Below, in pieces: positions 1 through 64,000 of a stretch of 64,000 nucleotides of DNA. Each line of letters begins with the position of its first letter. Within the stretch, counting starts at the first letter, position 1. The notes beneath the pieces were generated by a model, which saw only the letters and a list, made by a program, of their open reading frames with translations, ran no database searches and was not told the origin of the DNA. Both the position numbers and the translations under genes were made by a program. The DNA comes from Ferruginibacter lapsinanis (lineage in GTDB: Bacteria > Bacteroidota > Bacteroidia > Chitinophagales > Chitinophagaceae). The stretch is from assembly GCF_020783315.1 (NCBI RefSeq), contig NZ_CP086063.1, positions 2,282,501 to 2,346,500 of the forward strand, read 5' to 3'.

Positions 1-108
1 TTAGATCCTTACGAAAAAGAGACTTATGTGGCAGTATTATCCAATGGTAAACAATTGCCGGTAAGTAAAACCGGTTATGCAAAATTGAAAGAGGTGTTGG
101 GTATTTAA
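1..108 (+). CDS. LytTR-type response regulator, C-terminal fragment
   Basis: The window opens inside a reading frame of 35 codons that ends in TAA at 106-108. The peptide contains VLSNGKQLPVSKTGYAKLKE, which has the look of the last strands of a LytTR DNA-binding domain, where a short basic turn is followed by the final helix. LytTR proteins in this phylum are usually response regulators of the LytT/AlgR kind, paired with a membrane histidine kinase. Only the C-terminal end is present, so receiver domain and partner cannot be seen. A rho-independent hairpin follows 42 bp later. Confidence 0.6.
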   Translation, partial: LDPYEKETYVAVLSNGKQLPVSKTGYAKLKEVLGI

Positions 109-150
109 GGGAGAGTCTAGACAGATACATTAGCTAGTATATATAAATAT

Positions 151-174
151 AAAGCCCCGGAAACCCGGGGCTTT
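151..174. terminator. Bidirectional terminator hairpin
   Basis: AAAGCCCCGG and CCGGGGCTTT form a 10-bp stem around a 4-nt loop (AAAC). It lies between two convergent genes and has A and T runs on the flanks, so it can serve both the LytTR gene and the adhesin gene. Confidence 0.85.
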
Positions 175-201
175 ATATTTCAGTTTAAAAGAATAAACAG
201 T

Positions 202-3200
202 CTATCTGTATAATTTCAAATTGGTTTTATTGTTATCAGGTGCAATTACTTCAAGCAGATAAATACCTTTTGGCAATGAATTACCTATTGATAAACTTTG
301 TGATGCAGAGCCTTCGCTGATAGTAAATGTGCTGTTTTTTACCATTTGCCCATTACTGCTAAATAATCCTAGTTTGTAAACACCACCTTTTTGATTTAAA
401 AACTGTATACTAACAGTTTGTCCGTCCGGAGTGATCGCTGCTTTGATCGCATCAGTTTTGGTTTTAGCAGAGATGGAAACTATCTGGCTGTAATGTGCAT
501 TTCCGCTGGTTTCAATACATTTTATCCTGTAAAAAATATTTGAAGCATTTGTATTGTTATCTGTCCAGCTGTATTGCATAGAAGAACCATTGTTGTTTAC
601 AATACCAGTTGAATATACTTTGCTGAAATTTGTTCCATCCACAGATCTTTCTACTTCGTATTGTTTTACATTCGTTTCAGTTTCTACATTCCAGTCTACT
701 TTATTACCGATATTATTTTTTTTGACAGTAATATTCGAAAATTTAACTGGTAATATTCCTGCCTGTCTAAAAACCAGCTTGAAGCGATCGGGGTTAGCAG
801 AAGCAGCATCTCCATTGATGCTGAAATCAACAATGGTAACACCATTCAGGTTGATAGGAGTGGATGTATTCAGATAGCTATCTTCCAACATTCCCACAGA
901 TACTTTTTGATTCAGATTATCTGCTTTTATCTCAAAACGATAATTGCGTTGTGTGGTTTTTGCCAATTTATAAAACATAGTATCCAAATCTCCAGGCACA
1001 GGCCTTCTTTCAGCAGATAAAGTTTTGTTAGCTCTAAAGAAGCTTATATTTTCATTTGTATTACCCATTTTAGGAGCATCTTCTAATGTTACATTGGAAC
1101 TGAAGTTGTCATTGTAGTCTGCAATAACTCCATCTGCCAGTGTGGTTGAAGCGGCATCAACCAGGTAAAGATTCGTTTTTAAAGCAGCAGGTTTACTAAA
1201 GCCGGATGGTCTTGCGCTTGGTGCTGCTGTATATTTGCAATCTTCAGTAAAAGTAATTGAAGCAGGGCCGTCAGAACTTGTTTGTATCAATACAGCTTGA
1301 CCACTTTCTATTATTTTAGTTTGTGTGCTTGCACCAACTGATGAAGAGAAAATACCATCTCCATCCATATCATCCAGCATAACATAGCCACCTACCGTAT
1401 TCATATTCGGGTCCCATGCATAAAATCTTTTTACCACATTTGTTCTGGTAACTTTATCAAAATCTATCGGTGATGCATATGGGTTACCAATCAAGGCATA
1501 TTTTCCCATCACGGAGGACGCAGTAAAAGTCTGATCTCCTGTTTGTAATTTACCGGCACTACTTAATGTAGTGCTATTGGAATAACCCAGGCTAAGATTT
1601 GTTGGATTTCTATCTCCTCTCATAAAAACAAAATACCCGATATTATCTCCCGAACCGGTGTTATTTGAAATTGGGACGTTGGTGTTGCTAACGTTAACCA
1701 AGGCTTGTGTAGAAAGATTAAACCATTTCATCGAAGCTGCTGCGCCGGCATCTAAACCATTTCCTCCACCCGGCGAGGTTACAATAGTACCTCTGCCTTG
1801 TGTGTATACACCTCCATTCTGCCATGATTCGAAAATTGTATTGGCGTTACTTAAAGGAGATGTCATTAAGCGCCATGCTCTTTTTGCAGGGAAATAACGT
1901 TCTACAATAAATTTACCACCGCCGGAATAATCGAGATCTCCACCAACAGTTGCTACACTTGCTGTACCAGCTGAATCGGAAGACAAAGTGATAGTTTTAT
2001 CTGTAAGGTCAATGGTGCCGTTAGTAGGTGTAAGTACACCAGTCAGTGCAAAGGATTTGTCAATTGAAACGCCTGCAACATTATCCACTTCAAGATTATT
2101 CATGGCGTTGATAGTGGCATTGCTGCCTGGAAAATATTGTGTGGCTGTTCCATTTAAAATAATGCTGCCATTATTTGTCAATGTACCACTATTCGTATAG
2201 TTGCCGGTTATAGTAAGGTTTCCATCAGCTGCAACCGTTAGAGAAGCACCGGGTGCAATATCCAGGTTGCCAACTGTTATTGTTCCGGAAATAACCGGAT
2301 AGCTTGAGGCTCCTGCCGATAAAGTAAGATCAATGATTCCTGAAGGTACAATGCCTCCGCACCAATTCGCTGTGTTATTCCAATTGTTATCAACAGCACC
2401 TATCCAGTTACTGCCTGCAAAATTAATAGTAACATCATCTGTTGAAGTATTGCATGGAGAATTAGAAATACTCCATCTTAAAACATAGGTTGTGCCTATA
2501 GTTCCCGTAAATGTTGACGTGGGGCTGGCATCATTGCTGAACGAACCTCCGCTGCCACTTATGATACTCCAACTTCCTGTTCCAATGGAAGGCGTGTTGG
2601 CGGCTAAAATTGCTGTTGTGCCGCAGGGGTTTTGATCTGGTCCTGCATTTGCCGTGGTGGGCAATGGTGTAACCGTTATAACGGCACTGCCGGTTTTATC
2701 TGCTGCCTGGGCAGTACAATTAGCATCCAATAAAGTACTGATAGTATAAGTGGTGGTGGTTGTTGGACTAACGTTTACGGATAAAGGACTGGTACTGCCG
2801 CTAAAGGCTGTTCCGTTGGATAACGTTCCGCTCCATGGCCCAACACCTGTTACTGCTATGCTTAATGTTGTGGTTTGTCCGTTGCAAATGGTCGTTGTAC
2901 CACTGATAACGCCTGTCGGACTATTGATTGACACAACCACCGGTTTGATGTCATAACAACCGCCGGCAATCGTTCCTTTAATATAATAGGTTCCTGCTGT
3001 TGTTACTGCAGAAGGAGAAGACAGTGATGAACTGGCTGCTGCATCGTTCCAATAAGTAAAGATCAATCCGCTGGTAGAACCTGTGGTTATTGCAGAAGCA
3101 GTTAAATTAACCGTAGATGGTTTACATACAGCTGCAGGATTGTTGATGACAACTGTAGGAGTAGAGCAAATAGCTAATTCAGCCAGCGCAAAATCTCCAA

Positions 3201-6200
3201 AACTGGTTAAACCTGTTGATTGTGTGCTGGTAGAAGTTTTAGTTCCTACTGTAGGGTAGGTCCATGATGCATTATAATTTCCTACTAAAAAATTAGCGGT
3301 ATTGGCCGATGCATCTTTATCGCCGGTAATAAAATTAAATGTAGCCGAATAATTTGTAAATGTTGTTCCGCTGTTGGTTAAAGTCCAGTAGCGGTTTATA
3401 GAAAGGCTTCCGTTAAGATTTGATGATGGGATAGAAGGATGGTCTGTATTCGTAGATCTTGCTGTAATGTTTCCTGCAACAGAAACACTGGCAAATACAA
3501 TCGTTACAGGCGAATAATTGCTTGCATCACCTATATCAAAAGTTCTTGATACACTACTACCTGTAGCAATATTTCTTTGTTCATTTCCATTTATATGCCC
3601 GCTGGTACGAACTACACTGCCGGTACTGCTGATAATTACAGTGCTGCTCCCTGTTGTAATAACACCGGAGGTAAAAGTTAATACGCCTGTAATAGTTGAG
3701 CTGATTGTTTGATTGATACCGGTTACATTATTTAAGGTAAGATTTTTAAAAGTAGTAGAGCCACTGCCACCAAGTGTTTGTGTTGTAGATCCACTGAATG
3801 TAACAGTGCCTGTGCCGGCGACAAATCCGCCAACGCCAACATTATTGATCCAGTTTCCTCCCAATACAATATTTCTGTTATTAGTAGCATTGCTCAATAC
3901 ACCTGCATTGATCGTTAAATTTCCGTTTACAGTAATGTCTGTAGTAGAAATAGTTTTAGTTCCGCTGCCTGATAGGGTTAAGTGATGATATGTCTGACTT
4001 CTGATAGTAGCACTAGCTGAACGATAATCTACTGTATTTCCTGTAGCGGTAGACGTTAGTGTGGTAATACTCAATGGAGTGGTACTGGCTAATGCTAATA
4101 TAGCATTGGTGCCTTGTACCAATGTTGTTCCGGTCAATGTACCTCCAACTAGAACTGTTCCGGTAATATTGTTTGTTAATGTGCCAACATTTACATCCAA
4201 TACACCGGATGTTTTAATGTCTCCTGCACCTGTCCATGTTTGTGTGGCGCTGGTTCTGATAGTCCCCACATTAAAAGCGAGTGCTGATGTATTATTTTGT
4301 ACAATACCTCCTGCAAAGATCAGTCTGCCTAATGTTGTTACCGAGGTAGCGGTAAATGTAGAACTGCTTCCAACACTAACCAGCCCGGTGAAAGTGGTGA
4401 TACCGGTTCCGTTATTATCCAGAAATGCGCCTGCTCCACTCATGGTAGTGGTACCAGTTACAGAAAGATCTCCTGTGGTACTCACAGTTAATAAACCAGT
4501 GAGGGTTAAGTTTCTAACAGAATAATTAATAAGTGTTCCTCCGAAAGTGACACCTGTTGTAGCAGTGCCCGCCACAGTTAAGTCGGCATTTCCTAAAACG
4601 GTAATACCTCTTGCAAAACTCATATTCACAGTTCCGGTCAATGTTTTATTGTCACCTATAGTTGCAGCGCCTGCAGAGAAAGCGCCTGCGGTGTTGGTAA
4701 AACCCGAACTGAAGATCATATTGGCTGCGGTTGTTACTGACGTTGATGTCCATGCTCCTGTTGAGTTATGTGTAACAAGTCCGGTAAAAGTAGTGATACC
4801 CGTATTGTTATTATCTGTAAATGTACCACCACCGGTTATTGATGTTGTTCCTGTAACAGTGAAGTTACCGGTAGTACTAACTAATAGTGTGCCCGTTAAC
4901 GTTAGGTTTCCGGAAATCGTATAATTAATTAATGTGCCTGCAAATCTTACACCCCCTGCGCCTGTAATGGTGATATTTCCTAAACCACCAATTGAAAGGC
5001 CATTATTAAAGATCATAACAACGGCACCCGATAAAGTTTGACCATTGCCTATACTTGCACCACCTGCACTAAAAGTACCGGCAGTATTTGTAAAGCCCGC
5101 TGTAAATACCATATTGGCAGGAGTAGTTACGGCAGTAGATGTCCAGGAGCCTGTTGAATTATGTGTAACAAGACCGGTAAAAGTAGTAACACCGGCATTA
5201 TTGTTATCAATGAAAGATCCTGCGCCGGTAATAGAAGTAGTGCCGCTTACAGTAAGATTACCTGTTGTTGTTAACGATAGCCTTCCTGTAAGGATTAAAT
5301 TTCTTACAGCATAATTGATAGAAGTGCCACCGAATGTAACACCGGTTGTTGCGGTACCTGCAACGGTCAAATCACCATTACCTGCTATCGTAATACCGTT
5401 TGCAAAGCTCATATTCACTGTGCCGGTCAGTGTTTGGTTATCACCAATGGTAGCAGCGCCAGCTGAAAAAGTACCACTGGTATTTGTAAAACCGGAAGTG
5501 AACACCATTCTTGATGCAGTAGTTACTGCAGTTGATGTCCAGGCCCCGGTGGAATTTTTTATGATCGTTCCTGAAAATGAGGTAGTACCTGTATTGTTGT
5601 TATCTGTAAAAGCACCTGTACCACTAATAGACGTGGTGCCCGTTACTGTTAAATTTCCGGTAGTGCTCACCGTTAGTAAACCCGTTAGTGTTAAGTTTCT
5701 TACAGAATAATTTATGCTTGTGCCGCCAAAACTAACACCCGTTGTGGTAGACCCGGCAATTGTTATATCTGAGTTGCCTAAAACAGTAATGCCATTGGCA
5801 AAACTCATATTAACAGTTCCGGTCAGTGTTTTATTATCTCCAATAGTAGCTGCGCCTGCCGAAAATGTACCGGCTGTATTTGTAAACCCATTTGAGAATA
5901 CCATATTGGCTGCCGTTGTTACAGAGGTTGACGTCCAGGTGCCTGCAGTTTTTGTAACAAGACCGGTAAATGTATTAGTACCTGTATTACTTGCATCACT
6001 GATCGTGCCGGCTGTTGAGGTAGTACCTCCAACACTAAAAGTACCGGTAGATAAATTCAGCGTACCATTTGAGTTTACAGTTAAATTACCCGATGTGCTT
6101 AATGAAAAAGTGCCTAATGTTAATGTTCCGCTGGTGGCACCGCCTATAACAATTGAGCCTACACTATTGGCAGGCGAAATATTTAATGTTACAGTATTGC

Positions 6201-6495
6201 CACCAAGAATGTTAACAACACAAGAGGCACATGCATTTTGGCCGGGATAATCTGTAGCAGTTACCCATGCAGAACCATTATATTTTTGCCAGCTTGAGGT
6301 TGCATTCCAGTTCATGGTGACTGCGTTAGAACGATAGTCACCCGTTGTTTGACCGAAAGAAGTTACGGAGCAAAGCATAGATCCTATTAGAAAAAGAATA
6401 CATGCAATTTTTCTTGAAAATATTGCAGATGTTTTACATTTTTTAAAATGGATAAACTGCTTACTGATAAGGGAGTAGAGTAGTTTGTTTCTCAT
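202..6495 (-). CDS. Giant repeat-rich secreted adhesin with T9SS type-A sorting domain
   Basis: A 2097-residue exported protein. An N-terminal signal segment has a hydrophobic run at about residues 30-48 ending near SFGQ. From about residue 174 there are four full tandem units of about 131 residues plus a partial fifth, rich in Thr, Gly, Ser, Asn and Val, with recurring words such as NMVFSNGFTNTAGTFSAG and GVTFGGTSINY. Next come Ig/PKD-like regions (about 1100-1370), a module with the motif NNWNNTANWCGG, and further beta-rich domains. The last 70 residues match the Por-type (type A) C-terminal sorting domain, with LPKGIYLLEV before the end. The family role is cell-surface attachment or gliding; the ligand is unknown. 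The composition explains the many long but false frames on the opposite strand. Confidence 0.85.
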   Translation of the reverse strand: MRNKLLYSLISKQFIHFKKCKTSAIFSRKIACILFLIGSMLCSVTSFGQTTGDYRSNAVTMNWNATSSWQKYNGSAWVTATDYPGQNACASCVVNILGGNTVTLNISPANSVGSIVIGGATSGTLTLGTFSLSTSGNLTVNSNGTLNLSTGTFSVGGTTSTAGTISDASNTGTNTFTGLVTKTAGTWTSTSVTTAANMVFSNGFTNTAGTFSAGAATIGDNKTLTGTVNMSFANGITVLGNSDITIAGSTTTGVSFGGTSINYSVRNLTLTGLLTVSTTGNLTVTGTTSISGTGAFTDNNNTGTTSFSGTIIKNSTGAWTSTAVTTASRMVFTSGFTNTSGTFSAGAATIGDNQTLTGTVNMSFANGITIAGNGDLTVAGTATTGVTFGGTSINYAVRNLILTGRLSLTTTGNLTVSGTTSITGAGSFIDNNNAGVTTFTGLVTHNSTGSWTSTAVTTPANMVFTAGFTNTAGTFSAGGASIGNGQTLSGAVVMIFNNGLSIGGLGNITITGAGGVRFAGTLINYTISGNLTLTGTLLVSTTGNFTVTGTTSITGGGTFTDNNNTGITTFTGLVTHNSTGAWTSTSVTTAANMIFSSGFTNTAGAFSAGAATIGDNKTLTGTVNMSFARGITVLGNADLTVAGTATTGVTFGGTLINYSVRNLTLTGLLTVSTTGDLSVTGTTTMSGAGAFLDNNGTGITTFTGLVSVGSSSTFTATSVTTLGRLIFAGGIVQNNTSALAFNVGTIRTSATQTWTGAGDIKTSGVLDVNVGTLTNNITGTVLVGGTLTGTTLVQGTNAILALASTTPLSITTLTSTATGNTVDYRSASATIRSQTYHHLTLSGSGTKTISTTDITVNGNLTINAGVLSNATNNRNIVLGGNWINNVGVGGFVAGTGTVTFSGSTTQTLGGSGSTTFKNLTLNNVTGINQTISSTITGVLTFTSGVITTGSSTVIISSTGSVVRTSGHINGNEQRNIATGSSVSRTFDIGDASNYSPVTIVFASVSVAGNITARSTNTDHPSIPSSNLNGSLSINRYWTLTNSGTTFTNYSATFNFITGDKDASANTANFLVGNYNASWTYPTVGTKTSTSTQSTGLTSFGDFALAELAICSTPTVVINNPAAVCKPSTVNLTASAITTGSTSGLIFTYWNDAAASSSLSSPSAVTTAGTYYIKGTIAGGCYDIKPVVVSINSPTGVISGTTTICNGQTTTLSIAVTGVGPWSGTLSNGTAFSGSTSPLSVNVSPTTTTTYTISTLLDANCTAQAADKTGSAVITVTPLPTTANAGPDQNPCGTTAILAANTPSIGTGSWSIISGSGGSFSNDASPTSTFTGTIGTTYVLRWSISNSPCNTSTDDVTINFAGSNWIGAVDNNWNNTANWCGGIVPSGIIDLTLSAGASSYPVISGTITVGNLDIAPGASLTVAADGNLTITGNYTNSGTLTNNGSIILNGTATQYFPGSNATINAMNNLEVDNVAGVSIDKSFALTGVLTPTNGTIDLTDKTITLSSDSAGTASVATVGGDLDYSGGGKFIVERYFPAKRAWRLMTSPLSNANTIFESWQNGGVYTQGRGTIVTSPGGGNGLDAGAAASMKWFNLSTQALVNVSNTNVPISNNTGSGDNIGYFVFMRGDRNPTNLSLGYSNSTTLSSAGKLQTGDQTFTASSVMGKYALIGNPYASPIDFDKVTRTNVVKRFYAWDPNMNTVGGYVMLDDMDGDGIFSSSVGASTQTKIIESGQAVLIQTSSDGPASITFTEDCKYTAAPSARPSGFSKPAALKTNLYLVDAASTTLADGVIADYNDNFSSNVTLEDAPKMGNTNENISFFRANKTLSAERRPVPGDLDTMFYKLAKTTQRNYRFEIKADNLNQKVSVGMLEDSYLNTSTPINLNGVTIVDFSINGDAASANPDRFKLVFRQAGILPVKFSNITVKKNNIGNKVDWNVETETNVKQYEVERSVDGTNFSKVYSTGIVNNNGSSMQYSWTDNNTNASNIFYRIKCIETSGNAHYSQIVSISAKTKTDAIKAAITPDGQTVSIQFLNQKGGVYKLGLFSSNGQMVKNSTFTISEGSASQSLSIGNSLPKGIYLLEVIAPDNNKTNLKLYR
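4399..5976 (-). repeat. Tandem coding repeats, about 393 bp (131 aa) per unit
   Basis: Four consecutive units of about 393 bp lie inside the adhesin gene, followed by a degenerate fifth. Landmarks repeat at about 5820, 5424, 5034 and 4636. Units are clearly alike in protein but diverged at many third codon positions, so they are old duplications or are under selection against slippage. Confidence 0.8.
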
Positions 6496-6955
6496 TATGT
6501 TTAAGATATTGGATGGTTTGTTTCGTAAGTAATTAATATATAGTTGAATACGAATTAATACTTATGGCCCTTAATAACGTACTGCTGAAATAAAATATTA
6601 TATATTAATATAAAATAGTATAGAAATTATACTACAAAGTGTAGATAAAATTCTGTTTTTATTACATAAGTGTATGTATATCAATATGTTAATAACATTT
6701 CGTTGATTTAGAAATATTTTTATTATTTCTTCCAAACATCTACAAAGTGTTCTGTATAAACTGATTATATATATATCAGGTGTGGGAGATAGGTACACCA
6801 GGGAATTGTTTACAGTGCTGTCAAAAAGTTGACTAAAGGAAGAGGAGTTTTGGCGATATTGACAAAAAAGAAGAGTCCTTTATCTTAGTGTAGTTTGTAA
6901 TGAAGTGCCTGAGCAGCAGTTAGAAATTACGCAGAAACTGTTGATTGGTGTAAAT
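6496..6955. other. AT-rich gap upstream of the adhesin gene
   Basis: About 460 bp without a supported gene. It is very AT-rich and should hold the adhesin promoter, although no clear CAAAnnTA (the minus-strand form of the Bacteroidota -7 element) is visible close to the start codon. A small dyad, TAGTATA...TATACTA, lies at 6616-6634. A 66-codon minus-strand frame here has low-complexity AT-driven composition and no family resemblance, so I do not call it. Confidence 0.5.
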
Positions 6956-6984
6956 TATAAACCCCGAAAGAATCGGGGTTTATA
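6956..6984 (-). terminator. Terminator hairpin downstream of tRNA-Arg
   Basis: TATAAACCCCGA and TCGGGGTTTATA form a 12-bp stem around the loop AAGAA, 8 bp after the tRNA 3' end on the minus strand. The T-run is weak. Confidence 0.7.
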
Positions 6985-6992
6985 AATCTCTT

Positions 6993-7069
<77 letters not shown>

Positions 7070-7133
7070 GTTTTGAGGGTGCAAATATAGAGAAAAATAC
7101 TTGTAGGGAAGTAAAGAATCTAAAAAATATTGA

Positions 7134-8108
7134 TTAATGCTGCAAGCTTCTCTTCTTTATCATCCCCCCCTTGGTATCTTTCACGCTGCTCATCACTACA
7201 AAGGCGTAGGGGTCTATCTTTGTGATCTCGTTATTTAATTTATTTAATTCCAAACGGGTGATAACTGTATATACAATATCTGTTTCATTCGTTTCACCGC
7301 TCTTGCCATAACCGCGTCTTCCTTTATACACAGTTACCCCTCTGCCAAGGTCATTAATGATCATTTGTCTTATTTCTTCATTGTGTGATGAAATAATGGT
7401 AACTCCTGTGTACTCTTCAATACCTTCAATTACAAAGTCAAGTGTTTTAGAAGCAGCCAGGTAAGTAAGCAAAGAATACAATGCAGCCTCAATATTTAGG
7501 AAATAAGCAGCAAATGAAAAGATCATGATATTGATAATGATAATAATATCACCAATTGTAGTACCCAGTTTTCTGCTCAAAAAAATGGCCATTACTTCTG
7601 TGCCGTCAATTACCGCACCGCCTCTTATAGAAAGTCCGATACCGGCCCCTAAGAAAAAGCCGCCAAACACAGAAGCCAATAATTTATCATGCGTTACCTC
7701 ACCAAAATGAATGGTAGCAACTGCTACCGCTAAACCCGTTATGGCGATAGCAGTTTTAATGGCAAATTGTTTACTGATTATTTTGTAGCCTGTATATACA
7801 AACGGGATGTTCAATAAAAGAATGAATATATAGATAGGGTAGCCGCTTACCGCATTTACCAGTAGTGAAATACCTGTAACACCTCCATCAATAAAACTAT
7901 TAGGTATCAGGAAACCTTCCAGTCCAAATGCTGCGGAAGTAATACCTACGGCAATTAATACAATATCCTTTACCCAACGGCGGATATTGATCTTAAGTTC
8001 ACGGAATCCTTTCGCCAATTCAAATGAAGAATATTCATCCGACTGCCGTTCCGGATCTTTTTCATCCAGGATGGTCTGTATTATTATCTTCTTCCAGATA
8101 TTTCTCAT
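7134..8108 (-). CDS. YitT family membrane protein (DUF161/DUF2179)
   Basis: A 324-residue protein with about 70 soluble N-terminal residues, then five or six hydrophobic segments (about 47-220) typical of the YitT membrane domain, including the glycine-rich stretch FGGFFLGAGIGLSIRGGA and the conserved DGTEV. The C-terminal 90 residues match the DUF2179 cytosolic domain (GVTVYKGRRGYG, then IVYTVITRLELNKL). YitT proteins are widespread and their substrate is not established. The N-terminal tail is longer than usual for the family. The gene follows the ABC-F gene on the same strand after 94 bp and may be cotranscribed. Start: ATG at 8108. Confidence 0.9.
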   Translation of the reverse strand: MRNIWKKIIIQTILDEKDPERQSDEYSSFELAKGFRELKINIRRWVKDIVLIAVGITSAAFGLEGFLIPNSFIDGGVTGISLLVNAVSGYPIYIFILLLNIPFVYTGYKIISKQFAIKTAIAITGLAVAVATIHFGEVTHDKLLASVFGGFFLGAGIGLSIRGGAVIDGTEVMAIFLSRKLGTTIGDIIIIINIMIFSFAAYFLNIEAALYSLLTYLAASKTLDFVIEGIEEYTGVTIISSHNEEIRQMIINDLGRGVTVYKGRRGYGKSGETNETDIVYTVITRLELNKLNNEITKIDPYAFVVMSSVKDTKGGMIKKRSLQH

Positions 8109-8202
8109 GTACTGAATTGTGGTATCAGCAAATTACAAAAAATTGGGGAGACTGTTGTAGTATGCAGCATCAATTAATTATGCAATCGTGTGTATATGAA
8201 TA

Positions 8203-10188
8203 CTATCCGATCTTCTCTTCGAGTTCCATTACCTTTTCGAATACAGTTTCGTATTCTTTGTTTAATGTATTCAGTTCTGCAGAAATAGTTTTGTATTCGT
8301 TTTCGGTTTGTTGAAACTTTTCTTTGTTAGCATAACTATCAGGCGAAGCCATCAAAGTTTCCAACTCTAATTTACGTTTATTGAGTTGTGCTAATTTCTC
8401 TTCTATCTGTTGAAAACGATTTTTATTTTTTTGATACTCTTTTTTTAATTCTTTATCAATTGAAGTATTGGTGTTTTGAGGTGCCGGTTCCGCAGCTTTT
8501 ACTTGCTTATTGTCTGTAGCCTGTTGCTTATTGCTTGTCGCTTGTTGCTTATTATCAGTTGCCTGTGCTGCATTTGCTTTCTTTGCTGCTTCTCTTTTTT
8601 CTTTCCATATTTCCCACTCCGCATAAGTACCTTTAAATTCTACTATCTTATGGTCTTCTATTTCCCATATTTTATTAGCGATCTTACTTACAAAATGTCT
8701 ATCATGACTCACAAATACCAAACTACCTTCATAGTTATTCAAGGCGCCTATCAACAGATCAACAGAATGTATGTCGAGATGATTCGTAGGTTCATCCAGC
8801 ATTAAAAAGTTTGCCTTACTTACAATTGTTTTTGCTAAAGCAACCCTTGCTTTTTCTCCACCACTCAATACTTTAATTTTTTTATCTACATCATCACCAC
8901 TAAATAAGAAACAACCTAACAAACTTCTTAATTCCAGGTCAGTTTTGCCACTACGACTTTCTCTCATTTCATCCAAAACGGAGTTCTCAATATTTAGTGC
9001 TTCCAGCTGATGCTGTGCGTAAAAAGATTCTTCAACATTATGTCCCCAGATCCTTTCTCCGGTAATTTCTTCACTGCCTACAATCACTCTCAGTAAGGTA
9101 GATTTACCTTTTCCATTGGCGCCGATCAATGCGATCTTGTCTCCACGATCAATTTCAGCGCCGGTATTTTCCATTATTTTAAGATCGCCAAAACTTTTGC
9201 TTACACCTTTTAATGTACATAATACTCTGCCGGGCTGTTTATCAATAGAGAAATTGATACGCATATTCGGACGTTCGATCTCTACGTTTTCTATTCTGTC
9301 CAGTTTCTCCAAACGCTTTACAATACTTTGAGCTGCTGCAGCTTTACTTGCCTTAGCTTTAAATCGTTCAACAAAACGTTCGTTCTGTCTTATATAATCC
9401 TGCTGATTTTCGTATGCTTTCTGTTGTATTTCTACCCGTAACGCTTTTTCTGTTTCGTAATAAGAATAGTTGCCTGTATAAAAATGTAATTTTTGTTGAT
9501 ACAGTTCCACCACTTTATTCACCATTCTGTCGAGGAAATAACGGTCATGGCTAACCATAACTACCGCACCCTGGTAATGTAATAAATATTTTTCCAACCA
9601 TTCAATACTCGGAAGATCAAGGTGATTCGTAGGTTCATCCAGTAACAATACATCCGGTGCCATCAGGATCATTTTAGCCAGTAACACCCTCATACGCCAG
9701 CCTCCGCTAAATAGTTTATAAGGTTTGCTCAAACTTTCATTGCTAAAACCAAGACCTTGCAAGATCTCTTCTGTTTTATGATGAATATTGTAACCCCCTA
9801 AAACATCCAGTTCATGTAATTTTTCAGAATATTCGATGGCCAGGGTTTCATCCCCTGTTTTTTCGAGTTCTAAACCAATGGCCTCAATTTCTTTTTCTAA
9901 TTGTTTAACTCTTTCAAAAGCGCCCATGGCCACTTCTAAAATAGAATCTTCGGTATCAAAACTCAATAGATCCTGATGTAAAAAACCGATGGTTGTCTCT
10001 CTGCCTTGTTCAACAGAGCCTTTGCTAGGTAAGTATTGACGGGTTAATACCTTTAGTAAAGTAGATTTTCCGGTGCCATTATATCCTATTAAAGCGATTC
10101 TTTCATTGGGTTGTATATGCCAGGTAGCATCTTCCACAATTGTACGGGCTCCAAACTCAAATGTTACATTTTGTAATCCTAAAAGCAT
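8203..10188 (-). CDS. ABC-F family ATPase (ribosome-associated type)
   Basis: A 661-residue soluble protein with two ABC ATPase domains and no membrane segment. Walker A motifs are GYNGTGKST (near residue 35) and GANGKGKST (near 355); signatures are LFSGGWRMR and LSGGEKARV; each half has LLDEPTNHLD or MLDEPTNHLD. The linker between the domains (about 245-310) is rich in charged and aromatic residues, as in ABC-F proteins, which act on the ribosome in translation rather than in transport. The C-terminal part is a charged coiled coil, usual for the Uup/YdiF branch. Between the second ABC domain and the coiled coil lies a period-7 insert built of NKQQATS/D (see 8503..8565). A promoter element is at 10211-10218. 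Confidence 0.93.
   Translation of the reverse strand: MLLGLQNVTFEFGARTIVEDATWHIQPNERIALIGYNGTGKSTLLKVLTRQYLPSKGSVEQGRETTIGFLHQDLLSFDTEDSILEVAMGAFERVKQLEKEIEAIGLELEKTGDETLAIEYSEKLHELDVLGGYNIHHKTEEILQGLGFSNESLSKPYKLFSGGWRMRVLLAKMILMAPDVLLLDEPTNHLDLPSIEWLEKYLLHYQGAVVMVSHDRYFLDRMVNKVVELYQQKLHFYTGNYSYYETEKALRVEIQQKAYENQQDYIRQNERFVERFKAKASKAAAAQSIVKRLEKLDRIENVEIERPNMRINFSIDKQPGRVLCTLKGVSKSFGDLKIMENTGAEIDRGDKIALIGANGKGKSTLLRVIVGSEEITGERIWGHNVEESFYAQHQLEALNIENSVLDEMRESRSGKTDLELRSLLGCFLFSGDDVDKKIKVLSGGEKARVALAKTIVSKANFLMLDEPTNHLDIHSVDLLIGALNNYEGSLVFVSHDRHFVSKIANKIWEIEDHKIVEFKGTYAEWEIWKEKREAAKKANAAQATDNKQQATSNKQQATDNKQVKAAEPAPQNTNTSIDKELKKEYQKNKNRFQQIEEKLAQLNKRKLELETLMASPDSYANKEKFQQTENEYKTISAELNTLNKEYETVFEKVMELEEKIG
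8503..8565 (-). repeat. Nine tandem heptamers inside the ABC-F coding sequence
   Basis: On the minus strand nine consecutive 7-nt words follow the consensus (C/T)AAGCAA, for example CAAGCAA, TAAGCAA, CAAGCGA and CAGGCTA. Because 3 x 7 nt equals 7 codons, the protein gains a 7-residue repeat (QATDNKQ / QATSNKQ). It falls in the hydrophilic linker before the C-terminal coiled coil. Confidence 0.9.
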
Positions 10189-10210
10189 AATGTCTTATTG
10201 CAATTTTGTG

Positions 10211-10218
10211 CAAATGTA
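10211..10218 (-). promoter_or_regulatory. Putative -7 promoter element of the ABC-F gene
   Basis: CAAATGTA on the plus strand is TACATTTG on the minus strand, a match to the Bacteroidota TAnnTTTG element, 22 bp before the ABC-F start codon. Confidence 0.6.
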
Positions 10219-10356
10219 CTACCAATTTGGCGTGAAAAGCACAGTAAATGGCTTTGGAAAAGCTAAAGTGAGAAAACAGGGGAGTGAAAAGCCATCAGTT
10301 TTGAATGCATATATCAATACAACACTAAACTATTTAATCAATTAGCTGTTATAATG

Positions 10357-10364
10357 TAGCTTTG
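10357..10364 (+). promoter_or_regulatory. Putative -7 promoter element of the DUF3347 gene
   Basis: TAGCTTTG matches TAnnTTTG and lies 15 bp before the chosen ATG at 10380, implying a very short leader. It also argues against an upstream TTG start at 10362, which would lie inside the promoter. Confidence 0.6.
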
Positions 10365-10379
10365 TATAAAATTATATAT

Positions 10380-10988
10380 ATGAAGAAGATATTATTGATA
10401 CTGTTAGTATTACTAGTAGCATTTGCTGTTTATTGGTTTAAATTCAGAGATAATGATAAAAACAAAGGACCAAAGCAGGAGCCACTGAAAGTGAGCAGGC
10501 ACAGTGATGGTTTTAATAAGAGCGTAGATACAATGCTTACTGCGTATTTTGAAATGCATGATGCCTTTGTTAATGGAGATACTGCAAAAGCAAAAGCCGC
10601 CTGTAAAAATTTAATTGCATTAGCAGATAATGTTAAGCTGGATGAATTGAAAACTGATACGGCTACTGTTTTTGAAGCCGGCTCAATGCAAATGAAAGAT
10701 ATCGTTGCTAATGCACAAAGTTTGTTGCAACAAAAAGATATTACAGAAATGCGTCAAGACTTCAGAATGGTAGGTGAAAATATTTATCCGTTATTAAAAA
10801 CCATTCATTACGAAGGGAAGACACTATATTGGCAAAATTGCCCAATGGCTTTTGGTGAAGATAAAGGAGCTAACTGGATCAGTAATACCAAAGAAATTGT
10901 AAATCCATATCTGGGGAAAAATCATCCTGAGTTTAAAAGCTCTATGTTGCATTGCGGTGAAATTGAGGATAGCATCAAGGCTCAATAA
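10380..10988 (+). CDS. DUF3347 domain protein, membrane-anchored
   Basis: A 202-residue protein starting MKKILLILLVLLVAF, one N-terminal hydrophobic segment that serves as signal or anchor; the bulk is periplasmic. The mature part matches DUF3347: a helical region with FVNGDTAKAKAACKNL, then the conserved C-terminal block with CPMAFGEDKGANW and a final MLHCGEIED. The paired CPM and CG motifs suggest metal binding; DUF3347 domains often accompany heavy-metal efflux or copper genes, but no such gene is next to this one. It is followed at 20 bp by a lipoprotein and then a TonB receptor on the same strand, probably one operon. The ATG was chosen because the promoter element sits just upstream. 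Confidence 0.82.
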   Translation: MKKILLILLVLLVAFAVYWFKFRDNDKNKGPKQEPLKVSRHSDGFNKSVDTMLTAYFEMHDAFVNGDTAKAKAACKNLIALADNVKLDELKTDTATVFEAGSMQMKDIVANAQSLLQQKDITEMRQDFRMVGENIYPLLKTIHYEGKTLYWQNCPMAFGEDKGANWISNTKEIVNPYLGKNHPEFKSSMLHCGEIEDSIKAQ

Positions 10989-11008
10989 GTTATTGCTAAA
11001 TCTTAATA

Positions 11009-11557
11009 ATGAAACAATCTGCCTGTTTTTTGCTTTTCGGCTTATTGCTTGTGTCAGTAAGTTGTAAAGTCACCAATCCTATTGTTGAGGACACAGGCAT
11101 CATTATGTGGAGTGAAGAAAGGCCGTTGGCCTGGAGCGATTTCAGGGGGCCGGTAGCAGAAGATACCCGATGGGGAGCCGTAACAGTTTCGTTTCTGGCT
11201 TATAGGATCATAGATAAAAATAAAACGATGGTAGCGGCCTGGTTCAATAAGGATCAGTCGTGGCGGGCTTATGAAAGACCAGATCTTTTGATACATGAAC
11301 AATACCATTTTAAGATTACAGAACTGTGTGCAAGGGAAATGCGAAAAATTGTAACTGAAAAAAAGATAGGTCCTAAAACAAATGAGTTCATTGAGTTGTA
11401 TTCTAATCAGACTAAACTTTGTAACGCTATGCAAAAAGAATACGACGATATTACTTTTCACGGACAAAATAAAGAACAACAGGCATTACAAGAGCAATCG
11501 ATCAATGAAAAGTTAAAAGCATTAGAAGCATTTAGGAATCCTATAATTGAGTTTTAA
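11009..11557 (+). CDS. DUF922-like secreted lipoprotein with HExxH motif
   Basis: A 182-residue protein with a lipoprotein signal: hydrophobic residues 5-18, then VSVSC, where the Cys would be lipidated. The mature part carries PLAWSDFRG, the usual start of DUF922, and HEQYHFKIT near residue 97, an HExxH zinc-metalloprotease motif. DUF922 is described as a putative secreted Zn-dependent protease family; activity here is inferred only. It lies 20 bp after the DUF3347 gene and 3 bp before the TonB receptor, so the three are likely cotranscribed. Confidence 0.8.
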   Translation: MKQSACFLLFGLLLVSVSCKVTNPIVEDTGIIMWSEERPLAWSDFRGPVAEDTRWGAVTVSFLAYRIIDKNKTMVAAWFNKDQSWRAYERPDLLIHEQYHFKITELCAREMRKIVTEKKIGPKTNEFIELYSNQTKLCNAMQKEYDDITFHGQNKEQQALQEQSINEKLKALEAFRNPIIEF

Positions 11558-11560
11558 ATC

Positions 11561-13918
11561 ATGAGAAAAATAGTTGTATTGTATTTGGTCTGTATGCTTT
11601 CAACAAGCGGAGTGTTCTCACAAAATAAATATACCATCAGCGGGTATGTAAAAGATGCACAAAATGGCGAAACATTGATCGGAGCATCTATTACTGTGAG
11701 TGGTAAAACAAAAGGTATTACAACCAATCAATATGGTTTCTATTCCATCACACTATTGTCGGGAGATTATAACCTGGTATGCACGTATGCCGGTTTTCAA
11801 CCTAAAGTGATTGCTATAAAATTAGATGGCGACAAGCAGCAAAACTTTGATATGCTTACCAGGGAGGCATTAACGGAGGTTATAGTGTCCACTAAAAAAA
11901 GAGATGCCAACGTTAAAAGTGCTCAGATGGGTAAGTTTAATCTGCCCATTGAACAAATAAAAGCGGTGCCGGCTTTTATGGGAGAAGTTGATTTACTGAA
12001 GACCATTCAGTTGTTGCCGGGTGTTCGTAATGCCGGAGAAGGAAGCGCCGGGATTTATGTACGTGGAGGTGGTCCGGATCAAAATCTGATATTGCTGGAT
12101 GATGCACCTGTATACAATACCGGTCATCTATTTGGATTCTTTTCAATTTTTAATTCTGATGCTATAAAAAATGTTTCTCTGATAAAAGGAGGGATGCCGG
12201 CGCAATATGGGGGCCGTTTATCCAGTGTGCTGGATATTTCAATGAAAGAAGGCAACGATAAAAAGTTTCAGATCGATGGTGGTATAGGATTGATAGCGTC
12301 TCGTATTTCTATACAGGGGCCGATTAAAAAGAATAAGGCTTCATTCATTGTTTCTGCTAGAAGAACATATATAGATGCATTAATAAAGCCCGCAATCAAA
12401 AAAACAAGTGCATTCTATGGCTCTGGTTATTATTTCTATGACCTAAATGCTAAAATAAATTACAGGTTTAGCGAAAAAGACAGATTGTATTTAAGTGGGT
12501 ACTTTGGTAGAGATGTATTTGATTTTGTTAATGGTAAGCAAAGTTTGAACGTGAATATTCCCTGGGGAAATGCAACAGGTACCATGCGCTGGAATCATGT
12601 ATTTAATAAACGACTATTTGGAAATACTACAGCCGTATACAATAGCTATAATTTTGCTTTTAAGGCTTCACAAAATAGTTTTGATGTGAAATTGGCTTCA
12701 GGTATTAGGGATATGAGTTTAAAGCAGGACTTTGATCTGTATCCATTTACAGGGCATAAAGTGAAATTTGGAGGTATATATACCTACCATCGGTTTACAC
12801 CTTCTGTTGTAAGCGGTAAGCAGGATTCTGTGGTGTTTAATCCTCAAAATGCACAAATAAAATTTGCTCATGAGGCAGCAGTTTATTTACAGGATGATTG
12901 GGAGATAAATGATAAAATAAATATACATACAGGTATTCGGTACAGTTGGTTTCAGCAGATCGGTGAGCATAAGATCTATACTACCGATGACAATGGCAAT
13001 CGGTTAGATAGTACTGTATACAAGGCTGGACAACCGATAAAAACTTACGGAGGATTGGAGCCCAGGATAACCTTACGGTATGCAATAAATGACGAAACTT
13101 CCATCAAAGGATCTGTTACCAGGAATTTGCAGTACATTCATTTAGTTAGTAATTCAGGAACAACTTTACCAACCGATCTGTGGGTGCCCAGCACTTACAT
13201 TGTAAAGCCACAGGTTAGCTGGTTATATGCAGCGGGCTTATTCAAAAATTTTAAAGATAACACCTACGAAACGTCGCTTGAGTTTTATTATAAGCGAATG
13301 CAAAATCAGATTGAGTATAAAGAAGGGTATACACCCAATACGCTGGAAGATACAGAACAATCCTTCACTTTTGGTAAAGGGTGGAGCTATGGAGCAGAAT
13401 TATTTGTCAATAAAACAAAAGGCAGGTTTACCGGCTGGGTTGGTTATTCATTGAGCTGGACATGGAGGAAATTTGCTGCTTTAAATTTCGGAGAAAAATA
13501 TCCTGCTAAATATGACAGAAGAAATGATTTGAGCGTTGTAGCATTATTTGAATTGAACAAACGTTGGAAATTTTCAGGCACGTTTGTGTATGGTACAGGC
13601 AATGCAGCAACACTACCTCAAAGATTTTACATTGTAAACGGTATTCTTACACAAGAGTATAGTCGTATCAATGAATACAGATTGCCATCTTATCATAGGT
13701 TAGATTTTGCTGCCATCAATTCTCCTAAGAAGAATGAAAAAAGAAAGTTCAAAACGGAATGGGTATTTAGTATTTACAATGTATACAGTAGGCAAAATCC
13801 TTATTTTATTTATTTTGATCAAACGGGCAGTCCTTATGACGGCACTTTAAAAGTACAGGGAAAACAAGTGAGTCTCTTTCCTGTTATTCCTGCGGTTACC
13901 TGGAACTTCAAATTTTAA
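11561..13918 (+). CDS. TonB-dependent outer-membrane receptor with CarboxypepD-reg-like N-terminus
   Basis: A 785-residue protein. A signal peptide occupies residues 1-20. A carboxypeptidase-D regulatory-like domain follows (about 22-105, with YTISGYVKDAQNGETLIGAS), a Bacteroidota hallmark. The plug domain comes next (about 125-230, with VYVRGGG-type and NLILLDDAPVYN motifs) and then a long beta barrel that ends in aromatic residues (PAVTWNFKF). Such receptors import large or scarce ligands using TonB energy. There is no SusD partner beside it, which argues against a standard polysaccharide locus; the DUF3347 and DUF922 neighbours hint at a metal or peptide substrate. The start follows the previous stop by 3 bp. 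Confidence 0.92.
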   Translation: MRKIVVLYLVCMLSTSGVFSQNKYTISGYVKDAQNGETLIGASITVSGKTKGITTNQYGFYSITLLSGDYNLVCTYAGFQPKVIAIKLDGDKQQNFDMLTREALTEVIVSTKKRDANVKSAQMGKFNLPIEQIKAVPAFMGEVDLLKTIQLLPGVRNAGEGSAGIYVRGGGPDQNLILLDDAPVYNTGHLFGFFSIFNSDAIKNVSLIKGGMPAQYGGRLSSVLDISMKEGNDKKFQIDGGIGLIASRISIQGPIKKNKASFIVSARRTYIDALIKPAIKKTSAFYGSGYYFYDLNAKINYRFSEKDRLYLSGYFGRDVFDFVNGKQSLNVNIPWGNATGTMRWNHVFNKRLFGNTTAVYNSYNFAFKASQNSFDVKLASGIRDMSLKQDFDLYPFTGHKVKFGGIYTYHRFTPSVVSGKQDSVVFNPQNAQIKFAHEAAVYLQDDWEINDKINIHTGIRYSWFQQIGEHKIYTTDDNGNRLDSTVYKAGQPIKTYGGLEPRITLRYAINDETSIKGSVTRNLQYIHLVSNSGTTLPTDLWVPSTYIVKPQVSWLYAAGLFKNFKDNTYETSLEFYYKRMQNQIEYKEGYTPNTLEDTEQSFTFGKGWSYGAELFVNKTKGRFTGWVGYSLSWTWRKFAALNFGEKYPAKYDRRNDLSVVALFELNKRWKFSGTFVYGTGNAATLPQRFYIVNGILTQEYSRINEYRLPSYHRLDFAAINSPKKNEKRKFKTEWVFSIYNVYSRQNPYFIYFDQTGSPYDGTLKVQGKQVSLFPVIPAVTWNFKF

Positions 13919-13970
13919 AAGAACGGCCTGAATATTTTTAATCATTATCTTTAGCGTAATATTTTTTTGA

Positions 13971-15527
13971 ATGATCAATAACGCTGAGTCAGACAGTTTT
14001 TACTATCCCAAAAGAGTTGCGATACTGATACTCTTTCTTTCTTTATTTAAACTTATAGCGGCAGCTAGTATAGAGTTAGGTACAGATGAATCTTACTATT
14101 GGCTCTATTCGCAACAGCTACAGGTTAATTATTTTGATCATCCGCCGATGGTGGCATTATGGATCAGGTTCTTTACTGCAAATTTGTTATTACAACAATA
14201 TGAAGTTTTTATCAGGCTGGCGAGTATTGTCAGTGGAGGTGTTGCTACCTGGTTCATCTATAAAACACTTGAAACGGTTCACTCAAAGAGAGCAGGTTGG
14301 TTTGCAGCCTGTTTGTATAATGCATCTCTTTATGCAAGTATAACAGCCGGCTTATTGATAATGCCTGATGCGCCACAAATGGTTTTTTACACACTGAGTC
14401 TTTGGATGTTGGCGAGGATCTGTAAGGATGAAAAAAAAATATTTAATTGGGTAATCTTTGGCATTGCATCTGGGCTATGTGTAATGAGTAAGATCCATGG
14501 AATCTATCTGTGGGTTGGACTTGGTTTATTTATTCTTATTTGTAAAAGAGCATGGCTTAGTTATTATCAGTTATATGTGGCTGCAATAATTGCTGTAGCC
14601 ATTATTAGTCCTATACTTTTCTGGAATATAACGTATGATTTTGTTACGTATAAATTTCATAGTGAGAGAGTGGTGATAGAAAAGTCGGGCATTAATTGGA
14701 TGGGTTTTATCGGAGAAATAATTGGGGAGATTATTATTAATAATCCGATAAATGTGGGACTAATTTTAATTGCATTATTTACCTGGCGAAAAGAAGAGCT
14801 TCCGCTAAAAACCGCTGTAAATATTTATAATTTCATTGGAGTTTCTCTTTTGGCGACAATTCTTTTTATTGCGTTGTTTCGGCAAACATTACCACATTGG
14901 AGCGGAGTAGCTTATGTTGCTTTGATTCCTGCGGCTGCAGTTAGATTAGCAAATAAAACAAATGAGAAAAAAGCGTATTCCGCTTTGAGTAAATGGAGTA
15001 TCGGGTTTTTTATTTTTGTTTTAACTGCTATAGTGGTTATTGTGAATTTTTATCCGGGAAATTTCACAAAAGGAACAAAAGAGCATTTCGGAAAAGGAGA
15101 TCTGTCAATTGATAATTATGGATGGGCAACAGCAGGTAAAAAGATAGCTGCTGTATATAAAAATGAAATTGAAAAGGGGCATCTGGCAAAAAGCACACCA
15201 TTCGTTTGTAACAAATGGTGGGGAGCTCATCAGGAATATTATTTCTGTTTGCCGAATGACATTGAGATGATAGGATTGGGAGAGATCAATGAAACTCATC
15301 AATATACCTGGCTGAATAGTAAGAGAAAAGATCGGGTTGATATGACCAATGCATTTTGTGTAGTACCCTCAACTGATAGTTATGATGTGAAAGAAACATA
15401 CAAAAATTATTACAGCAATGTAGATACAGTGTCTGTAATTGAAATAATACGAAACAAAAAACCGGCCCATTATTTTACAATGTACCGGTTATCTGGTTGG
15501 AAAAATAATTTACCCGAGATCAAATAA
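13971..15527 (+). CDS. GT39/ArnT-like membrane glycosyltransferase
   Basis: A 518-residue integral membrane protein with about ten hydrophobic segments. The first luminal loop has ELGTDESYYW and then YFDHPPMVA, the acidic and DHPP pattern of the PMT/ArnT (GT39/GT83, PMT_2) superfamily. These enzymes move a sugar from a polyprenyl-phosphate donor to a protein or lipid in the periplasm. The C-terminal 120 residues after the last membrane segment form a soluble domain (NKWWGAHQEYYF and onward). The acceptor cannot be told from sequence. It ends 2 bp from the convergent gene on the minus strand. Confidence 0.85.
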   Translation: MINNAESDSFYYPKRVAILILFLSLFKLIAAASIELGTDESYYWLYSQQLQVNYFDHPPMVALWIRFFTANLLLQQYEVFIRLASIVSGGVATWFIYKTLETVHSKRAGWFAACLYNASLYASITAGLLIMPDAPQMVFYTLSLWMLARICKDEKKIFNWVIFGIASGLCVMSKIHGIYLWVGLGLFILICKRAWLSYYQLYVAAIIAVAIISPILFWNITYDFVTYKFHSERVVIEKSGINWMGFIGEIIGEIIINNPINVGLILIALFTWRKEELPLKTAVNIYNFIGVSLLATILFIALFRQTLPHWSGVAYVALIPAAAVRLANKTNEKKAYSALSKWSIGFFIFVLTAIVVIVNFYPGNFTKGTKEHFGKGDLSIDNYGWATAGKKIAAVYKNEIEKGHLAKSTPFVCNKWWGAHQEYYFCLPNDIEMIGLGEINETHQYTWLNSKRKDRVDMTNAFCVVPSTDSYDVKETYKNYYSNVDTVSVIEIIRNKKPAHYFTMYRLSGWKNNLPEIK

Positions 15528-15529
15528 TA

Positions 15530-16585
15530 TTATTTCGGTTTTCGTATAAAACGGATAGTGCCGCTTTTTTGCAGATCGGATGTAATACGTACTTCATAAC
15601 GGTTGTCTCCATCTGTAACGATCATTAGTGCTGTATTTGGCGGAATTTCTCCCAGGTTATCCGCATACATGATCAACTCATTTATTTTGGTGTCGTCATC
15701 TATAGATAAGTTGAGTGATATAGGTTTTGTACTTAGCTTTTTATGTAAAAGAATTAATTTGCCATTGTAAAATAATGAAACACTATCTCCGTCTACTTCT
15801 CCATTGTCATATAATTCTATTTTAAAAGTTTCGTTATCAATTTCTATCGTTTTTAAAATGTTATTGTCTCGCTTTTCAAAATCTTCAGTTAATGCAATTT
15901 CAGGTACTTCTTTAGCTTTGCTGGCTGAACCATTGCTTTTAGGAGATTCTTTTATCTCCGTATTGCTTTTTTCTATTGACGGAGCAGTAACCGGAGGGGT
16001 TATTTTAGGCTTAACATTATTTTTTGCAACAGGAGGTATTTCCGGTTTAGCGCTGGGGTTATTTTTTTTATTTTGATCGACCGGTTTAGGCTGAGAAAAC
16101 AAAGAAGAGCTTTGAGGTTTTTTAGTATTAGCAGCAACGATTGTAGCAACTTTTTTTCTGGAAAGTGTAGTAGAGCCAACACCGCAATCATATCCGGGAG
16201 CAGGTTTCCAACTACCAACCAGTTCTTCCTTTCCATTTACTTTTTTGTAAGAAAGTATATGTGTTTGCAAACAGTCTTGCATAGGAGGGGTATTGCCTTT
16301 GATACGAGCTGTTTCAGTAACTTTTATACTTTTGGTGGAAGGATCGTAACTGCCCGATAAACTGCAGATAACAAAATATTTGCGTCCCTGGAAATAAGTG
16401 TAAGAATATCCACTGATATGTTCTCCAGATATATTCAACTCTAAAACATATTCGGTGCTTTGCTCGTTGTACAGGCTGATGTTGCCATTATCATCGAAAA
16501 AACCTCTCCATTGGCCATTGATATTTTGCCCGAAACTACTTGTAGCAATAAATAACATCAGTAAAAAGGGTAAAAATCTGCTCAT
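15530..16585 (-). CDS. Secreted protein of unknown function, two-part with Pro/Lys-rich linker
   Basis: A 351-residue exported protein; the signal peptide is residues 1-19, ending SSFGQ. The N-terminal domain (about 20-145) begins NINGQWRGFF and resembles small lipocalin-like or copper-resistance-type barrels seen in hypothetical Bacteroidota proteins, with the pattern GSYDPSTKSIKV and a few cysteines. A low-complexity linker (about 150-230) is rich in Lys, Pro, Ser and Asn. The C-terminal domain (about 235-351) contains FKIELYDNGEVDGDSVSLFYNG, a compact beta domain common in this phylum. I do not recognise a function. A promoter element is at 16621-16628. Confidence 0.75.
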   Translation of the reverse strand: MSRFLPFLLMLFIATSSFGQNINGQWRGFFDDNGNISLYNEQSTEYVLELNISGEHISGYSYTYFQGRKYFVICSLSGSYDPSTKSIKVTETARIKGNTPPMQDCLQTHILSYKKVNGKEELVGSWKPAPGYDCGVGSTTLSRKKVATIVAANTKKPQSSSLFSQPKPVDQNKKNNPSAKPEIPPVAKNNVKPKITPPVTAPSIEKSNTEIKESPKSNGSASKAKEVPEIALTEDFEKRDNNILKTIEIDNETFKIELYDNGEVDGDSVSLFYNGKLILLHKKLSTKPISLNLSIDDDTKINELIMYADNLGEIPPNTALMIVTDGDNRYEVRITSDLQKSGTIRFIRKPK

Positions 16586-16620
16586 ATTATCTATAAAATT
16601 TTGACTTAAATATACTATTA

Positions 16621-16628
16621 CAAAGATA
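16621..16628 (-). promoter_or_regulatory. Putative -7 element of the secreted protein gene
   Basis: CAAAGATA on the plus strand reads TATCTTTG on the minus strand (TAnnTTTG), 35 bp before the start codon at 16585. Confidence 0.55.
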
Positions 16629-16662
16629 TTTCAGATATATTTTTCCATAGCCAATACTTCGT

Positions 16663-16670
16663 TAAATTTG
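16663..16670 (+). promoter_or_regulatory. Putative -7 element of thrS
   Basis: TAAATTTG matches TAnnTTTG and lies 32 bp before the thrS ATG. The two divergent promoters share a 117-bp intergenic space. Confidence 0.55.
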
Positions 16671-16702
16671 CAGTTCTTAAAAACAGTGGGAATCTACAAA
16701 AC

Positions 16703-18643
16703 ATGATTAAAATTACATTACCTGATGGCGCTATCAGGGAATACGAAAATGGTACATCTGCAATGGATGTAGCTAAATCTATCAGCGAAGGACTGGCCAG
16801 AAAGGTGTTGGCAGCAAAAATTAATGGGCAGGTGTGGGATGCATCTCGTCCTATAACTGAAGATGCTTCTTTACAATTGCTTACCTGGAACGACCTGGAT
16901 GGCAAATCTACTTTCTGGCATTCATCGGCGCATTTAATGGCTGAAGCTATAGAGAGCACTTTTAAAGGAGTGAAATTTTGGGTAGGGCCACCGTTAGAAA
17001 CAGGGTTTTACTATGATGTTGATTTAGGAGACAATAGCATAACTGAAGATGATCTGCGTAGACTTGAAGTGAAAATGGCTGAATTAGCAAAACAAAATAA
17101 TCCTTTTTTACGTCAGGAAATTGCAAAAGCAGATGCAATTAAATTATTTTCCGATAAAGGGGATGAATACAAATTAGATCTGTTGAGTGGCCTGGCAGAC
17201 GGTAGCATCACTTTGTACACACAAGGACAGTTTACGGATCTCTGTCGCGGTCCACATATTCCTAATACTGGATTTATTAAAGGAATTAAGTTGACAAATA
17301 TTGCCGGAGCTTACTGGAAAGGCGATGAGAAAAATAAAATGCTTACCCGTATTTATGGGGTGACATTTCCTACAACAAAAGAACTGGATGAATATTTAGT
17401 GTTGTTGGAAGAGGCTAAAAAAAGAGATCACCGTAAACTTGGTAAAGAATTAGAGTTATTTACTTTTTCTGAAAAAGTAGGGATGGGTTTACCGATGTGG
17501 TTACCTAAAGGTGCTATGCTTCGTGAAAGACTGCAACAGTTCTTACAAAAAGCACAAACAGAAAGTGGTTACCTGCCGGTAATTACACCACATATCGGCC
17601 ATAAAAATTTGTATGTGACCAGTGGCCACTATGAAAAATATGGTGCGGATAGTTTTCAGCCGATCAGAACACCACAGGAAGGCGAGGAATTCTTTTTAAA
17701 ACCAATGAACTGTCCGCATCACTGCGAAATTTATAAAACATCGCCACGTAGCTATAAAGATTTGCCTTTGCGTTTGGCGGAGTTTGGTACTGTGTACAGA
17801 TATGAGCAACATGGAGAATTGCATGGTCTTACAAGGGTAAGAGGTTTTACCCAGGACGATGCCCATCTTTTCTGTATGCCCAATCAGGTAAAAGATGAGT
17901 TTAAAAAAGTGATCGATATGGTGTTGTATGTGTTGGATTCTCTAAGTTTTACCAATTTTACAGCACAAATTTCTTTACGCAGTAAAGAAGATAGAAGTAA
18001 ATACATTGGTAGCGATGAAAATTGGGAGCTTGCAGAACAAGCGATCATTGAAGCGGCTGCTGAAAAAGGATTGAATACGGTTGTAGAATACGGAGAGGCC
18101 GCATTCTATGGTCCTAAACTTGACTTTATGGTAAGAGATGCCATCGGACGTAAATGGCAACTAGGCACCATTCAGGTTGATTATAACCTACCGGTTCGTT
18201 TCGAATTAACTTATATAGGCGAGGATAATGCCAAACATACACCAGTAATGATCCACAGGGCTCCATTTGGTAGTATGGAAAGGTTTATTGCTGTATTGAT
18301 CGAGCACTGTGCAGGTAAGTTTCCGTTGTGGTTAGCACCGGTTCAGGCTAAAATTTTACCTATCAGCGATAAATTCCTGCCACATTGTGAAGAATTACTG
18401 AAAGAATTAAAAGCGGCGGATATCAGGGCTGAAATCGACGATAGAAATGAAAAGATAGGTAAAAAGATACGTGATACAGAATTGGCCAAATATCCGTTAA
18501 TGTTGGTAATTGGCGAAAAAGAGATGAATGAGAATAAGGTAGCTCTTCGCAGGCAGGGTAAAGGCGATATAGGCGTACTATCTGTTCCCGATTTTATTGC
18601 GTATGTAAATGAGGAAGTAAAGAGCCGTAGGGCATTTGAATAA
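16703..18643 (+). CDS. thrS: Threonyl-tRNA synthetase
   Basis: A 646-residue class II synthetase that charges tRNA-Thr in the cytoplasm. In order: TGS domain (1-61), editing/second additional domain with the zinc-type HSSAH motif (H73, H77), catalytic core with class II motif 2 ([20 protein letters not shown]) and [10 protein letters not shown] holding the zinc cysteine, then the anticodon-binding domain from about 545 ([12 protein letters not shown]). Length is standard for the family. infC follows after 83 bp, the order seen in many bacteria. Confidence 0.98.
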
Positions 18644-18726
18644 AATAAGTATATTTGTACTGCAAGTGTCTTTCACTATAACCGATGGCATCTGCAAAAA
18701 TTTAAATTTTTAACTAAAATTAATTA

Positions 18727-19302
18727 ATGGCATTTCCTCCAAGACCACCCAGGGGCACTTTTAACCCCCGTTTTAAAAAAGAACAACAACAAGAGCATCG
18801 TACCAATCACATGATCAGAGTACCTGAGGTACGGTTAGTCGGCGATAATGTAGAGCCGGGAGTTTATCCTACACCTGATGCATTAAATATGGCAAAGGAG
18901 TTGGAATTAGATCTGGTAGAAATTTCTCCGGGTGCTGTTCCTCCGGTGTGTAAGATTATTGATTACAATAAATTTTTGTACGACGAAAAAAAGAAGAAGA
19001 AAGAAATAAAAGCAAAATCAAAAACCAGTGAGGTTAAAGAAGTTCGCTTTACACCGAATACGGATGATCACGATTTCGAATTCAAATGTAAGCATGCTGA
19101 AAAATTCTTACAAGATGGTAATAAAGTAAAAGCTCACGTACAATTTAAAGGACGTGCTATCATGTTCAAAGAAAGAGGAGAATTACTTTTATTGAAATTT
19201 GCCGATAGATTAAAGGATGTAGGCGCTTTGGAAGGATTACCTAAAATGGAAGGAAAAAGAATGCAGGTAATGTTTGCACCAAAAAGTCAGAAGAAAAAAT
19301 AA
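18727..19302 (+). CDS. infC: Translation initiation factor IF-3
   Basis: A 191-residue protein with the IF3 N-terminal domain (about 25-97; [19 protein letters not shown] and [18 protein letters not shown]) and C-terminal domain (about 100-188; [23 protein letters not shown]). IF-3 binds the 30S subunit and proofreads initiator tRNA pairing. It starts with ordinary ATG, not the rare ATT/ATC used for autoregulation in enterobacteria. A possible -7 element TATATTTG is at 18650-18657. The usual partners rpmI and rplT are absent; a terminator follows directly. Confidence 0.97.
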
Positions 19303-19327
19303 CCGATCATAAGATCAATGAAATAAA

Positions 19328-19359
19328 AAAAGGCTATCGCATATTTGTGATAGCCTTTT
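19328..19359 (+). terminator. Terminator after infC
   Basis: AAAAGGCTATC and GATAGCCTTTT form an 11-bp stem around a 10-nt loop, 26 bp after the infC stop, ending in T residues. It can also serve the convergent small gene at 19401. Confidence 0.85.
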
Positions 19360-19400
19360 AAGTTATTTGAGGTTGACGTTTTTCTATACTTTACAAAGTA

Positions 19401-19622
19401 TTAATATTCATCTTCATTAAAAAAGAAGTCTTCCTGACTAGGGTAATCGGGCCAGATATCTTCCAGTCCTTCGTATATCTCACCCTCGTCTTCTAACTCC
19501 TGAAGATTTTCAATTACTTCGATGGGAGCACCACTACGAATAGAAAAATCTATCAATTCATCTTTTGTTGCCGGCCAAGGGGCATCTTCTAAATGAGAGG
19601 CTAATTCTAAAGTCCAAAACAT
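19401..19622 (-). CDS. DUF2795 family small acidic protein
   Basis: A 73-residue, strongly acidic protein beginning MFWTLELASHLEDAPWPATKDELIDF. This matches the DUF2795 family, conserved as a stand-alone gene throughout Bacteroidota; the function is unknown. The C-terminus carries IWPDYPSQEDFFFNEDEY. Start: ATG at 19622, directly after a low-complexity leader. Confidence 0.85.
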   Translation of the reverse strand: MFWTLELASHLEDAPWPATKDELIDFSIRSGAPIEVIENLQELEDEGEIYEGLEDIWPDYPSQEDFFFNEDEY

Positions 19623-19771
19623 TGTAAATAGGGTTTATTTTTTGCAAATGTATAAGTTTGACAGAATCTACCAAAAGTCTTTTTGAACAACTTATTTTTT
19701 ATATGTTGCTAAAACAGAAATATTGGTTGCATAAATGATAGATTAGCGAATAATTAATTACTTTTAGCCCG

Positions 19772-20422
19772 ATGCTATCTGCTACAGGAATATTTAAAAA
19801 TTATGGCAAATTGCCTGTTTTACAAGGAGTTGACATTAGTATTGCCAAAGGAGAGGTAGTGAGTATTGTTGGCTCTTCAGGTGCCGGCAAAAGCACACTG
19901 CTACACATTTTGGGTAGTTTGGATAAGCCGGACAGAGGACAAATTATGCTCAATAATCAACGTACTGATAATCTCTCAGGTAAGAAATTGGCGGCTTTTA
20001 GGAACAGGCATATTGGTTTCGTCTTTCAATTTCACCACTTGTTACCTGAGTTTTCTGCACTCGAAAATGTTTGTATCCCTGGTTGGATCGCCGGAAAAAA
20101 GAAAAAAGAGGTGGAGCAAAGAGCTATCGAATTGTTAACAACTTTAGGATTGGCCGACAGAATTGAAAATAAACCACAACAACTTTCAGGAGGCGAACAA
20201 CAACGTGTGGCAGTAGCCCGTGCCTTAATAAATAATCCATCCATCATTATGGCGGATGAACCCACGGGTAATTTAGATAGTAAGAATGCAAAAGAATTGC
20301 ATCATCTTTTTATTGACCTGAGAAAACAATTCGATCAAACTTTTTTAATTGTAACACACAATGAAGAGTTGGCTCAAATGAGTGATAGGATTTTGCATAT
20401 GAAAGATGGAAAAATAATTTGA
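19772..20422 (+). CDS. lolD: LolD-like lipoprotein-releasing ABC transporter ATP-binding protein
   Basis: A 216-residue ABC ATPase: Walker [10 protein letters not shown] (about 34-42), Q-loop region [10 protein letters not shown], signature [15 protein letters not shown], Walker [14 protein letters not shown]-loop VTHN. The FHHLLPEF segment is the LolD-type signature within the MacB/LolD family. With a LolC/E membrane partner it would extract lipoproteins from the inner membrane; no membrane partner is adjacent. The stop codon lies inside a short word-repeat dyad (20418..20448). Confidence 0.85.
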
Positions 20423-20448
20423 TGATTTGAAAATTCTCAAATGAACTA
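20418..20448. repeat. Octamer word repeat/dyad between two convergent stop codons
   Basis: TTTGATGA and TTTGAAAA are followed by the inverse TTCTCAAA. The first word contains the lolD stop (TGA, 20420-20422) and the far end touches the stop of the cobalamin adenosyltransferase gene (20446-20448). The words are the same as those in the accB-accC element at 54271. Confidence 0.7.
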
Positions 20449-21009
20449 ATCAGTTCTCGGTTTCCACGCTACTTCAGGTACATTCAGTAAATGCCCGATA
20501 TATCTTGCCAACACAAAAAGATAATCACTTAAGCGGTTGATGTATTTAATTACTAACGGATCTACAAACAATTCATGCTCCTGCATATTAACACAAAGCC
20601 TTTCGGCACGCCTGCATACGCAACGGGCAACATGTGCAGTAGAGACAGCGATATGACCTCCTGGTAGAATAAAAAATTTCATCGGAGCCAATACTTCATT
20701 CATTTTATCAATTTCATTTTCCAATAAAACAATATCTGTTTCTTTTAGATCAGGTATCTTCATCGATGGCTCTTTATCAGGATCACATGCTAATGATGAG
20801 CCTACGGTAAATAAACGATCCTGTATCTCTTTTAATATGGTTTTAGTGTGCTCGTCAATTATATAGTCACTAACCAATCCAATATATGAATTGAGCTCGT
20901 CTATGGTGCCATAGCTTTCAATACGTAAATGACTTTTGGATACTTTAGTGCCTCCGATCAAACTTGTCTTACCAAGGTCGCCGGTTTTTGTATATATTTT
21001 CAGTGCCAT
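20446..21009 (-). CDS. PduO-type cob(I)yrinic acid a,c-diamide adenosyltransferase
   Basis: A 187-residue protein that makes adenosylcobalamin by transferring the adenosyl group of ATP to cob(I)alamin. The N-terminal ATP-binding segment KIYTKTGDLGKTSLIGG and RIESYGTIDELNSYIG are diagnostic of the PduO/MMAB family. The C-terminal helix bundle has the conserved CRRAERLCV and INRLSDYLFVLARY. Length is normal. It would support B12-dependent enzymes elsewhere in the genome, since no other cobalamin gene is near. Confidence 0.95.
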   Translation of the reverse strand: MALKIYTKTGDLGKTSLIGGTKVSKSHLRIESYGTIDELNSYIGLVSDYIIDEHTKTILKEIQDRLFTVGSSLACDPDKEPSMKIPDLKETDIVLLENEIDKMNEVLAPMKFFILPGGHIAVSTAHVARCVCRRAERLCVNMQEHELFVDPLVIKYINRLSDYLFVLARYIGHLLNVPEVAWKPRTD

Positions 21010-21078
21010 ACTTTGTAAATTGACTGGATATTTTACAAAGCAACAAAAAAAATGCAGATTAGTTTAGAAAATATGAAA

Positions 21079-21795
21079 CTAAGGAACTGGTTGTGCGATT
21101 AGGGTAGGGTGGCTGTTTATTTTATCACTTTCAATGATACCATCTCTCAGTCTTATTACTCTGTGAGCAAACCCCGAAATATCCTCTTCATGCGTTACCA
21201 ACACTACGGTGTTGCCATCATCATGGATCTTTTCAAGTATTTCCATAATTTCATAAGATGTTTTAGAATCAAGATTTCCGGTAGGTTCATCTGCCAAGAT
21301 AATTGCAGGATTATTGATAAGTGCTCTGGCAATTGCAACACGTTGACATTGTCCACCGCTTAATTCGTTAGGCTTATGTAAAGCTCTGTCATCCAGCTTA
21401 ACTTTTAACAGTACTTCCATGGCTCTTTCCTGTCTCTCTTTTTTTGGTATACCACTGTAGATAAGGGGTAAGGCCACATTTTCCGCAGCAGTTAATCTAG
21501 GTAACAAATTGAATTGCTGAAATACAAAACCGATTTCTTTATTTCTTATTTCTGCCAGATCATCATCATGCATACTACTTACATCATGCCCATTCAAGAT
21601 ATACTTGCCACCAGTGGGAGAATCGAGACAACCCAAAATATTCATCAGGGTCGATTTGCCGGAGCCGCTTGGTCCCATCAATGCTACATACTCGTTCTTC
21701 ATAATATCCATATTGATACCCTTCAGTACTTGCAGTTCCTGCTTTCCTAAAAAGTAGCTTTTACAGATATTTTCTAAATGAATAATGCCGCTCAT
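21079..21795 (-). CDS. ABC transporter ATP-binding protein, MacB/LolD family
   Basis: A 238-residue ATPase: Walker [26 protein letters not shown], signature [15 protein letters not shown], Walker [14 protein letters not shown]-loop VTHEE. This belongs to the MacB/FtsE-like class that powers mechanotransmission-type exporters with FtsX-fold permeases. No permease is beside it. The last 15 residues (after RDGIIESDK) are a non-conserved tail. It is downstream of gatC on the same strand, separated by a word-repeat dyad (21803..21878). Confidence 0.88.
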
Positions 21796-21802
21796 ATTCT
21801 TG

Positions 21803-21878
21803 GTTTAGGGATTTAGAAAGTTTAGGGTTTAGGAATTTAGCTATGATTTAAACTTCTAAACCTTAAACTCCTAAACTA
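21803..21878. repeat. GTTTAGG word repeat with inverted arms (gatC-ABC intergenic)
   Basis: The left arm (21803-21840) holds GTTTAGG three times with GATTTAG and AATTTAG between. The right arm (21846-21878) carries the inverse words at 7-8-nt spacing (CTAAAC, TTAAAC). The right arm ends exactly on the gatC stop codon (CTA, i.e. TAG, at 21876-21878). It fills the whole space between two co-directional genes. Confidence 0.75.
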
Positions 21879-22166
21879 TTTTTTTATCACTTTTGGAACT
21901 TTAAAAAACTGTTCATCATGCACCGGGGCATTTTTTAATCCCTCGGTTCTTTCAATACTTCCTTTAACCTCGTCCTCTCTGAGAATATTGATATTGTCGC
22001 TCATGTGCAAAAGAGGAGCTACGCCAGTGGTGTCTAGCTCATTCAGTTTTTCAACAAATTCTATCATGCGCTTCAGATCAGTTTTAATGGATTCTTTTTC
22101 AGCGCTGTTGTACTGTAGCCTTGCTAAACGGGCAACTTTATCTACCAGTGTGTCATTTACTTCCAT
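21876..22166 (-). CDS. gatC: Asp-tRNA(Asn)/Glu-tRNA(Gln) amidotransferase subunit C
   Basis: A 96-residue protein with the GatC pattern: VDKVARLARLQYNSAEKE in the N-terminal helices, then LNELDTTGVAPLLHMSD and LREDEVKGS, and a terminal VPKVIKK. GatC holds GatA and GatB together in the complex that amidates mischarged Glu-tRNA(Gln) or Asp-tRNA(Asn). gatA and gatB are not in the window. Length is normal for the family. Confidence 0.95.
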   Translation of the reverse strand: MEVNDTLVDKVARLARLQYNSAEKESIKTDLKRMIEFVEKLNELDTTGVAPLLHMSDNINILREDEVKGSIERTEGLKNAPVHDEQFFKVPKVIKK

Positions 22167-22290
22167 AAAACAAAATTAATGGATTAACGGCAGAAGCAGT
22201 TACAAATAGGATAAATGGTTGATTATGTATATAAGTCATAAAAAACTCATCGCCTAAAACTCATAACTCTTTTTTATCTTCGCCGCAATT

Positions 22291-23295
22291 ATGAGTGGGA
22301 AAAAAGAAATAGTAATGAGTGGGATACGCCCCACCGGTTTTTTGCATTTGGGTAACTACTTTGGTGCAATACGTAATTATGTACGTATGCAGGAAGATTT
22401 TGATTGCTACTTTATGGTAGCAGATCTGCATTCGTTGACTACACATCCAGATACAAAGCAACTGAAAGCCAATGTACACAGGGTTTTGGCAGAAAATATA
22501 GCCTGTGGTCTTGATCCGGACAAGGTAGCATTATATTGCCAGAGTCATGTCTATGAAACATCAGAATTGTATCTGTATTTGAATATGCTGGCTTATAAAG
22601 GAGAGTTGGAAAAAACTACCACGTTTAAAGATAAAGTGCGGCAAAATCCAGAAAACGTAAATGCAGGGTTATTGACTTATCCGGTATTACAAGCAGCTGA
22701 TATTATCCTTCACAGAGCCAAATATGTGCCCGTAGGGAAAGATCAGGAACAGCACCTGGAAATGGCTAGAAATTATGTCAATCGTTTTAATCATCGTTAT
22801 GGGAAGGTATTTCCCGAGCCTTTGGCATTCAATTATGGCAGTAATCTGGTGAAAGTGCCTAGTCTGGATGGAACTGGTAAAATGAGTAAAAGTGAGAATC
22901 AAAATGCTACTTTATATTTGGCGGATGAAGATGATGTGATCAGAAAAAAAGTGATGAAAGCCAAAACAGATGCAGGCCCGGCAGAGCCAAATACGCCCAA
23001 GCCTGACTATATCGAAAACATTTTTGATCTGATGCGATTAGTTAGCTCAGAAGAAGTGATCGGTAAGTTTGAACAGGATTATAATAGCTGTGCCATTCGT
23101 TATGGCGATATGAAGAAGCAATTAGCAGAAGATATGGTCAATTTTATATCTCCTATCAGAAACAAAGTGAATGCCATTTTAAACGACGAAAAGTACTTGC
23201 GGCTGGTAATGGAGCAAGGAGCAGAAAAAGCCCGTATCAGTGCAAAAGCGACCATGCTGTTGGTGAGAGAGGTAATGGGGTTGAACTATTTTTAG
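22291..23295 (+). CDS. trpS: Tryptophanyl-tRNA synthetase
   Basis: A 334-residue class I synthetase. The HIGH-like motif is PTGFLHLGNYFGA near residue 12; the KMSKS motif is DGTGKMSKSE near residue 200. GKDQEQHLEMARNYV is the typical tRNA/Trp-AMP site region. Length fits bacterial TrpRS. The leader contains TATCTTCG (22273-22280), one mismatch from TAnnTTTG, 10 bp before the ATG. The AACTCAT words at 22244-22271 look like a weak member of the word-repeat class. Confidence 0.97.
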   Translation: MSGKKEIVMSGIRPTGFLHLGNYFGAIRNYVRMQEDFDCYFMVADLHSLTTHPDTKQLKANVHRVLAENIACGLDPDKVALYCQSHVYETSELYLYLNMLAYKGELEKTTTFKDKVRQNPENVNAGLLTYPVLQAADIILHRAKYVPVGKDQEQHLEMARNYVNRFNHRYGKVFPEPLAFNYGSNLVKVPSLDGTGKMSKSENQNATLYLADEDDVIRKKVMKAKTDAGPAEPNTPKPDYIENIFDLMRLVSSEEVIGKFEQDYNSCAIRYGDMKKQLAEDMVNFISPIRNKVNAILNDEKYLRLVMEQGAEKARISAKATMLLVREVMGLNYF

Positions 23296-23346
23296 TTCTT
23301 GTCTATAAAGGTTAACCAAGAGTTTTTTATATTTCGTAACATTAAC

Positions 23347-23354
23347 TAAGTTTG
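23347..23354 (+). promoter_or_regulatory. Putative -7 element of the deoxynucleoside kinase gene
   Basis: TAAGTTTG matches TAnnTTTG and predicts a leader of about 75 nt before the ATG at 23439. Confidence 0.5.
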
Positions 23355-23377
23355 CTTACTTTCAATCTCTTTACGGG

Positions 23378-23431
23378 GACAGGTTCAGCAATCTTTAATT
23401 ATAATTTAAAAAATATCCACCTGTCGGTGGA
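23378..23431 (+). promoter_or_regulatory. Leader with two mutually exclusive hairpins
   Basis: GACAGGT (23378-23384) can pair with ACCTGTC (23419-23425), but TCCACC (23416-23421) can instead pair with GGTGGA (23426-23431). The two stems share 23419-23421, so only one can form. The second hairpin ends 7 nt before the kinase start codon. It does not match a riboswitch class that I know. Confidence 0.3.
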
Positions 23432-23438
23432 ATAGGGT

Positions 23439-24074
23439 ATGGCAAAAGCAAAAAAACCAAAGCACATTGCAGTAGCAGGAAATATCGGAGCAGGTAAAAC
23501 TACCTTGACCGAAATGTTGAGCAAGCATTATAAGTGGATACCGCAGTTCGAAGATGTTGACCATAATCCTTACCTGAATGATTTTTATGAGGATATGCCC
23601 AGATGGAGTTTCAATCTGCAAATATTCTTTTTAAATAGCCGCCTGAATCAATTGCTCGACATTCATCGTGGTACCGAAACCGTTATACAAGACAGAACGA
23701 TTTATGAGGATGCAAATATTTTTGCTCCTAACCTTCATGATATGGGGTTGATGGGCAAAAGAGATTTTGATAATTATTATAAGTTTTTCGAAACGTTAAA
23801 ATCGATGGTGCAGCCTCCGGATCTGTTGATCTACCTGAAAGCATCTGTACCTACCTTGGTAGCGCAGATACAAAAAAGAGGTAGAGAATATGAAGAAAAT
23901 ATCCGCTTGGATTATCTTAAAAAATTGAATGATTACTACAATAACTGGATAGATAATTATAAAGAAGGACAATTACTGATAGTAGATGCTGATGTAAATA
24001 AATTTGCAGATAATGAAGAAGATCTGGGAAAGATCATTAGCAGTATAGATTCTAAACTATTTGGTTTATTCTAG
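23439..24074 (+). CDS. Deoxynucleoside kinase family protein
   Basis: A 211-residue P-loop kinase of the dNK/dCK/dGK family, which phosphorylates deoxynucleosides for dNTP salvage. P-loop: AVAGNIGAGKTTLTE (about 11-25). FEDVDHNPYLNDFYED carries the substrate-binding Glu; VIQDRTIYEDANIF is the DRS-like motif; QKRGREYEENI is the lid region. Length is normal. Substrate preference cannot be read from sequence. The stop codon forms one end of the perfect dyad at 24072..24134. Confidence 0.9.
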   Translation: MAKAKKPKHIAVAGNIGAGKTTLTEMLSKHYKWIPQFEDVDHNPYLNDFYEDMPRWSFNLQIFFLNSRLNQLLDIHRGTETVIQDRTIYEDANIFAPNLHDMGLMGKRDFDNYYKFFETLKSMVQPPDLLIYLKASVPTLVAQIQKRGREYEENIRLDYLKKLNDYYNNWIDNYKEGQLLIVDADVNKFADNEEDLGKIISSIDSKLFGLF

Positions 24075-24134
24075 TTTTTAGTTCATGGTGTTTTTTAGGG
24101 TTAACTACCAGATCACACCATGAACTAAAAGCTA
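24072..24134. terminator. Near-perfect 20-bp inverted repeat spanning two convergent stop codons
   Basis: TAGTTTTTAGTTCATGGTGT (24072-24091) is matched by ACACCATGAACTAAAAGCTA (24115-24134), 19 of 20 positions complementary, around a 23-nt loop. The outer TAG of each arm is the stop codon of its gene (kinase on plus, response regulator on minus). It can act as a bidirectional terminator and belongs to the word-repeat class described in the findings. Confidence 0.8.
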
Positions 24135-24782
24135 ATCTATCAATTGATGTTTCATCGCATAAAACACTAAGCCTACGGAGTTTTTTACACCGAATCTTTC
24201 CATTAATCTGTCTTTTATTGCTTCAACTGTCCTGGCACTTATATTCATTTTCTGAGCAATCTCAGTTGCTGTAAATTCCATACATACCAGGGTAATTACC
24301 TCTTTTTCTTTTTCACTGATCACCACTTCTGAACTGAGATTAGCATTGAATTTTTGTTTGCTGTAATTCTTCTTTACCAACACCCTGTTCACAAACGAGC
24401 TTAGATAATAGCCCGTGCGTTTAACATCCATGATAGCTTTTTTTATCTCTGCAGAGTCTGTATTTTTTAATAAATATCCTGCTGCACCACAATCCATTAA
24501 GTGCCCGATGAAATGTTCATCTTCATACATAGTAAGTATCAGTACTCTTATGTGGGGATGTGTTTTGGCCAGGCTTTTGGTAACTTCAATACCGTCTTTT
24601 ACAGGCATTTTTAAATCACATAAAACAATGTCGGGATCGGCTTCGGTTATTTTCTCTAAAAGCTCATTGCCATTTTCGGCTTCCATTACAAATTGGATAT
24701 TGGTATAGGAACGCATAGAAAGTATTACACCCTTCCTGAACAGTTTGTGATCGTCTGCTATTGCTACTTTTATTGTTTCCAT
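24132..24782 (-). CDS. NarL/LuxR-type response regulator
   Basis: A 216-residue two-domain regulator. The receiver domain (about 4-120) has acidic pair D10/D11, phospho-acceptor D56 in VLCDLKMP, and a conserved Lys in YLLKNT. The C-terminal LuxR/GerE helix-turn-helix (about 150-215) includes SEKEKEVITLVCMEFTATEIA and ISARTVEAIKDRL. It lies 76 bp downstream of the histidine kinase gene on the same strand and is almost certainly its partner. Target genes are unknown. Confidence 0.93.
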   Translation of the reverse strand: METIKVAIADDHKLFRKGVILSMRSYTNIQFVMEAENGNELLEKITEADPDIVLCDLKMPVKDGIEVTKSLAKTHPHIRVLILTMYEDEHFIGHLMDCGAAGYLLKNTDSAEIKKAIMDVKRTGYYLSSFVNRVLVKKNYSKQKFNANLSSEVVISEKEKEVITLVCMEFTATEIAQKMNISARTVEAIKDRLMERFGVKNSVGLVFYAMKHQLID

Positions 24783-24858
24783 ATTCTATTAGATGCACAT
24801 AAAGTTATGCAAAATATTTTTTTTGCCGAACGAATTTATAAATAAGGGATGAACGGCA

Positions 24859-25686
24859 TTATAAGGTAGACTCCTTAGGAATTTCCAAAGTTACTTTATA
24901 GTATGTATGGCTTGGGTCTATTTCGAAAAATATCCGGCCATTCAGCACTTTAATTCTGCTGGCAATATTTTTCAATCCAAGTCCCGTAGAGTACTGGTTC
25001 AGTCTGTCGAACTCAGTTTGTACAATACCTTGTCCGTCATGATGTAGTCGGAGATAGGTATGTGTTGCATTGGCATTTTGTGTAAGATGTATAAAGCCGG
25101 CATTACTGTGTTTAATGATATTGTTGATCAATTCCTGCACTATCCTGAAGATCAACAACTCCTGTTCAAGCTTCAACCTGGTTCTGTAGTCATGAAACCG
25201 GCTGCTGGCATTAATAGTACCACTGCCATTAATTTTCTGAAACAGATCACCTATTGCACTTTCTAATCCGAAATTTTTAAGAGTGGGAGGCATCATACTA
25301 TGGCTGATGTTACGGATCAGCTGAATAGCGTCGTCAATAATTTGTTTTGCACTGAAAATAGATTGTAATTGAGATGCAGGATCTAAATTGATAAGATTCT
25401 CATTTAAGTACAATCTGGCGGTAGCTAACAATGGCCCTACATCATCATGCAGATCTGCAGCAATACGATTGCGTTCTTCTTCCTGGAACTTTATTGAGGC
25501 ATTTAACAATATCTGTTGTTTATCATCCTCTAGTTTTTTTAATTGGTTATTGAACCTGATCACCTTTCTTTGATGCAGAATAACAAAAAAGACTATGCCC
25601 AACACCAAGCAAAGCATTACAGCAGTACCTAAAAGCATCACATAATTCACACCGGGAGCATTCGTTGTAGCTTGTAAAAAAATCAT
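24859..25686 (-). CDS. Sensor histidine kinase, HisKA_3 (NarX/DesK) type
   Basis: A 275-residue kinase with a single membrane segment (about 17-37) and almost no extracytoplasmic sensor. A coiled linker leads to the HisKA_3 domain with phospho-acceptor H80 in AADLHDDVGP. The HATPase domain (about 160-270) has the N box QELINNIIKHS, DGQGI (G1 region) and GLGLKNIASRI (G2). With so little sensor, the input may come through the membrane protein encoded 8 bp upstream. It phosphorylates, by inference, the regulator at 24132. Confidence 0.92.
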   Translation of the reverse strand: MIFLQATTNAPGVNYVMLLGTAVMLCLVLGIVFFVILHQRKVIRFNNQLKKLEDDKQQILLNASIKFQEEERNRIAADLHDDVGPLLATARLYLNENLINLDPASQLQSIFSAKQIIDDAIQLIRNISHSMMPPTLKNFGLESAIGDLFQKINGSGTINASSRFHDYRTRLKLEQELLIFRIVQELINNIIKHSNAGFIHLTQNANATHTYLRLHHDGQGIVQTEFDRLNQYSTGLGLKNIASRIKVLNGRIFFEIDPSHTYYKVTLEIPKESTL

Positions 25687-25694
25687 ACTTTGTT

Positions 25695-26333
25695 TCAGTT
25701 TGTCGTTGGGTTAAAATGGTCTAGGTCAAGGTTAACGGTCTGATCGGGTAAATTAGGAATTGGTTTTATGAATTTTGTTAAATACACTCCTATACATAGG
25801 AAGAGGTTTTTTATTATCGTAACACTTCCATATATAATATGATATAACGTACGAAACTCTTTATTTTGTATTGAGTTTTTAGAATATAAGAAAAGAAAAA
25901 AGTTTCCGGAGAAATAGATAAGGAAGGCAATTGATATCCAAAAGATAGGTAATTGATAAATCGGAATGCTTAAATCAATGTTCATTTTTTCGTAAAACAG
26001 GTATATGATAACGAAAATAAAGATGATACATTCTATTACCTGCGGGTAAAAACTGAAAGAAAGCTTATTATTTGCTGGCAGTATATAATCGTAAATGCTA
26101 AATAAAAAGAAGGGAATTATAGATAGTAGCAACAACCTGCCAATCTTTTTCGATTTGATGTTAAGCTTAAAAAACAGGCAAATAGCACTGTATTCTATCA
26201 ATATAAAGACCCTAAATAATGTTACATATAAGAGGAAAGAATCTATGTAAAGTAGTGCTGTTAAGCATAAAACCAAGAAAAGCGCCAGGGCACTTGCATA
26301 CAAAAAAAATACCCTCATATCCTTTGCTCTCAA
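25695..26333 (-). CDS. Multi-pass membrane protein upstream of the kinase, possible sensor
   Basis: A hydrophobic protein of at least 212 residues with six membrane segments, no known catalytic motif and a short polar tail (VNLDLDHFNPTTN). The coordinates use a TTG start; an ATG lies at 26318. However, the frame stays open upstream to 26447 and encodes a convincing first membrane helix (LENITYVSEVSPLIICILLY) with no ATG, GTG or TTG; a start at ATT (26424-26426) would give about 243 residues and seven segments. Its position 8 bp before a sensor-poor kinase suggests it senses or tethers. Similar hypothetical seven-helix proteins occur beside such kinases in Bacteroidota. Confidence 0.7.
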   Translation of the reverse strand: MRAKDMRVFFLYASALALFLVLCLTALLYIDSFLLYVTLFRVFILIEYSAICLFFKLNIKSKKIGRLLLLSIIPFFLFSIYDYILPANNKLSFSFYPQVIECIIFIFVIIYLFYEKMNIDLSIPIYQLPIFWISIAFLIYFSGNFFLFLYSKNSIQNKEFRTLYHIIYGSVTIIKNLFLCIGVYLTKFIKPIPNLPDQTVNLDLDHFNPTTN

Positions 26334-26447
26334 CTTATTATAAAGTAAGATACAAATGATAAGAGGGCTGACCTCAGAAACGTAAGTAATATTTTCAAGT
26401 AGTTTAAGGATAATAAGTTGTTTAATGTAAAAATAAACAACAGTTCC

Positions 26448-27229
26448 TCAAATACAAAAAATATTAATTAGTCGTTTGCTAAGTAAGATACTTCAACTAG
26501 TTCTTTAGCTAGACCGTGTCCCATAGTTAATAGTTTTTTTTTGGTTTAGGAAGAGTTTCAGATGTAAACTTCCCCCGAAACGGCAACCTGGGCAAAGGGT
26601 GAATTTTAATTTTCAACCCTACAAATACGGTAAAATTCACTGTTAGTCGTACTTTTAGGAAATTTTACTCGTAAAAGCCCTAGCATTATTGAGGTAAAAA
26701 TACAACAAAAAATAGTAATTTTACTATTCAGTTTGGAGTTTTTTACTTAGTAAATATACGATAAGTTAATAATTTGTGTACATCTCTGAGGGTAAATAAT
26801 TGGAAGCGAAGGCTTTTTTGGTCAGCTAAATTACATTTTTTTTAAAGTTAGTGGTGCTGAATAGAAGATAAAAGACCGGTTTTATGAGCAATTTGTTTAT
26901 CTGAAGCAGCCCCTTTCTTTATTAAATAAACTTCATATTGTATTTATTATCAATAATTTGTGGTTATTAATAGATAGGTTTTTAATCTGCATTTGTATTC
27001 CAAAGGTAAAAATTACAATGAATCATTAGTATTGTACTATAGCCTGCATTCAAAATTTTACTGTTTCACATCAGCATAGTAAAAATACGATAGTGTTTTT
27101 ACTATGCTGGCGCCTGGCAATTCTTTTATCAAAATTGCAGGTCCGGTAAATGTGAACAAAAGTCTTATTCAAATAGAAATAAGCTTATTTTTAATCATAG
27201 TTTTATCTCCAAGAGCAATATAAAAATCG
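26448..27229. other. Palindrome-rich intergenic region between divergent signalling genes
   Basis: About 780 bp with no supportable gene on either strand. It holds several AT-rich dyads that share the core TTTACT/AGTAAA: TTTTACtcGTAAAA (26663-26676), AATAGTAAttTTACTATT (26711-26728), TTTACTtAGTAAA (26742-26754), and CAGCATAGTAAAAA with its exact inverse (27072-27085 and 27096-27109). A different dyad, GTGAATTTTA/TAAAATTCAC, is at 26599-26640. These probably are operators or RNA structures of the flanking two-component genes. Confidence 0.6.
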
Positions 27230-27237
27230 TATTTTTG
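27230..27237 (+). promoter_or_regulatory. Putative -7 element of the first orphan regulator
   Basis: TATTTTTG matches TAnnTTTG, 27 bp before the ATG at 27265. An apparent TTG start at 27235 would fall inside this element, so the ATG is preferred. Confidence 0.55.
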
Positions 27238-27264
27238 AGTATAAACCCAAAACCTATAAATTCA

Positions 27265-27930
27265 ATGTCAACCGAACAATTAATTAAAATTGCAATTGCC
27301 GACGATCACAAAATTTTCAGAGATGGAATAAAAATGGCCCTTTCCGGTAAAAATGACCTCAAAATGCTCTGGGAAGCTGAAGACGGAAAGGATATGATGC
27401 ACAAAATTGAAATTAAAAAACCTGATGTGTTATTAATGGATATCAGGATGCCGGAAATTGACGGGATCAATGCGATCGAATTAATTCGCAAGGAATATGA
27501 AAATCTTAAGATAATTGTACTTACCATGTATGATGATCAGCAAATGATCAGTAAAATGATGGAAATGGGAGCCAATGCCTACCTCACCAAAACTACAGAC
27601 CCCGAAGAGATCTATGAAGCGATCCTAACCTGTATGAATGACGATTTCTACTTCAACGAACTGGTGAATAAGGCGATTATGGGGAAACTACTGCAGAAAA
27701 AGAGTGTGCGTCAACACTATGGAACCACACAAGCGATCAATTTCAATGAAAAAGAAATAAAAATCCTTCAACTGCTGGCTCAGGATAAAACTACTGAAGA
27801 GATCTCTAAAATCATTTTTTTAAGTCCACGTACAATTGAAACCATAAGACAAACCATGAAAAACAAGGTAAATGCAAAGACCATCGGAGGTTTGATCATG
27901 TATGGAATGCGTAATAAACTTATTGAATAA
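27265..27930 (+). CDS. Orphan NarL/LuxR-type response regulator 1
   Basis: A 221-residue regulator starting MSTEQLIKIAIADDHKIF. Receiver: acidic pair D13/D14, phospho-acceptor D59 in LLMDIRMP, Thr in VLTMYDDQ, Lys in YLTKTTDP. The linker (about 125-155) is followed by a GerE helix-turn-helix with NEKEIKILQLLAQDKTTEEIS and LSPRTIETIRQTM. No kinase gene is next to it on the same strand; the kinase at 24859 is divergent. It is a close paralogue of the next gene, 170 bp downstream, indicating tandem duplication. Confidence 0.92.
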   Translation: MSTEQLIKIAIADDHKIFRDGIKMALSGKNDLKMLWEAEDGKDMMHKIEIKKPDVLLMDIRMPEIDGINAIELIRKEYENLKIIVLTMYDDQQMISKMMEMGANAYLTKTTDPEEIYEAILTCMNDDFYFNELVNKAIMGKLLQKKSVRQHYGTTQAINFNEKEIKILQLLAQDKTTEEISKIIFLSPRTIETIRQTMKNKVNAKTIGGLIMYGMRNKLIE

Positions 27931-28057
27931 GGAAGTTTTACAATACTCCTCCAAGTAGAGTTTACACGTTTTTCACCGTTTTAATAGTAGATTTCCCATA
28001 AAAAAGAACAGGTAAATATGCTATTAGTTTCTTCAGAAATTCTTCTGAACTTGCACT

Positions 28058-28075
28058 AGTAAAAGTGATTTTACT
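28058..28075. promoter_or_regulatory. Palindromic operator candidate before orphan regulator 2
   Basis: AGTAAAA, GTGA, TTTTACT: an 18-bp perfect dyad with a 4-bp spacer, centred about 35 bp before the ATG at 28101. The same half-sites recur in the gap upstream of regulator 1. Confidence 0.5.
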
Positions 28076-28100
28076 TTTTAAAACTGTAAAGAATACGATT

Positions 28101-28778
28101 ATGTCAACCAATATAGAACCACTAAGAGTAATCATCGCCGATGACCATGTGTTATACAGAGCAGGAGTTAAGACAGCTTTGAGTGCTAAGAAAGATATTA
28201 AAATTATTGCCGAGGCAGACAATGGAATGCATTTATTGAATCTGCTTAAAAATATAGAAGCAGATGTAATATTGCTGGACATTCAAATGCCTATCATGGA
28301 TGGTATAACCGCTTTGCCTGAGATCAAAAAGAACTGGCCACATATCAAAGTAATTATGCTTACGATGCTGGATGACCATAGTATGATCACCAGGCTGATG
28401 GAACTAGGAGCAAATAGCTACTTAAGCAAAACAAGTGATAGTGAAATAATTTATGAAGCCATTAAAACTGTTTTTGAACAAGAGTATTATTTTAATTCGC
28501 TAACGAATAAAGCCTTGCTTGTAAATCTTAAGCAAAAAAATGTAGCGATGCCACAAAAGATGGCCCACGAAGATGTAAAATTATCCGATAAAGAAATTAC
28601 CATTTTAAAGTTGATGTGTGATGAAAAGAGTACGAAGGAGATTGCGGAGGCTGTAGATCTTAGTCCTCGTACAGTAGAAGCGATGAGAGATAAATTAAAA
28701 GTAAAGACAGGCGCAAAAAATACAGCAGGCTTAATTATGTACGCTGTAAAACATAAATTGATAGGCGAAGAAATGTAA
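28101..28778 (+). CDS. Orphan NarL/LuxR-type response regulator 2
   Basis: A 225-residue regulator, start MSTNIEPLRVIIADDHVLY. Phospho-acceptor D60 in ILLDIQMP, Thr in MLTMLDDH, Lys in YLSKTSD; the C-terminal LuxR-type helix-turn-helix has SDKEITILKLMCDEKSTKEIAE and LSPRTVEAMRDKL. A GTG at 28065 is in frame but lies within the palindrome, so the ATG with the MST start shared by its paralogue is chosen. It may be autoregulated through the dyad at 28058..28075. Confidence 0.92.
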   Translation: MSTNIEPLRVIIADDHVLYRAGVKTALSAKKDIKIIAEADNGMHLLNLLKNIEADVILLDIQMPIMDGITALPEIKKNWPHIKVIMLTMLDDHSMITRLMELGANSYLSKTSDSEIIYEAIKTVFEQEYYFNSLTNKALLVNLKQKNVAMPQKMAHEDVKLSDKEITILKLMCDEKSTKEIAEAVDLSPRTVEAMRDKLKVKTGAKNTAGLIMYAVKHKLIGEEM

Positions 28779-28815
28779 AATATCAAAAACCCTCTATTAG
28801 CAAGATATAATATTT

Positions 28816-28823
28816 TACATTTG
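28816..28823 (+). promoter_or_regulatory. Putative -7 element of the class IV aminotransferase gene
   Basis: TACATTTG matches TAnnTTTG, 15 bp before the ATG at 28839; an in-frame TTG at 28821 overlaps it and is therefore rejected as start. Confidence 0.55.
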
Positions 28824-28838
28824 CTCATTGATAATTCA

Positions 28839-29681
28839 ATGAGCATTTTTTTTTACCATAACGGAAAATTTTATTCTGAAGGAACTTTAATAGTTGGCGC
28901 AGAGAACAGAGGCTTGCGCTATGGTGATGGTTTGTTCGAAACCATGAAGATCATCAATGGTAAGATCATTGCTGAAGATGATCATTTAGCCAGGCTTTGG
29001 GCCGGAATGAAAGTGTTGCAATTTGATGTCCCCAAACATTTTACTCCCGATAAAGTACTTGAAGCAATAATTGCGCTTGCAAAAAAGAATAATCATCTGA
29101 ATGCTGCCAGAGTACGACTGACTGTTTATAGAGGAGATGGTGGTTTGTTTGATGCGGTCAGTCATCAGCCTGATTATATTATACAAACCTGGGCATTGCC
29201 TGAAAGCAACGGACAATGGAATAGTAATGGGTTGGTATTAGGAATTTATACTGACGTAAAAAAAAGTTGTGATATTCTGAGCAATTTAAAACATAACAAT
29301 TATTTGCCTTATATAATGGCGGCACTTCATGCCAAGAAGGAAAAATGGAATGATGCGGTCGTACTAAATACTTTTGGAAGGGTGTGTGAGACAACTATTG
29401 CCAATATATTCATCATAAAAGAAAATAGAATATTTACACCTTCTTTGAAAGAAGGGTGTGTGGCGGGTGTTTTTCGGAGAACATTCTTACGTAATGTTGC
29501 AGCAGCAGGATATGCTGTGATTGAAAAAGAGATAACTACCGATGAACTACAAAATGCGGATGAAGTTTTTTTGACCAACAGTATTTATAATATCAGATGG
29601 GTGCAGCGTATTGGCGACAAAGAGTTTTTGAACACGGTTACTCAAAAAATTTATTCTGATATTAGCTCAACTATTTACTAA
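28839..29681 (+). CDS. PLP class IV aminotransferase / aminodeoxychorismate lyase-like
   Basis: A 280-residue fold-type IV PLP enzyme. AENRGLRYGDGLFETM near the N-terminus is typical of the family, the Schiff-base lysine is probably in SNLKHNNYLP, and RVCETTIANIFIIKENRIFTPSLKEGCVAGVFR is the cofactor phosphate-binding region. Members are PabC (folate p-aminobenzoate), IlvE or D-amino-acid transaminases. Length and the LKHNNYLP context favour a PabC-like protein, but I cannot fix the substrate. The photolyase gene follows after 20 bp and may be cotranscribed. Confidence 0.85.
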   Translation: MSIFFYHNGKFYSEGTLIVGAENRGLRYGDGLFETMKIINGKIIAEDDHLARLWAGMKVLQFDVPKHFTPDKVLEAIIALAKKNNHLNAARVRLTVYRGDGGLFDAVSHQPDYIIQTWALPESNGQWNSNGLVLGIYTDVKKSCDILSNLKHNNYLPYIMAALHAKKEKWNDAVVLNTFGRVCETTIANIFIIKENRIFTPSLKEGCVAGVFRRTFLRNVAAAGYAVIEKEITTDELQNADEVFLTNSIYNIRWVQRIGDKEFLNTVTQKIYSDISSTIY

Positions 29682-29701
29682 ATGGATTGTTTATATCCGG
29701 T

Positions 29702-31006
29702 ATGCCCACAGTTAATATTTTCTGGTTCAGGAGAGATCTGCGTTTAAATGATAATGCAGCACTATACCATGCTTTAAAAGATAGCCATCCGGTTGTTCCT
29801 GTTTTTATATTTGATAGAAACATTCTGGATAAACTGGAAGATAAAACTGATAGGAGAGTAGCATTTATACATGCTGCTATCATTGAGTTGCAGCAGGAGC
29901 TTTTGGCTATTGGTTCTGCAATTGAAGTGTATTATGGTGCACCGCTCGAAGTATACCGGGCACTTTTATCAAAATACAAGATCAATAAGGTCTTTGCCAA
30001 CCATGATTATGAACCCTATGCTTTGGAAAGGGAGAAGGCAATTGCTGATTTGTTGCAGGCACATGGAGCCACTTTACATACCTATAAGGATCAGGTTATA
30101 TTTGAAAAGGATGAGGTGCTGAAAGATGATGGTAAGCCGTATACAGTTTTTACCCCTTATAGTAAAAAGTGGAAAGCGACTTTAAAAGATTTTCATTTGA
30201 AAGCTTATCCTACCGAAAAATATTTTTCAAATTTTTATAAACAGCCGGTGCAAGAAATTTTATTATTACAGTCAATGGGGTTTAAGGAGGTTGGCCAGCT
30301 TTTTCCTTCTAAACAATTGAATGAAGAAATTGTAAAAAAATATAAAGAACAAAGAGATTTTCCTGGCATAGACAGCACATCGAAATTAGGATTACACCTG
30401 CGTTTCGGCACTGTAAGTATCAGGGCAGTAGCAGAAAAGGGAAGAGCGCTGTGTGAAACGTATTTAAATGAATTGATCTGGAGAGATTTCTATCATATGA
30501 TCCTGTGGCATTTTCCACAAGTAGGAATGGGAAAAGCTTTTAAACCTGAATATGATACTATAGAATGGCGAAGAGATCAAGGAGAGTTTGAGAAATGGTG
30601 TAATGGACAAACAGGCTATCCGATCGTTGATGCTGGGATGAGAGAATTGAATGCAACAGGGTTTATGCATAATCGTGTACGCATGGTAGTGGCATCTTTC
30701 TTGACTAAGCATTTATTACTTGACTGGCGTTTAGGTGAAGCCTACTTTGCACAAAAGCTATTGGATTTTGATCTGGCAGCAAATAATGGAGGCTGGCAAT
30801 GGGCTGCAGGTAGTGGTTGTGATGCAGCTCCCTATTTCAGAATCTTTAATCCTTATTTGCAAACACAAAAATTTGACCCACAATTGACCTATATAAAAAA
30901 ATGGGTGCCGGAATTCCAGGAATTCAATTACCCAAAACCTATAGTAGAACATGAATTGGCAAGAAACCGTTGTTTGGAAGTATATGCTATGGCGCTAAAA
31001 AAATGA
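29702..31006 (+). CDS. phr: Class I deoxyribodipyrimidine photolyase / cryptochrome
   Basis: A 434-residue flavoprotein that repairs UV dimers in light. The N-terminal antenna-binding domain begins VNIFWFRRDLRLNDN; the FAD-binding helical domain has LNELIWRDFYHMI, GYPIVDAGMRELNATGFMHNRVRM and NNGGWQWAAGSGCDAAPYF, with the conserved Asn that tunes FAD. This is the CPD photolyase-like pattern; a cryptochrome role cannot be excluded. The start is the ATG at 29702; an in-frame TTG at 29687 adds five residues not seen in the family. Confidence 0.93.
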   Translation: MPTVNIFWFRRDLRLNDNAALYHALKDSHPVVPVFIFDRNILDKLEDKTDRRVAFIHAAIIELQQELLAIGSAIEVYYGAPLEVYRALLSKYKINKVFANHDYEPYALEREKAIADLLQAHGATLHTYKDQVIFEKDEVLKDDGKPYTVFTPYSKKWKATLKDFHLKAYPTEKYFSNFYKQPVQEILLLQSMGFKEVGQLFPSKQLNEEIVKKYKEQRDFPGIDSTSKLGLHLRFGTVSIRAVAEKGRALCETYLNELIWRDFYHMILWHFPQVGMGKAFKPEYDTIEWRRDQGEFEKWCNGQTGYPIVDAGMRELNATGFMHNRVRMVVASFLTKHLLLDWRLGEAYFAQKLLDFDLAANNGGWQWAAGSGCDAAPYFRIFNPYLQTQKFDPQLTYIKKWVPEFQEFNYPKPIVEHELARNRCLEVYAMALKK

Positions 31007-31008
31007 TG

Positions 31009-31836
31009 CTAGTTCAGGAATATGTTTATGTATTTACCTTTTATCTGATTTGTTTGCTGGTAAACAGATAACAATTTTTCGATCGCTTTTTTGCCATCTT
31101 CTCCCAAACTGATCGAATAATTATTTACGTATAGATCGATATGTTTACGCATTACATCCTCGCTCATTTCCTGCGAATGTCTTCTGATAAAATCTGTAAG
31201 GGTTGGATAGTTAGAAAATGCATACTCTATACTTTTCCTAATAAGAACATCCACCTTTTTCTGAATTGATATATCAATATTTCTGCTGATAACAATACCA
31301 CCAAGGGGAATAGGATTGCTGGTTTCATTTTCCCAATAATCTCCAAGGTCAATTATTTTTTCTAGTCCTTTGTCGGCATAAGTAAATCGATTTTCATGGA
31401 TGATCACACCTAGTCCTTTATTATCTTTTACAAAATTTTCTATCTCATCATATCGAAGAAATATTTTGTTTGTTGCAGTAGGAAAAGCCAGTGAAAAAAG
31501 CAAATGTGCGGTAGTGTTTTTGCCGGGTACTGCTATTAGATTATCCTCAATATTTTTAATTGTTGATCTTTCATTTTTAATTAATAAGGGACCTACACCT
31601 CTGCCCAATGCACTGCCGCTGTTAAGTACAATATATTTATCTAATACTAAAGGTAAAACACCATAGCTTAATTTTGTAATATCCAGTTTGTCCTCAATAG
31701 CCCATTGGTTAAGGGTTTGCACGTCTTCCAGTACAATATCGAATTCCAGTCCTTCGGTATCAATTTTGTTATTTACCAGCGCATCAAAAATAAAAGTATC
31801 ATTGGGGCAGGGCGAAAAGCCAAGAGTTAATTTCAT
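31009..31836 (-). CDS. mqnD: 1,4-dihydroxy-6-naphthoate synthase
   Basis: A 275-residue periplasmic-binding-fold enzyme that turns cyclic dehypoxanthine futalosine into 1,4-dihydroxy-6-naphthoate in the futalosine route to menaquinone. The start LGFSPCPNDTFIFDAL and the motifs DITKLSYGVLPLV and SGSALGRGVGPL are typical of MqnD. It lies 3 bp after mqnB on the same strand, a common pairing. This implies that the organism makes menaquinone by the futalosine path rather than the classic Men path. Confidence 0.95.
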   Translation of the reverse strand: MKLTLGFSPCPNDTFIFDALVNNKIDTEGLEFDIVLEDVQTLNQWAIEDKLDITKLSYGVLPLVLDKYIVLNSGSALGRGVGPLLIKNERSTIKNIEDNLIAVPGKNTTAHLLFSLAFPTATNKIFLRYDEIENFVKDNKGLGVIIHENRFTYADKGLEKIIDLGDYWENETSNPIPLGGIVISRNIDISIQKKVDVLIRKSIEYAFSNYPTLTDFIRRHSQEMSEDVMRKHIDLYVNNYSISLGEDGKKAIEKLLSVYQQTNQIKGKYINIFLN

Positions 31837-31839
31837 GTG

Positions 31840-32466
31840 TTATCCCTTTAGGTGGTCTATTATTTTAGCTAGTTCTTCATTGAGGTTAGCAATTGCAAAT
31901 TTCATTTTCCATTTGGTTTTATCTCTTTCTCCTACATAATTACTAATGCTGCGTATTTGTAAGAAAGGAATATTTTCCTGAAGACAGACATAATGCAAAG
32001 CGGCGCCTTCCATACTTTCAATTTCGGGGTGGTATGTTTCTATCAGTTGATGCTTTTGTGTTTCGCTATCACTTATTTTATTGATTGTAATTGCTTTTAC
32101 TGGCTGCAGGTCGGAAAAGGAAAGATAACCATGGTCATTGACCAGCCATCCTTTGTTGTAAGGAAACTCATTTTTGTCTCCTAATCCTTCTGAGAAAATA
32201 TGACTTAGTTTTCCTTTTTCTTCTATAGCAAGATCACCGAAGGTGTCTTTCTTTACCAAAACCGTTTCCCCCAATGGTAGTATATGTGTAAAAGCTCCGG
32301 CTATTCCGGCCTGTATAACCATGTTATAATGAAAATGATGTATTTTTTTTTGTAAATGATACAATGTGGCCGGTACACCTACACCTGTAAATAATACGTC
32401 TGTGACGTTATTTATCAGAGTGGGGTCAATTTCATGCTTTGTAGCGGCCACTAACAGAATTTTCAT
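31840..32466 (-). CDS. mqnB: Futalosine hydrolase
   Basis: A 208-residue nucleoside-phosphorylase-fold protein. ILLVAATKHEIDP at the start, TGVGVPATLYHLQK, IQAGIAGAF and ESMEGAALHYVCLQ (the acidic ribose-binding site) are typical for the MTA/SAH nucleosidase-like MqnB family, which releases hypoxanthine from futalosine. Cotranscription with mqnD is clear from the 3-bp gap. Divergent from the pterin synthase gene. Confidence 0.92.
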   Translation of the reverse strand: MKILLVAATKHEIDPTLINNVTDVLFTGVGVPATLYHLQKKIHHFHYNMVIQAGIAGAFTHILPLGETVLVKKDTFGDLAIEEKGKLSHIFSEGLGDKNEFPYNKGWLVNDHGYLSFSDLQPVKAITINKISDSETQKHQLIETYHPEIESMEGAALHYVCLQENIPFLQIRSISNYVGERDKTKWKMKFAIANLNEELAKIIDHLKG

Positions 32467-32525
32467 ACTGCAAATTTGAACCTTTTTTATTGAATACTGT
32501 TATTACCCTTTTACTTCTTATATAG

Positions 32526-32533
32526 TACCTTTG
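32526..32533 (+). promoter_or_regulatory. Putative -7 element of the pterin synthase-folE pair
   Basis: TACCTTTG matches TAnnTTTG and lies 14 bp before the ATG at 32548. Confidence 0.55.
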
Positions 32534-32547
32534 CAAAAAAATAAGAA

Positions 32548-32958
32548 ATGGTCTATTTAACAAGGGTTGAGCATTTTAACGCAGCTCACAAACTATGGAA
32601 TCCTGACTGGAGTGAGGAGAAGAATAAAGAAACATTTGGCAAATGCGCCAATGAGAACTGGCATGGGCATAATTATGAAATTCATGTAACCGTAAAAGGT
32701 GAAATGCAACCAGATACCGGTTTCATATTTAATGCTAAAAGGTTAAGTGTTATAATTAATGAGCATATATGTGATAAGATCGATCATAAAAACCTCAATA
32801 TTGATGTGGAGTTTATGAAAGGTCAGTTTACAACGGCTGAAAATTTAACAGTTAATATATGGAAGCAATTGCAGCCGGTTTTAAAGGCTGAAGGAGTAGA
32901 TCTGCATTGTGTTAAATTAATGGAAACTCCGAGAATTTTCGTTGAGTATTACGGATAA
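32548..32958 (+). CDS. 6-pyruvoyl-tetrahydropterin synthase / QueD family protein
   Basis: A 136-residue T-fold enzyme. The zinc histidines are seen in FNAAHKL and [10 protein letters not shown]; the catalytic Cys is in [13 protein letters not shown] (Cys four residues before the HGH); the C-terminal Glu is in [13 protein letters not shown]. Such proteins act on dihydroneopterin triphosphate, giving either 6-carboxy-tetrahydropterin (queuosine) or 6-pyruvoyl-tetrahydropterin. folE follows after 11 bp and supplies the substrate. Which product is made is not decided by the sequence. Confidence 0.9.
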
Positions 32959-32969
32959 AAATATATTTA

Positions 32970-33566
32970 ATGGCATATAGAAAAATTGATCAGTACGATG
33001 AAGATGTTACTTCAGGCCTGATAAAAAATTACAGAGAAACGCTGCAATTACTTGGGGAAGATGCCGGGAGAGAAGGGCTGGAAAAGACGCCTGAGCGTTT
33101 GGCCAAAGCGATGCAGTTTTTAACACAAGGCTATCAGCAGGATGCGAATGCAATTTTGAACTCAGCGAAATTTCATGAAGACGTAAGTGAGATGATCATT
33201 GTAAAAGACATCGAGCTGTATAGCATGTGCGAACATCATATGTTACCGTTTTATGGGAAAGCTCATGTAGCGTATATCCCCAATGGCTGGATCACCGGAT
33301 TGAGTAAAGTGGCCAGAGTGGTAGATGTGTTTAGCAGAAGGTTGCAGGTGCAGGAGAGATTGACGACTCAGATATTGAATGCAATTAAAGAAACATTGAA
33401 TCCGCACGGGGTGGCAGTAGTAATTGAAGCATCGCACTTATGTATGATGATGAGGGGGGTGCAAAAACAAAATTCAGTAACGACGACATCAGCATTTGAT
33501 GGAGAGTTTATGAAACCTACTACCCGAAATGAATTTGTGAAATTGATAGGAGCTAAATTGCACTAG
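32970..33566 (+). CDS. folE: GTP cyclohydrolase I
   Basis: A 198-residue T-fold enzyme converting GTP to 7,8-dihydroneopterin triphosphate. Zinc and active-site residues: [20 protein letters not shown], then [23 protein letters not shown], and [15 protein letters not shown] with the second zinc cysteine, as in type IA enzymes. Normal length. Forms a unit with the upstream pterin synthase; a terminator follows. Confidence 0.97.
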
Positions 33567-33589
33567 ATCTAATTTGAATTATTATGTTT

Positions 33590-33615
33590 AAATCTCTCTT
33601 TTGAGAGATTTTTTT
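33590..33615 (+). terminator. Terminator after folE
   Basis: AAATCTCTC and GAGAGATTT with a TTTT loop, followed by a T-run. Confidence 0.85.
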
Positions 33616-33642
33616 GTTTTATTTGTACTCTAAAATTTAACT

Positions 33643-34533
33643 ATGGCACATGCGTATGTATTTCCCGGTCAAGGATCACAATTCAGTGGAATGGGAAAAA
33701 ATTTATATGAATCAAATCCTTTGGCGAAAGAATTGTTTGAACAGGCAAATGATATTTTGGGGTTTCGTATTTCAGATGCGATGTTTTCCGGCTCTGATGA
33801 AGATCTGAAACAAACCAATGTAACACAACCGGCAGTTTTTTTACATTCAGTAGTTGCATATAAAACTTTATCGGGTGTAAAACCGGACATGGTTGCCGGA
33901 CATTCATTGGGTGAATTTTCTTCATTGGTGGCAAACAATACGCTCAATTTTGAAGATGCCTTGAGATTAGTATCTATTAGGGCAAAAGCTATGCAAAAAG
34001 CTTGTGAATTGAATCCTTCAACAATGGCGGCTGTATTGGCATTAGCAGATGATAAAGTAGAAGAAATTTGCGCTGAAGTGTTAAGAGAAACAGGTGAAAT
34101 AGTTGTTCCTGCAAATTATAATTGCCCCGGCCAATTAGTAATAAGCGGTTCAATTATAGGCATTGAAATTGCCTGCGAAAAAATGAAAATGGCAGGTGCT
34201 AAGAGAGCATTGGTATTACCTGTAGGCGGAGCATTTCACTCACCGCTGATGTTGCCGGCAAAAGAAGAATTAGCCGCAGCAATTGAAGCAACCACATTCA
34301 ATGTTCCCTCATGTCCGGTATATCAGAATGTTGTGGCACATGCGGTTACTGATCCTGTATCAATAAAAAGAAATTTAATAGATCAGTTGACAGGAGCTGT
34401 TAAATGGACACAGATTGTACAGGCGATGATCACTGACGGTGCTACACGTTTTACAGAAGTGGGGCCTGGTAAAGTATTGCAGGGACTTGTTCAAAAAGTG
34501 AACAAAGAGATGGTTGTAGATGGGGTGAATTAA
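33643..34533 (+). CDS. fabD: Malonyl-CoA:ACP transacylase
   Basis: A 296-residue enzyme that loads malonyl groups on acyl carrier protein for fatty-acid synthesis. FPGQGSQFSGMG at the N-terminus, the nucleophile Ser in VAGHSLGEFS (near 92), the catalytic His in GGAFHSPLM and the final TEVGPGKVLQGLV are all present. The gene stands alone here, apart from other fab genes. Confidence 0.97.
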   Translation: MAHAYVFPGQGSQFSGMGKNLYESNPLAKELFEQANDILGFRISDAMFSGSDEDLKQTNVTQPAVFLHSVVAYKTLSGVKPDMVAGHSLGEFSSLVANNTLNFEDALRLVSIRAKAMQKACELNPSTMAAVLALADDKVEEICAEVLRETGEIVVPANYNCPGQLVISGSIIGIEIACEKMKMAGAKRALVLPVGGAFHSPLMLPAKEELAAAIEATTFNVPSCPVYQNVVAHAVTDPVSIKRNLIDQLTGAVKWTQIVQAMITDGATRFTEVGPGKVLQGLVQKVNKEMVVDGVN

Positions 34534-34620
34534 TTTTATCTTTTTTATTGAACTGATGAAATTGCTTGTATCGAAGAAAAAAATATTTATGAGCTTACTA
34601 TCGAACCTATATTATCTGCG

Positions 34621-36747
34621 ATGAAATTCTTTCCGGAGTCGACCCTCCATCAGCTTGAGTTTGATAAAGTAAAAGACTTGCTGGCAGCACATTGTTCTAC
34701 GGAGTATGCTAAAACAAAAGCATTGTCTTTGCGCATACATACCCGTAAGGATTTTATAGAAATAGCATTGCAGCAGGCAAATGAATATAAAACTCTCTTG
34801 CAAAGCGGCGGATATTTTCCTAATGATTTTGTACATAATATTTCTAAGGAATTAAAATTGTTGGGTATACCGGGGGCAACGCTGAGTGGCGAACAGTTTT
34901 TGCATATCAGAAAATTGACTGTTAATGCAGGAAATATTTTCCGTTGGTTTACGGTGGAAATGAGAGAGACATTTCCCGGTTTGGCAAGGGTAATTGAAAA
35001 TAATTATTACGAAAAGGTAATTATACAGTTAATTGATGAGGTACTTGATGGGGTAGGTGTTGTCAAAGATACAGCCAGTGAGGAGTTGGCAGATATCAGG
35101 CAAAAATTATATCGTAAACGCACAGAACTGCGCCGTGTGTTTGATCGTATTGTGCAGAAGTTGAATAAGGAAGGATATTTAGCAGATATCGAAGAAAGTT
35201 TTATGAATGGGAGAAGGGTGTTGGCTGTATTTGCTGAGCAAAAACGTAAAGTCAAAGGAGTTTTGCATAGCGAAAGCGACAGCCGTCGTACAAGCTTTAT
35301 AGAGCCGGAAGAAACTACAGAACTTAATAATGAAATATTTTCTTTAGAGTATGAAGAACAAAAAGAAGTGCACAGGATTCTTCGTGTGCTTACACAACAG
35401 CTAAGCATATACGCTGTATTATTGAAAAGTTATTATGATATGGCAGGCGAATATGACCTGATCCGGGCCAAAGCGAAGTTTGCCATTGATATAAAAGGCA
35501 GCTATCCGATGCTGCATGACAGAGCCCATGTAAAACTCATTACTGCATATCATCCTTTACTTTTATTATATAATACTAAAAACAATAAGCCAACGGTTCC
35601 AATTGATTTGACATTAGATGATCAGAATAGTATCCTGGTGATCAGTGGCCCCAACGCTGGCGGTAAAACAGTTACATTAAAAACGGTTGGTCTTACCCAG
35701 GTTATGATGCAGGCAGGTTTACTGGTATCGGTAAGCCCAGATAGTGAGATGGGTATCTTCAAACAATTATTGATACATATCGGCGATACACAAAGCATAG
35801 AATTTGAATTGAGTACTTATTCTTCTCATTTAAAGAATATGAAATACTTTATAGAGCATGCGAATGGTAAAACACTTTTCTTTATTGATGAATTGGGAAG
35901 CGGCTCTGATCCAAATTTAGGCGGAGCTTTTGCTGAAGTGATTATGGAGGAGTTGGCATTTAAACATGCATTTGGTATTGTAACCACCCATTACCTCAAT
36001 CTAAAAGTGATGGCCAATAAAGTGAAAGGTATTATCAATGGCGCCATGCAATTTGATGAAAAAAATCTCTTGCCACTATATAAATTACAGATCGGCAAGC
36101 CGGGGAGTTCATATACTTTCTCTATTGCCGAACGTATTGGGTTAGATAAAAAATTACTTGCCAAGGCTAGAACATTAGTGGATGAAGAGCATTTCAGGCT
36201 GGATAAATTGCTGAACCGGACGGAGCAGGATCTGCAAAAAATTGATAAAGAAAAGGCAATGTTAAATAAGTTGCTGGCCGAGAATGAGAAATTGAAAAAA
36301 GAAATGCAGCAGGTGCTGCAAAAAGAATTGCATAAACAGGAAATAGAGAGGTTGCAGCAACAGAACAAAATATCCGAGGAAAAAATAAATTACCTGAAGG
36401 ATATGGAACGTCGTCTGAAAGCGATGGTGATAGAATGGCGTAAAACAGACGATAAGGCAAGTGTGGTAAAAACGATACATGCTTTACTGTTCAATCAAAA
36501 AGAAAGAAAGCCCAAAGAGCATCAGTCAAAGAAAGGAGATGATAAATACGAGGAAGTAGTGAGAGAAATGAAAGTGGGAGATAAAGTAAAAATGAAAAAA
36601 AATCGTCAGGTCGGTGTTGTAAAAGAATTGCGTGGCAAAAAAGCTGTTATACAGGTTGGTGTTATTCCCATTACTGTTGCTTTAGAAGACTTGGTAATAT
36701 TGGTGGAAAAGCCAATAATAAAAGCCACTGCAAAGAGCAGCGAATAA
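34621..36747 (+). CDS. mutS2: MutS2-type ATPase lacking the Smr nuclease domain
   Basis: A 708-residue MutS-family ATPase. The core helical domain (about 1-290) precedes the ATPase domain with Walker A ISGPNAGGKTVTLK (about 340), the DTQSIEFELSTYSSHL loop and Walker B LFFIDELGSGSDP. A long charged coiled coil (about 510-620) follows, then a KOW-like region (VGDKVKMKKNRQVGVVKEL). Canonical MutS2 continues with a C-terminal Smr endonuclease domain; here the protein stops about 20 residues after the KOW-like part and the next gene begins 20 bp later on the opposite strand. MutS2 acts on recombination intermediates or on collided ribosomes. Confidence 0.9.
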   Translation: MKFFPESTLHQLEFDKVKDLLAAHCSTEYAKTKALSLRIHTRKDFIEIALQQANEYKTLLQSGGYFPNDFVHNISKELKLLGIPGATLSGEQFLHIRKLTVNAGNIFRWFTVEMRETFPGLARVIENNYYEKVIIQLIDEVLDGVGVVKDTASEELADIRQKLYRKRTELRRVFDRIVQKLNKEGYLADIEESFMNGRRVLAVFAEQKRKVKGVLHSESDSRRTSFIEPEETTELNNEIFSLEYEEQKEVHRILRVLTQQLSIYAVLLKSYYDMAGEYDLIRAKAKFAIDIKGSYPMLHDRAHVKLITAYHPLLLLYNTKNNKPTVPIDLTLDDQNSILVISGPNAGGKTVTLKTVGLTQVMMQAGLLVSVSPDSEMGIFKQLLIHIGDTQSIEFELSTYSSHLKNMKYFIEHANGKTLFFIDELGSGSDPNLGGAFAEVIMEELAFKHAFGIVTTHYLNLKVMANKVKGIINGAMQFDEKNLLPLYKLQIGKPGSSYTFSIAERIGLDKKLLAKARTLVDEEHFRLDKLLNRTEQDLQKIDKEKAMLNKLLAENEKLKKEMQQVLQKELHKQEIERLQQQNKISEEKINYLKDMERRLKAMVIEWRKTDDKASVVKTIHALLFNQKERKPKEHQSKKGDDKYEEVVREMKVGDKVKMKKNRQVGVVKELRGKKAVIQVGVIPITVALEDLVILVEKPIIKATAKSSE

Positions 36748-36766
36748 AAATGAGTTTTGAAATAAT

Positions 36767-38821
36767 TCAGTTGTTAATAATTAGGTTACCCAGGATCCTG
36801 AATTTCTTTCCTGAATTTACAATGATCGTATTCTTGTTATTTACTTGTTGTTGAGGGATATTCAGCACACACTCTCCATTCAGTACCGGGTCTATAAAAA
36901 TATAGCCGCCTGAGAGATTTGCAGGGGGGATACTATTGTTACTCCAGTTCGAAGCTACATCCCAATTGCCATTTCCGATAAATCTATATACAGCATTGTC
37001 TCCCTCGTAAATTGAAATATCGTCTATATATCCACGTAAGGTTCCTGTTTCAGGAGCATGGTCGTATCCGATACAAATTCTATTAATGGTCTTTCCATTT
37101 AGCCATAAACCAATATTTGATACGGTTTGTGTCCAGGTATTAACAGCACCTCTTCCTGCAGACGGATGCATGGAAATACCAGTAGTATCTGTAGCACCGC
37201 TATTACGTAATGTAGTGCCATCACTCATTACCAGATCAACAGAAACATATCTTGATAAATTCATTTGCGGATAGGTCCAAAAACTGAGTTTTGTGTAGCT
37301 GTTTATTGGGATGTTTACAGGGAAAACACGAAAATACATATACGAGGAGTCTGCAGAATTATCTTTAGCAGAATATCTCAGTGCATGTGTGCCAATATGA
37401 TTTGTTTCACTTACAACGCTGCACTCAGGACTGATAGAACTGGTATAGCCCACCATATTTGTAACAGTTGTTCCTGGGTCAGGAGAGTCTGTCCAGCCGG
37501 GCATTGCATCATATTTTGTTTCCAAACTTGTACGGAACCAAATTGGGCCGTTTGAATATGGAGTTGTTACGGATGCATTTAACGGATCAATACCTTTGAT
37601 CATTTTGGTGGCCTTGCCGGTAAGTCGTAAATAAAAATCATTAGACAGATAAGTTCCATCAGCACTAGTTGTTAAAAAATATTGGTTGGATGGCACTGTA
37701 TAATAACTATCGGCCATTTTAGTAATAGCAGTTCCTTCATCATATTCATCAAACATAGCAACATATCCATTACTTATACCCAACTGTTTGATATTGTAAA
37801 CCTGTCTCCATAAAAATTCACCTTTATTTCTTGGTATCTGGTTCTGTAATCCTCCATTCCAATTAGACCATGCAAAACCTGGAAATACTACCGGTTGATA
37901 TAATAGATTGTTTGCGTTGCAATAAGTTAGATCTGGGCTTAGATAATTGTTTTTGAAGTCGTCTGCTCCGGTATTGTTGCTGAATCTGCCTACACTCCAG
38001 GGAGATATCATGTCGTATGCAGTATAAACTGAGCTGAATCCGGCTTTGGAATCCCCGGTGCCGGTTCTCCAGTTTGTAGGGACACCGCCAATTACAAAGC
38101 AACCATTATTTTTAAAAAAATTGATCACATCAAGGCATTGAGATGCACTGCCCGGTCTGTCGGTAAAGCCAAAGCCCCAAAGACATACTACAGGTTTGTT
38201 ATTTTGTTGAACATAGTAAGGGGAAGAGGTAATGTGTAATTTGCCCACCATATTGTTTTGCCAATCTGTTTTGATAGAGTCAAATTTTGTAACATCCAGT
38301 CCGCTGATATCATACATTAAATAAAATATACGTTCGTGAGCCTCTGCAGAGCGTTTAACCCTGGCTGTTATGCTGTCTCTGTTTGCTTTAAAAACACCAT
38401 CAAATGTTTCTCCGATAAATCTTTGTAATGCCACACCATCGATCTCATTTTGCTGCATCCATTCAAAATGCTTGTCAATGACCGCTGCTTTATATGATGA
38501 AAAAAGTTTGGCGGGGTTACCTTCTGCTGTATTGCCCAGCCCTGTTTGAAAAAGTGATCCGGCGTCATATTCATCAACAGCAGGATATGCTTCAAACTTG
38601 ACGGCACCCGGGGCAGGTTGCCCGGTATTACTTTGATAAGTGCCAGCCGACCAATGAGCCCATCTGGCAACAGGGGATCCATCTCCATATGCATTAAACC
38701 ATCCCTGGTAACCACATATAACCTTACCAGTAACAGATTGTGCAGCAGGGACTGTTTGACAAATGACGTGAAAATGTAAACAAAGACAGATGAATAGAAA
38801 TGGCAGCTTTTTATGAAACAT
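36767..38821 (-). CDS. Secreted GH71/GH99-like glycoside hydrolase
   Basis: A 684-residue exported protein; signal peptide about 1-21 (FHVICQ). The catalytic-like domain (about 27-390) opens VICGYQGWFNAYGDGSPVARW, as in Bacteroidota proteins of the GH99-like (GH71/99) group. MYDISGLD and MFDEYDEGTAI are likely substrate or catalytic-site strands with acidic residues. A beta-sandwich (about 425-615, carbohydrate-binding type) and a short module with GNGNWDVASNWSNNSIPP follow. GH99 enzymes act on alpha-mannans, but the substrate here is not known. There is no recognisable T9SS sorting domain at the C-terminus, unlike the other large secreted proteins of the window. Confidence 0.8.
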   Translation of the reverse strand: MFHKKLPFLFICLCLHFHVICQTVPAAQSVTGKVICGYQGWFNAYGDGSPVARWAHWSAGTYQSNTGQPAPGAVKFEAYPAVDEYDAGSLFQTGLGNTAEGNPAKLFSSYKAAVIDKHFEWMQQNEIDGVALQRFIGETFDGVFKANRDSITARVKRSAEAHERIFYLMYDISGLDVTKFDSIKTDWQNNMVGKLHITSSPYYVQQNNKPVVCLWGFGFTDRPGSASQCLDVINFFKNNGCFVIGGVPTNWRTGTGDSKAGFSSVYTAYDMISPWSVGRFSNNTGADDFKNNYLSPDLTYCNANNLLYQPVVFPGFAWSNWNGGLQNQIPRNKGEFLWRQVYNIKQLGISNGYVAMFDEYDEGTAITKMADSYYTVPSNQYFLTTSADGTYLSNDFYLRLTGKATKMIKGIDPLNASVTTPYSNGPIWFRTSLETKYDAMPGWTDSPDPGTTVTNMVGYTSSISPECSVVSETNHIGTHALRYSAKDNSADSSYMYFRVFPVNIPINSYTKLSFWTYPQMNLSRYVSVDLVMSDGTTLRNSGATDTTGISMHPSAGRGAVNTWTQTVSNIGLWLNGKTINRICIGYDHAPETGTLRGYIDDISIYEGDNAVYRFIGNGNWDVASNWSNNSIPPANLSGGYIFIDPVLNGECVLNIPQQQVNNKNTIIVNSGKKFRILGNLIINN

Positions 38822-38992
38822 TGGTATAAGGCTTAGGCTCTAAAAATACTGATTTCTTTTTTACTACAGATAAGAGGAAAATAATAAGTCGCAATGTGCC
38901 CGGTTTATGTCGTTTTTACACTCCGAAATAATAATTAATCTGATTAATTTTGGTTTGATAAATATTTCAGATTCCTCAAAAAATAATTACTC

Positions 38993-39565
38993 ATGACTAC
39001 AAATGAAAGAAGGCTGATCGTTTTCAATCAGATAACATCGGATGGTTACTTTGTCGATAGTACAGGAGATATGAGCTGGGCACACAAACATGATGAAGAA
39101 TGGGAAGAATTTGTTGCAGGTAATGCAACTGGAGGAGCATTATTGGTATTTGGAAGAATTACCTATGAAATGATGGCTGGCTTTTGGTCTACCCCTTTTG
39201 CAATGGAACAAATGCCTGAAGTTGCCGCAGGAATGAATAATTTACCCAAACTGGTATTTTCTACTACCTTGGAAAAAGCTACGTGGAATAATACAATGTT
39301 GGTTAAAGCCGGTATGGCAGATAAGATAAGAGAAATGAAAAAAGAGTCTGGTAGGGATATGGTTATTTTAGGGAGTGGTACTATAGTTTCACAATTGACA
39401 GACGAAGGATTGGTTGATGAATATCAGTTAATAATAAATCCCATTGCATTAGGAAATGGAAGAACACTATTTGAAGGCATTCAAAAGCCGGTGAATTTTA
39501 CATTGACCCATACACGAGTGTTTAAAAACGGCAATGTATTATTATGCTATGTGCCATCCAAATAG
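38993..39565 (+). CDS. Dihydrofolate reductase-like protein (RibD C-terminal family)
   Basis: A 190-residue protein of the RibD_C/YyaP-like branch of the DHFR fold. RLIVFNQITSDGYFVDSTGDMSW at the start, LVFGRITYEMMAGFW (NADPH-binding helix), and DMVILGSGTIVSQLTDEGLVDEYQLIINPIALGNGRTLF are typical. It is a stand-alone domain, not part of a riboflavin operon; the substrate is unknown. Confidence 0.9.
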   Translation: MTTNERRLIVFNQITSDGYFVDSTGDMSWAHKHDEEWEEFVAGNATGGALLVFGRITYEMMAGFWSTPFAMEQMPEVAAGMNNLPKLVFSTTLEKATWNNTMLVKAGMADKIREMKKESGRDMVILGSGTIVSQLTDEGLVDEYQLIINPIALGNGRTLFEGIQKPVNFTLTHTRVFKNGNVLLCYVPSK

Positions 39566-39585
39566 TGCTCTTTAAATAGTAGAGG

Positions 39586-40482
39586 CTAAATCTTTCTGTT
39601 TATTTTTTTATACATGATATACACAATCAGTCCCAATAAAAATACCCACCAAAGTTTTGTGACAAAAACAAAAAATGCCTCAAACATTTTCCAGCCATAT
39701 TTAATGGCTTCAAGTATTTTTCTGCCAAAACCCGGTTCATATGCATCTATGTTTTTATCATTGGCAATAAGTGCTCTTTTGATTGCTTGCCGTTGATACA
39801 TTGAAATATTTACTGTACTAAAATTGATCTGATCTGCCATAGACAGGTTGGCGATTTTTGCATTATCAGATTGTTCTTCTTTGTTTGATAAAAGCTCTTC
39901 GGCATTGGTTGTTTCTGCTAATTTCTTGCCCCTGTTATCAATAGCATAGCTTAACCGTTCAGTATTTTTAACGAAACGTTTTTGTGCCAAATTGTTTGAT
40001 AAAATTTGCAGTGCAACATCTTCTGCTTTAATGATTCTATAGTCCAGGTAATCTATATTTTTTGCGATCTCTTTTAATGTAGTGTCCAATCTGATATTGG
40101 GAACTCTAAGTGTAATTGAGTTGGTTACTGTATATGCAGTAGTTTCTAAAGATGAGTCGGCACTGACAAGCACAGTAGTAATATTATCTATTGTACTGGT
40201 AAGATTGGTGTAAGTAACAAAACCGCTCTGCTGACTAACAATATTCTCAATGTCATATGTGGAGCGGATCACATCTTTGACCTTAAATTTCAGGTCGGCT
40301 GTACGGATAAATTTCCTTGTAGAGTCTTTATTGTTTTCAACTGCAGCAGAAGATGAAATGTAATTGGTTGTGGCGCTGTCTGCCATTGCAGGGCTCTCTT
40401 CTGGGCTATACTTGTTGTTATTACAACTTAAAAATACAATGATAGAGCAGAGAGCGGCGAGTAGTTTTTGGGAAGGTTTCAT
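39586..40482 (-). CDS. DUF4349 lipoprotein
   Basis: A 298-residue protein with lipobox IIVFLSC near residue 20. DUF4349 domain: KFIRTADLKFKVKDV with the block IRLDTTLKEIAKNIDYLDYRIIKAEDV and a central coiled coil (about 165-210), then MADQINFSTVNISMYQ. The C-terminus has a single membrane helix (about 265-288) ending in lysines. The family function is unknown; members are exported and anchored. Confidence 0.85.
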   Translation of the reverse strand: MKPSQKLLAALCSIIVFLSCNNNKYSPEESPAMADSATTNYISSSAAVENNKDSTRKFIRTADLKFKVKDVIRSTYDIENIVSQQSGFVTYTNLTSTIDNITTVLVSADSSLETTAYTVTNSITLRVPNIRLDTTLKEIAKNIDYLDYRIIKAEDVALQILSNNLAQKRFVKNTERLSYAIDNRGKKLAETTNAEELLSNKEEQSDNAKIANLSMADQINFSTVNISMYQRQAIKRALIANDKNIDAYEPGFGRKILEAIKYGWKMFEAFFVFVTKLWWVFLLGLIVYIMYKKINRKI

Positions 40483-40653
40483 AAATAATTTTTTTATTGA
40501 TTACTCAAACATCAAAAGGTGACCTTGCATTGTATGCTTCCTGCAACGCTTTAACAATGTTTTAGATACCGGGCAATTGAGGATAGAAAAAAAATATTTC
40601 TTCAATGCAACCTTTGGTTCATTTCATTCATCTTTCAAAAAAATAAATACATT

Positions 40654-41493
40654 ATGCCTACTGTTTTGCAGATAACTCAGACACCTGACCAAGCTATCAA
40701 TTTCATGTATAAGATAAAAGAGATGGCGATTGAATATGCTCCCAAATTGGTAGGAGCTGTATTAGTCTATTTAATTGGGAGTTGGATAATTAATAAACTA
40801 TCAGCCGTAATGAAGAAGGCGATGGCACTAAAACAATACGATCCATCATTGCAAAGCTTTCTTACATCACTGGTGAAAGTATTATTAACAGTGTTGCTTA
40901 TACTAACCATTTTCGGCATGTTAGGGGTTAATCTTACTGCCTTTGGTGCTTTACTTGCGGGTGTTGGTATTGCCATAGGAGCAGCATTGAACGGCTCTTT
41001 GGGAAATTTTGCCGGAGGAGTAATGTTACTCACTTTCAAGCCGTTTAAAATGGGAGATCTTGTTGAAGCACAGGGGCAAACAGGTATAGTAAAAGAGCTG
41101 GGCATCTTCAATACAGTTTTACTTTCTCCCGAAAACAAAACTATCATACTGGCTAATGGAGCTTTATCTACCGGTACGATCATCAATTATACTACCCATG
41201 GAAACCTTCGGGTAGATACAACGATGGCAATTGCGCCAGATCAGGATATTGATAAAGCAAAGCAAGTGGCTATTCAAGCACTACTTTCTCTTCCGGAAAT
41301 TTTAAAAACACCTTCTCCTGAAGTAAATGTATTAAAAGTGGGTGACGGGATGATAACATTGGCTATTCGTCCTTATGCAATGCAGGAAAATTATTGGCTG
41401 GCGTTTTTTGGTGGACAGGAAGCGGTGAAAAAGGCATGGGATAAAGCAGGGATCAATGGTCCGGTTCCACATGTAGTGCATATTAATAAATAG
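40654..41493 (+). CDS. Small-conductance mechanosensitive channel (MscS family)
   Basis: A 279-residue MscS-type channel. Three membrane helices: about 27-47, 70-90 and the Gly/Ala-rich pore helix (LLAGVGIAIGAALNGSLGNFAGG, about 104-126). The cytoplasmic beta domain has FKMGDLVEAQGQTGIVKELGIFNT and the vestibule domain follows with NVLKVGDGMITLAIRPYA. Releases solutes on hypo-osmotic shock. Length equals the minimal MscS. A strong terminator lies downstream. Confidence 0.95.
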   Translation: MPTVLQITQTPDQAINFMYKIKEMAIEYAPKLVGAVLVYLIGSWIINKLSAVMKKAMALKQYDPSLQSFLTSLVKVLLTVLLILTIFGMLGVNLTAFGALLAGVGIAIGAALNGSLGNFAGGVMLLTFKPFKMGDLVEAQGQTGIVKELGIFNTVLLSPENKTIILANGALSTGTIINYTTHGNLRVDTTMAIAPDQDIDKAKQVAIQALLSLPEILKTPSPEVNVLKVGDGMITLAIRPYAMQENYWLAFFGGQEAVKKAWDKAGINGPVPHVVHINK

Positions 41494-41514
41494 TCTCCTC
41501 TGATTACTATAACA

Positions 41515-41548
41515 AAATAAACCCGGCCAATTTTTGCCGGGTTTATTT
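41515..41548 (+). terminator. Terminator after the MscS gene
   Basis: AAATAAACCCGGC and GCCGGGTTTATTT form a 13-bp stem with an 8-nt loop, followed by TGTTTT. Confidence 0.9.
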
Positions 41549-41637
41549 GTTTTGGAATAGATGGAAAGTGAAATAGTTTTAAACAGAAAACTTGGGCATT
41601 CTTGAAAAACAATGCATCTTAGCAAAAAAATAATCGT

Positions 41638-43134
41638 ATGCCAAAACAGCAACAAACCATTGAATTGAATGATCTTGATAAAGAAATGGCATTGGCTATC
41701 AGTTATCAGGCAATTAAGAATTCCGGATGGGAAGTATTGTTTGCCGGGGAAGAGAAATTGTTGGGGTCTACTCCCAAAAAGTGGAGCAGCTTCGGACAGG
41801 AGATCATGATTGAAACTGATGGCATTACTTTAACTGTCAGCAGCGAAATGGTAAATGGAGAATCTTTTGATATAGGTGGAAAAAATAAAAAAAATATAGA
41901 ATCGTTTCTTACAGCTTTTAAAACAGTTCAAAGTACTCTTGATCAAGAGATCATGCAACGCAATATAGAGACTATTAAAGAGCTAAGAGTAGTAACTCAG
42001 AAAACTGCAGAACAGGAAGCCGCTGATGCAGCAGCATTAGATGCTGCAATGAATTTATCGGGAAGTAACTTATATGTCACGTATGGCATTATTGCGATCA
42101 ATATTATAGTGTTTGCATTAATGGCAATAAATGGAGCAGGGCTTTTTGATGTGAATGGACTAGTGCACATCAGGTGGGGTAGCAATTTTAGCGTATTAAC
42201 ATTGAGCGGTGATTGGTGGCGTTTGCTAACAAATGTTTTTATTCATTTCGGGATCATTCATTTGTTGATGAATATGTATTGCCTTTATACTGTTGGTGTT
42301 TATTTAGAACCAATGCTTGGCAAAGTAAAATATATTATCGCTTATTTGTGCACTGGTGTATTGGCAAGTATTGTTAGCCTTTGGTGGCATAGTAAAGGCG
42401 TGAATAGTGCAGGGGCATCAGGTGCTATCTTTGGTATGTACGGGTTGTTCTTAGCATTGCTCACTACCAACCTTATCCCAAAGCAAGTAAGAAATGCTTT
42501 GCTGCAAAGTATCGGGATCTTTATTGGGTATAATTTGCTGTATGGTATGAAAAGCGGCGTTGATAATTCAGCACACGTTGGTGGGTTGATCAGCGGGTTG
42601 GCCATTGGCGTTATTTATGCCTATGCAATAAAAAAAGAAAAGGCCGAGCAAAATCTGAACTGGGTTTTACCTGCGATAATATTGTTCACACTGGGAATGG
42701 CATATGAATATTTGCAATTGCATAAAACTTCGCAGGAAGACAGGAAAACAGAGTTGGCATATATTGCAGATGCCAAATATGATGACAATGAAAAGTTCAA
42801 TGATCTACTGATAGGATTTTCTGCGATAGAAGATAGTGCGATTGCACCTTTACAGGATACTACGCTTAATGATCCGGAGCTAAAAATAAAAATTAATAGT
42901 ATCAGCTATCCTTCATGGAAAAGAGTAGAGGCTGCCCTTGAGGAAACAAAAGGGTATAACATTTCTCCGGCAATGCATGCCAAAGCAGATAGGTTATTGG
43001 CGTATGTTATGTTGAGAGAAAAAGAATTAGATGTACTGCTTAAAATAATAGACACAGGCAATCAGCAGGAATTTATCCCTGAATTAAATGAAGTAAGAAT
43101 GAAACAGAAAGAAGCAACAGCTGAGCTGCAGTAG
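41638..43134 (+). CDS. Rhomboid family intramembrane serine protease with long flanking domains
   Basis: A 498-residue protein. The N-terminal 140 residues form a soluble alpha/beta region (FGQEIMIETDGITLTVSSE). The rhomboid core (about 144-330) has about six membrane helices: the loop GGDWWR-like SGDWWRLLTNVFIHFGIIHLLMNMYCL, the nucleophile Ser in AGASGAIFGMYG and the catalytic His in NSAHVGGLISG. About 140 further soluble residues follow the last membrane helix. Cleaves membrane proteins within the bilayer; the substrate is unknown. The flanks are longer than in bare rhomboids. Confidence 0.92.
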   Translation: MPKQQQTIELNDLDKEMALAISYQAIKNSGWEVLFAGEEKLLGSTPKKWSSFGQEIMIETDGITLTVSSEMVNGESFDIGGKNKKNIESFLTAFKTVQSTLDQEIMQRNIETIKELRVVTQKTAEQEAADAAALDAAMNLSGSNLYVTYGIIAINIIVFALMAINGAGLFDVNGLVHIRWGSNFSVLTLSGDWWRLLTNVFIHFGIIHLLMNMYCLYTVGVYLEPMLGKVKYIIAYLCTGVLASIVSLWWHSKGVNSAGASGAIFGMYGLFLALLTTNLIPKQVRNALLQSIGIFIGYNLLYGMKSGVDNSAHVGGLISGLAIGVIYAYAIKKEKAEQNLNWVLPAIILFTLGMAYEYLQLHKTSQEDRKTELAYIADAKYDDNEKFNDLLIGFSAIEDSAIAPLQDTTLNDPELKIKINSISYPSWKRVEAALEETKGYNISPAMHAKADRLLAYVMLREKELDVLLKIIDTGNQQEFIPELNEVRMKQKEATAELQ

Positions 43135-43136
43135 TT

Positions 43137-43574
43137 CTATTTTTCATTACAGTTAAACATCCACTGTACGCCAAACTTATCTGTACAGCTTCCATAATAT
43201 GCACCCCAGAACATGTCCGCTAATGGCATTGTTACTTTGCCGCCGACAGACAATGCGTCAAATAATTTTTTAGTTTCTGCCTTGGTATCCGGTTCAAGAT
43301 TGATATGCACATTGTTGCCGAAATTAACAGTAAAGCCCATAGATTCCGGCGCATCTGTAGCCATTAATACGTGACCGCCAACAATTGGTAATTCAATATG
43401 CATGATAAGACCCTTGTCTGCTTCAGCTAGTGGGGGCATGCCCTCTTGTGGTGGAATATCTTTGAAACGGGCAACCCCCATTCCTCCAAATTCTCCACCA
43501 AAAACTGATTTATAAAAATTAAATGCTTCCTCGGTGTTACGAGAAAAATTCAGGTAAGTACTTACTCGTGCCAT
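43137..43574 (-). CDS. VOC superfamily protein, PhnB-like
   Basis: A 145-residue glyoxalase-fold protein. VSTYLNFSRNTEEAFNFYKSVFGGE at the start and FWGAYYGSCTDKFGVQWMFNC at the end match the PhnB/DUF1338-like 3-demethylubiquinone family name often used for these; the true activity is unknown. Convergent with the rhomboid gene, only 2 bp between stops. Confidence 0.88.
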   Translation of the reverse strand: MARVSTYLNFSRNTEEAFNFYKSVFGGEFGGMGVARFKDIPPQEGMPPLAEADKGLIMHIELPIVGGHVLMATDAPESMGFTVNFGNNVHINLEPDTKAETKKLFDALSVGGKVTMPLADMFWGAYYGSCTDKFGVQWMFNCNEK

Positions 43575-43657
43575 GACAACTTATTTTATTTAGCCAAAAT
43601 AATAAAATAGTTCAGTAAAATAAAATAATCAGATAATGTTTTGATAGAAGGTAAGCA

Positions 43658-44290
43658 TTAAAATGTAAAACCGACTGCTACTTCTATTGCTCTGTTATTC
43701 CAGCTTTGTGTATTGTCGAAAGAAGTTACTTTAGTTAACCCCATTTTGTAACGGGCTCCAATATTAATAAAAGGCACTTGTATCCACAAGCCACCGATGG
43801 CACTTAGTTCACCATCCTTATACAAATTGGTGATGGTATTGTTCTTTATGGCTTCAGGAGTTTTGTTGAGTAAAATATTGTATGCAGGTCCAAATTGTAA
43901 TTTCACATGCCTGCTTTGTCCCACATTCATATTTACCAATAAAGGTATTTCCAAATAATTGAAAGGTTTTCTTATTTGTGTGCCATCACGAAATGCATCA
44001 TCAAAAATATCAGATAGCTCGGTAGTCTGTGTAGTAGTAGACTGTACAAAATTCACTTCAGGTTGCAATCCGAAACGTCTGCTGAAATTGACCTGAACAA
44101 ATCCACCCAATTGGTAATTATAGTGAAAACTATTTTTAAAAGATTGACCGGGAGTTTTATTCAGATTAAAGCCCACTTTTCCACCAAAACGGAGAAAATT
44201 TTCGGTATCGGCGTCATCTACTCTATTACGTTGAGCAAAACTATTTACAGAAATTAAAACGGGTAAAACCGCTGCAAGAATGAATTTCAT
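43658..44290 (-). CDS. Outer-membrane beta-barrel protein (PorT-like)
   Basis: A 210-residue exported protein. The ATG at 44290 gives a clean signal peptide (MKFILAAVLPVLISVNSFAQ); longer in-frame starts upstream lack one. The mature protein is made of alternating beta strands such as FGGKVGFNLNKTPGQSF, YNYQLGGFVQVNFSRRFGLQPEVNFVQ and NIGARYKMGLTKV and ends in an aromatic residue (VAVGFTF), as small Bacteroidota outer-membrane barrels do. No partner is obvious. Confidence 0.85.
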   Translation of the reverse strand: MKFILAAVLPVLISVNSFAQRNRVDDADTENFLRFGGKVGFNLNKTPGQSFKNSFHYNYQLGGFVQVNFSRRFGLQPEVNFVQSTTTQTTELSDIFDDAFRDGTQIRKPFNYLEIPLLVNMNVGQSRHVKLQFGPAYNILLNKTPEAIKNNTITNLYKDGELSAIGGLWIQVPFINIGARYKMGLTKVTSFDNTQSWNNRAIEVAVGFTF

Positions 44291-44522
44291 GAATATTGGT
44301 TTAAATATCTGCAGATTTACACCAAAACTGTACCAAAAAATACTTTCGGCATTTATGTATAAGAAATTGTGGAGAAAAGAGGCTGAAATTGTATTATATA
44401 GCATTTAAAAGAGCGCTTATATGTTGATTTGTTAAGACTATCTTTAGAAAAAATACAGGCATAGGTATCCGGCTTCTATTTGGTTGGATAGATATTTAAC
44501 TAATACGTTATCACCAATCAAT

Positions 44523-45068
44523 ATGGAATTATTCGATTTTGAGCACAATTTTGGTATATATTACCCTCCTCAGGAACTGATCTCCTTATTGGATTTTCAA
44601 AATAAATATTACAAATACTCTAATGGTTTTGGACTTTTTGCAGAAGGCCGATTCCCGATACAATATTTGTCTAAAGAGGAAGGTTTTCTAAATCAATTGA
44701 TGCCATTTGCAGATGGCAGCCCAATAGCCGTTTATTCTTTGTGGGATGATGGAACAGATCGCAAATTGAATACAATGCCTGTGGTGGTTTTTGGAGATGA
44801 AGGAGGTGTTCATGTAGTAGCTGAAGATATTTTTTCTTTAATGCAACTACTCACTTTTGATACTCCTATTTCTGTAGATATAGACAAAGTTTTTTTTTAT
44901 AAAGACACTAACACTTATGAAAAAAGTTTGCACCACGAATTGTATAAAAGTTGGCTCAAAGAAAATTTTCAGTTAGAATCAATAAATGATACTACTAAGA
45001 TCATTAAGACTGCCCAGGAAAAATATAAAGAACAGTTTGATTGTTGGTGTGGTAAATATCTAAGATAG
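44523..45068 (+). CDS. Hypothetical protein, weakly SMI1/KNR4 (SUKH)-like
   Basis: A 181-residue soluble protein starting MELFDFEHNFGIYYPPQELI. The stretch GSPIAVYSLWDDG, then MPVVVFGDEGGVHVVAEDIFSLMQLL, resembles SUKH-type immunity or SMI1/KNR4 proteins, but I do not see enough to be certain. If so, it could be a stand-alone immunity gene; no toxin is adjacent. A TTG start at 44484 is possible in frame, but the ATG is preferred. Confidence 0.6.
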   Translation: MELFDFEHNFGIYYPPQELISLLDFQNKYYKYSNGFGLFAEGRFPIQYLSKEEGFLNQLMPFADGSPIAVYSLWDDGTDRKLNTMPVVVFGDEGGVHVVAEDIFSLMQLLTFDTPISVDIDKVFFYKDTNTYEKSLHHELYKSWLKENFQLESINDTTKIIKTAQEKYKEQFDCWCGKYLR

Positions 45069-45101
45069 CTGATTCCGTTTGCCGACTGTTTATAAAATCT
45101 A

Positions 45102-45191
45102 TTAAGCCCTCATATCAATAGTAACATTCGGTTTATTAGGCATGGCTACAATAGTACTAGTTTCAACTGTTTTATACTGTGGAGTTTTCAT
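45102..45191 (-). CDS. Possible 29-codon small ORF at the end of the TPP-riboswitch operon
   Basis: ATG at 45191-45189, TAA at 45104-45102. The start overlaps the last codons of the Trm112-like gene in another frame (…ACTGATGAAAACT…), the arrangement expected for translational coupling. The predicted peptide begins MKTPQYKTVETS and ends NVTIDMRA, is Thr- and Lys-rich, has no Cys and no signal peptide. Evidence is positional only; short frames occur by chance. Confidence 0.3.
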   Translation of the reverse strand: MKTPQYKTVETSTIVAMPNKPNVTIDMRA

Positions 45192-45456
45192 CAGTTATCA
45201 AACGGAAATTTTCAAACGTTTTATTTTTTAATAGAGGTTTCCAGCTTTCAATTAAAGGCTGTTCCAATTTAAATTCACGGTATTCATCAGGACTCATAAT
45301 AGGAATTCCTTTTACGATAGGGTATATGCGGTCACATTCTTTACAGGTGAAAAAACCTTCCATTACATTTTTGTGTATGTCTTGAGAGATGATAGTTAGC
45401 TCTATATCGGCTTTATCAAAAGGGCAACATAATTTTTTTATCGTTTCAATATTCAT
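45172..45456 (-). CDS. Trm112-like zinc-ribbon protein
   Basis: A 94-residue protein. IKKLCCPFDKADIEL and FTCKECDRIYPIVKGIPIMSPDEYRE give the Trm112/UPF0434 pattern with cysteines at 10, 11, 38 and 41. In eukaryotes and archaea Trm112 stabilises and activates several SAM methyltransferases; bacterial members are less studied. Here it is the last certain gene of an operon whose first gene is a methyltransferase, so a complex between the two is a reasonable inference. It follows the ThiE-like gene after 6 bp. Confidence 0.85.
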   Translation of the reverse strand: MNIETIKKLCCPFDKADIELTIISQDIHKNVMEGFFTCKECDRIYPIVKGIPIMSPDEYREFKLEQPLIESWKPLLKNKTFENFRLITDENSTV

Positions 45457-45462
45457 TTTATT

Positions 45463-46095
45463 TTATTTTAAAAGTTCTGTATATTTTTTTATTGTTTCTT
45501 TCGGTGTTGCTGAATTCATAATTCCGGAGATCACAGCAATGCCATTAAATGGTAAGTCTTTCAGTTTTGGCATATTTTCCAAGGTAATTCCTCCTGCTAA
45601 AAAAACAGGAATTGCAGTTATCTCTTTGCATTTGGCAATGTTCTCAAATGTCACTAATTCGCAACTATTGCTGGTTGATGAAGGAAAAACAGAGCAGAAA
45701 GAAATATAGTCTATATGGTTTTGGTTTGCCCAATGCACTAAGCTTAAATCATTATTGCAGGTTATCCCACAAATAAAATGCCTTTTGACCGATTGTCTGA
45801 TTTGGTCGATATTGTCAGGGGGCTTGTCGAAATGCACGCCATCCAATTCGGTCGATCGCAGCCATTTCCAGTTATTGTTGATCAACACAGGTATATTTTT
45901 TTTATGGCATATTGTTGTTATTGTTTTGATAAATTCTTCAATGTGCTGGTCTGCTAAAAAGTTATCCCAAATTTGAACAGCTGCGATCGGTTCTTCTGCG
46001 ATCAATTTTAGTTTATTCAATAATATGGCCTCGTCTATTGAAGGGTCTATTACCAAATAAATTCCTGCATGTATTTTTCTTTTATTTATTTCCAT
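45463..46095 (-). CDS. ThiE/TenI-like TIM-barrel protein with altered active site
   Basis: A 210-residue TMP-synthase/TenI-fold protein, IHAGIYLVIDPSIDEAILL at the start. The fold landmarks are present: VLINNNWKWL (strand with the usual INDR), ELDGVHFD (DGVHLG position) and VFLAGGITLENM (GGI phosphate loop), ISGIM. But the residues used by ThiE to bind the pyrimidine diphosphate (QxRxK on strand 2, then INDR and the TxTK loop) read QIWDN, INNN and SVFPSSTSN. The enzyme may be a thiazole-handling TenI relative or have a new reaction. The start overlaps the stop of the AIR-synthase-like gene. Confidence 0.82.
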   Translation of the reverse strand: MEINKRKIHAGIYLVIDPSIDEAILLNKLKLIAEEPIAAVQIWDNFLADQHIEEFIKTITTICHKKNIPVLINNNWKWLRSTELDGVHFDKPPDNIDQIRQSVKRHFICGITCNNDLSLVHWANQNHIDYISFCSVFPSSTSNSCELVTFENIAKCKEITAIPVFLAGGITLENMPKLKDLPFNGIAVISGIMNSATPKETIKKYTELLK

Positions 46096-47141
46096 CCTTT
46101 ATTGCATGCGTTAACGAAAGCCGACCAATAAGGGTCGTCTTCCAGGTAAATCAATGCTTTTTCTTCATTGTTTTCTATCAATTGTATGCCATGTTTTTTT
46201 TCTTTGATCTCACCAACAAAAGAGCAAAGGATATTTTCTGCTTTCAATCGATCAATTACAAGGGATACACTTTCTTGTTTACAAGTTATGATCATTGCTC
46301 CTGCACCTACACAGTAATGAGGATCAATAGAAAATAAGTTGCATACTGCTTTCTGTACTTCTCCGGTTGGGATAGTATCTTTGAAAATAACAGCTCCATT
46401 CCCTGATGCAGAAGCTAATTCATAGATAGCTCCTAGTATTCCCCCTTCAGTCACATCATGCATCGCTGTTATGTCTTCATGTCTATTTAAGATGCCTACT
46501 GCTGTTAAAGCATCTTTGAGTGAAGATGTTTCATAAAATAAATCGCAGGCTTTTTGATAGACTTCGTTTCCGAGATTATTTTTAACAGTTTCAGGGAAAC
46601 TCAAGGAAAGTATTGAAGTAGCAGTAAGTGCAGATTGTTTAGTAACTAAAATGGCATCGCCTGGTTTAGCTTGTTGTGAAGTAAGTACCTGCGATTTTGG
46701 AGCAACTGTGAAAAAAGTGCCTCCACCTGCAATAGTGGAATTTTGTCCTTCAATAAAACCTGTATGCCCACCTGTAATAGCAACTTTAATTGCTGCACAA
46801 AAACTATGAATATAATTCCAGTAGGTACTGAAATCTTCTTTTGAAAAAGTTGCAGGAAGGTTTAACACAAATTGTCCATACATGGGTGCAAATCCTGTGG
46901 TAGCCATGTCATTAGCCATCAGGTGTACCGACAACCATGCAGATTCCTGTAAGCCTAATGATGGAATAAGAGAGAGGGGATCGCTTGTGCTTGCCAGGAC
47001 CATACCATCGGGAAGATCTATAACAGATACATCTACGCCGAATTGCGGCCCAACACTAACCTCATTTCTTTTGTAGCCACACTTTTTTTGCACAATGTTT
47101 TTAAAGTCGGTATTGCTTATTTTTCCCAGTTTGCCTTTCAT
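46086..47141 (-). CDS. AIR synthase (PurM/HypE/ThiL superfamily) related protein
   Basis: A 351-residue ATP-dependent superfamily member. VGPQFGVDVSVIDLPDG is the N-terminal substrate/metal motif, SDPLSLIPSLGLQESAWLSVHLMANDMATTGFAP corresponds to the nucleotide-binding Asp-rich region, and GGHTGFIEGQNSTIAGGG and AMHDVTEGGILGAIYELA follow in the second half. There is no C-terminal Cys motif of HypE, and the thiamine-control context makes a ThiL-like kinase or novel ATP-using step plausible. The ATG at 47141 directly follows the methyltransferase stop; in-frame ATGs at 47156 and 47153 are also possible. It overlaps the next gene by 10 bp. Confidence 0.85.
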   Translation of the reverse strand: MKGKLGKISNTDFKNIVQKKCGYKRNEVSVGPQFGVDVSVIDLPDGMVLASTSDPLSLIPSLGLQESAWLSVHLMANDMATTGFAPMYGQFVLNLPATFSKEDFSTYWNYIHSFCAAIKVAITGGHTGFIEGQNSTIAGGGTFFTVAPKSQVLTSQQAKPGDAILVTKQSALTATSILSLSFPETVKNNLGNEVYQKACDLFYETSSLKDALTAVGILNRHEDITAMHDVTEGGILGAIYELASASGNGAVIFKDTIPTGEVQKAVCNLFSIDPHYCVGAGAMIITCKQESVSLVIDRLKAENILCSFVGEIKEKKHGIQLIENNEEKALIYLEDDPYWSAFVNACNKGWK

Positions 47142-47142
47142 A

Positions 47143-47865
47143 TCATTTAACATCATTTAACTTGATATACAAACCGAAAAAATCTCCATAAGGCAATCCC
47201 CATTGTTGAACAGGAAACCATTTTGGCAATCCTGTACAAGTCCACTCAATAGTGTAATCTCTTCCTTTTAAGGCTTCATCAATTATTGCTGTAAGTTTTT
47301 TTGGGGTATAAAATGTAGCGGTAACATAAAATGGATTTTTCCCAAACAGTTGCTGAACTCGCCTGCGTAATACCTTTGGAGAATTCCTGTTCATCATTCC
47401 CATTGCCACTCCATATTTTGCCACTCTTGTTGCTTCCCGTATCACTTTTACCGGATCTTTATAGTATTCAAAAGTGGTAATAAAAGCCAAGGCGTCAAAA
47501 GTATGATCTTTAAACGGCATATGATGAGAGTCTGCCATCACGAGGTCGCCATCAAATAAATGAATTGCCTGTGAAAGCATAAGCGGGGAAATATCTCCGC
47601 CGGTAGCTTTGATGCCTATCTCTTTCCACCATCTTGTAAAACGAGTAGTGCCACAACCAAATTCAAGTAATGTTTTAATTCGCTTGTCTTTTGATACCAA
47701 CTGTTCCATTACTTTTTTTTGCCAGATCTCCGCACGTTTGTATCTTCCTTCATACCATTGCTCATAGGTGTCGGTGTGCTCACGGTTAAAGAACCATTCT
47801 GGTCTTTCTTGCCAGTTTTGTTGTGTTTTGGGGATTAATTCAAAAACTTTTTTTTGTACTTCCAT
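47143..47865 (-). CDS. Class I SAM-dependent methyltransferase in TPP-riboswitch operon
   Basis: A 240-residue Rossmann-fold methyltransferase. Motif I is LLEFGCGTTRFTRWW (about residues 64-78), motif II GGDISPLMLSQA, then DLVMADSHHMPFKDHTFDALAFITTFEYY (motifs III/IV of the UbiE/Methyltransf_11 type). The start is ATG 47865 (MEVQKKVFELI). It is the first gene after the riboswitch, about 70 nt from the aptamer. Its substrate is unknown; the context points to thiamine or a thiamine precursor or derivative. Confidence 0.87.
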   Translation of the reverse strand: MEVQKKVFELIPKTQQNWQERPEWFFNREHTDTYEQWYEGRYKRAEIWQKKVMEQLVSKDKRIKTLLEFGCGTTRFTRWWKEIGIKATGGDISPLMLSQAIHLFDGDLVMADSHHMPFKDHTFDALAFITTFEYYKDPVKVIREATRVAKYGVAMGMMNRNSPKVLRRRVQQLFGKNPFYVTATFYTPKKLTAIIDEALKGRDYTIEWTCTGLPKWFPVQQWGLPYGDFFGLYIKLNDVK

Positions 47866-47936
47866 GGTGTTATTTTTTTTACAAAAAATACACGGAGAGA
47901 AATGGAAAGTCAAAAAAGAATGGAGTGTTGAAGTAC

Positions 47937-48015
47937 TGCATCCCTACGTTGGCATTATCCAAATCAGGTTTCGGGTATTATCTCAGCCAGCACTTGTTTT
48001 CTGGCACCCCGTGCA
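47937..48015 (-). promoter_or_regulatory. TPP riboswitch (THI element)
   Basis: On the minus strand, in order: GGGGTGCC, GGCTGAGATAATACCC, AACCTGATTTGGATAATGCC and AACGTAGGGA. These are the hallmark conserved segments of the TPP aptamer (pyrimidine-binding helix arm with CTGAGA, diphosphate-binding arm with ACCTGAT and GGATAATGCCA). TGCA at both ends closes P1. I see no terminator between aptamer and start codon, so control is probably at translation or by a structure that I cannot resolve. Confidence 0.96.
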
Positions 48016-48025
48016 TTTAATTTTT

Positions 48026-48033
48026 CAAAGTTA
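48026..48033 (-). promoter_or_regulatory. Putative -7 element of the TPP-riboswitch operon
   Basis: CAAAGTTA on the plus strand is TAACTTTG on the minus strand (TAnnTTTG), 11 bp before the first aptamer base, so transcription would start almost at P1. Confidence 0.6.
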
Positions 48034-48390
48034 GTAAGATAAAAAATAAATTGAGTATTTTTTATGGCATTACTAAAATGATGTATATGTTGGATTGTAA
48101 TGTTCGGTTGTGGAGGGATGTTTAGCATTCATTGATCAAGGACTGTTCAGAAGGTAAAATGATGCCAATGTTACACTATTACTTGGATGGATTTTTATTA
48201 AAAATTGACTATAAATATGCTGACTATGTGACAGGAAAAAAGCCTTGTGAGGCACTGCTGTCGTGTGTTCAAGTTGTTTTTGCAGGCATATAAAAGAGTA
48301 TCTATGTATTTTGCATCTTTAGTTATTCAGGCATGGTTTATGTGCTATATTTTGTGGAATCTTTTTTATAAATCCGTAAAAAATAATTCT
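48034..48390. other. Gap between TPP-riboswitch promoter and small gene
   Basis: About 355 bp, AT-rich. In-frame open sequence on the plus strand from GTG at 48247 is continuous with the small gene at 48391, but its translation looks unlike the conserved part. No hairpin or repeat is obvious. Confidence 0.4.
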
Positions 48391-48588
48391 ATGTATCATC
48401 ATCTAATTAAACAAAAATTACAAGGAAGTAATGTAGTTGGTTTTCACTCCACTGTTACAGATAAGATCCACGCAGTAATCAAAAAAAGTAAAGAAAGACA
48501 TGCCGTAATAATGAAGGGCATGAGCAAATTTCAAAAGCAAATATTTCTCCAATTAGAAAAGCTTAGAAATTTGAAAAGTCTTTTTTGA
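48391..48588 (+). CDS. Small basic hypothetical protein
   Basis: A 65-residue frame from ATG 48391: MYHHLIKQKLQGSNVVGFH..., rich in Lys, Ile and His, with helical pattern (KIHAVIKKSKERHAVIMKGM, FLQLEKLRNLKSLF). Unrecognised. The frame continues upstream to a GTG at 48247 through hydrophobic, less protein-like sequence. Real expression is uncertain. Confidence 0.4.
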   Translation: MYHHLIKQKLQGSNVVGFHSTVTDKIHAVIKKSKERHAVIMKGMSKFQKQIFLQLEKLRNLKSLF

Positions 48589-48648
48589 AAAATGTGAAGC
48601 GGTTAATTTTCTGGCTGTAGTGTTATGTAATGTTCTTAATAAGAATAT

Positions 48649-49173
48649 ATGAGATTCTTTTTATTATTCAGTTGTCTTATTATTATTGAACTTTCATTTG
48701 GTCAGGATAAGCCTATGAGGTATGATAAGGTAATTAATCAAATTCCTTTGGGTAAAGAACAGTTGTTTGATAGAGTGTTATTATGGTTTGACAGATCTTT
48801 TTTTAATAATGAAGATGTTATCAAAGTAACAAACAGAAAGGCCGGTATGATCGCTGGTAAGGCTGTTTTTTATTCAGGTTATAAAGTGCCTGTAAATAAT
48901 ATCGACAGTGTAAATGACGATAAATTTGTGAATTATAATTTTGAATGGACAATTTGGATAAACAATAATTACATTTATTTTAGTATTCCACAGATTTATA
49001 TTAATGGAACAACACTTGTTACTACTGCAAAAAAATGTCCAATTGTTATATTGGCTCAATCTGATGAAATAACAGACAGTCAGTGGAATCTGGCAAAAAT
49101 ATATTTAATAAAGAATTTGGATGTTTTATTAGATTCTTTGCAATATAAATTATTAAATCCCTCCGCAAGATAG
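48649..49173 (+). CDS. DUF4468-like exported protein
   Basis: A 174-residue protein with signal peptide (residues 1-18, ELSFGQ). GKEQLFDRVLLWFDRSFFNNEDVIKVTNRKAGMIAGKA matches the DUF4468 'TBP-like' domain, found only in Bacteroidota secreted proteins of unknown function. The next gene downstream, after 131 bp, is a WG-repeat protein; no functional link is evident. Confidence 0.78.
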   Translation: MRFFLLFSCLIIIELSFGQDKPMRYDKVINQIPLGKEQLFDRVLLWFDRSFFNNEDVIKVTNRKAGMIAGKAVFYSGYKVPVNNIDSVNDDKFVNYNFEWTIWINNNYIYFSIPQIYINGTTLVTTAKKCPIVILAQSDEITDSQWNLAKIYLIKNLDVLLDSLQYKLLNPSAR

Positions 49174-49304
49174 CCGTTTGCGATTTTTCTGTCAGGTAGC
49201 ACGAAGAAATGATTTTTCATAAAAATACCCATATACGGGTATGCTTAGTAAATGATTTTGTCTTTATTTTCAATGTCATTTATAATTGAAGATTATTTTT
49301 GTTT

Positions 49305-50660
49305 ATGAAAAAAATCGGGTTGTTTGTTACAACAGTTTTAGGTTTACTCCTATCAGTTCAAAGTCAAGATCTTATCGCCTTTAAAAATGCTAAAGGTCTT
49401 TGGGGTTTTAAAGACAAAACAGGGAAGGTGATTGTAGAACCAAAATATTTGTACAAGCCTTCTTCATTTGTTGAGGGGCGTTCAATTATTAGCAAAACAT
49501 ATAGTTTGAAAGGAGTGGTAGATGAGAAAGGTAAAGAAATTACTCCGCCGATTTATTATTCCATTACAAATTTTAAGCATGGCTTTGCAACGGTTACTAA
49601 GGAATTCGTTGACAGTGTTAAACTGAAGCAAGGGAAATTAGTAAGAACCACAGTAAGAGGAGTCATTGACAGAAACGGGAAAGAGGTAGTTCCGGTTATT
49701 TACAAGGAACTTTTCGGAGACCTCAGTAATGGTTGGTTTGCGATGGCCACCGATACCCTCAACAAAAAATTTTATTATAATACCGAAGGAAAAATATTTG
49801 CCGTTCCAGAAGGGATGTTTATTTATAATTACAGGGTAGATGGCAAAAAATTTGTGGTAGGTAAAAATGGAAAGGTTGGGTTGATCGATAAAAATTTTAA
49901 AGAGTTACTTCCGTTTGATTATTCGCTGATATCACCTACACAAAATAATTTACTGATCGTTGGTCAGAATAATTTAGTTGGATTGATGGATGATCGTACA
50001 CTAAAGTGGATTGTTCAGCCGAAGTATAAGAATATCAGTTTTTTTCAACAAGGTTATGGGGTTTTCACAGATGAACAAGGTTTATTGGGTGCTATCAATA
50101 CAAAAGGTGTAGTTACTACAAAACCTCAGTTCAATACAATATATCGTATTGATAAAACAAATTCAGCACTGGCTATGTACATGTATAAAGGTTCTGACCA
50201 ATCCGGATTAGTAGACCTTGCCACCGGAAAGATCATTACTCCGGCAAAGTATCTCATGTTGCCTTATGATTATGATAACGGGATAATAGTTTTCAGGAAG
50301 GATAATAAAAAAGGGATGATCGATTCAACAGGCAAGGAGCTTTTTTACGCAGCCTACGACGATTTTTCATCCGGGTTTAGTTACAACAGGGCGTGGGTAA
50401 TGAAGCAAAATAAATTTGGATTTATAGACAATACAGGTAAGTTGGTAATACCTATTCAATATGACATTGTAGGTGGTTTTGTTGAAGGATTGGCTAAAGT
50501 AAGAGTTAATGGAAAATACGGGTATATTGATCCGAATGGCAAATTGGTGATACCTCAAATTTATTTAGATGCACAAAATTTTGAATCGGGTATGGCATGG
50601 GTGAAAGATGAAACCAATCGAACATATTATATTGATAAGGAAGGGAAGGAGGTGAAGTAA
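49305..50660 (+). CDS. WG-repeat exported protein
   Basis: A 451-residue protein with an N-terminal signal peptide (about 1-20, VQSQD). It then carries some eight to ten WG (KWG) repeats of about 45 residues, e.g. LWGFKDKTGKVIVEPKY, GVVDEKGKEITPPIYY, KFGFIDNTGKLVIPIQYD, KYGYIDPNGKLVIPQIYL. WG repeats form beta-sheet modules in surface and periplasmic proteins; the role is unknown. The ATG at 49305 is chosen over an in-frame TTG two codons upstream. Confidence 0.88.
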   Translation: MKKIGLFVTTVLGLLLSVQSQDLIAFKNAKGLWGFKDKTGKVIVEPKYLYKPSSFVEGRSIISKTYSLKGVVDEKGKEITPPIYYSITNFKHGFATVTKEFVDSVKLKQGKLVRTTVRGVIDRNGKEVVPVIYKELFGDLSNGWFAMATDTLNKKFYYNTEGKIFAVPEGMFIYNYRVDGKKFVVGKNGKVGLIDKNFKELLPFDYSLISPTQNNLLIVGQNNLVGLMDDRTLKWIVQPKYKNISFFQQGYGVFTDEQGLLGAINTKGVVTTKPQFNTIYRIDKTNSALAMYMYKGSDQSGLVDLATGKIITPAKYLMLPYDYDNGIIVFRKDNKKGMIDSTGKELFYAAYDDFSSGFSYNRAWVMKQNKFGFIDNTGKLVIPIQYDIVGGFVEGLAKVRVNGKYGYIDPNGKLVIPQIYLDAQNFESGMAWVKDETNRTYYIDKEGKEVK

Positions 50661-50738
50661 TTTTTGTAATAGACATAATGCTGTTTAATAACGGCACAAA
50701 AATTTGTCTAATTAAAATCATAGTCCCTACAAAACCAC

Positions 50739-51299
50739 CTAAATATTTTGAATAGTAATTCTTCTTTTTTCCTTTAATGCTTTAAAATGTGTGGGGGTTA
50801 ATCCTGTCGCTTTTTTAAATTGTGTAGACAGATGCCCAACACTACTATAATGCAGCATATCTGCAATTTCAGAAAAAGAGTGTTCTTTGAATATGATCAA
50901 TTCCTTTATTCGTTCAATTTTTAAAGAAATAATATACTGCTCTATCGTAGTAGCTTCAACTTCTGAAAAGAAATTGGCTAAATAAGTATAACTATGCCCT
51001 AATTTTTCACTTAATAAAACAGAGAACTTGATATTGGGTTTCTCATCAGAATTGTAGACGTAGTCTATCATAACCTTTCTTACCTTCTCTATTAATACAC
51101 CCTGTTTTTTTTCTAATAATTCTAGCCCAACTTTTTTGATCCTGTTGTTCAGTTTCCTTTTTTTGTCATCAGAAATAGGCTCTTTGGTTTCTATTTCCCC
51201 TAGTTCTACTTTTATTGGCGAAATATTAAGTTCTTCCAGAGCTTCTTTAACAACCATTTTGCAGCTTTCGCAAGCCATATTTCTTACATAGATTTTCAT
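50739..51299 (-). CDS. AraC-family regulator with N-terminal HMA-like Cys motif
   Basis: A 186-residue protein fusing an HMA-type domain (MKIYVRNMACESCKMVVKEALEEL, about 1-75, with the metal-binding MxCxxC motif) to an AraC helix-turn-helix (about 85-180; HSFSEIADMLHYSSVGHLSTQFKKATGLTPTHFK). This suggests a transcription factor that senses copper or another soft metal directly. No metal-efflux gene is adjacent, so its targets lie elsewhere. An imperfect 21-bp hairpin lies just before the start (51315..51360). Confidence 0.88.
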   Translation of the reverse strand: MKIYVRNMACESCKMVVKEALEELNISPIKVELGEIETKEPISDDKKRKLNNRIKKVGLELLEKKQGVLIEKVRKVMIDYVYNSDEKPNIKFSVLLSEKLGHSYTYLANFFSEVEATTIEQYIISLKIERIKELIIFKEHSFSEIADMLHYSSVGHLSTQFKKATGLTPTHFKALKEKRRITIQNI

Positions 51300-51314
51300 A
51301 TTCTATTTTTTAGT

Positions 51315-51360
51315 CTGATAAATTAAAAGCCCTGCATTTGCAGGGCTTTTAATTTATCAG
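51315..51360 (-). terminator. Strong 21-bp hairpin after mdh, 15 bp before the AraC-type gene
   Basis: CTGATAAATTAAAAGCCCTGC (first 20 of 21 bases: CTGATAAATTAAAAGCCCTG) is exactly complementary to the sequence at 51340-51360, with loop ATTT. It begins 9 bp after the mdh stop on the minus strand and ends only 15 bp before the next start codon (51299), leaving little room for a separate promoter for the regulator gene. Confidence 0.8.
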
Positions 51361-51369
51361 GTTCTTAAT

Positions 51370-52299
51370 TTATAATGTTTTCAACACATCGTTCATGCTT
51401 CTTACTGCATCTGCACTTTTGTTGAAAGCAGCTTGTTCAGCGTCATTCAATTTAAAGTCAAGGATCTTTTCCCAGCCGTTTCTACCGATAATAACGGGAA
51501 CGCCTAAGCAAATATCTTTTTGTCCATATTCGCCATCTAAAGCTACACAGGCAGTGAATAATTTTTTCTCGTCACGTACAATAGCCTCAACCATTGCAGC
51601 ACCTGCAGCTCCGGGAGCATACCATGCAGAGGTGCCGATTAAAGCAGTCAAAGTAGCGCCACCAACCATCGTGTCTTTTACAATTTTTTCCTGTTGCTCA
51701 GCAGTTAAGAAATCTGTAACAGGAGCACTGTTCCAGGTAGCTTTGCTTATCAAAGGAATCATGGTAGTATCACCGTGTCCGCCAACAACTACTGCATTCA
51801 GATCAGCAGGGCTGCAACCTAATGTTTGGCTCAATTGGTAACGGAAACGAGCGCTATCCAAAGCTCCACCCATACCGATGATCTTATTTTTAGGTAATCC
51901 TGTAGATTGCAATGCCAGATAAGTCATTGTATCCATCGGGTTACTGATAACGATGATAATAGTATTTGGAGAGAATTTTAAAATGTTTTCTGCTACAGAT
52001 TTAACGATACCTGCGTTCACACCGATCAATTCTTCTCTGGTCATGCCCGGTTTACGTGGCAAACCTGAAGTAATTACTACTACATCGCTGTTAGCAGTTT
52101 TTGAGTAATCGTTTGTACTACCAACAATTTTGGTATCGAAACCAAGTAATGCAGCAGTCTGCATCATATCTTGTGCTTTACCTTCGGCAACACCTTCTTT
52201 AATATCTAATAAAACTAGTTCAGTGCATAGCTCTTTACGGGCAATATTATCAGCGCAAGTCGCACCTACGGCACCTGCACCTACTACGGTAACTTTCAT
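51370..52299 (-). CDS. mdh: Malate dehydrogenase (LDH-like type)
   Basis: A 309-residue NAD-dependent enzyme. Rossmann GAGAVGA at the N-terminus, D35 for NAD, substrate loop GLPRKPGMTREEL with the MDH arginines, VISNPMDTMTYLAL, and the catalytic His in VVGGHGDTTM. Length and the R-K-P-G loop place it with the LDH-like MDHs of Bacteroidota. Stand-alone gene with terminator. Confidence 0.97.
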   Translation of the reverse strand: MKVTVVGAGAVGATCADNIARKELCTELVLLDIKEGVAEGKAQDMMQTAALLGFDTKIVGSTNDYSKTANSDVVVITSGLPRKPGMTREELIGVNAGIVKSVAENILKFSPNTIIIVISNPMDTMTYLALQSTGLPKNKIIGMGGALDSARFRYQLSQTLGCSPADLNAVVVGGHGDTTMIPLISKATWNSAPVTDFLTAEQQEKIVKDTMVGGATLTALIGTSAWYAPGAAGAAMVEAIVRDEKKLFTACVALDGEYGQKDICLGVPVIIGRNGWEKILDFKLNDAEQAAFNKSADAVRSMNDVLKTL

Positions 52300-52365
52300 A
52301 ATACAATCATTTATTTTTTGATAAAATTAATTTGCGGTGCAAAGGTAGTTCATTACACAATTGGA

Positions 52366-52857
52366 TTACAATGCTTCAGCAATTTTTTCTACGGGAACGC
52401 TACCGTCGAAAGCCTTTACAAACTGTCCTTTTTTATCGTATAAAAATAAGGCCGGGAAATTCCTTATGTTATAGAAGGTACCCAGAAACCAGGAGGGGTC
52501 TCTGGCAACGGTGATATTTGGATATTTGCTTAGTTGATAGTTTTGATAAAAACTATACAAATACTTATAGTCAAGAGGTGATGCCATTACTATTTGTATC
52601 TTTTTAAAGCGTTTGATATGAGCAATCAATTCGCTGGTTTCGTGCTTGCAATGTTCGCAATCCGGACTAAAAGCCATGATAAGTGTAGCTTTTCTTTTTT
52701 TTAGGTCAGCTTTAGCAAATTTGGTACTGTCGGGTACTTTTGTAAAAGAAAAAGGTGGTATCTGGGTGAATTTCAGATAAAGTAGTGAGGTATCTGCCTG
52801 GGCAAATAACATCTTGCTACATGCAAAAAGAGCGATAATCAGGAATATTTTCTTCAT
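52366..52857 (-). CDS. TlpA/thioredoxin-like exported protein
   Basis: A 163-residue protein with signal peptide (about 1-20). MAFSPDCEHCKHETSEL holds the redox CxxC (CEHC) in a peroxiredoxin/thioredoxin-like fold; the cis-Pro region is FPALFLYDKKG. The extracytoplasmic location fits a thiol-disulphide role in protein folding or cytochrome maturation. Upstream (plus strand) lies the efp promoter. Confidence 0.85.
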   Translation of the reverse strand: MKKIFLIIALFACSKMLFAQADTSLLYLKFTQIPPFSFTKVPDSTKFAKADLKKRKATLIMAFSPDCEHCKHETSELIAHIKRFKKIQIVMASPLDYKYLYSFYQNYQLSKYPNITVARDPSWFLGTFYNIRNFPALFLYDKKGQFVKAFDGSVPVEKIAEAL

Positions 52858-52948
52858 TGGGTAAATTTTTACAAAGCTAAATTTATATCTGCGATATTAT
52901 ACTCTGCAACATTAAGCAGTTAAATTTCCATTTTAGCCGTACTATTAG

Positions 52949-52956
52949 TACTTTTG
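52949..52956 (+). promoter_or_regulatory. Putative -7 element of efp
   Basis: TACTTTTG matches TAnnTTTG, 43 bp before the efp ATG. Confidence 0.6.
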
Positions 52957-52999
52957 CAACCCAATAACAAAACAGCAATAATAAAATAAATCAACTAAT

Positions 53000-53569
53000 A
53001 TGGCAACAACAGCAGATATGCGTTCAGGATTGGTCATCAAAGTAGATGGTAGTCTTTACTCAGTAATTGAATTTGGTCAGAATAAAACTGCAAGAGCTGC
53101 AGCGAAAGTTTGGGCAAAATTAAAAGGGGTTGATAACAACCGTACCATTGAAGTAACTTGGAACAGTGGAGAAACCATTCATCCGGTTAGAGTAGAAAAG
53201 AAGGCGTATCAATTCCTGTATAAAGATGATACAGGCTATAATTTCATGGATAATGAAACTTTTGAGCAAATAGCAGTTCAGGAAAGTATGATCGATGCAC
53301 CTAAATTCTTAAAAGATGGTCAGGAAGTATCTGTACTAATTAATGGTGAAACTGAACAACCGATGGGAGTTGAGTTGCCTGATAAAATTGTACTGTTGGT
53401 TACTTATAGCGAACCTGGAGCAAAAGGAGATACTGCAACACGTACATTAAAGCCTGCTACTGTAGAAACAGGAGCAACTGTAAATGTACCATTATTCGTT
53501 AATGAAGGAGAATTGATCAGAGTGAATGCTAAAACAGGCGAATATGTAGAAAGAGTGAAAGAGAGCTAA
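53000..53569 (+). CDS. efp: Elongation factor P, Arg-tip type
   Basis: A 189-residue protein with the three beta-barrel domains of EF-P, which relieves ribosome stalling at polyproline. At the tip of domain I, where many bacteria have a modified lysine (K34 in the E. coli PGKG loop), this protein reads NKTARAAAKVWAKLK, with Arg at position 32. Arg32 is the residue that EarP rhamnosylates in Pseudomonas and relatives; whether this Arg is modified, and by what, is not known. C-terminal EF-P motif: TYSEPGAKGDTATRTLKPATVETG. A terminator follows. Confidence 0.95.
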   Translation: MATTADMRSGLVIKVDGSLYSVIEFGQNKTARAAAKVWAKLKGVDNNRTIEVTWNSGETIHPVRVEKKAYQFLYKDDTGYNFMDNETFEQIAVQESMIDAPKFLKDGQEVSVLINGETEQPMGVELPDKIVLLVTYSEPGAKGDTATRTLKPATVETGATVNVPLFVNEGELIRVNAKTGEYVERVKES

Positions 53570-53593
53570 AACAAATGACAGAATTTTGATATA

Positions 53594-53625
53594 AAAGAGG
53601 CTGATTTGCAAAAATCAGCCTCTTT
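53594..53625 (+). terminator. Terminator after efp
   Basis: AAAGAGGCTGATTT and AAATCAGCCTCTTT form a 14-bp stem around a 4-nt loop, then CATTTT. Confidence 0.9.
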
Positions 53626-53799
53626 CATTTTAGGCCGTTTTCCCCATTTTTTTGTGATTTTTAGGGTGTTTTAAGGCAGTTTTTAACATTTTTTGGTCAA
53701 ATTCTATATTTTTAATTTTTCAGAAATTTGCATTTTTGATAAATCATTCCCTATCTTAGCAGCCCCGTTTAAATAAAGTAAACCATTTAATTTTTTAAC

Positions 53800-54270
53800 A
53801 TGGATATCAAACAAATTCAGGAGCTGGTAAAGCTCATCAATAAAACCAATATCGGAGAAATCACAATCGAAGAAGAAGGCGTTAAAATTACAGTTAAACA
53901 AAAGAAAGATCCCGTTCAGCATATAGTTGCATCAGCACAGCCACAGGCTTACGCACCACAACCGGCCGCAGCAGCGCCAGCGGCGGCGGCTCCGGCAGCA
54001 AAGCCGGCAGAAGCACCTAAAGCAGATAATCTGGTAACGATAAAGAGTCCGATGATCGGAACATTCTATCGTCAATCAGGTCCGGGTAAACCAATTTTTG
54101 TAAATGTTGGAGATGAAGTAGAACCTGGTAAAGTGGTATGCATCATTGAAGCAATGAAACTGTTCAATGAAATTGAAAGTGAAGTGAAAGGCAAAATAGT
54201 AAAAGTATTGGTGGAAGATGCAAGTCCGGTAGAGTATGATCAGCCATTATTCCTTGTAGAACCGAATTAA
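53800..54270 (+). CDS. accB: Acetyl-CoA carboxylase biotin carboxyl carrier protein
   Basis: A 156-residue protein. N-terminal domain (KQIQELVKLINKTNIGEITIEEEGVKITVKQ), an Ala/Pro-rich flexible linker (about 45-75), and the biotinyl domain with the modified lysine in IEAMKLFNEI. It carries the carboxybiotin between AccC and the carboxyltransferase in fatty-acid synthesis. accC follows after an octamer-repeat spacer. Confidence 0.97.
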   Translation: MDIKQIQELVKLINKTNIGEITIEEEGVKITVKQKKDPVQHIVASAQPQAYAPQPAAAAPAAAAPAAKPAEAPKADNLVTIKSPMIGTFYRQSGPGKPIFVNVGDEVEPGKVVCIIEAMKLFNEIESEVKGKIVKVLVEDASPVEYDQPLFLVEPN

Positions 54271-54373
54271 TTTGATGGTTTGATAATTTGAAAATTTGAC
54301 AACGGAACCAATGCTTTTCCGATAGTCAAACTGTTTAATCATCAAGTCACCAAATCACCAAATTTCCAAATTA
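54271..54373. repeat. Octamer word repeat with inverted arms, accB-accC spacer
   Basis: The left arm starts at the base after the accB stop: TTTGATGG, TTTGATAA, TTTGAAAA, TTTGAC (period 8). The right arm (54325-54373) is the inverse, with TTTGG/TTTGA words also at 8-nt spacing, and ends 6 bp before the accC ATG. A 5-bp inner stem CGGAA/TTCCG sits at the centre. It fills the whole intergenic space. Confidence 0.8.
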
Positions 54374-54379
54374 ACGAAG

Positions 54380-55717
54380 ATGTTTAAAAAAATATTGATT
54401 GCTAACAGAGGAGAGATTGCATTACGTGTAATAAGAACCTGCAGAGAAATGGGCATTAAAACTGTTGCTGTACATTCTACAGCAGATAGAAATAGTCTAC
54501 ATGTAAAATTTGCTGATGAAGCAGTTTGTATCGGGAAGCCGGCCAGCACAGATTCTTACTTAAATATTCCCCACATCATGGCAGCTGCAGAAATTACCAA
54601 TGCAGATGCAATTCACCCAGGGTATGGCTTTTTAGCAGAGAATGCGAAATTTGCTCAGATATGTACAGAGCATGGGATCAAATTTATTGGTCCAACGCCA
54701 GAGATGATCAATGCAATGGGTGATAAAGTGACTGCCAAAGAAACCATGATCAAAGCCGGTGTACCCGTTGTACCTGGTGTTGAAGGGCTATTGGAAAGTG
54801 TAGAACATGCCAAACAATCTGCTATGCAAATTGGCTACCCAATTATATTAAAAGCTACTGCAGGCGGTGGTGGTAAGGGTATGAGGGTTGTGTGGAATGA
54901 AGAAGAAATTGAAAAGGCATTTGAAAACGCTAAAACTGAAGCAGCCGCATCATTTAAAAATGATGGTATTTATATGGAAAAATTTGTGGAAGAACCACGC
55001 CACATTGAGATACAGGTTGCAGGTGATCAGTTTGGAAGTGTTTGTCACTTAAGTGAAAGGGATTGCTCTATTCAACGACGTCACCAAAAATTGGTTGAAG
55101 AATCTCCTTCTCCTTTTATGACCAATGAATTGCGGGAGCAAATGGGCGAAGCGGCTATTAAAGCGGCTTCTGCTATTAATTATGAAGGGGTAGGTACTAT
55201 TGAGTTCCTTGTGGATAAACATCGTAATTTTTATTTCATGGAAATGAATACCCGTATTCAGGTTGAGCATTGTGTTACAGAAGAAGTGGTGAATTATGAT
55301 CTGATCAAAGAACAAATAAAAATTGCGGCCGGTCATAAAATAAGTGGTAGAAATTATTATCCTCAAATGCATGCGATCGAATGCCGTATCAATGCTGAAG
55401 ATCCGTATAATGATTTCCGACCAAGTCCGGGAAAGATAACTGTACTGCACACTCCGGGAGGGCATGGTGTACGTGTAGATAGCCATGTTTACGCAGGATA
55501 TGTCATTCCTCCATATTATGATAGCATGATAGGAAAACTGATCTGCGTGGCACAAACCAGGGAAGAGGCTATCGATACTATGTACAGGGCTTTGAGTGAG
55601 TATGTGATAGAAGGGATTAAAACTACTATTCCTTTTCATTTACAATTAATGAAAAATGAAGATTTCAGAGCAGGGAACTTTACTACTAAATTCATGGAAA
55701 GCTTTGTTATGAAATAA
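54380..55717 (+). CDS. accC: Acetyl-CoA carboxylase biotin carboxylase subunit
   Basis: A 445-residue ATP-grasp enzyme. N-terminal PreATP-grasp ([21 protein letters not shown]), ATP-binding glycine loop [29 protein letters not shown] and [12 protein letters not shown] (catalytic Glu/Arg), and biotin carboxylase C-terminal domain from about 335. Normal length. Couples ATP-driven carboxylation of the AccB biotin. Confidence 0.97.
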
Positions 55718-55740
55718 TATTTTTGACTGAATTAATCAGG

Positions 55741-55769
55741 AAAGCAACTCTTTGTGAGTTGCTTTTTTT
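55741..55769 (+). terminator. Terminator after accC
   Basis: AAAGCAACTC and GAGTTGCTTT form a 10-bp stem with loop TTTGT, followed by a T-run. Confidence 0.9.
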
Positions 55770-55866
55770 ATTTGCAAAATGCCCACTGTTAAGGATTTGA
55801 TTCCTGCAGTATAGATTTAATGTGTAAAATCCACCACTATCTCTACCTGAACAAGCTACAAATTCG

Positions 55867-55874
55867 TACCTTTG
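55867..55874 (+). promoter_or_regulatory. Putative -7 element of the phosphoglucosamine mutase gene
   Basis: TACCTTTG matches TAnnTTTG, 24 bp before the ATG at 55899. An in-frame TTG at 55872 overlaps it. Confidence 0.6.
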
Positions 55875-55898
55875 CACCTCAAAAATCATCAGCAGCGA

Positions 55899-57278
55899 AT
55901 GGCATTAATAAAAAGCATATCCGGAATACGTGGTACGATCGGCGGTAAAACAGGCGATAATCTGACTCCTTTAGATGTAGTTAAATTTACTGCAGCATTC
56001 GGCACCCTGTTGTCGCAACAAAGCGATAATAAAAAAATAGTTGTTGGGAGAGATGGACGCATTAGTGGTTTGATGGTTAAAAACTTAGTGATCAGTACAT
56101 TGAATGCATTGGGGCTGGATGTGCTCGATGTTGATTACAGTACAACACCTACCGTTGAAATGGCGGTTGTGTTTGAAAATGCAGCAGGAGGGATAATACT
56201 AACGGCGAGCCATAACCCAAAAGAATGGAATGCATTAAAACTACTGAATAGCAAAGGGGAGTTTATCAATAGTGAAGAAGGGCAGAAAGTATTGGATATT
56301 GCAGCACGTGAAGATTTTAGTTTTGTTTCGGTAGATAAATTAGGCGTAACAACAACTGATGAATTGTCTTTACAAAAACATATCGATGCTATATTAAATT
56401 ATGAATTGGTGGATGTAGCTGCGATAAAGAAAGCTAAATTTAAAATAGTAGTTGATGCTGTAAACAGTACCGGAGCAATAGCGGTGCCCGCTATGTTGAA
56501 GGCATTGGGTGTAAAAGATATTGAAGTGTTGAATGCGGAAGTAACCGGAAAATTTGCTCACAATCCAGAGCCCTTACCTGAGCATTTATCTGAACTGAGC
56601 AATGCGGTGGTGAAAACTAAAGCAAACTTAGGGATAGCTGTTGATCCGGATGTTGACAGGCTTTGTTTTGTTTGTGAAGATGGCAGCATGTTTGGAGAAG
56701 AGTATACTTTGGTGGCGGTGGCAGATTATGTGTTGAGTAAAAGAAAAGGTAATACAGTCTCTAATATGTCATCAACAAGGGCATTAAAAGATGTAACAAT
56801 AAAGCATGGTGGCGAATATTTTCCGAGTGCAGTAGGTGAGGTGAATGTAGTGAATAAAATGAAAGCAGTTAATGCTGTGATCGGTGGAGAAGGGAACGGA
56901 GGTATCATTGTGCCGGATCTGCATTACGGAAGAGATGCCTTGATTGGGATCGCTCTTTTTTTAACACATCTGGCCAACAGTCAAAAAAGTATCAAGCAAT
57001 TGAGAAATACTTTCCCTGATTATTTTATCAGTAAAAATAAGATCGGATTAGAAAATGGCATTGATGTGAAGGATGTTTTTGAAAAAATCAAATCAAAATA
57101 CAAAAACAATCCAATCAACGTTGAAGACGGATTAAAAATAGAATTTGATAATGATTGGGTGCATTTACGTACGAGTAATACCGAACCGATCATTCGTATT
57201 TATGCAGAAAGTAATTTTGAAACTACTGCTGATAATATCGCTAAAAAACTAATGAAAGATATTAGCGAAGTAATGTAA
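55899..57278 (+). CDS. glmM: Phosphoglucosamine mutase / phosphomannomutase family
   Basis: A 459-residue alpha-D-phosphohexomutase. ISGIRGTIGG at the N-terminus, phospho-Ser S104 in TASHNPKEWNALK, metal loop DPDVDRL, sugar-binding GGEGNGG and the phosphate-binding TSNTEPIIRIYAE. Such proteins convert glucosamine-6-P to glucosamine-1-P (GlmM) for the cell wall or interconvert mannose/glucose phosphates; the exact substrate is not certain. Its stop lies 8 bp before the heptamer repeat that precedes the cysteine desulfurase gene. Confidence 0.88.
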   Translation: MALIKSISGIRGTIGGKTGDNLTPLDVVKFTAAFGTLLSQQSDNKKIVVGRDGRISGLMVKNLVISTLNALGLDVLDVDYSTTPTVEMAVVFENAAGGIILTASHNPKEWNALKLLNSKGEFINSEEGQKVLDIAAREDFSFVSVDKLGVTTTDELSLQKHIDAILNYELVDVAAIKKAKFKIVVDAVNSTGAIAVPAMLKALGVKDIEVLNAEVTGKFAHNPEPLPEHLSELSNAVVKTKANLGIAVDPDVDRLCFVCEDGSMFGEEYTLVAVADYVLSKRKGNTVSNMSSTRALKDVTIKHGGEYFPSAVGEVNVVNKMKAVNAVIGGEGNGGIIVPDLHYGRDALIGIALFLTHLANSQKSIKQLRNTFPDYFISKNKIGLENGIDVKDVFEKIKSKYKNNPINVEDGLKIEFDNDWVHLRTSNTEPIIRIYAESNFETTADNIAKKLMKDISEVM

Positions 57279-57286
57279 TGATCACT

Positions 57287-57350
57287 GGTCCATGGTCCAT
57301 AGCCCATGGCACCCCGGTTCAATATAGACTATGGACAATTGACTATGGAC
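57287..57350. repeat. GTCCATA heptamer repeat with inverted arms, glmM-nifS spacer
   Basis: Left arm: GGTCCAT, GGTCCAT, AGCCCAT (57287-57307). Right arm (57324-57350): TATGGAC words, which on the other strand read GTCCATA, GTCAATT, GTCCATA at exact 7-nt spacing. The right arm includes the ATG at 57345 used as the desulfurase start. Confidence 0.8.
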
Positions 57351-58478
57351 TCTCAAAGAATTTATTTCGACAACGCTGCTACCACACCTCTTGATCCGGA
57401 AGTGCTGGAAGTAATGATGCCTTATTTAACGGAAAAATTCGGTAACCCTTCTTCTATATATTCCTACGGAAGAGAATCCAGAATGGCGATAGAAAATGCC
57501 AGGAAGAGCGTAGCGAAGATCTTGCATGCGCATCCATCCGAAATATTTTTTACCAGTGGTGGAACAGAAAGTAGTAATACCGCCATTGCAGCGGCTATAA
57601 AAGATCTGGGCTGCACACATATCATTACGTCTCCGATAGAACATCATGCTGTATTGCATTCTGTAGAGCATCGGAAAAATATCAATCATGTTAAAATTAG
57701 TTATGTAAAGTTGCTGCCTGATGGTCATGTGGACCTGGCCGATCTGGAAAGTCTTTTATCCTCATCAGGACAAAAAACGCTGGTAACATTAATGCATGCT
57801 AATAATGAGATTGGTAATATTTTAGATATACATGCAGTAGGAGATATTTGTAAAAAATACAATGCTGTTTTTCATAGTGACACCGTACAGACGCTTGGGC
57901 ATTTTCCATTCGATCTGCGTAATACTAATGTGCATTTTATAACCGGGGCAGCACATAAATTTCACGGGCCTAAAGGAGTAGGCTTATTGTATATCAATGA
58001 AAATGTAAAAATAAATCCATTGGTACATGGCGGTTCTCAGGAAAGAAATATGAGAGCCGGAACAGAAAACCTATATGGTATTGTGGGGGTTGCAAAAGCC
58101 CTGGAAATAGCCACCAATAACTACGAGAAAGACAGTGTATATATCCGTAGTTTGAAACAATATATGTATGATTCTCTTAAGAAAAATATCCCGGGAGTTA
58201 GTTTTAACGGAGATGTTTTAGGCAGGAGTTTATATACCGTGTTGAGTGTTAATTTTCCTGCATCAGAAAGATCTGAAATGTTGTTATTTAATTTAGATAT
58301 CAATAATATCTGCGCAAGTGGTGGAAGTGCCTGCACCAGTGGTATAGATGTGGGCAGTCATGTGATCAGGGCTATTTATCCAGATTCCGGATTAGTAACG
58401 GTTCGGTTTAGCTTTAGTAAGTATAATACCACAAATGAAATAGATCTGGTAGTTGAAAAATTAAAAGAATTGATCTAA
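57345..58478 (+). CDS. Cysteine desulfurase, NifS/IscS family
   Basis: A 377-residue PLP enzyme that takes sulfur from cysteine for Fe-S clusters or thio-cofactors. IYFDNAATTPLD at the start, PLP lysine in TGAAHKFHGPKG, and the catalytic Cys in GGSACTSG with a long loop (IscS-like group I). The ATG at 57345 is preferred to one at 57306, which lies in the heptamer repeat and adds 13 residues read from repeat. The sulfur acceptor is not encoded nearby. Confidence 0.92.
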   Translation: MDSQRIYFDNAATTPLDPEVLEVMMPYLTEKFGNPSSIYSYGRESRMAIENARKSVAKILHAHPSEIFFTSGGTESSNTAIAAAIKDLGCTHIITSPIEHHAVLHSVEHRKNINHVKISYVKLLPDGHVDLADLESLLSSSGQKTLVTLMHANNEIGNILDIHAVGDICKKYNAVFHSDTVQTLGHFPFDLRNTNVHFITGAAHKFHGPKGVGLLYINENVKINPLVHGGSQERNMRAGTENLYGIVGVAKALEIATNNYEKDSVYIRSLKQYMYDSLKKNIPGVSFNGDVLGRSLYTVLSVNFPASERSEMLLFNLDINNICASGGSACTSGIDVGSHVIRAIYPDSGLVTVRFSFSKYNTTNEIDLVVEKLKELI

Positions 58479-58488
58479 CGAAGGCTAT

Positions 58489-60501
58489 TTATCTTATTAA
58501 TACAGTAGTTCCTTTTGAAAATTTCTTTTCTCCCGTTTCGATATTGGTATATTCTAGCGTCCATACGTACGTTCCCGGATCCTGTGGTTTTCCGGAAAAA
58601 GTTCCATCCCATTTATTTGTCCAGTCGGTAGTTGTAAAGAGTAATTGGCCTAAACGGTTAAATACGTTGAATTGCAATTTGGTTGCTTTGTATGCATTTG
58701 TAGGGTAAAGAAAATCATTTAATCCATCACCATTAGGGGTAAACGCAGTTGGAACGGCAATATAACAATTTCCTAATACTTTTATTTTTTGATATGCTGT
58801 ATCAGCGCAGTTGATATTGTTTTTTACAATTAATCTTGCAGTGTAGTCTTTTGGTATGTTAGTATAAGGGTATTGTTGTTTGGGGGGCACCTGTAAACTG
58901 CTTGTATTTGCATTTCCAAAATCCCATGACCAACTGCTTATTTTTCCAATACTTTTATCAGTAAAAGGAACAAGGTCGTCGGGGCAAACCAAAGCACTTG
59001 TCTCAAATGAAGCTTTCAATGTATTATCCAGATCTACCACTGCTGAAGCTGTATCTGAACAAACCCCGTTTGAAACGATCAGTGTTGCATTCTTTTTGCC
59101 AAATGCGTTATATGCAATGGAGGTATCTTTTGAAGTACTTGTAATATTGTTATCGAATTTCCATTGCCAACTGTTTACTTCATTTCTTCCGTCATGAGAA
59201 AAATCAATGATATCCTGTTTGCAATCGAATTTTATAGTAGCTGTAAACACTGCAGATACCGTATCTTTTGCTGAAAATTGAATGGTAGCTCCGGCAGGTG
59301 TAGGCATATCACATTCATTAATGATCGTATTGCCATCACTACCTGTTTTTAACCGGATAGTATAATTCCCCTTAGTTTGTATAGGAGTTGATAATTTAAT
59401 GCTGATAGTATTGGTAAGTCCATTGGTATTGCAAGTTCCTTTTGCACTTGCAATTGTAACAGCAGAAGGGCCTGTTATCATAAAATCACTTCCATCAGAA
59501 GCGATGGAGTTACACTGCATCATTTTTTTAAATACTAACTCCAGTTCATCCGGCGCACAGCCTAATGCCGACAGGCTATCCATAGGAGTTGGTATTAATG
59601 GATATACTGTAACAGGGATTTTTTCACCTACTGGAATGGTTCTGTCACAATTGTCAACAAGTGTATTGCCGTCAGAACCATTTGAAATAGTTATTGTGTA
59701 TCCTTGAGGAGGTAATGGACCATTGAGCACTAATCTTACAGAATCCATATCAAATGCATTATTGCAATTGATTCCTGTAGCAGAAATTACAGAAGCAACA
59801 GCAGGGGTAATGGTAAACTCACTTCCATTGGCAGAAAGACTGTTGCATTTCATTTCCTTGTTAAGTCTGATATCAATAACAGAACCATCACATGGGGCTC
59901 TGGCACTTTCTAAATGTGGCTCAACCGGATCAGTAATATTTGCTGTACCTCCATTAAATGATAATGTATAACCACTTTGTGAATCTCCGGAGAAATGACT
60001 GATCAACAATAAATAATTATGGCCTTGCTGCAATACCGGCATCTTACTGTACAGCGGCCTGTAAGGGTTTCTAGGGCTGCTTCCACATACTATCAGTGAT
60101 TCGGCGGTGGCAGACGTTCCGGTAGTACCTTCTTCACCAGACCAATTACATGCCACTAATAACGATGCATCACTATATACATCTGAAGGATTGCGGCCCG
60201 TTATATCAAATATTTGCCAGTCATAATCATCGGATGTAATGTTTGGCTTTATTTCAAGTCCTAATGTGCCGGTACTAAAACAGGTAAATTTGTACCAGTA
60301 AGGGTTAATGTCTGTAATCAGATCAGCACTGCATGGCCCTGGTATCGGTCGTCCACCACAAACTGGCACACTGCTTTGAATAAAATTGGCAGTACCGCAC
60401 ACAGGGAAGGCTGTTCCGGGATTTTGTCCCAAAGTGGTACATTGAGCAGAACAGAATTTTGTAGCTAAAATGGTAAGCAGTACGATACAATAATACTTCA
60501 T
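58489..60501 (-). CDS. Secreted protein with PKD domains and T9SS type-B sorting domain
   Basis: A 670-residue exported protein; signal peptide 1-19 (TKFCSAQ). The N-terminal domain (about 20-185) is a beta-sandwich seen in many gliding-associated proteins; two Ig/SprB-like repeats (about 195-400; both with CNSLASNGSEF / CNSIASDGSDF words) and two PKD domains (about 410-560) follow. The last 85 residues are the gliding-motility C-terminal (CHU_C, type B) sorting domain: PTAFTPNGDGLNDFLYP and GTYVWTLEY. Surface or secreted role; ligand unknown. Confidence 0.88.
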   Translation of the reverse strand: MKYYCIVLLTILATKFCSAQCTTLGQNPGTAFPVCGTANFIQSSVPVCGGRPIPGPCSADLITDINPYWYKFTCFSTGTLGLEIKPNITSDDYDWQIFDITGRNPSDVYSDASLLVACNWSGEEGTTGTSATAESLIVCGSSPRNPYRPLYSKMPVLQQGHNYLLLISHFSGDSQSGYTLSFNGGTANITDPVEPHLESARAPCDGSVIDIRLNKEMKCNSLSANGSEFTITPAVASVISATGINCNNAFDMDSVRLVLNGPLPPQGYTITISNGSDGNTLVDNCDRTIPVGEKIPVTVYPLIPTPMDSLSALGCAPDELELVFKKMMQCNSIASDGSDFMITGPSAVTIASAKGTCNTNGLTNTISIKLSTPIQTKGNYTIRLKTGSDGNTIINECDMPTPAGATIQFSAKDTVSAVFTATIKFDCKQDIIDFSHDGRNEVNSWQWKFDNNITSTSKDTSIAYNAFGKKNATLIVSNGVCSDTASAVVDLDNTLKASFETSALVCPDDLVPFTDKSIGKISSWSWDFGNANTSSLQVPPKQQYPYTNIPKDYTARLIVKNNINCADTAYQKIKVLGNCYIAVPTAFTPNGDGLNDFLYPTNAYKATKLQFNVFNRLGQLLFTTTDWTNKWDGTFSGKPQDPGTYVWTLEYTNIETGEKKFSKGTTVLIR

Positions 60502-60600
60502 AGATTGTAGAGATGGCGAAATTATACGCTATGATGCTTTGGTTTACTGTTTTGCTGTAAAGTAAACAGATTATTTGTTACTAAAATGACAAATAATATA

Positions 60601-61074
60601 TCAATATTCCGTTTTATCGGGTTTGTTGGCCCATTCTTCAAAAACTTTTAATGCATCATTTCTTCCAAGAGGTATAATAGGTATTTTTCTTTCGTGCATT
60701 TCAGCTTTCATCTCATCATAGATCATGGAGTCATCAAAGCCTATATCTGCAGCATCTTTTCTATTATTGGCAAAGTAAACAACTTTTGGTCTTGCCCAAT
60801 AAATAGCACCCAGGCACATAGGGCAGGGCTCACAGGAAGTATAAATCTCACAATCAGTCAACTGAAAAGAGTTTAGATTTTTACAGGCATCCCTGATGGC
60901 AGTAACTTCTGCATGTGCAGTAGGATCATTGCTACTGGTAACTTTGTTGTTACCTCTACCTACTATCTCATCTCCTTTTACAACAACACAGCCAAAGGGC
61001 CCGCCTTCATTATTTACAACGCCATTGAGTGATAATTTAATGGCTTCCTGCATGAATTTTTCTTCTCTTGTCAT
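60601..61074 (-). CDS. Guanine deaminase-like nucleoside deaminase
   Basis: A 157-residue zinc deaminase. Zinc/catalytic HAEVTAIRDACK and CEPCPMCLGAIYWARP are the CDA signature; NNRKDAADIGFDDSMIYDEM in the C-terminal third is typical of bacterial guanine deaminase (GuaD) rather than tRNA adenosine deaminase. Converts guanine to xanthine in purine salvage, by inference. ATG at 61074 chosen; an upstream in-frame start would add residues with no family match. Confidence 0.88.
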   Translation of the reverse strand: MTREEKFMQEAIKLSLNGVVNNEGGPFGCVVVKGDEIVGRGNNKVTSSNDPTAHAEVTAIRDACKNLNSFQLTDCEIYTSCEPCPMCLGAIYWARPKVVYFANNRKDAADIGFDDSMIYDEMKAEMHERKIPIIPLGRNDALKVFEEWANKPDKTEY

Positions 61075-61167
61075 TATCGTATTTACTTTGTTTAGTAAAT
61101 ATAAATAAAAATCGAGTAAATAAGGGTTGGCAGATAGGCTCAATGATGAGTGGGCTGCCTTTATTTT

Positions 61168-62451
61168 TTAATATCCATCAAATGCGTCGAAAGCTTCAAT
61201 TGTTTTATCCAGATCTTCATAGGTTAAAGCATCATTTAAAAACCAACTTTCGTAAGCAGAAGGAGGGAGGTATATTCCTTTATCCAACATAAAATGAAAT
61301 AGTTTATTAAACAAAGGAATATCTGCTTTTGATGCGCTGTCAAAATCGATAATGTCATGATTGCAGAAATGAACACTTATCATGCTGCCAAACCTGTTGA
61401 TACGGAAATTAACCTTGCGTTTAGTTAATACATTTCTTATGCCGTCTTCTAAATATTTTGTTTTGTCTTCCAGTGATTGGTATATAGCTGGATTGTTCTT
61501 TAATTCTTCCAACATGGTAAAACCTGCTATCATAGCAATCGGATTACCACTTAAAGTTCCTGCCTGATACACATTTCCGAGAGGGGCAATATGTTGCATG
61601 ATCTCTTTTTTGCCACCAAATGCGCCTACCGGCATACCACCCCCGATCACTTTTCCGTAAGTAACTAGATCAGCTTTGATATTCAGCTTTTCCTGTGCAC
61701 CGCCAGGAGCCAGTCTGAAGCCGGTCATTACTTCGTCAAAAATAAAAACAATGTTTTCCTCGTCGCATATTTTTCTAAGTCCTTCTAAAAAACCTGGTTG
61801 TGGTATGATACAGCCCATATTACCTGCAACGGGTTCTATTATTATTGCAGCGACCTGATCTTTATTTTCTGCCACTAATTTTTTAACAGCCTCCAAATTA
61901 TTATAGGGGGCATTCAAGGTGTCATTTGAAACACCGGCAGTGATACCGGGAACAGTTTGAATATTGAATGTAGCTAAACCGCTGCCTGCTTTTACTAAAA
62001 ATGAATCAGCATGTCCATGGTAATTGCCTTCAAATTTAATTATCTTATTCTTGCCTGTGTAACCTCTTGCTAATCTGATAGCACTCATGCAAGCCTCTGT
62101 GCCGCTGCTCACCATTCTGATCATATCAACATTAGGAACCATACTGATGATCATCTCTGCCATTTCTATTTCTAAGGTAGTAGGGGCGCCATAGGAAGTG
62201 GAGTATTCGGCGTATTCCTGTATAGCTTTAACCACAGGCTCGTATGCATGACCTAAGATCATTGGTCCCCATGAAGCAATGTAATCTATATATTGATTGT
62301 CATCTACATCATATAAATAAGCTCCATAAGCTTTTTCTATAAAGAGAGGAGTACCTCCAACGCTTTTAAATGCTCTTACCGGTGAGTTAACTCCTCCGGG
62401 AATGCTTTTCTGCGCTCTTTCGAATAATATTTTACTTCTTGTTGTGTCCAT
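61168..62451 (-). CDS. hemL: Glutamate-1-semialdehyde 2,1-aminomutase
   Basis: A 427-residue class III aminotransferase-fold PLP enzyme that forms 5-aminolevulinate. [19 protein letters not shown] at the start, [23 protein letters not shown] and the PLP lysine in [17 protein letters not shown] are diagnostic. hemB lies upstream on the same strand, separated by a heptamer repeat. Confidence 0.97.
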
Positions 62452-62453
62452 AA

Positions 62454-62474
62454 ATGAAAAATGAAAAGTGAAAA
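62454..62474. repeat. ATGAAAA heptamer triplet between hemB and hemL
   Basis: Three consecutive 7-nt words ATGAAAA, ATGAAAA, GTGAAAA directly before (minus-strand sense) the hemL start codon, in a 28-bp spacer. Confidence 0.65.
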
Positions 62475-62479
62475 AATGG

Positions 62480-63454
62480 TTACCCTAATAGTTTAACCGC
62501 ATCCTTTGCAAAATAAGTTGCAATCAAATCTGCACCTGCTCTTTTGATTGAAGTAAGACTTTCTATAATTGCTTTTTCTTCATTTAGCCAGCCCATTTTA
62601 GATGCAGCTTTTATCATAGCATATTCGCCACTGACATGGTATGCACTAACAGGAACGGTTACACTGTTTTTTACTTCACGGATAATATCCAGATAAGCCA
62701 TGGCAGGTTTTACCATTACAATATCAGCTCCTTCTTCTACATCCATCAGTGTTTCTTTGATGGCTTCTATCCGGTTGGCATAATCCATCTGATAAGTTTT
62801 TTTATCACCAAACCCCGGTGCAGAATCCAAGGCATCTCTGAAAGGGCCATAAAAACAGGAAGCATATTTAGCACTATAAGACATGATGCCGGTTTTGGTA
62901 AAATTATTTTCTTCTAATACCTTACGAATAGCACCAATACGACCATCCATCATGTCGCTGGGTGCAACAAAATCGGCGCCTGCCTTCGCATGACTAAGGC
63001 TCATTTTCAGCAAAGCTTCTACTGTGGGGTCATTGACAATTTCGCCATTTTCTACGATCCCATCATGTCCGTAAGAAGAATAGGGGTCAAGTGCAACATC
63101 AGTCATTACCAGCATTTCAGGAACTGCATCTTTAATCGCTTTGATGCTGCGTTGCATCAATCCATCGGGGTTCCAGGATTCTTTGCCGGTATTGTCCTTT
63201 GTATCATCTGCTGCTTTTACAAATAGCAATACAGATCTGATGCCCATGCTCCATAATTCTTTTACCTCTTTAATTGTTTCATCCAGCGATCGACGGTAAT
63301 ATCCGGGCATGGAGGGTATTTCAAAAATAACATGCTGGCCTTCATCAATAAATAAAGGTGCAATAAAATCAGCAGGGGTTAATATTGTTTCAGCAACAAG
63401 ATTTCTTATCGATGCATTGGTTCTTAATATTCTGTTTCGTCTTTGTAAATACAT
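62480..63454 (-). CDS. hemB: Delta-aminolevulinic acid dehydratase (porphobilinogen synthase)
   Basis: A 324-residue TIM-barrel enzyme joining two 5-aminolevulinates. The two catalytic lysines are in [15 protein letters not shown] and [13 protein letters not shown]. At the usual zinc-cysteine loop it reads [14 protein letters not shown], with Asp and Ser in place of cysteines, as in magnesium-type enzymes. Order in the operon is hemF-hemB-hemL. Confidence 0.97.
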
Positions 63455-63507
63455 AGTTGTAGATTGTTATGTTTTTGCAGCGCTTTAAATCTGAAGTTTA
63501 TCTGTAT

Positions 63508-64000
63508 CTAGCAAGTATTCACTTTTGATGCCCATTCGTCATCAGAAATATTGTTGACTGAATTTACCCATTCTTTAGGTATTAAACAAGCCTGCAATAA
63601 TTTATCTTCTTCACTTCCTTTTTCGGGTTGATAATTATATTCAAATCTTACCGTAGGAGGCAGGCTCATTAAAATACTCTCAATTCTTCCATTGGTTTTT
63701 AACCCAAAAATTGTGCCTCTATCGTGTACCAGGTTAAATTCTGTATATCTCCCTCTTCTTATTTCTTGCCAATGTTTATGCTTGTCAGTATATGGGGTGT
63801 TTTTTCTTTTTTCAATAATGGGGATATAAGATTCAATGAAGGCGTATCCACATGCTTTTGCAAAGCTTATCCAGAAATTCAGGTCTTTTGTCAGGGATAC
63901 TTTTTGATAGTCGTAAAAGATTCCGCCGATGCCTCTGCGTTCGTTATTGCGATGCGTATTTACAAAATAATTGTCGCATTGCTTTTTGAAGTCAGGATAA
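63508..64000 (-). CDS. hemF: Oxygen-dependent coproporphyrinogen III oxidase, C-terminal part
   Basis: The window ends inside this gene; about 164 codons are visible, stop TAG at 63508-63510. [45 protein letters not shown] and [13 protein letters not shown] are HemF signatures. HemF uses oxygen to convert coproporphyrinogen III to protoporphyrinogen IX, which implies aerobic haem synthesis. The start lies beyond the right edge. It is followed on the same strand by hemB after 53 bp. Confidence 0.95.

Follow-up and report, generated by a model that had tools for sequence, protein, structure and literature searches.

Operators of the 7-2-7' type, as recognised by NarL, consist of two heptamers with the consensus TACYYMT that are separated by a 2-bp spacer and carry the TAC at the outside left. 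Response regulators of the NarL type bind inverted repeats as homodimers, as exemplified by the 7-2-7' operators of NarL and NarP in Escherichia coli (excerpts of PMC2718512). For DevR/DosR of Mycobacterium tuberculosis and OsdR of Streptomyces a palindrome lies upstream of the regulator's own gene, and the OsdR operator, a G/C-rich 16-nt consensus AGGGCCGATCGGCCCT with a wide regulon, was detected through the comparison of upstream regions (passages of PMC5069765). DevR activates its own operon via upstream sites, according to the title of a study cited in PMC5069765. The locus described here, the gap between two divergent operons of a signalling island in Chitinophagaceae, carries an array of candidate operator sites of the form GTA-N4-TAC that shares with the NarL operators the short inverted repeat of dimer size, with those of DevR/DosR and OsdR the position upstream of the regulator genes, and with that of OsdR the route of detection through upstream regions of relatives. 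It differs from the NarL operators in that the triplet order is reversed, with GTA at the left, TAC at the right, a 4-bp A/T centre, and a phasing of the arrays of about 22 bp; the sites are thus not 7-2-7' operators in the strict sense. Compared to the OsdR operator, the sites are rich in A/T and, as far as 22-bp pairs show, occur in one island only, and the island weight matrix does not agree with the 16-nt G/C-rich consensus of DevR/OsdR. Direct literature searches found no paper on regulators of this group or on the GTA-N4-TAC motif. The operator array appears to be real and ordinary in kind, autoregulatory circuits being common, with a site pattern of its own.

The window, i.e., the whole stretch of 64,000 nucleotides that was analysed, spans positions 2282501-2346500 of a 3.455-Mb single-contig genome. 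It contains on the minus strand trpS and dNK followed by D, HK, and TM, and on the plus strand B and A followed by pabC and a photolyase-like gene (Table 1). The names trpS, dNK, pabC, and photolyase are those we take to apply, a domain test having been done for pabC only (Aminotran_4). D, B, and A each combine a receiver domain with a GerE (LuxR-type) helix-turn-helix domain, all above curated cut-offs. The LHD motif with the phosphorylated His is present in 46/46 HK orthologs examined, and the phospho-Asp is invariant in B (55 sequences), D (48), and A (35). With these residues the island has the complete phosphorelay chemistry, and by its regulator domains, the phospho-Asp, and the partner kinase with its domains and His it is classified as a two-component system of the NarL/FixJ type. 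The gene order of the island is conserved among same-genus genomes. Many relatives contain an additional kinase and a NarL-type regulator, HK2 and C, between B and A (maps L032-L068), and in L060 both are placed between TM and B instead; in the window neither was found between TM and B or between B and A. A pattern search for the phospho-Asp in regulator C gave none among 16 sequences. Judged by eye from the alignment, conservation at the N-terminus of TM appears to extend into 26334-26411 (minus strand), ahead of the first ATG/GTG/TTG codon in the window ORF, and since the relatives lack a conserved ATG in this stretch translation may begin at a rare start codon.

Table 1. Genes of the divergent island and GTA-N4-TAC sites around them (positions in the window; column conservation from 25 aligned sequences where stated).
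Feature	Position	Strand	Remarks
D, NarL-type response regulator	24132..24782	-	Response_reg + GerE
HK, histidine kinase	24859..25686	-	HisKA_3 + HATPase_c
TM, membrane protein gene of divergent operon	25695..26333	-	no Pfam match; true start probably upstream of 26333
Site 1 of TM-side array, GTAAAAATAC	26694..26703		exact; missed by the first-pass annotation; triplet columns 0.96-1.00 (25 aligned)
Site 2, GTAATTTTAC, core of 26711-26728	26715..26724		exact; 21 bp from site 1; six triplet columns 1.00 (25 aligned)
Degenerate site, at the place of the third site in many relatives	26737..26746		one conserved triplet, 26744-26746, columns 0.88-0.96
Exact site, GTAAATATAC	26750..26759		triplet columns 0.68-1.00
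B-side exact site, GTAAAAATAC, left half of 27072-27109	27079..27088		B-side site in 62/81 loci
B-side near-site, GTGTTTTTAC	27093..27102		one change; 14 bp from the site at 27079..27088
B, NarL-type response regulator	27265..27930	+	Response_reg + GerE
Weak near-site before A, GTGATTTTAC	28065..28074		one change; inside 28058-28075
A, NarL-type response regulator	28101..28778	+	Response_reg + GerE

The first-pass annotation had marked five dyads with an AGTAAA/TTTACT core, and all five are present, four of them imperfect or gapped (26663-26676, 26711-26728, 26742-26754, and 28058-28075) and one with perfect 14-bp arms and a 10-nt spacer (27072-27109). The core turned out to be the wrong unit. 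Measured by it, the dyads of the 931-bp TM-B gap are just mildly unusual: the gap contains five dyads with at most one mismatch vs a mean of 0.90, 25 of 2000 dinucleotide shuffles reach five, and among 136 window tiles of 931 bp one has six and another also five. Genome-wide there is no enrichment, with AGTAAA-N0..20-TTTACT occurring 30 times vs 42 for the reversed control pattern and TTTAC-N0..6-GTAAA 141 times vs 135 for the control. The annotation had named equal density elsewhere as the outcome that would speak against its proposal, and the counts of 30 vs 42 together with the two equally rich tiles largely do so for its original wording. These two tiles, at 59986-61381, are devoid of GTA-N4-TAC sites.

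The actual unit was recognised by comparison with relatives, using loci that encode a protein closely related to regulator B; the corresponding records carry the names of Ferruginibacter and other members of the Chitinophagaceae. In the discovery set, comprising the regions upstream of B from 28 relatives and the window (29 in total), AGTAA-N2-TTACT ranked first among all 5-mer dyads, occurring in 20 regions vs 0.06 expected with a top count of eight in 100 shuffles; it sits about 357-405 bp from the start of the TM match in loci with such a match, and a second copy is present in L035 and L051. When all trinucleotide dyads were counted in the same 29 gaps, GTA-N4-TAC occurred 133 times vs 11.2 expected, and GTA/TAC at other gap lengths (1-17 occurrences each) was not enriched. 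The unit is a 10-bp inverted repeat; in the weight matrix it is mostly preceded by A or C and followed by T or G, and its centre is A/T. The TM-B gap of the window contains four exact sites vs a shuffle mean of 0.26, a number reached in none of 2000 shuffles. Of the dyads marked originally, 26711-26728 contains a site in the correct register, 26742-26754 overlaps the site at 26750-26759 out of register, and 27072-27109 consists of two adjacent sites. The dyad before A, 28058-28075, holds a single near-match that is weakly supported by relatives, nine exact sites occurring upstream of A vs 2.9 expected in 29 regions, a weak enrichment. The remaining dyad, 26663-26676, is not conserved (columns 0.28-0.68 in 25 aligned sequences), and for it the annotation's own warning of chance words in A/T-rich DNA holds, whereas for GTA-N4-TAC this concern is refuted. 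What survives of the original proposal is its central idea, an operator shared by NarL-type regulators for controlling their own and each other's genes, which is the best reading and has strong comparative evidence for an operator, although the core, the register, the unconserved dyad, and the weak site before A have to be corrected or discounted.

In 25 aligned leaders the outer triplets of the sites at 26694 and 26715 reach a conservation of 0.96-1.00 with more variable centres, against a background of 18% of non-coding columns at 0.85 or above. The usual arrangement is an array of three to five sites next to the TM-HK-D operon, with a further one or two 100-200 bp before B; a site at this distance from B is found in 62/81 loci, and 48 of these 62 have a second, relaxed B-side site. 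Successive sites in relatives are spaced mostly by 21-24 or 12-14 bp, with further classes of 34-37 and 79-81 bp, the peak being at 22 bp (29 successive pairs), and 74/81 loci contain a pair spaced by 20-24 bp. The degenerate copy at 26737..26746 probably represents a decayed site.

The pattern extends through the family, with the reservation that the counts of the following locus sets are not mutually independent, since the sets overlap and several named loci and numbered genomes are likely the same assemblies. The 80 loci with named records contain 359 GTA-N4-TAC sites vs 8-34 at other gap lengths, with at least one site in 79 and at least three in 72. The sole exception, L120, apparently belongs to the same contig as L060 (genome G033), in which HK2 and C occupy the TM-B interval as a cassette, with five sites between TM and C. 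A family-wide sample of 27 loci, 26 from other genera and one from the same genus, contains 81 sites vs 11.2 expected, with a site in every locus. Among 117 Chitinophagaceae genomes, B was found in 44 (43 full and one partial, the latter accepted by 77% identity) and D in 47, with ortholog cuts placed near an E-value of 1e-95 (B) or 1e-84 (D). D is present in all 44 genomes with B, one of these B copies being the partial one; B is thus found exclusively alongside D, and the possible cases of D without B (G111, G096, and G153) all lie at or near contig ends.

We assign a probability of roughly 0.78 to the reading that the TM-B gap holds an autoregulatory operator array recognised by at least one of the NarL/FixJ-type response regulators encoded in the island. 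Each GTA-N4-TAC site would accommodate a single regulator dimer; upon phosphorylation, the dimers would occupy the array jointly, possibly cooperatively on one helical face, and would thereby set transcription of both divergent operons, and this autoregulatory loop would reset the levels of kinase and regulators. The likely binder is an island regulator. The stretches of B, D, and A that we take to be the recognition helices are alike (SPRTIETIR, SARTVEAIK, and SPRTVEAMR), which makes shared recognition and cross-regulation plausible, if unproven. Our guess is that the array activates rather than represses, because it lies upstream of conserved elements resembling promoters of the leader and of TM. 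A short leader ORF of 18 codons in the window (26468-26524, minus strand) lies between the array and TM, its ATG position being conserved; in 24/25 loci the TM match is preceded by an ATG ORF of 11-20 codons whose start is 166-211 nt away, and the peptide sequences differ widely. Based on the Bacteroidota promoter consensus TTTG/TANNTTTG (excerpt of PMC6847099), a scan for TTG-N18..23-TANNTTTG gave a match ending 91-99 nt before the start of the TM match in 15/25 loci and none in the window itself.

Within the island, the TM|B gap contains 5.9 sites per kb, while other spacings of the triplets stand at 0.38 per kb. Sites are absent from most of the remaining island gaps; small numbers occur in D|HK (5 in 20 gaps), HK2|A (6 in 11), and B|A (7 in 11, four of which are in one 3.3-kb gap). 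The coding sequence of the A regulator contains 16 sites in 30 copies, which counts against the autoregulatory reading, as does the triplet order opposite to that of NarL operators. The exact 22-bp pair has 46 forward matches in 40 genus genomes, 31 of them at the island in 27 genomes and three more in look-alike sequence of G175-G177 that is probably the island as well; the 12 elsewhere equal the reversed control (12). The exact pair is absent from nine of the 40 genomes, including the genome analysed here, in which the spacing is 21. A looser search in the latter gave 22 forward and 16 reverse matches vs 5 and 7 for the control, and the excess of the 20 forward matches outside the island over the control (5) also speaks against the reading; just two matches have all-A/T centres in both sites, and these are the island's. 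Among the loci retrieved, the loose pairs at about 361.75 kb and 2952.3 kb fall within ORFs, that at about 2730.0 kb overlaps the ends of ORFs, and that at about 3387.8 kb is situated between ORFs; a single dyad near 2862.5 kb is within a long ORF. Judged by the 22-bp pairs, the sites lie upstream of the regulator genes and are confined to them, which is the placement of a putative autoregulatory operator.

The same pair counts bear on the alternative that some transcription factor with its gene elsewhere in the genome uses the sites as operators and controls the island from outside. In its favour, the island regulators are candidate binders only, but we consider it unlikely: with off-island pairs at control level (12 vs 12 in 40 genomes), such a factor would have the island as its only paired target, and it is simpler to assume binding by the neighbouring regulators. 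Far less probable is that the dyads, chiefly 27072-27109, form an RNA structure such as a leader hairpin or terminator. The RNA of 27060-27120 indeed folds with a z of -6.6, a strong hairpin that arises because two adjacent sites happen to mirror each other here; however, z falls below -3 in just 5/62 loci with a B-side site (median -0.85), conservation resides in the outer triplets with the centres free, and no Rfam family was matched beyond sub-threshold hits of the chance type. An RNA hairpin or known RNA family was rejected on the folding survey and Rfam.

Chance words of A/T-rich DNA would account for the AGTAAA/TTTACT dyads as far as their genome-wide counts and the two equally rich tiles go, but not for a GTA-N4-TAC unit whose position and spacing are conserved among relatives, and this explanation is slightly less credible still. 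At the very bottom we place an origin of replication, or else a mobile or dispersed repeat, suggested by the long A/T-rich gap and by TGTGGATAA-like words near the gap in some relatives. Within the reach of these tests an origin is ruled out for this genome, as the GC-skew does not flip, DnaA-box words in the window show no excess (26 vs 22.6 expected), and DnaA is encoded at a distance of 1.8 Mb in record coordinates; a repeat is ruled out for the long dyad 27072-27109, which is single-copy in the genome.

The array provides a candidate binding-site code that can be tested, for a NarL-type signalling island that occurs in about four of ten sampled family genomes (B 44/117, D 47/117), and a word cluster that looks like chance resolves into a precise candidate operator through comparison of relatives. 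A wider and tentative idea, which may well not hold, is that of a closed regulatory island in Chitinophagaceae, in which three or four NarL-type paralogs whose recognition helices resemble each other (D, B, A, and often C) would share a private code of 22-bp-phased GTA-N4-TAC arrays found only in their own divergent gap, and the array would integrate several phosphorylation inputs into one self-resetting switch.

The small genome G111 (L189, 140-639) seems to be without TM and B and has HK close to A, loss of B being uncertain because of contig ends. It has kept one GTA-N4-TAC site 90 bp before A, which we count against the autoregulatory reading. Upstream of A in relatives there is furthermore a different conserved inverted repeat, CCC-N12/13-GGG, with 13 and 14 occurrences vs 0.9 expected (29 regions); it has decayed in the window (27931-28100) and may be the operator of another regulator.

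Follow-up and report, generated by a model that had tools for sequence, protein, structure and literature searches.

A conserved four-gene cassette behind a TPP aptamer in Bacteroidota: a probable undescribed means of salvaging or converting vitamin B1, or of living without it

What does a TPP riboswitch control when none of the genes behind it belongs to a standard thiamine operon? This question is raised by a locus of Ferruginibacter lapsinanis that lies in the window, the stretch of 64,000 nucleotides analysed here. An earlier note, made from the letters alone, had described a TPP aptamer at 47937-48015 with a -7 element just upstream, followed by four overlapping or closely spaced genes on the same strand, two of them with thiamine-related folds.

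A four-gene unit behind a TPP aptamer

All of these elements were recovered. The Rfam covariance model of the TPP riboswitch (RF00059) matched 48021-47924 on the minus strand, an interval that encloses the proposed aptamer, with 69.4 bits against a gathering threshold of 54.3 (E 1.5e-11) and with the full model (1-105) covered. The Bacteroidota-type -7 promoter box TAACTTTG lies directly 5' of the aptamer (48033-48026, minus strand). This assignment is based on its sequence and on its recurrence at cassette loci; among 62 distinct cassette loci, 39 have a TAnnTTTG box at most 36 nt 5' of the aptamer, compared with 3% of shuffles, and the spacing of this box to the aptamer is mostly near-constant. 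The leader between the aptamer and the first start codon (47866-47923, minus strand) is the presumed expression platform. Four ORFs follow on the minus strand, encoding a class I SAM-dependent methyltransferase of 240 aa (47143-47865), an AIRS-superfamily protein of 351 aa related to HypE, ThiL and SelD (46086-47141), a ThiE/TenI-fold protein of 210 aa (45463-46095) and a Trm112-type zinc-ribbon protein of 94 aa (45172-45456). The first two genes are separated by 1 nt, the second and third overlap by 10 nt, and 6 nt lie between the third and fourth. All four proteins passed the Pfam gathering cut-offs.

TPP-riboswitch thiamine operons known from Bacteroidota are thiSEGCHF-tenI, OMthi and pnuT-tnr3 (PMC5613172). 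The cassette shares with them the TPP aptamer leader and a ThiE/TenI-fold product, but it lacks ThiC, ThiD, ThiG, ThiH, ThiF, PnuT and TPK and has the methyltransferase, AIRS-like and Trm112-like proteins instead. Neither the operon nor its flanks encode ThiC, ThiD, ThiG or TPK. Thus the unit differs from a standard thi operon, as the note had pointed out. No description of such an operon was found in the literature searched, which covered few subscription papers, and the cassette probably represents a hitherto undescribed means of salvaging or converting the vitamin, or of dispensing with it.

The arrangement is widespread and not unique to the F. lapsinanis genome. We found 66 distinct cassette loci across Bacteroidota, plus one Balneolota bin. 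The same four genes stand in the same order in 64 of the 66, the remaining two being cut by contig ends, and 62 of the 66 have a TPP aptamer immediately in front of the first gene, across classes. Therefore, this arrangement is far beyond chance, and TPP control of the cassette as real and conserved is well supported. When cassette loci were compared, no flanking genes that might hint at function were kept beyond the genus, and the cassette gene tree was at odds with taxonomy. This suggests that the unit moves as a cassette and has been transferred repeatedly between classes, which is typical of an optional nutritional trait. Since the four genes are always together and in order while their flanks vary, the four proteins probably act together. 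Spread by phage or plasmid was rejected: searches with the AIRS profile in viral contigs and with the methyltransferase in phage records found no relative, and plasmids held distant relatives only.

Features of the four proteins

The methyltransferase scored 63.2 bits against Methyltransf_11 (cut-off 21.2), and its SAM-binding glycine motif EFGCGT and D91 are invariant among 68 methyltransferase sequences. Its AlphaFold model had a mean pLDDT of 62 and was set aside. The profile of the methyltransferase matched human BUD23 (6g4w_q) and the archaeal chain 6f5z_A, both known Trm112 partners. The Trm112-like protein scored 27.7 bits against Pfam Trm112p (cut-off 22) and fell below the NCBIfam cut-off for archaeal Trm112. 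Its CxxC-type zinc ligands (C10, C11, D14, C38 and C41) are invariant, and its profile aligns with archaeal Trm112 chains over their length. The two cassette proteins thus each match one subunit of solved Trm112 complexes. The Trm112-like protein is a probable partner of the methyltransferase, and the neighbouring methyltransferase, with its profile matches to Trm112 partners, is suggestive of Trm112-type activation. As in the holoenzymes of archaea and eukaryotes, a Trm112 zinc ribbon is encoded with a class I methyltransferase; unlike them, the cassette is bacterial, TPP-controlled and accompanied by ThiE-fold and AIRS-like proteins, and its complex is a predicted one. To our knowledge, neither an earlier thiamine-linked Trm112 methyltransferase nor a SAM methyltransferase in any thiamine salvage step has been described. 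A haloarchaeal relative of the methyltransferase was also found, in an uninformative gene neighbourhood.

The ThiE/TenI fold proposed for one of the proteins was borne out. This protein scored 112.5 bits against Pfam TMP-TENI, and its model is a TIM barrel (pLDDT 93.5) whose top fold matches are ThiE (2tps, the best) and TenI (3qh2). It reached 105.8 bits against thiE TIGR00693, below the NCBIfam equivalog cut-off of 145.1. Residues equivalent to R59, K61, D93, D112 and K159 of ThiE, which form the pyrophosphate/metal site, are lost in 67/67 cassette sequences, whereas Q57, N92 (64/67), T156 (as Ser), G188 and S209 (65/67) are retained. The protein shares with ThiE and TenI the TIM-barrel fold, the thiazole-phosphate contacts and, on the pyrimidine side, Q57 and N92. 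In contrast, its conserved Trp43, Asp90, Cys134 and Cys145 are absent from ThiE, and its likeness to TenI, the thiazole tautomerase, is limited to fold similarity to 3qh2. A working ThiE is disfavoured by the loss of the catalytic residues, and replacement of TMP synthase through ThiE chemistry is accordingly judged unlikely from the alignment.

The AIRS-like protein carries AIRS and AIRS_C domains above the Pfam cut-offs and a profile match to ThiL, in agreement with the ThiL/PurM-superfamily relation claimed for it. It stays far under all equivalog cut-offs, with 65.9 bits against ThiL TIGR01379 (184.15), 71.5 against hypE (251.6) and 51.3 against selD (125). It has both AIRS domains in common with ThiL, HypE and SelD and keeps several of the acidic positions aligned with ThiL, but GGHT replaces the GGDT of ThiL. 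It is probably ATP-dependent. Two Haloarcula plasmids carry AIRS relatives beside thiamine-binding genes, but the relatives in Halobacterium and Haloferax have no such neighbours.

Thiamine genes in carriers and relatives

Canonical ThiL was found in 43/43 cassette genomes searched. Therefore, the cassette is no substitute for TMP kinase, and failure at the thiL cut-off together with this separate ThiL rules out the AIRS-like protein as a second TMP kinase. The suggestion that the operon replaces missing TMP-synthase or TMP-kinase steps thus fails for the kinase and is unlikely for the synthase, at least by ThiE chemistry. Carriers mostly appear unable to make vitamin B1: ThiC is present in 3/43, Pfam TPK in 5/43, and ThiG is missing in 41/43. 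Of the three carriers with ThiC, two also have ThiG, and for this reason the cassette cannot be called a strict mark of auxotrophy. In 35/43 cassette genomes, the cassette supplies the only TMP-TENI protein.

In the F. lapsinanis genome, thiL is intact, and no ThiE was found beyond the cassette protein; of the expected absence of canonical thiE and thiL, only the first half stood. A search of the rest of this genome at E 1e-8 recovered no ThiC, ThiD, ThiG or TPK. Apart from the cassette, just one gene is TPP-controlled; it encodes a TonB receptor, which matches the OMthi type (PMC5613172), so that uptake and the cassette make up the whole recognisable TPP regulon. However, among 80 sampled cassette-free Chitinophagales, 79 had ThiL (one fragmentary), 12 had ThiC, 11-12 had ThiE and 1-2 had TPK. 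The gap in thiE and TPK thus does not by itself implicate the cassette; a missing TMP source needs no cassette to explain it, and thiamine can be used without the cassette. We dropped the argument that the cassette fills a unique TMP gap.

Possible roles of the cassette

With moderate confidence, we favour an optional, mobile, TPP-repressed module for thiamine vitamers, carried mostly by thiamine auxotrophs. There is good support for the connection with TPP; the reaction itself is what we infer. When TPP is scarce, the conserved aptamer would permit expression of the four-gene mRNA. The methyltransferase and the Trm112-like protein would form one enzyme, as such pairs do in archaea and eukaryotes. 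With the AIRS/ThiL-like enzyme, it would use SAM and ATP to act on a thiamine compound that is either imported or damaged, presumably a vitamer that resembles TMP or thiazole phosphate and leads on to ThiL. The ThiE/TenI-fold protein would grip a TMP-like molecule by its thiazole-phosphate half and may catalyse some step that is not pyrophosphate displacement, perhaps with the help of the conserved Cys134, Cys145 and Asp90. The product would join the pool as TMP and be converted to TPP by the housekeeping ThiL. Several points weigh against this module: SAM methyltransferases are not known from thiamine salvage, cassette-free relatives lack a TMP source as well, some carriers have ThiC, and the haloarchaeal AIRS relatives adjoin thiamine-binding genes in Haloarcula only. 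Action on a precursor, a damaged thiamine form or a methylated derivative, as the earlier note had it, is possible. A bolder form of this proposal, which we hold only tentatively, is an unrecognised way of reaching thiamine phosphate. The ThiE scaffold would have been repurposed, and on it a methyltransferase of the Trm112 type, together with an ATP-dependent enzyme of the AIRS type, would assemble or rebuild a vitamer. If this is true, auxotrophs gain a mobile B1 supply that present annotation overlooks.

Alternatively, the cassette might spare TPP, by replacing or supporting a TPP-dependent reaction or by adapting the cell to TPP shortage, and not supply thiamine. Cobalamin riboswitches, which can control B12-independent isoenzymes, offer an analogy. 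TPP control fits this explanation equally well, this genome has no thiamine precursor enzyme to go with the cassette, and cassette-free relatives handle thiamine supply without it. However, two of the four proteins belong to groups that act on thiamine phosphates (ThiE/TenI and the ThiL superfamily), the ThiE-fold protein retains its thiazole-phosphate and pyrimidine contacts, and none of the four resembles any TPP-dependent enzyme. We regard it as unlikely. Scarcely different in probability is a TMP-forming route by non-ThiE chemistry with other pyrimidine or thiazole donors, giving prototrophy or letting auxotrophs use common precursors. The cassette's position as the only TMP-TENI source in most carriers, in genomes that always encode ThiL, agrees with such a route, and a self-contained, repeatedly transferred unit would pay most if it restored synthesis; against this, the pyrophosphate and metal residues of ThiE are lost, 40/43 carriers are without ThiC and 41/43 without ThiG, cassette-free relatives have the same TMP gap, and de novo synthesis would seem to need more than four proteins, none of which is a redox, radical or sulfur-donor enzyme.

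Methylation of RNA or protein by the methyltransferase-Trm112 pair, with a TPP link that is regulatory only, is more doubtful still. Characterised Trm112 partners mostly target rRNA, tRNA and release factors, the matches to BUD23 and 6f5z_A point the same way, and the methyltransferase is very highly conserved (121 positions reach 95% or more across the 68 sequences), as would suit a macromolecular target, but constant linkage to TPP control and to ThiE/TenI-fold and AIRS-like proteins, whose relatives act on small molecules, argues against it. A divergent yet functional canonical thiE and thiL operon with passenger genes is strongly disfavoured and very improbable, because, despite TPP control and the TMP-TENI and AIRS fold and Pfam assignments, both equivalog cut-offs failed, five catalytic residues are lost in every sequence, every carrier has a separate canonical ThiL, all four genes are always together so that none is a passenger, and this genome has no ThiC, ThiD or ThiG to supply substrates.

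Microbial communities are shaped by thiamine exchange. Calls of prototrophs and auxotrophs rest on thiC, thiG, thiE and thiL (e.g. PMC11346370). The favoured vitamer module, being mobile, TPP-controlled and found in genomes mostly without thiC, thiG and thiE, would alter these calls or bring new vitamer chemistry to light. Its small size, its stereotyped layout and its presence in cultured genera, namely Chryseobacterium, Pedobacter, Arenibacter and Gramella/Christiangramia, make the cassette directly testable.

A four-gene operon behind a TPP aptamer

The window (C1:2282501-2346500) belongs to a complete genome of 3.46 Mb, and the TPP aptamer that the earlier note had claimed there passes the Rfam covariance model, scoring 69.4 bits against a gathering score of 54.3 with the entire model covered (48021-47924, minus strand). 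A TAACTTTG box (48033-48026, minus strand) lies immediately 5' of it. Four minus-strand genes follow, which encode a methyltransferase (47865-47143), an AIRS-like protein (47141-46086), a ThiE-like protein of the TMP-TENI family (46095-45463) and a Trm112-like protein (45456-45172). The first two are 1 nt apart, the second and third overlap by 10 nt, and 6 nt separate the last two; they are thus packed as an operon. Elsewhere in the window, an AraC-type regulator (50739-51299, minus strand) has an N-terminal half that, by eye, resembles a heavy-metal-associated domain (MACESCK motif).

The AIRS-like protein was the bait for every locus, so that cassette variants without it would escape. It was found in 15 of 398 same-order genomes, in nine genera, the window's included; the other 14 genomes have copies 48-67% identical to the window's. 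When one genome per species was scanned, 53 loci were obtained from Flavobacteriia, Cytophagia, Sphingobacteriia, Chitinophagia, Saprospiria, Bacteroidales and one Balneolaceae bin; two of these duplicate loci of the first search, and the pooled searches yield 66 distinct loci. All four genes occur in identical order and strand in 64, and contig ends interrupt the remaining two (L072 and L080, from other genomes). A covariance model trained on twelve cassette aptamers and the TonB-receptor aptamer placed a TPP aptamer directly 5' of the methyltransferase gene in 62 of the 66; the other four loci belong to three genomes of a single genus (g94) and to a contig beginning within the methyltransferase gene. 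Two cassette-free members of g94 in the sample also have no TPP site anywhere in their genomes. A TAnnTTTG box precedes the aptamer by at most 36 nt in 39 of the 62 loci, compared with 3% of shuffles, and its distance is near-fixed in most cases. The four genes form a conserved unit across these loci. The nearest thiamine operons known there, thiSEGCHF-tenI, OMthi and pnuT-tnr3, contain none of its methyltransferase, AIRS-like or Trm112-like genes (PMC5613172). In the main text of a survey of cis-regulatory RNA regulons, term matches give Bacteroidaceae as the sole Bacteroidetes group (PMC3766115).

The cassette moves between lineages. It was absent from all twelve other genomes of the genus searched, and flanking gene families were common to loci within genera only. 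In a quick tree of the four concatenated proteins (SH-aLRT support only), classes are interleaved on well-supported branches and the window's copy clusters with Cytophagia and Bacteroidales. Viral contigs (AIRS profile) and phage records (methyltransferase) gave no relative, and plasmids gave distant ones only. Two copies lie about 32 kb apart on one contig of Arenibacter sp. F26102 (L043/L050), and A. arenosicollis also has two (L038/L049).

The cassette proteins

The high-confidence fold model of the ThiE-like protein (pLDDT 93.5) has B. subtilis ThiE and TenI as its nearest structures. Residues were counted in 67 cassette sequences, including two repeats, with ThiE numbering verified on the alignment. 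Equivalents of R59, K61, D93, D112 and K159 are gone in all 67, while Q57, N92 (64/67), T156 (as Ser), G188 and S209 (65/67) are retained; Trp43, Cys134 and Cys145 never vary, and 66 sequences have Asp90. Given the roles of these residues in ThiE, the protein has lost the HMP-PP pyrophosphate/metal site and kept the thiazole-phosphate and pyrimidine contacts. Arenibacter has a second ThiE-like protein adjoining an old-yellow-enzyme-like gene in two genomes (L125:7795-8475 and L126:7797-8438); its catalytic residues are changed, as judged from the L125 copy.

Of the cassette proteins, the methyltransferase shows the highest conservation, with 121 positions at least 95% identical among 68 sequences. 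Its profile matches the solved Trm112 partners 6f5z_A and 6g4w_q, among other methyltransferases. Since the profile of the fourth protein aligns with archaeal Trm112 chains over the whole length of those chains, it is reasonable to infer that the two form a complex. A macromolecule is a possible, though less favoured, substrate of this methyltransferase.

The AIRS-like protein scores about equally with HypE (71.5 bits), ThiL (65.9) and a SelD model (56), far under the equivalog cut-off of each. In profile alignment with ThiL, several of the latter's acidic positions are retained, but GGHT takes the place of GGDT. Distant relatives (28-29% identity) on Haloarcula plasmids (L127:5547-7008, L132:5545-7008) are encoded divergently to neighbouring genes for a thiamine-binding protein and for the substrate-binding protein of a thiamine ABC system; those of Halobacterium and Haloferax lack such neighbours.

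Thiamine genes and the role of the cassette

The window's genome encodes a canonical ThiL (315 bits). No ThiC, ThiG, ThiE, ThiD or TPK match was found at E 1e-8, nor a further TMP-TENI protein above cut-off; the best match to the Pfam ThiD family is partial (34.7 bits). Most carriers have ThiL and lack genes for thiamine synthesis: among 43, ThiL occurs in 43, ThiC in three, ThiG in two and a Pfam-detectable TPK in five, and the cassette protein is the sole TMP-TENI match in 35. One of the options in the earlier note was that the cassette replaces missing TMP-synthase/TMP-kinase steps. This is weakened by 80 genomes of the order that lack the cassette, in which BLAST found ThiL in 79 (one of them fragmentary), ThiC in 12, ThiE in 11-12 and TPK in 1-2. 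Genomes of this order thus generally have no known TMP source, and the cassette does not fill this gap in all of them. Cassette and full canonical operon coexist in Ferruginibacter paludis and Mangrovivirga. An unconventional TMP-forming route is a less favoured possibility, as is bypass of a TPP-dependent step. YjbQ has been given as a ThiE alternative (PMC5613172).

The only other TPP site of the window's genome lies 5' of a lone TonB receptor gene (56% identical in one genus-mate), and nearly all other inspected sites precede a TonB-receptor-like gene, in genomes with and without the cassette. Thus, the cassette is an add-on to an uptake system common to carriers and non-carriers.

The aptamer, operon, conservation, transfer between lineages, thiamine-gene presence or absence within the searches, and residue losses were established computationally. 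The aptamer suggests that TPP represses the cassette, the four proteins probably act in one pathway on a thiamine-related compound, and the ThiE scaffold may still hold a TMP-like ligand. Taken together, the probable TPP repression, the occurrence mainly in genomes that have ThiL and lack thiamine synthesis genes, the mobility and the ThiE scaffold lead us to prefer a thiamine-vitamer module that would feed into ThiL.

Most of these Chitinophagales (the window's genome and the 80 cassette-free ones) keep ThiL with no ThiE, ThiC or TPK by BLAST, and an unrecognised thiamine kinase is one possible source of TMP from imported thiamine. In Roseivirga (L195:2-457), a gene for an AAA_28 (NadR-like) kinase by Pfam ends just 5' of a TPP-controlled TonB receptor, and a similar-looking ORF, by eye, has the same placement in Agaribacillus (L196:1-405); this kinase is a candidate for the missing enzyme. 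Divergent TPK-like proteins starting MSSHHIVR/K/V, which the Pfam TPK model misses, are encoded at L195:4527-5174, L196:4511-5137 and L124:7253-7855, either close to TPP-controlled TonB receptors or adjacent to a ThiE homologue that likewise seems degenerate.
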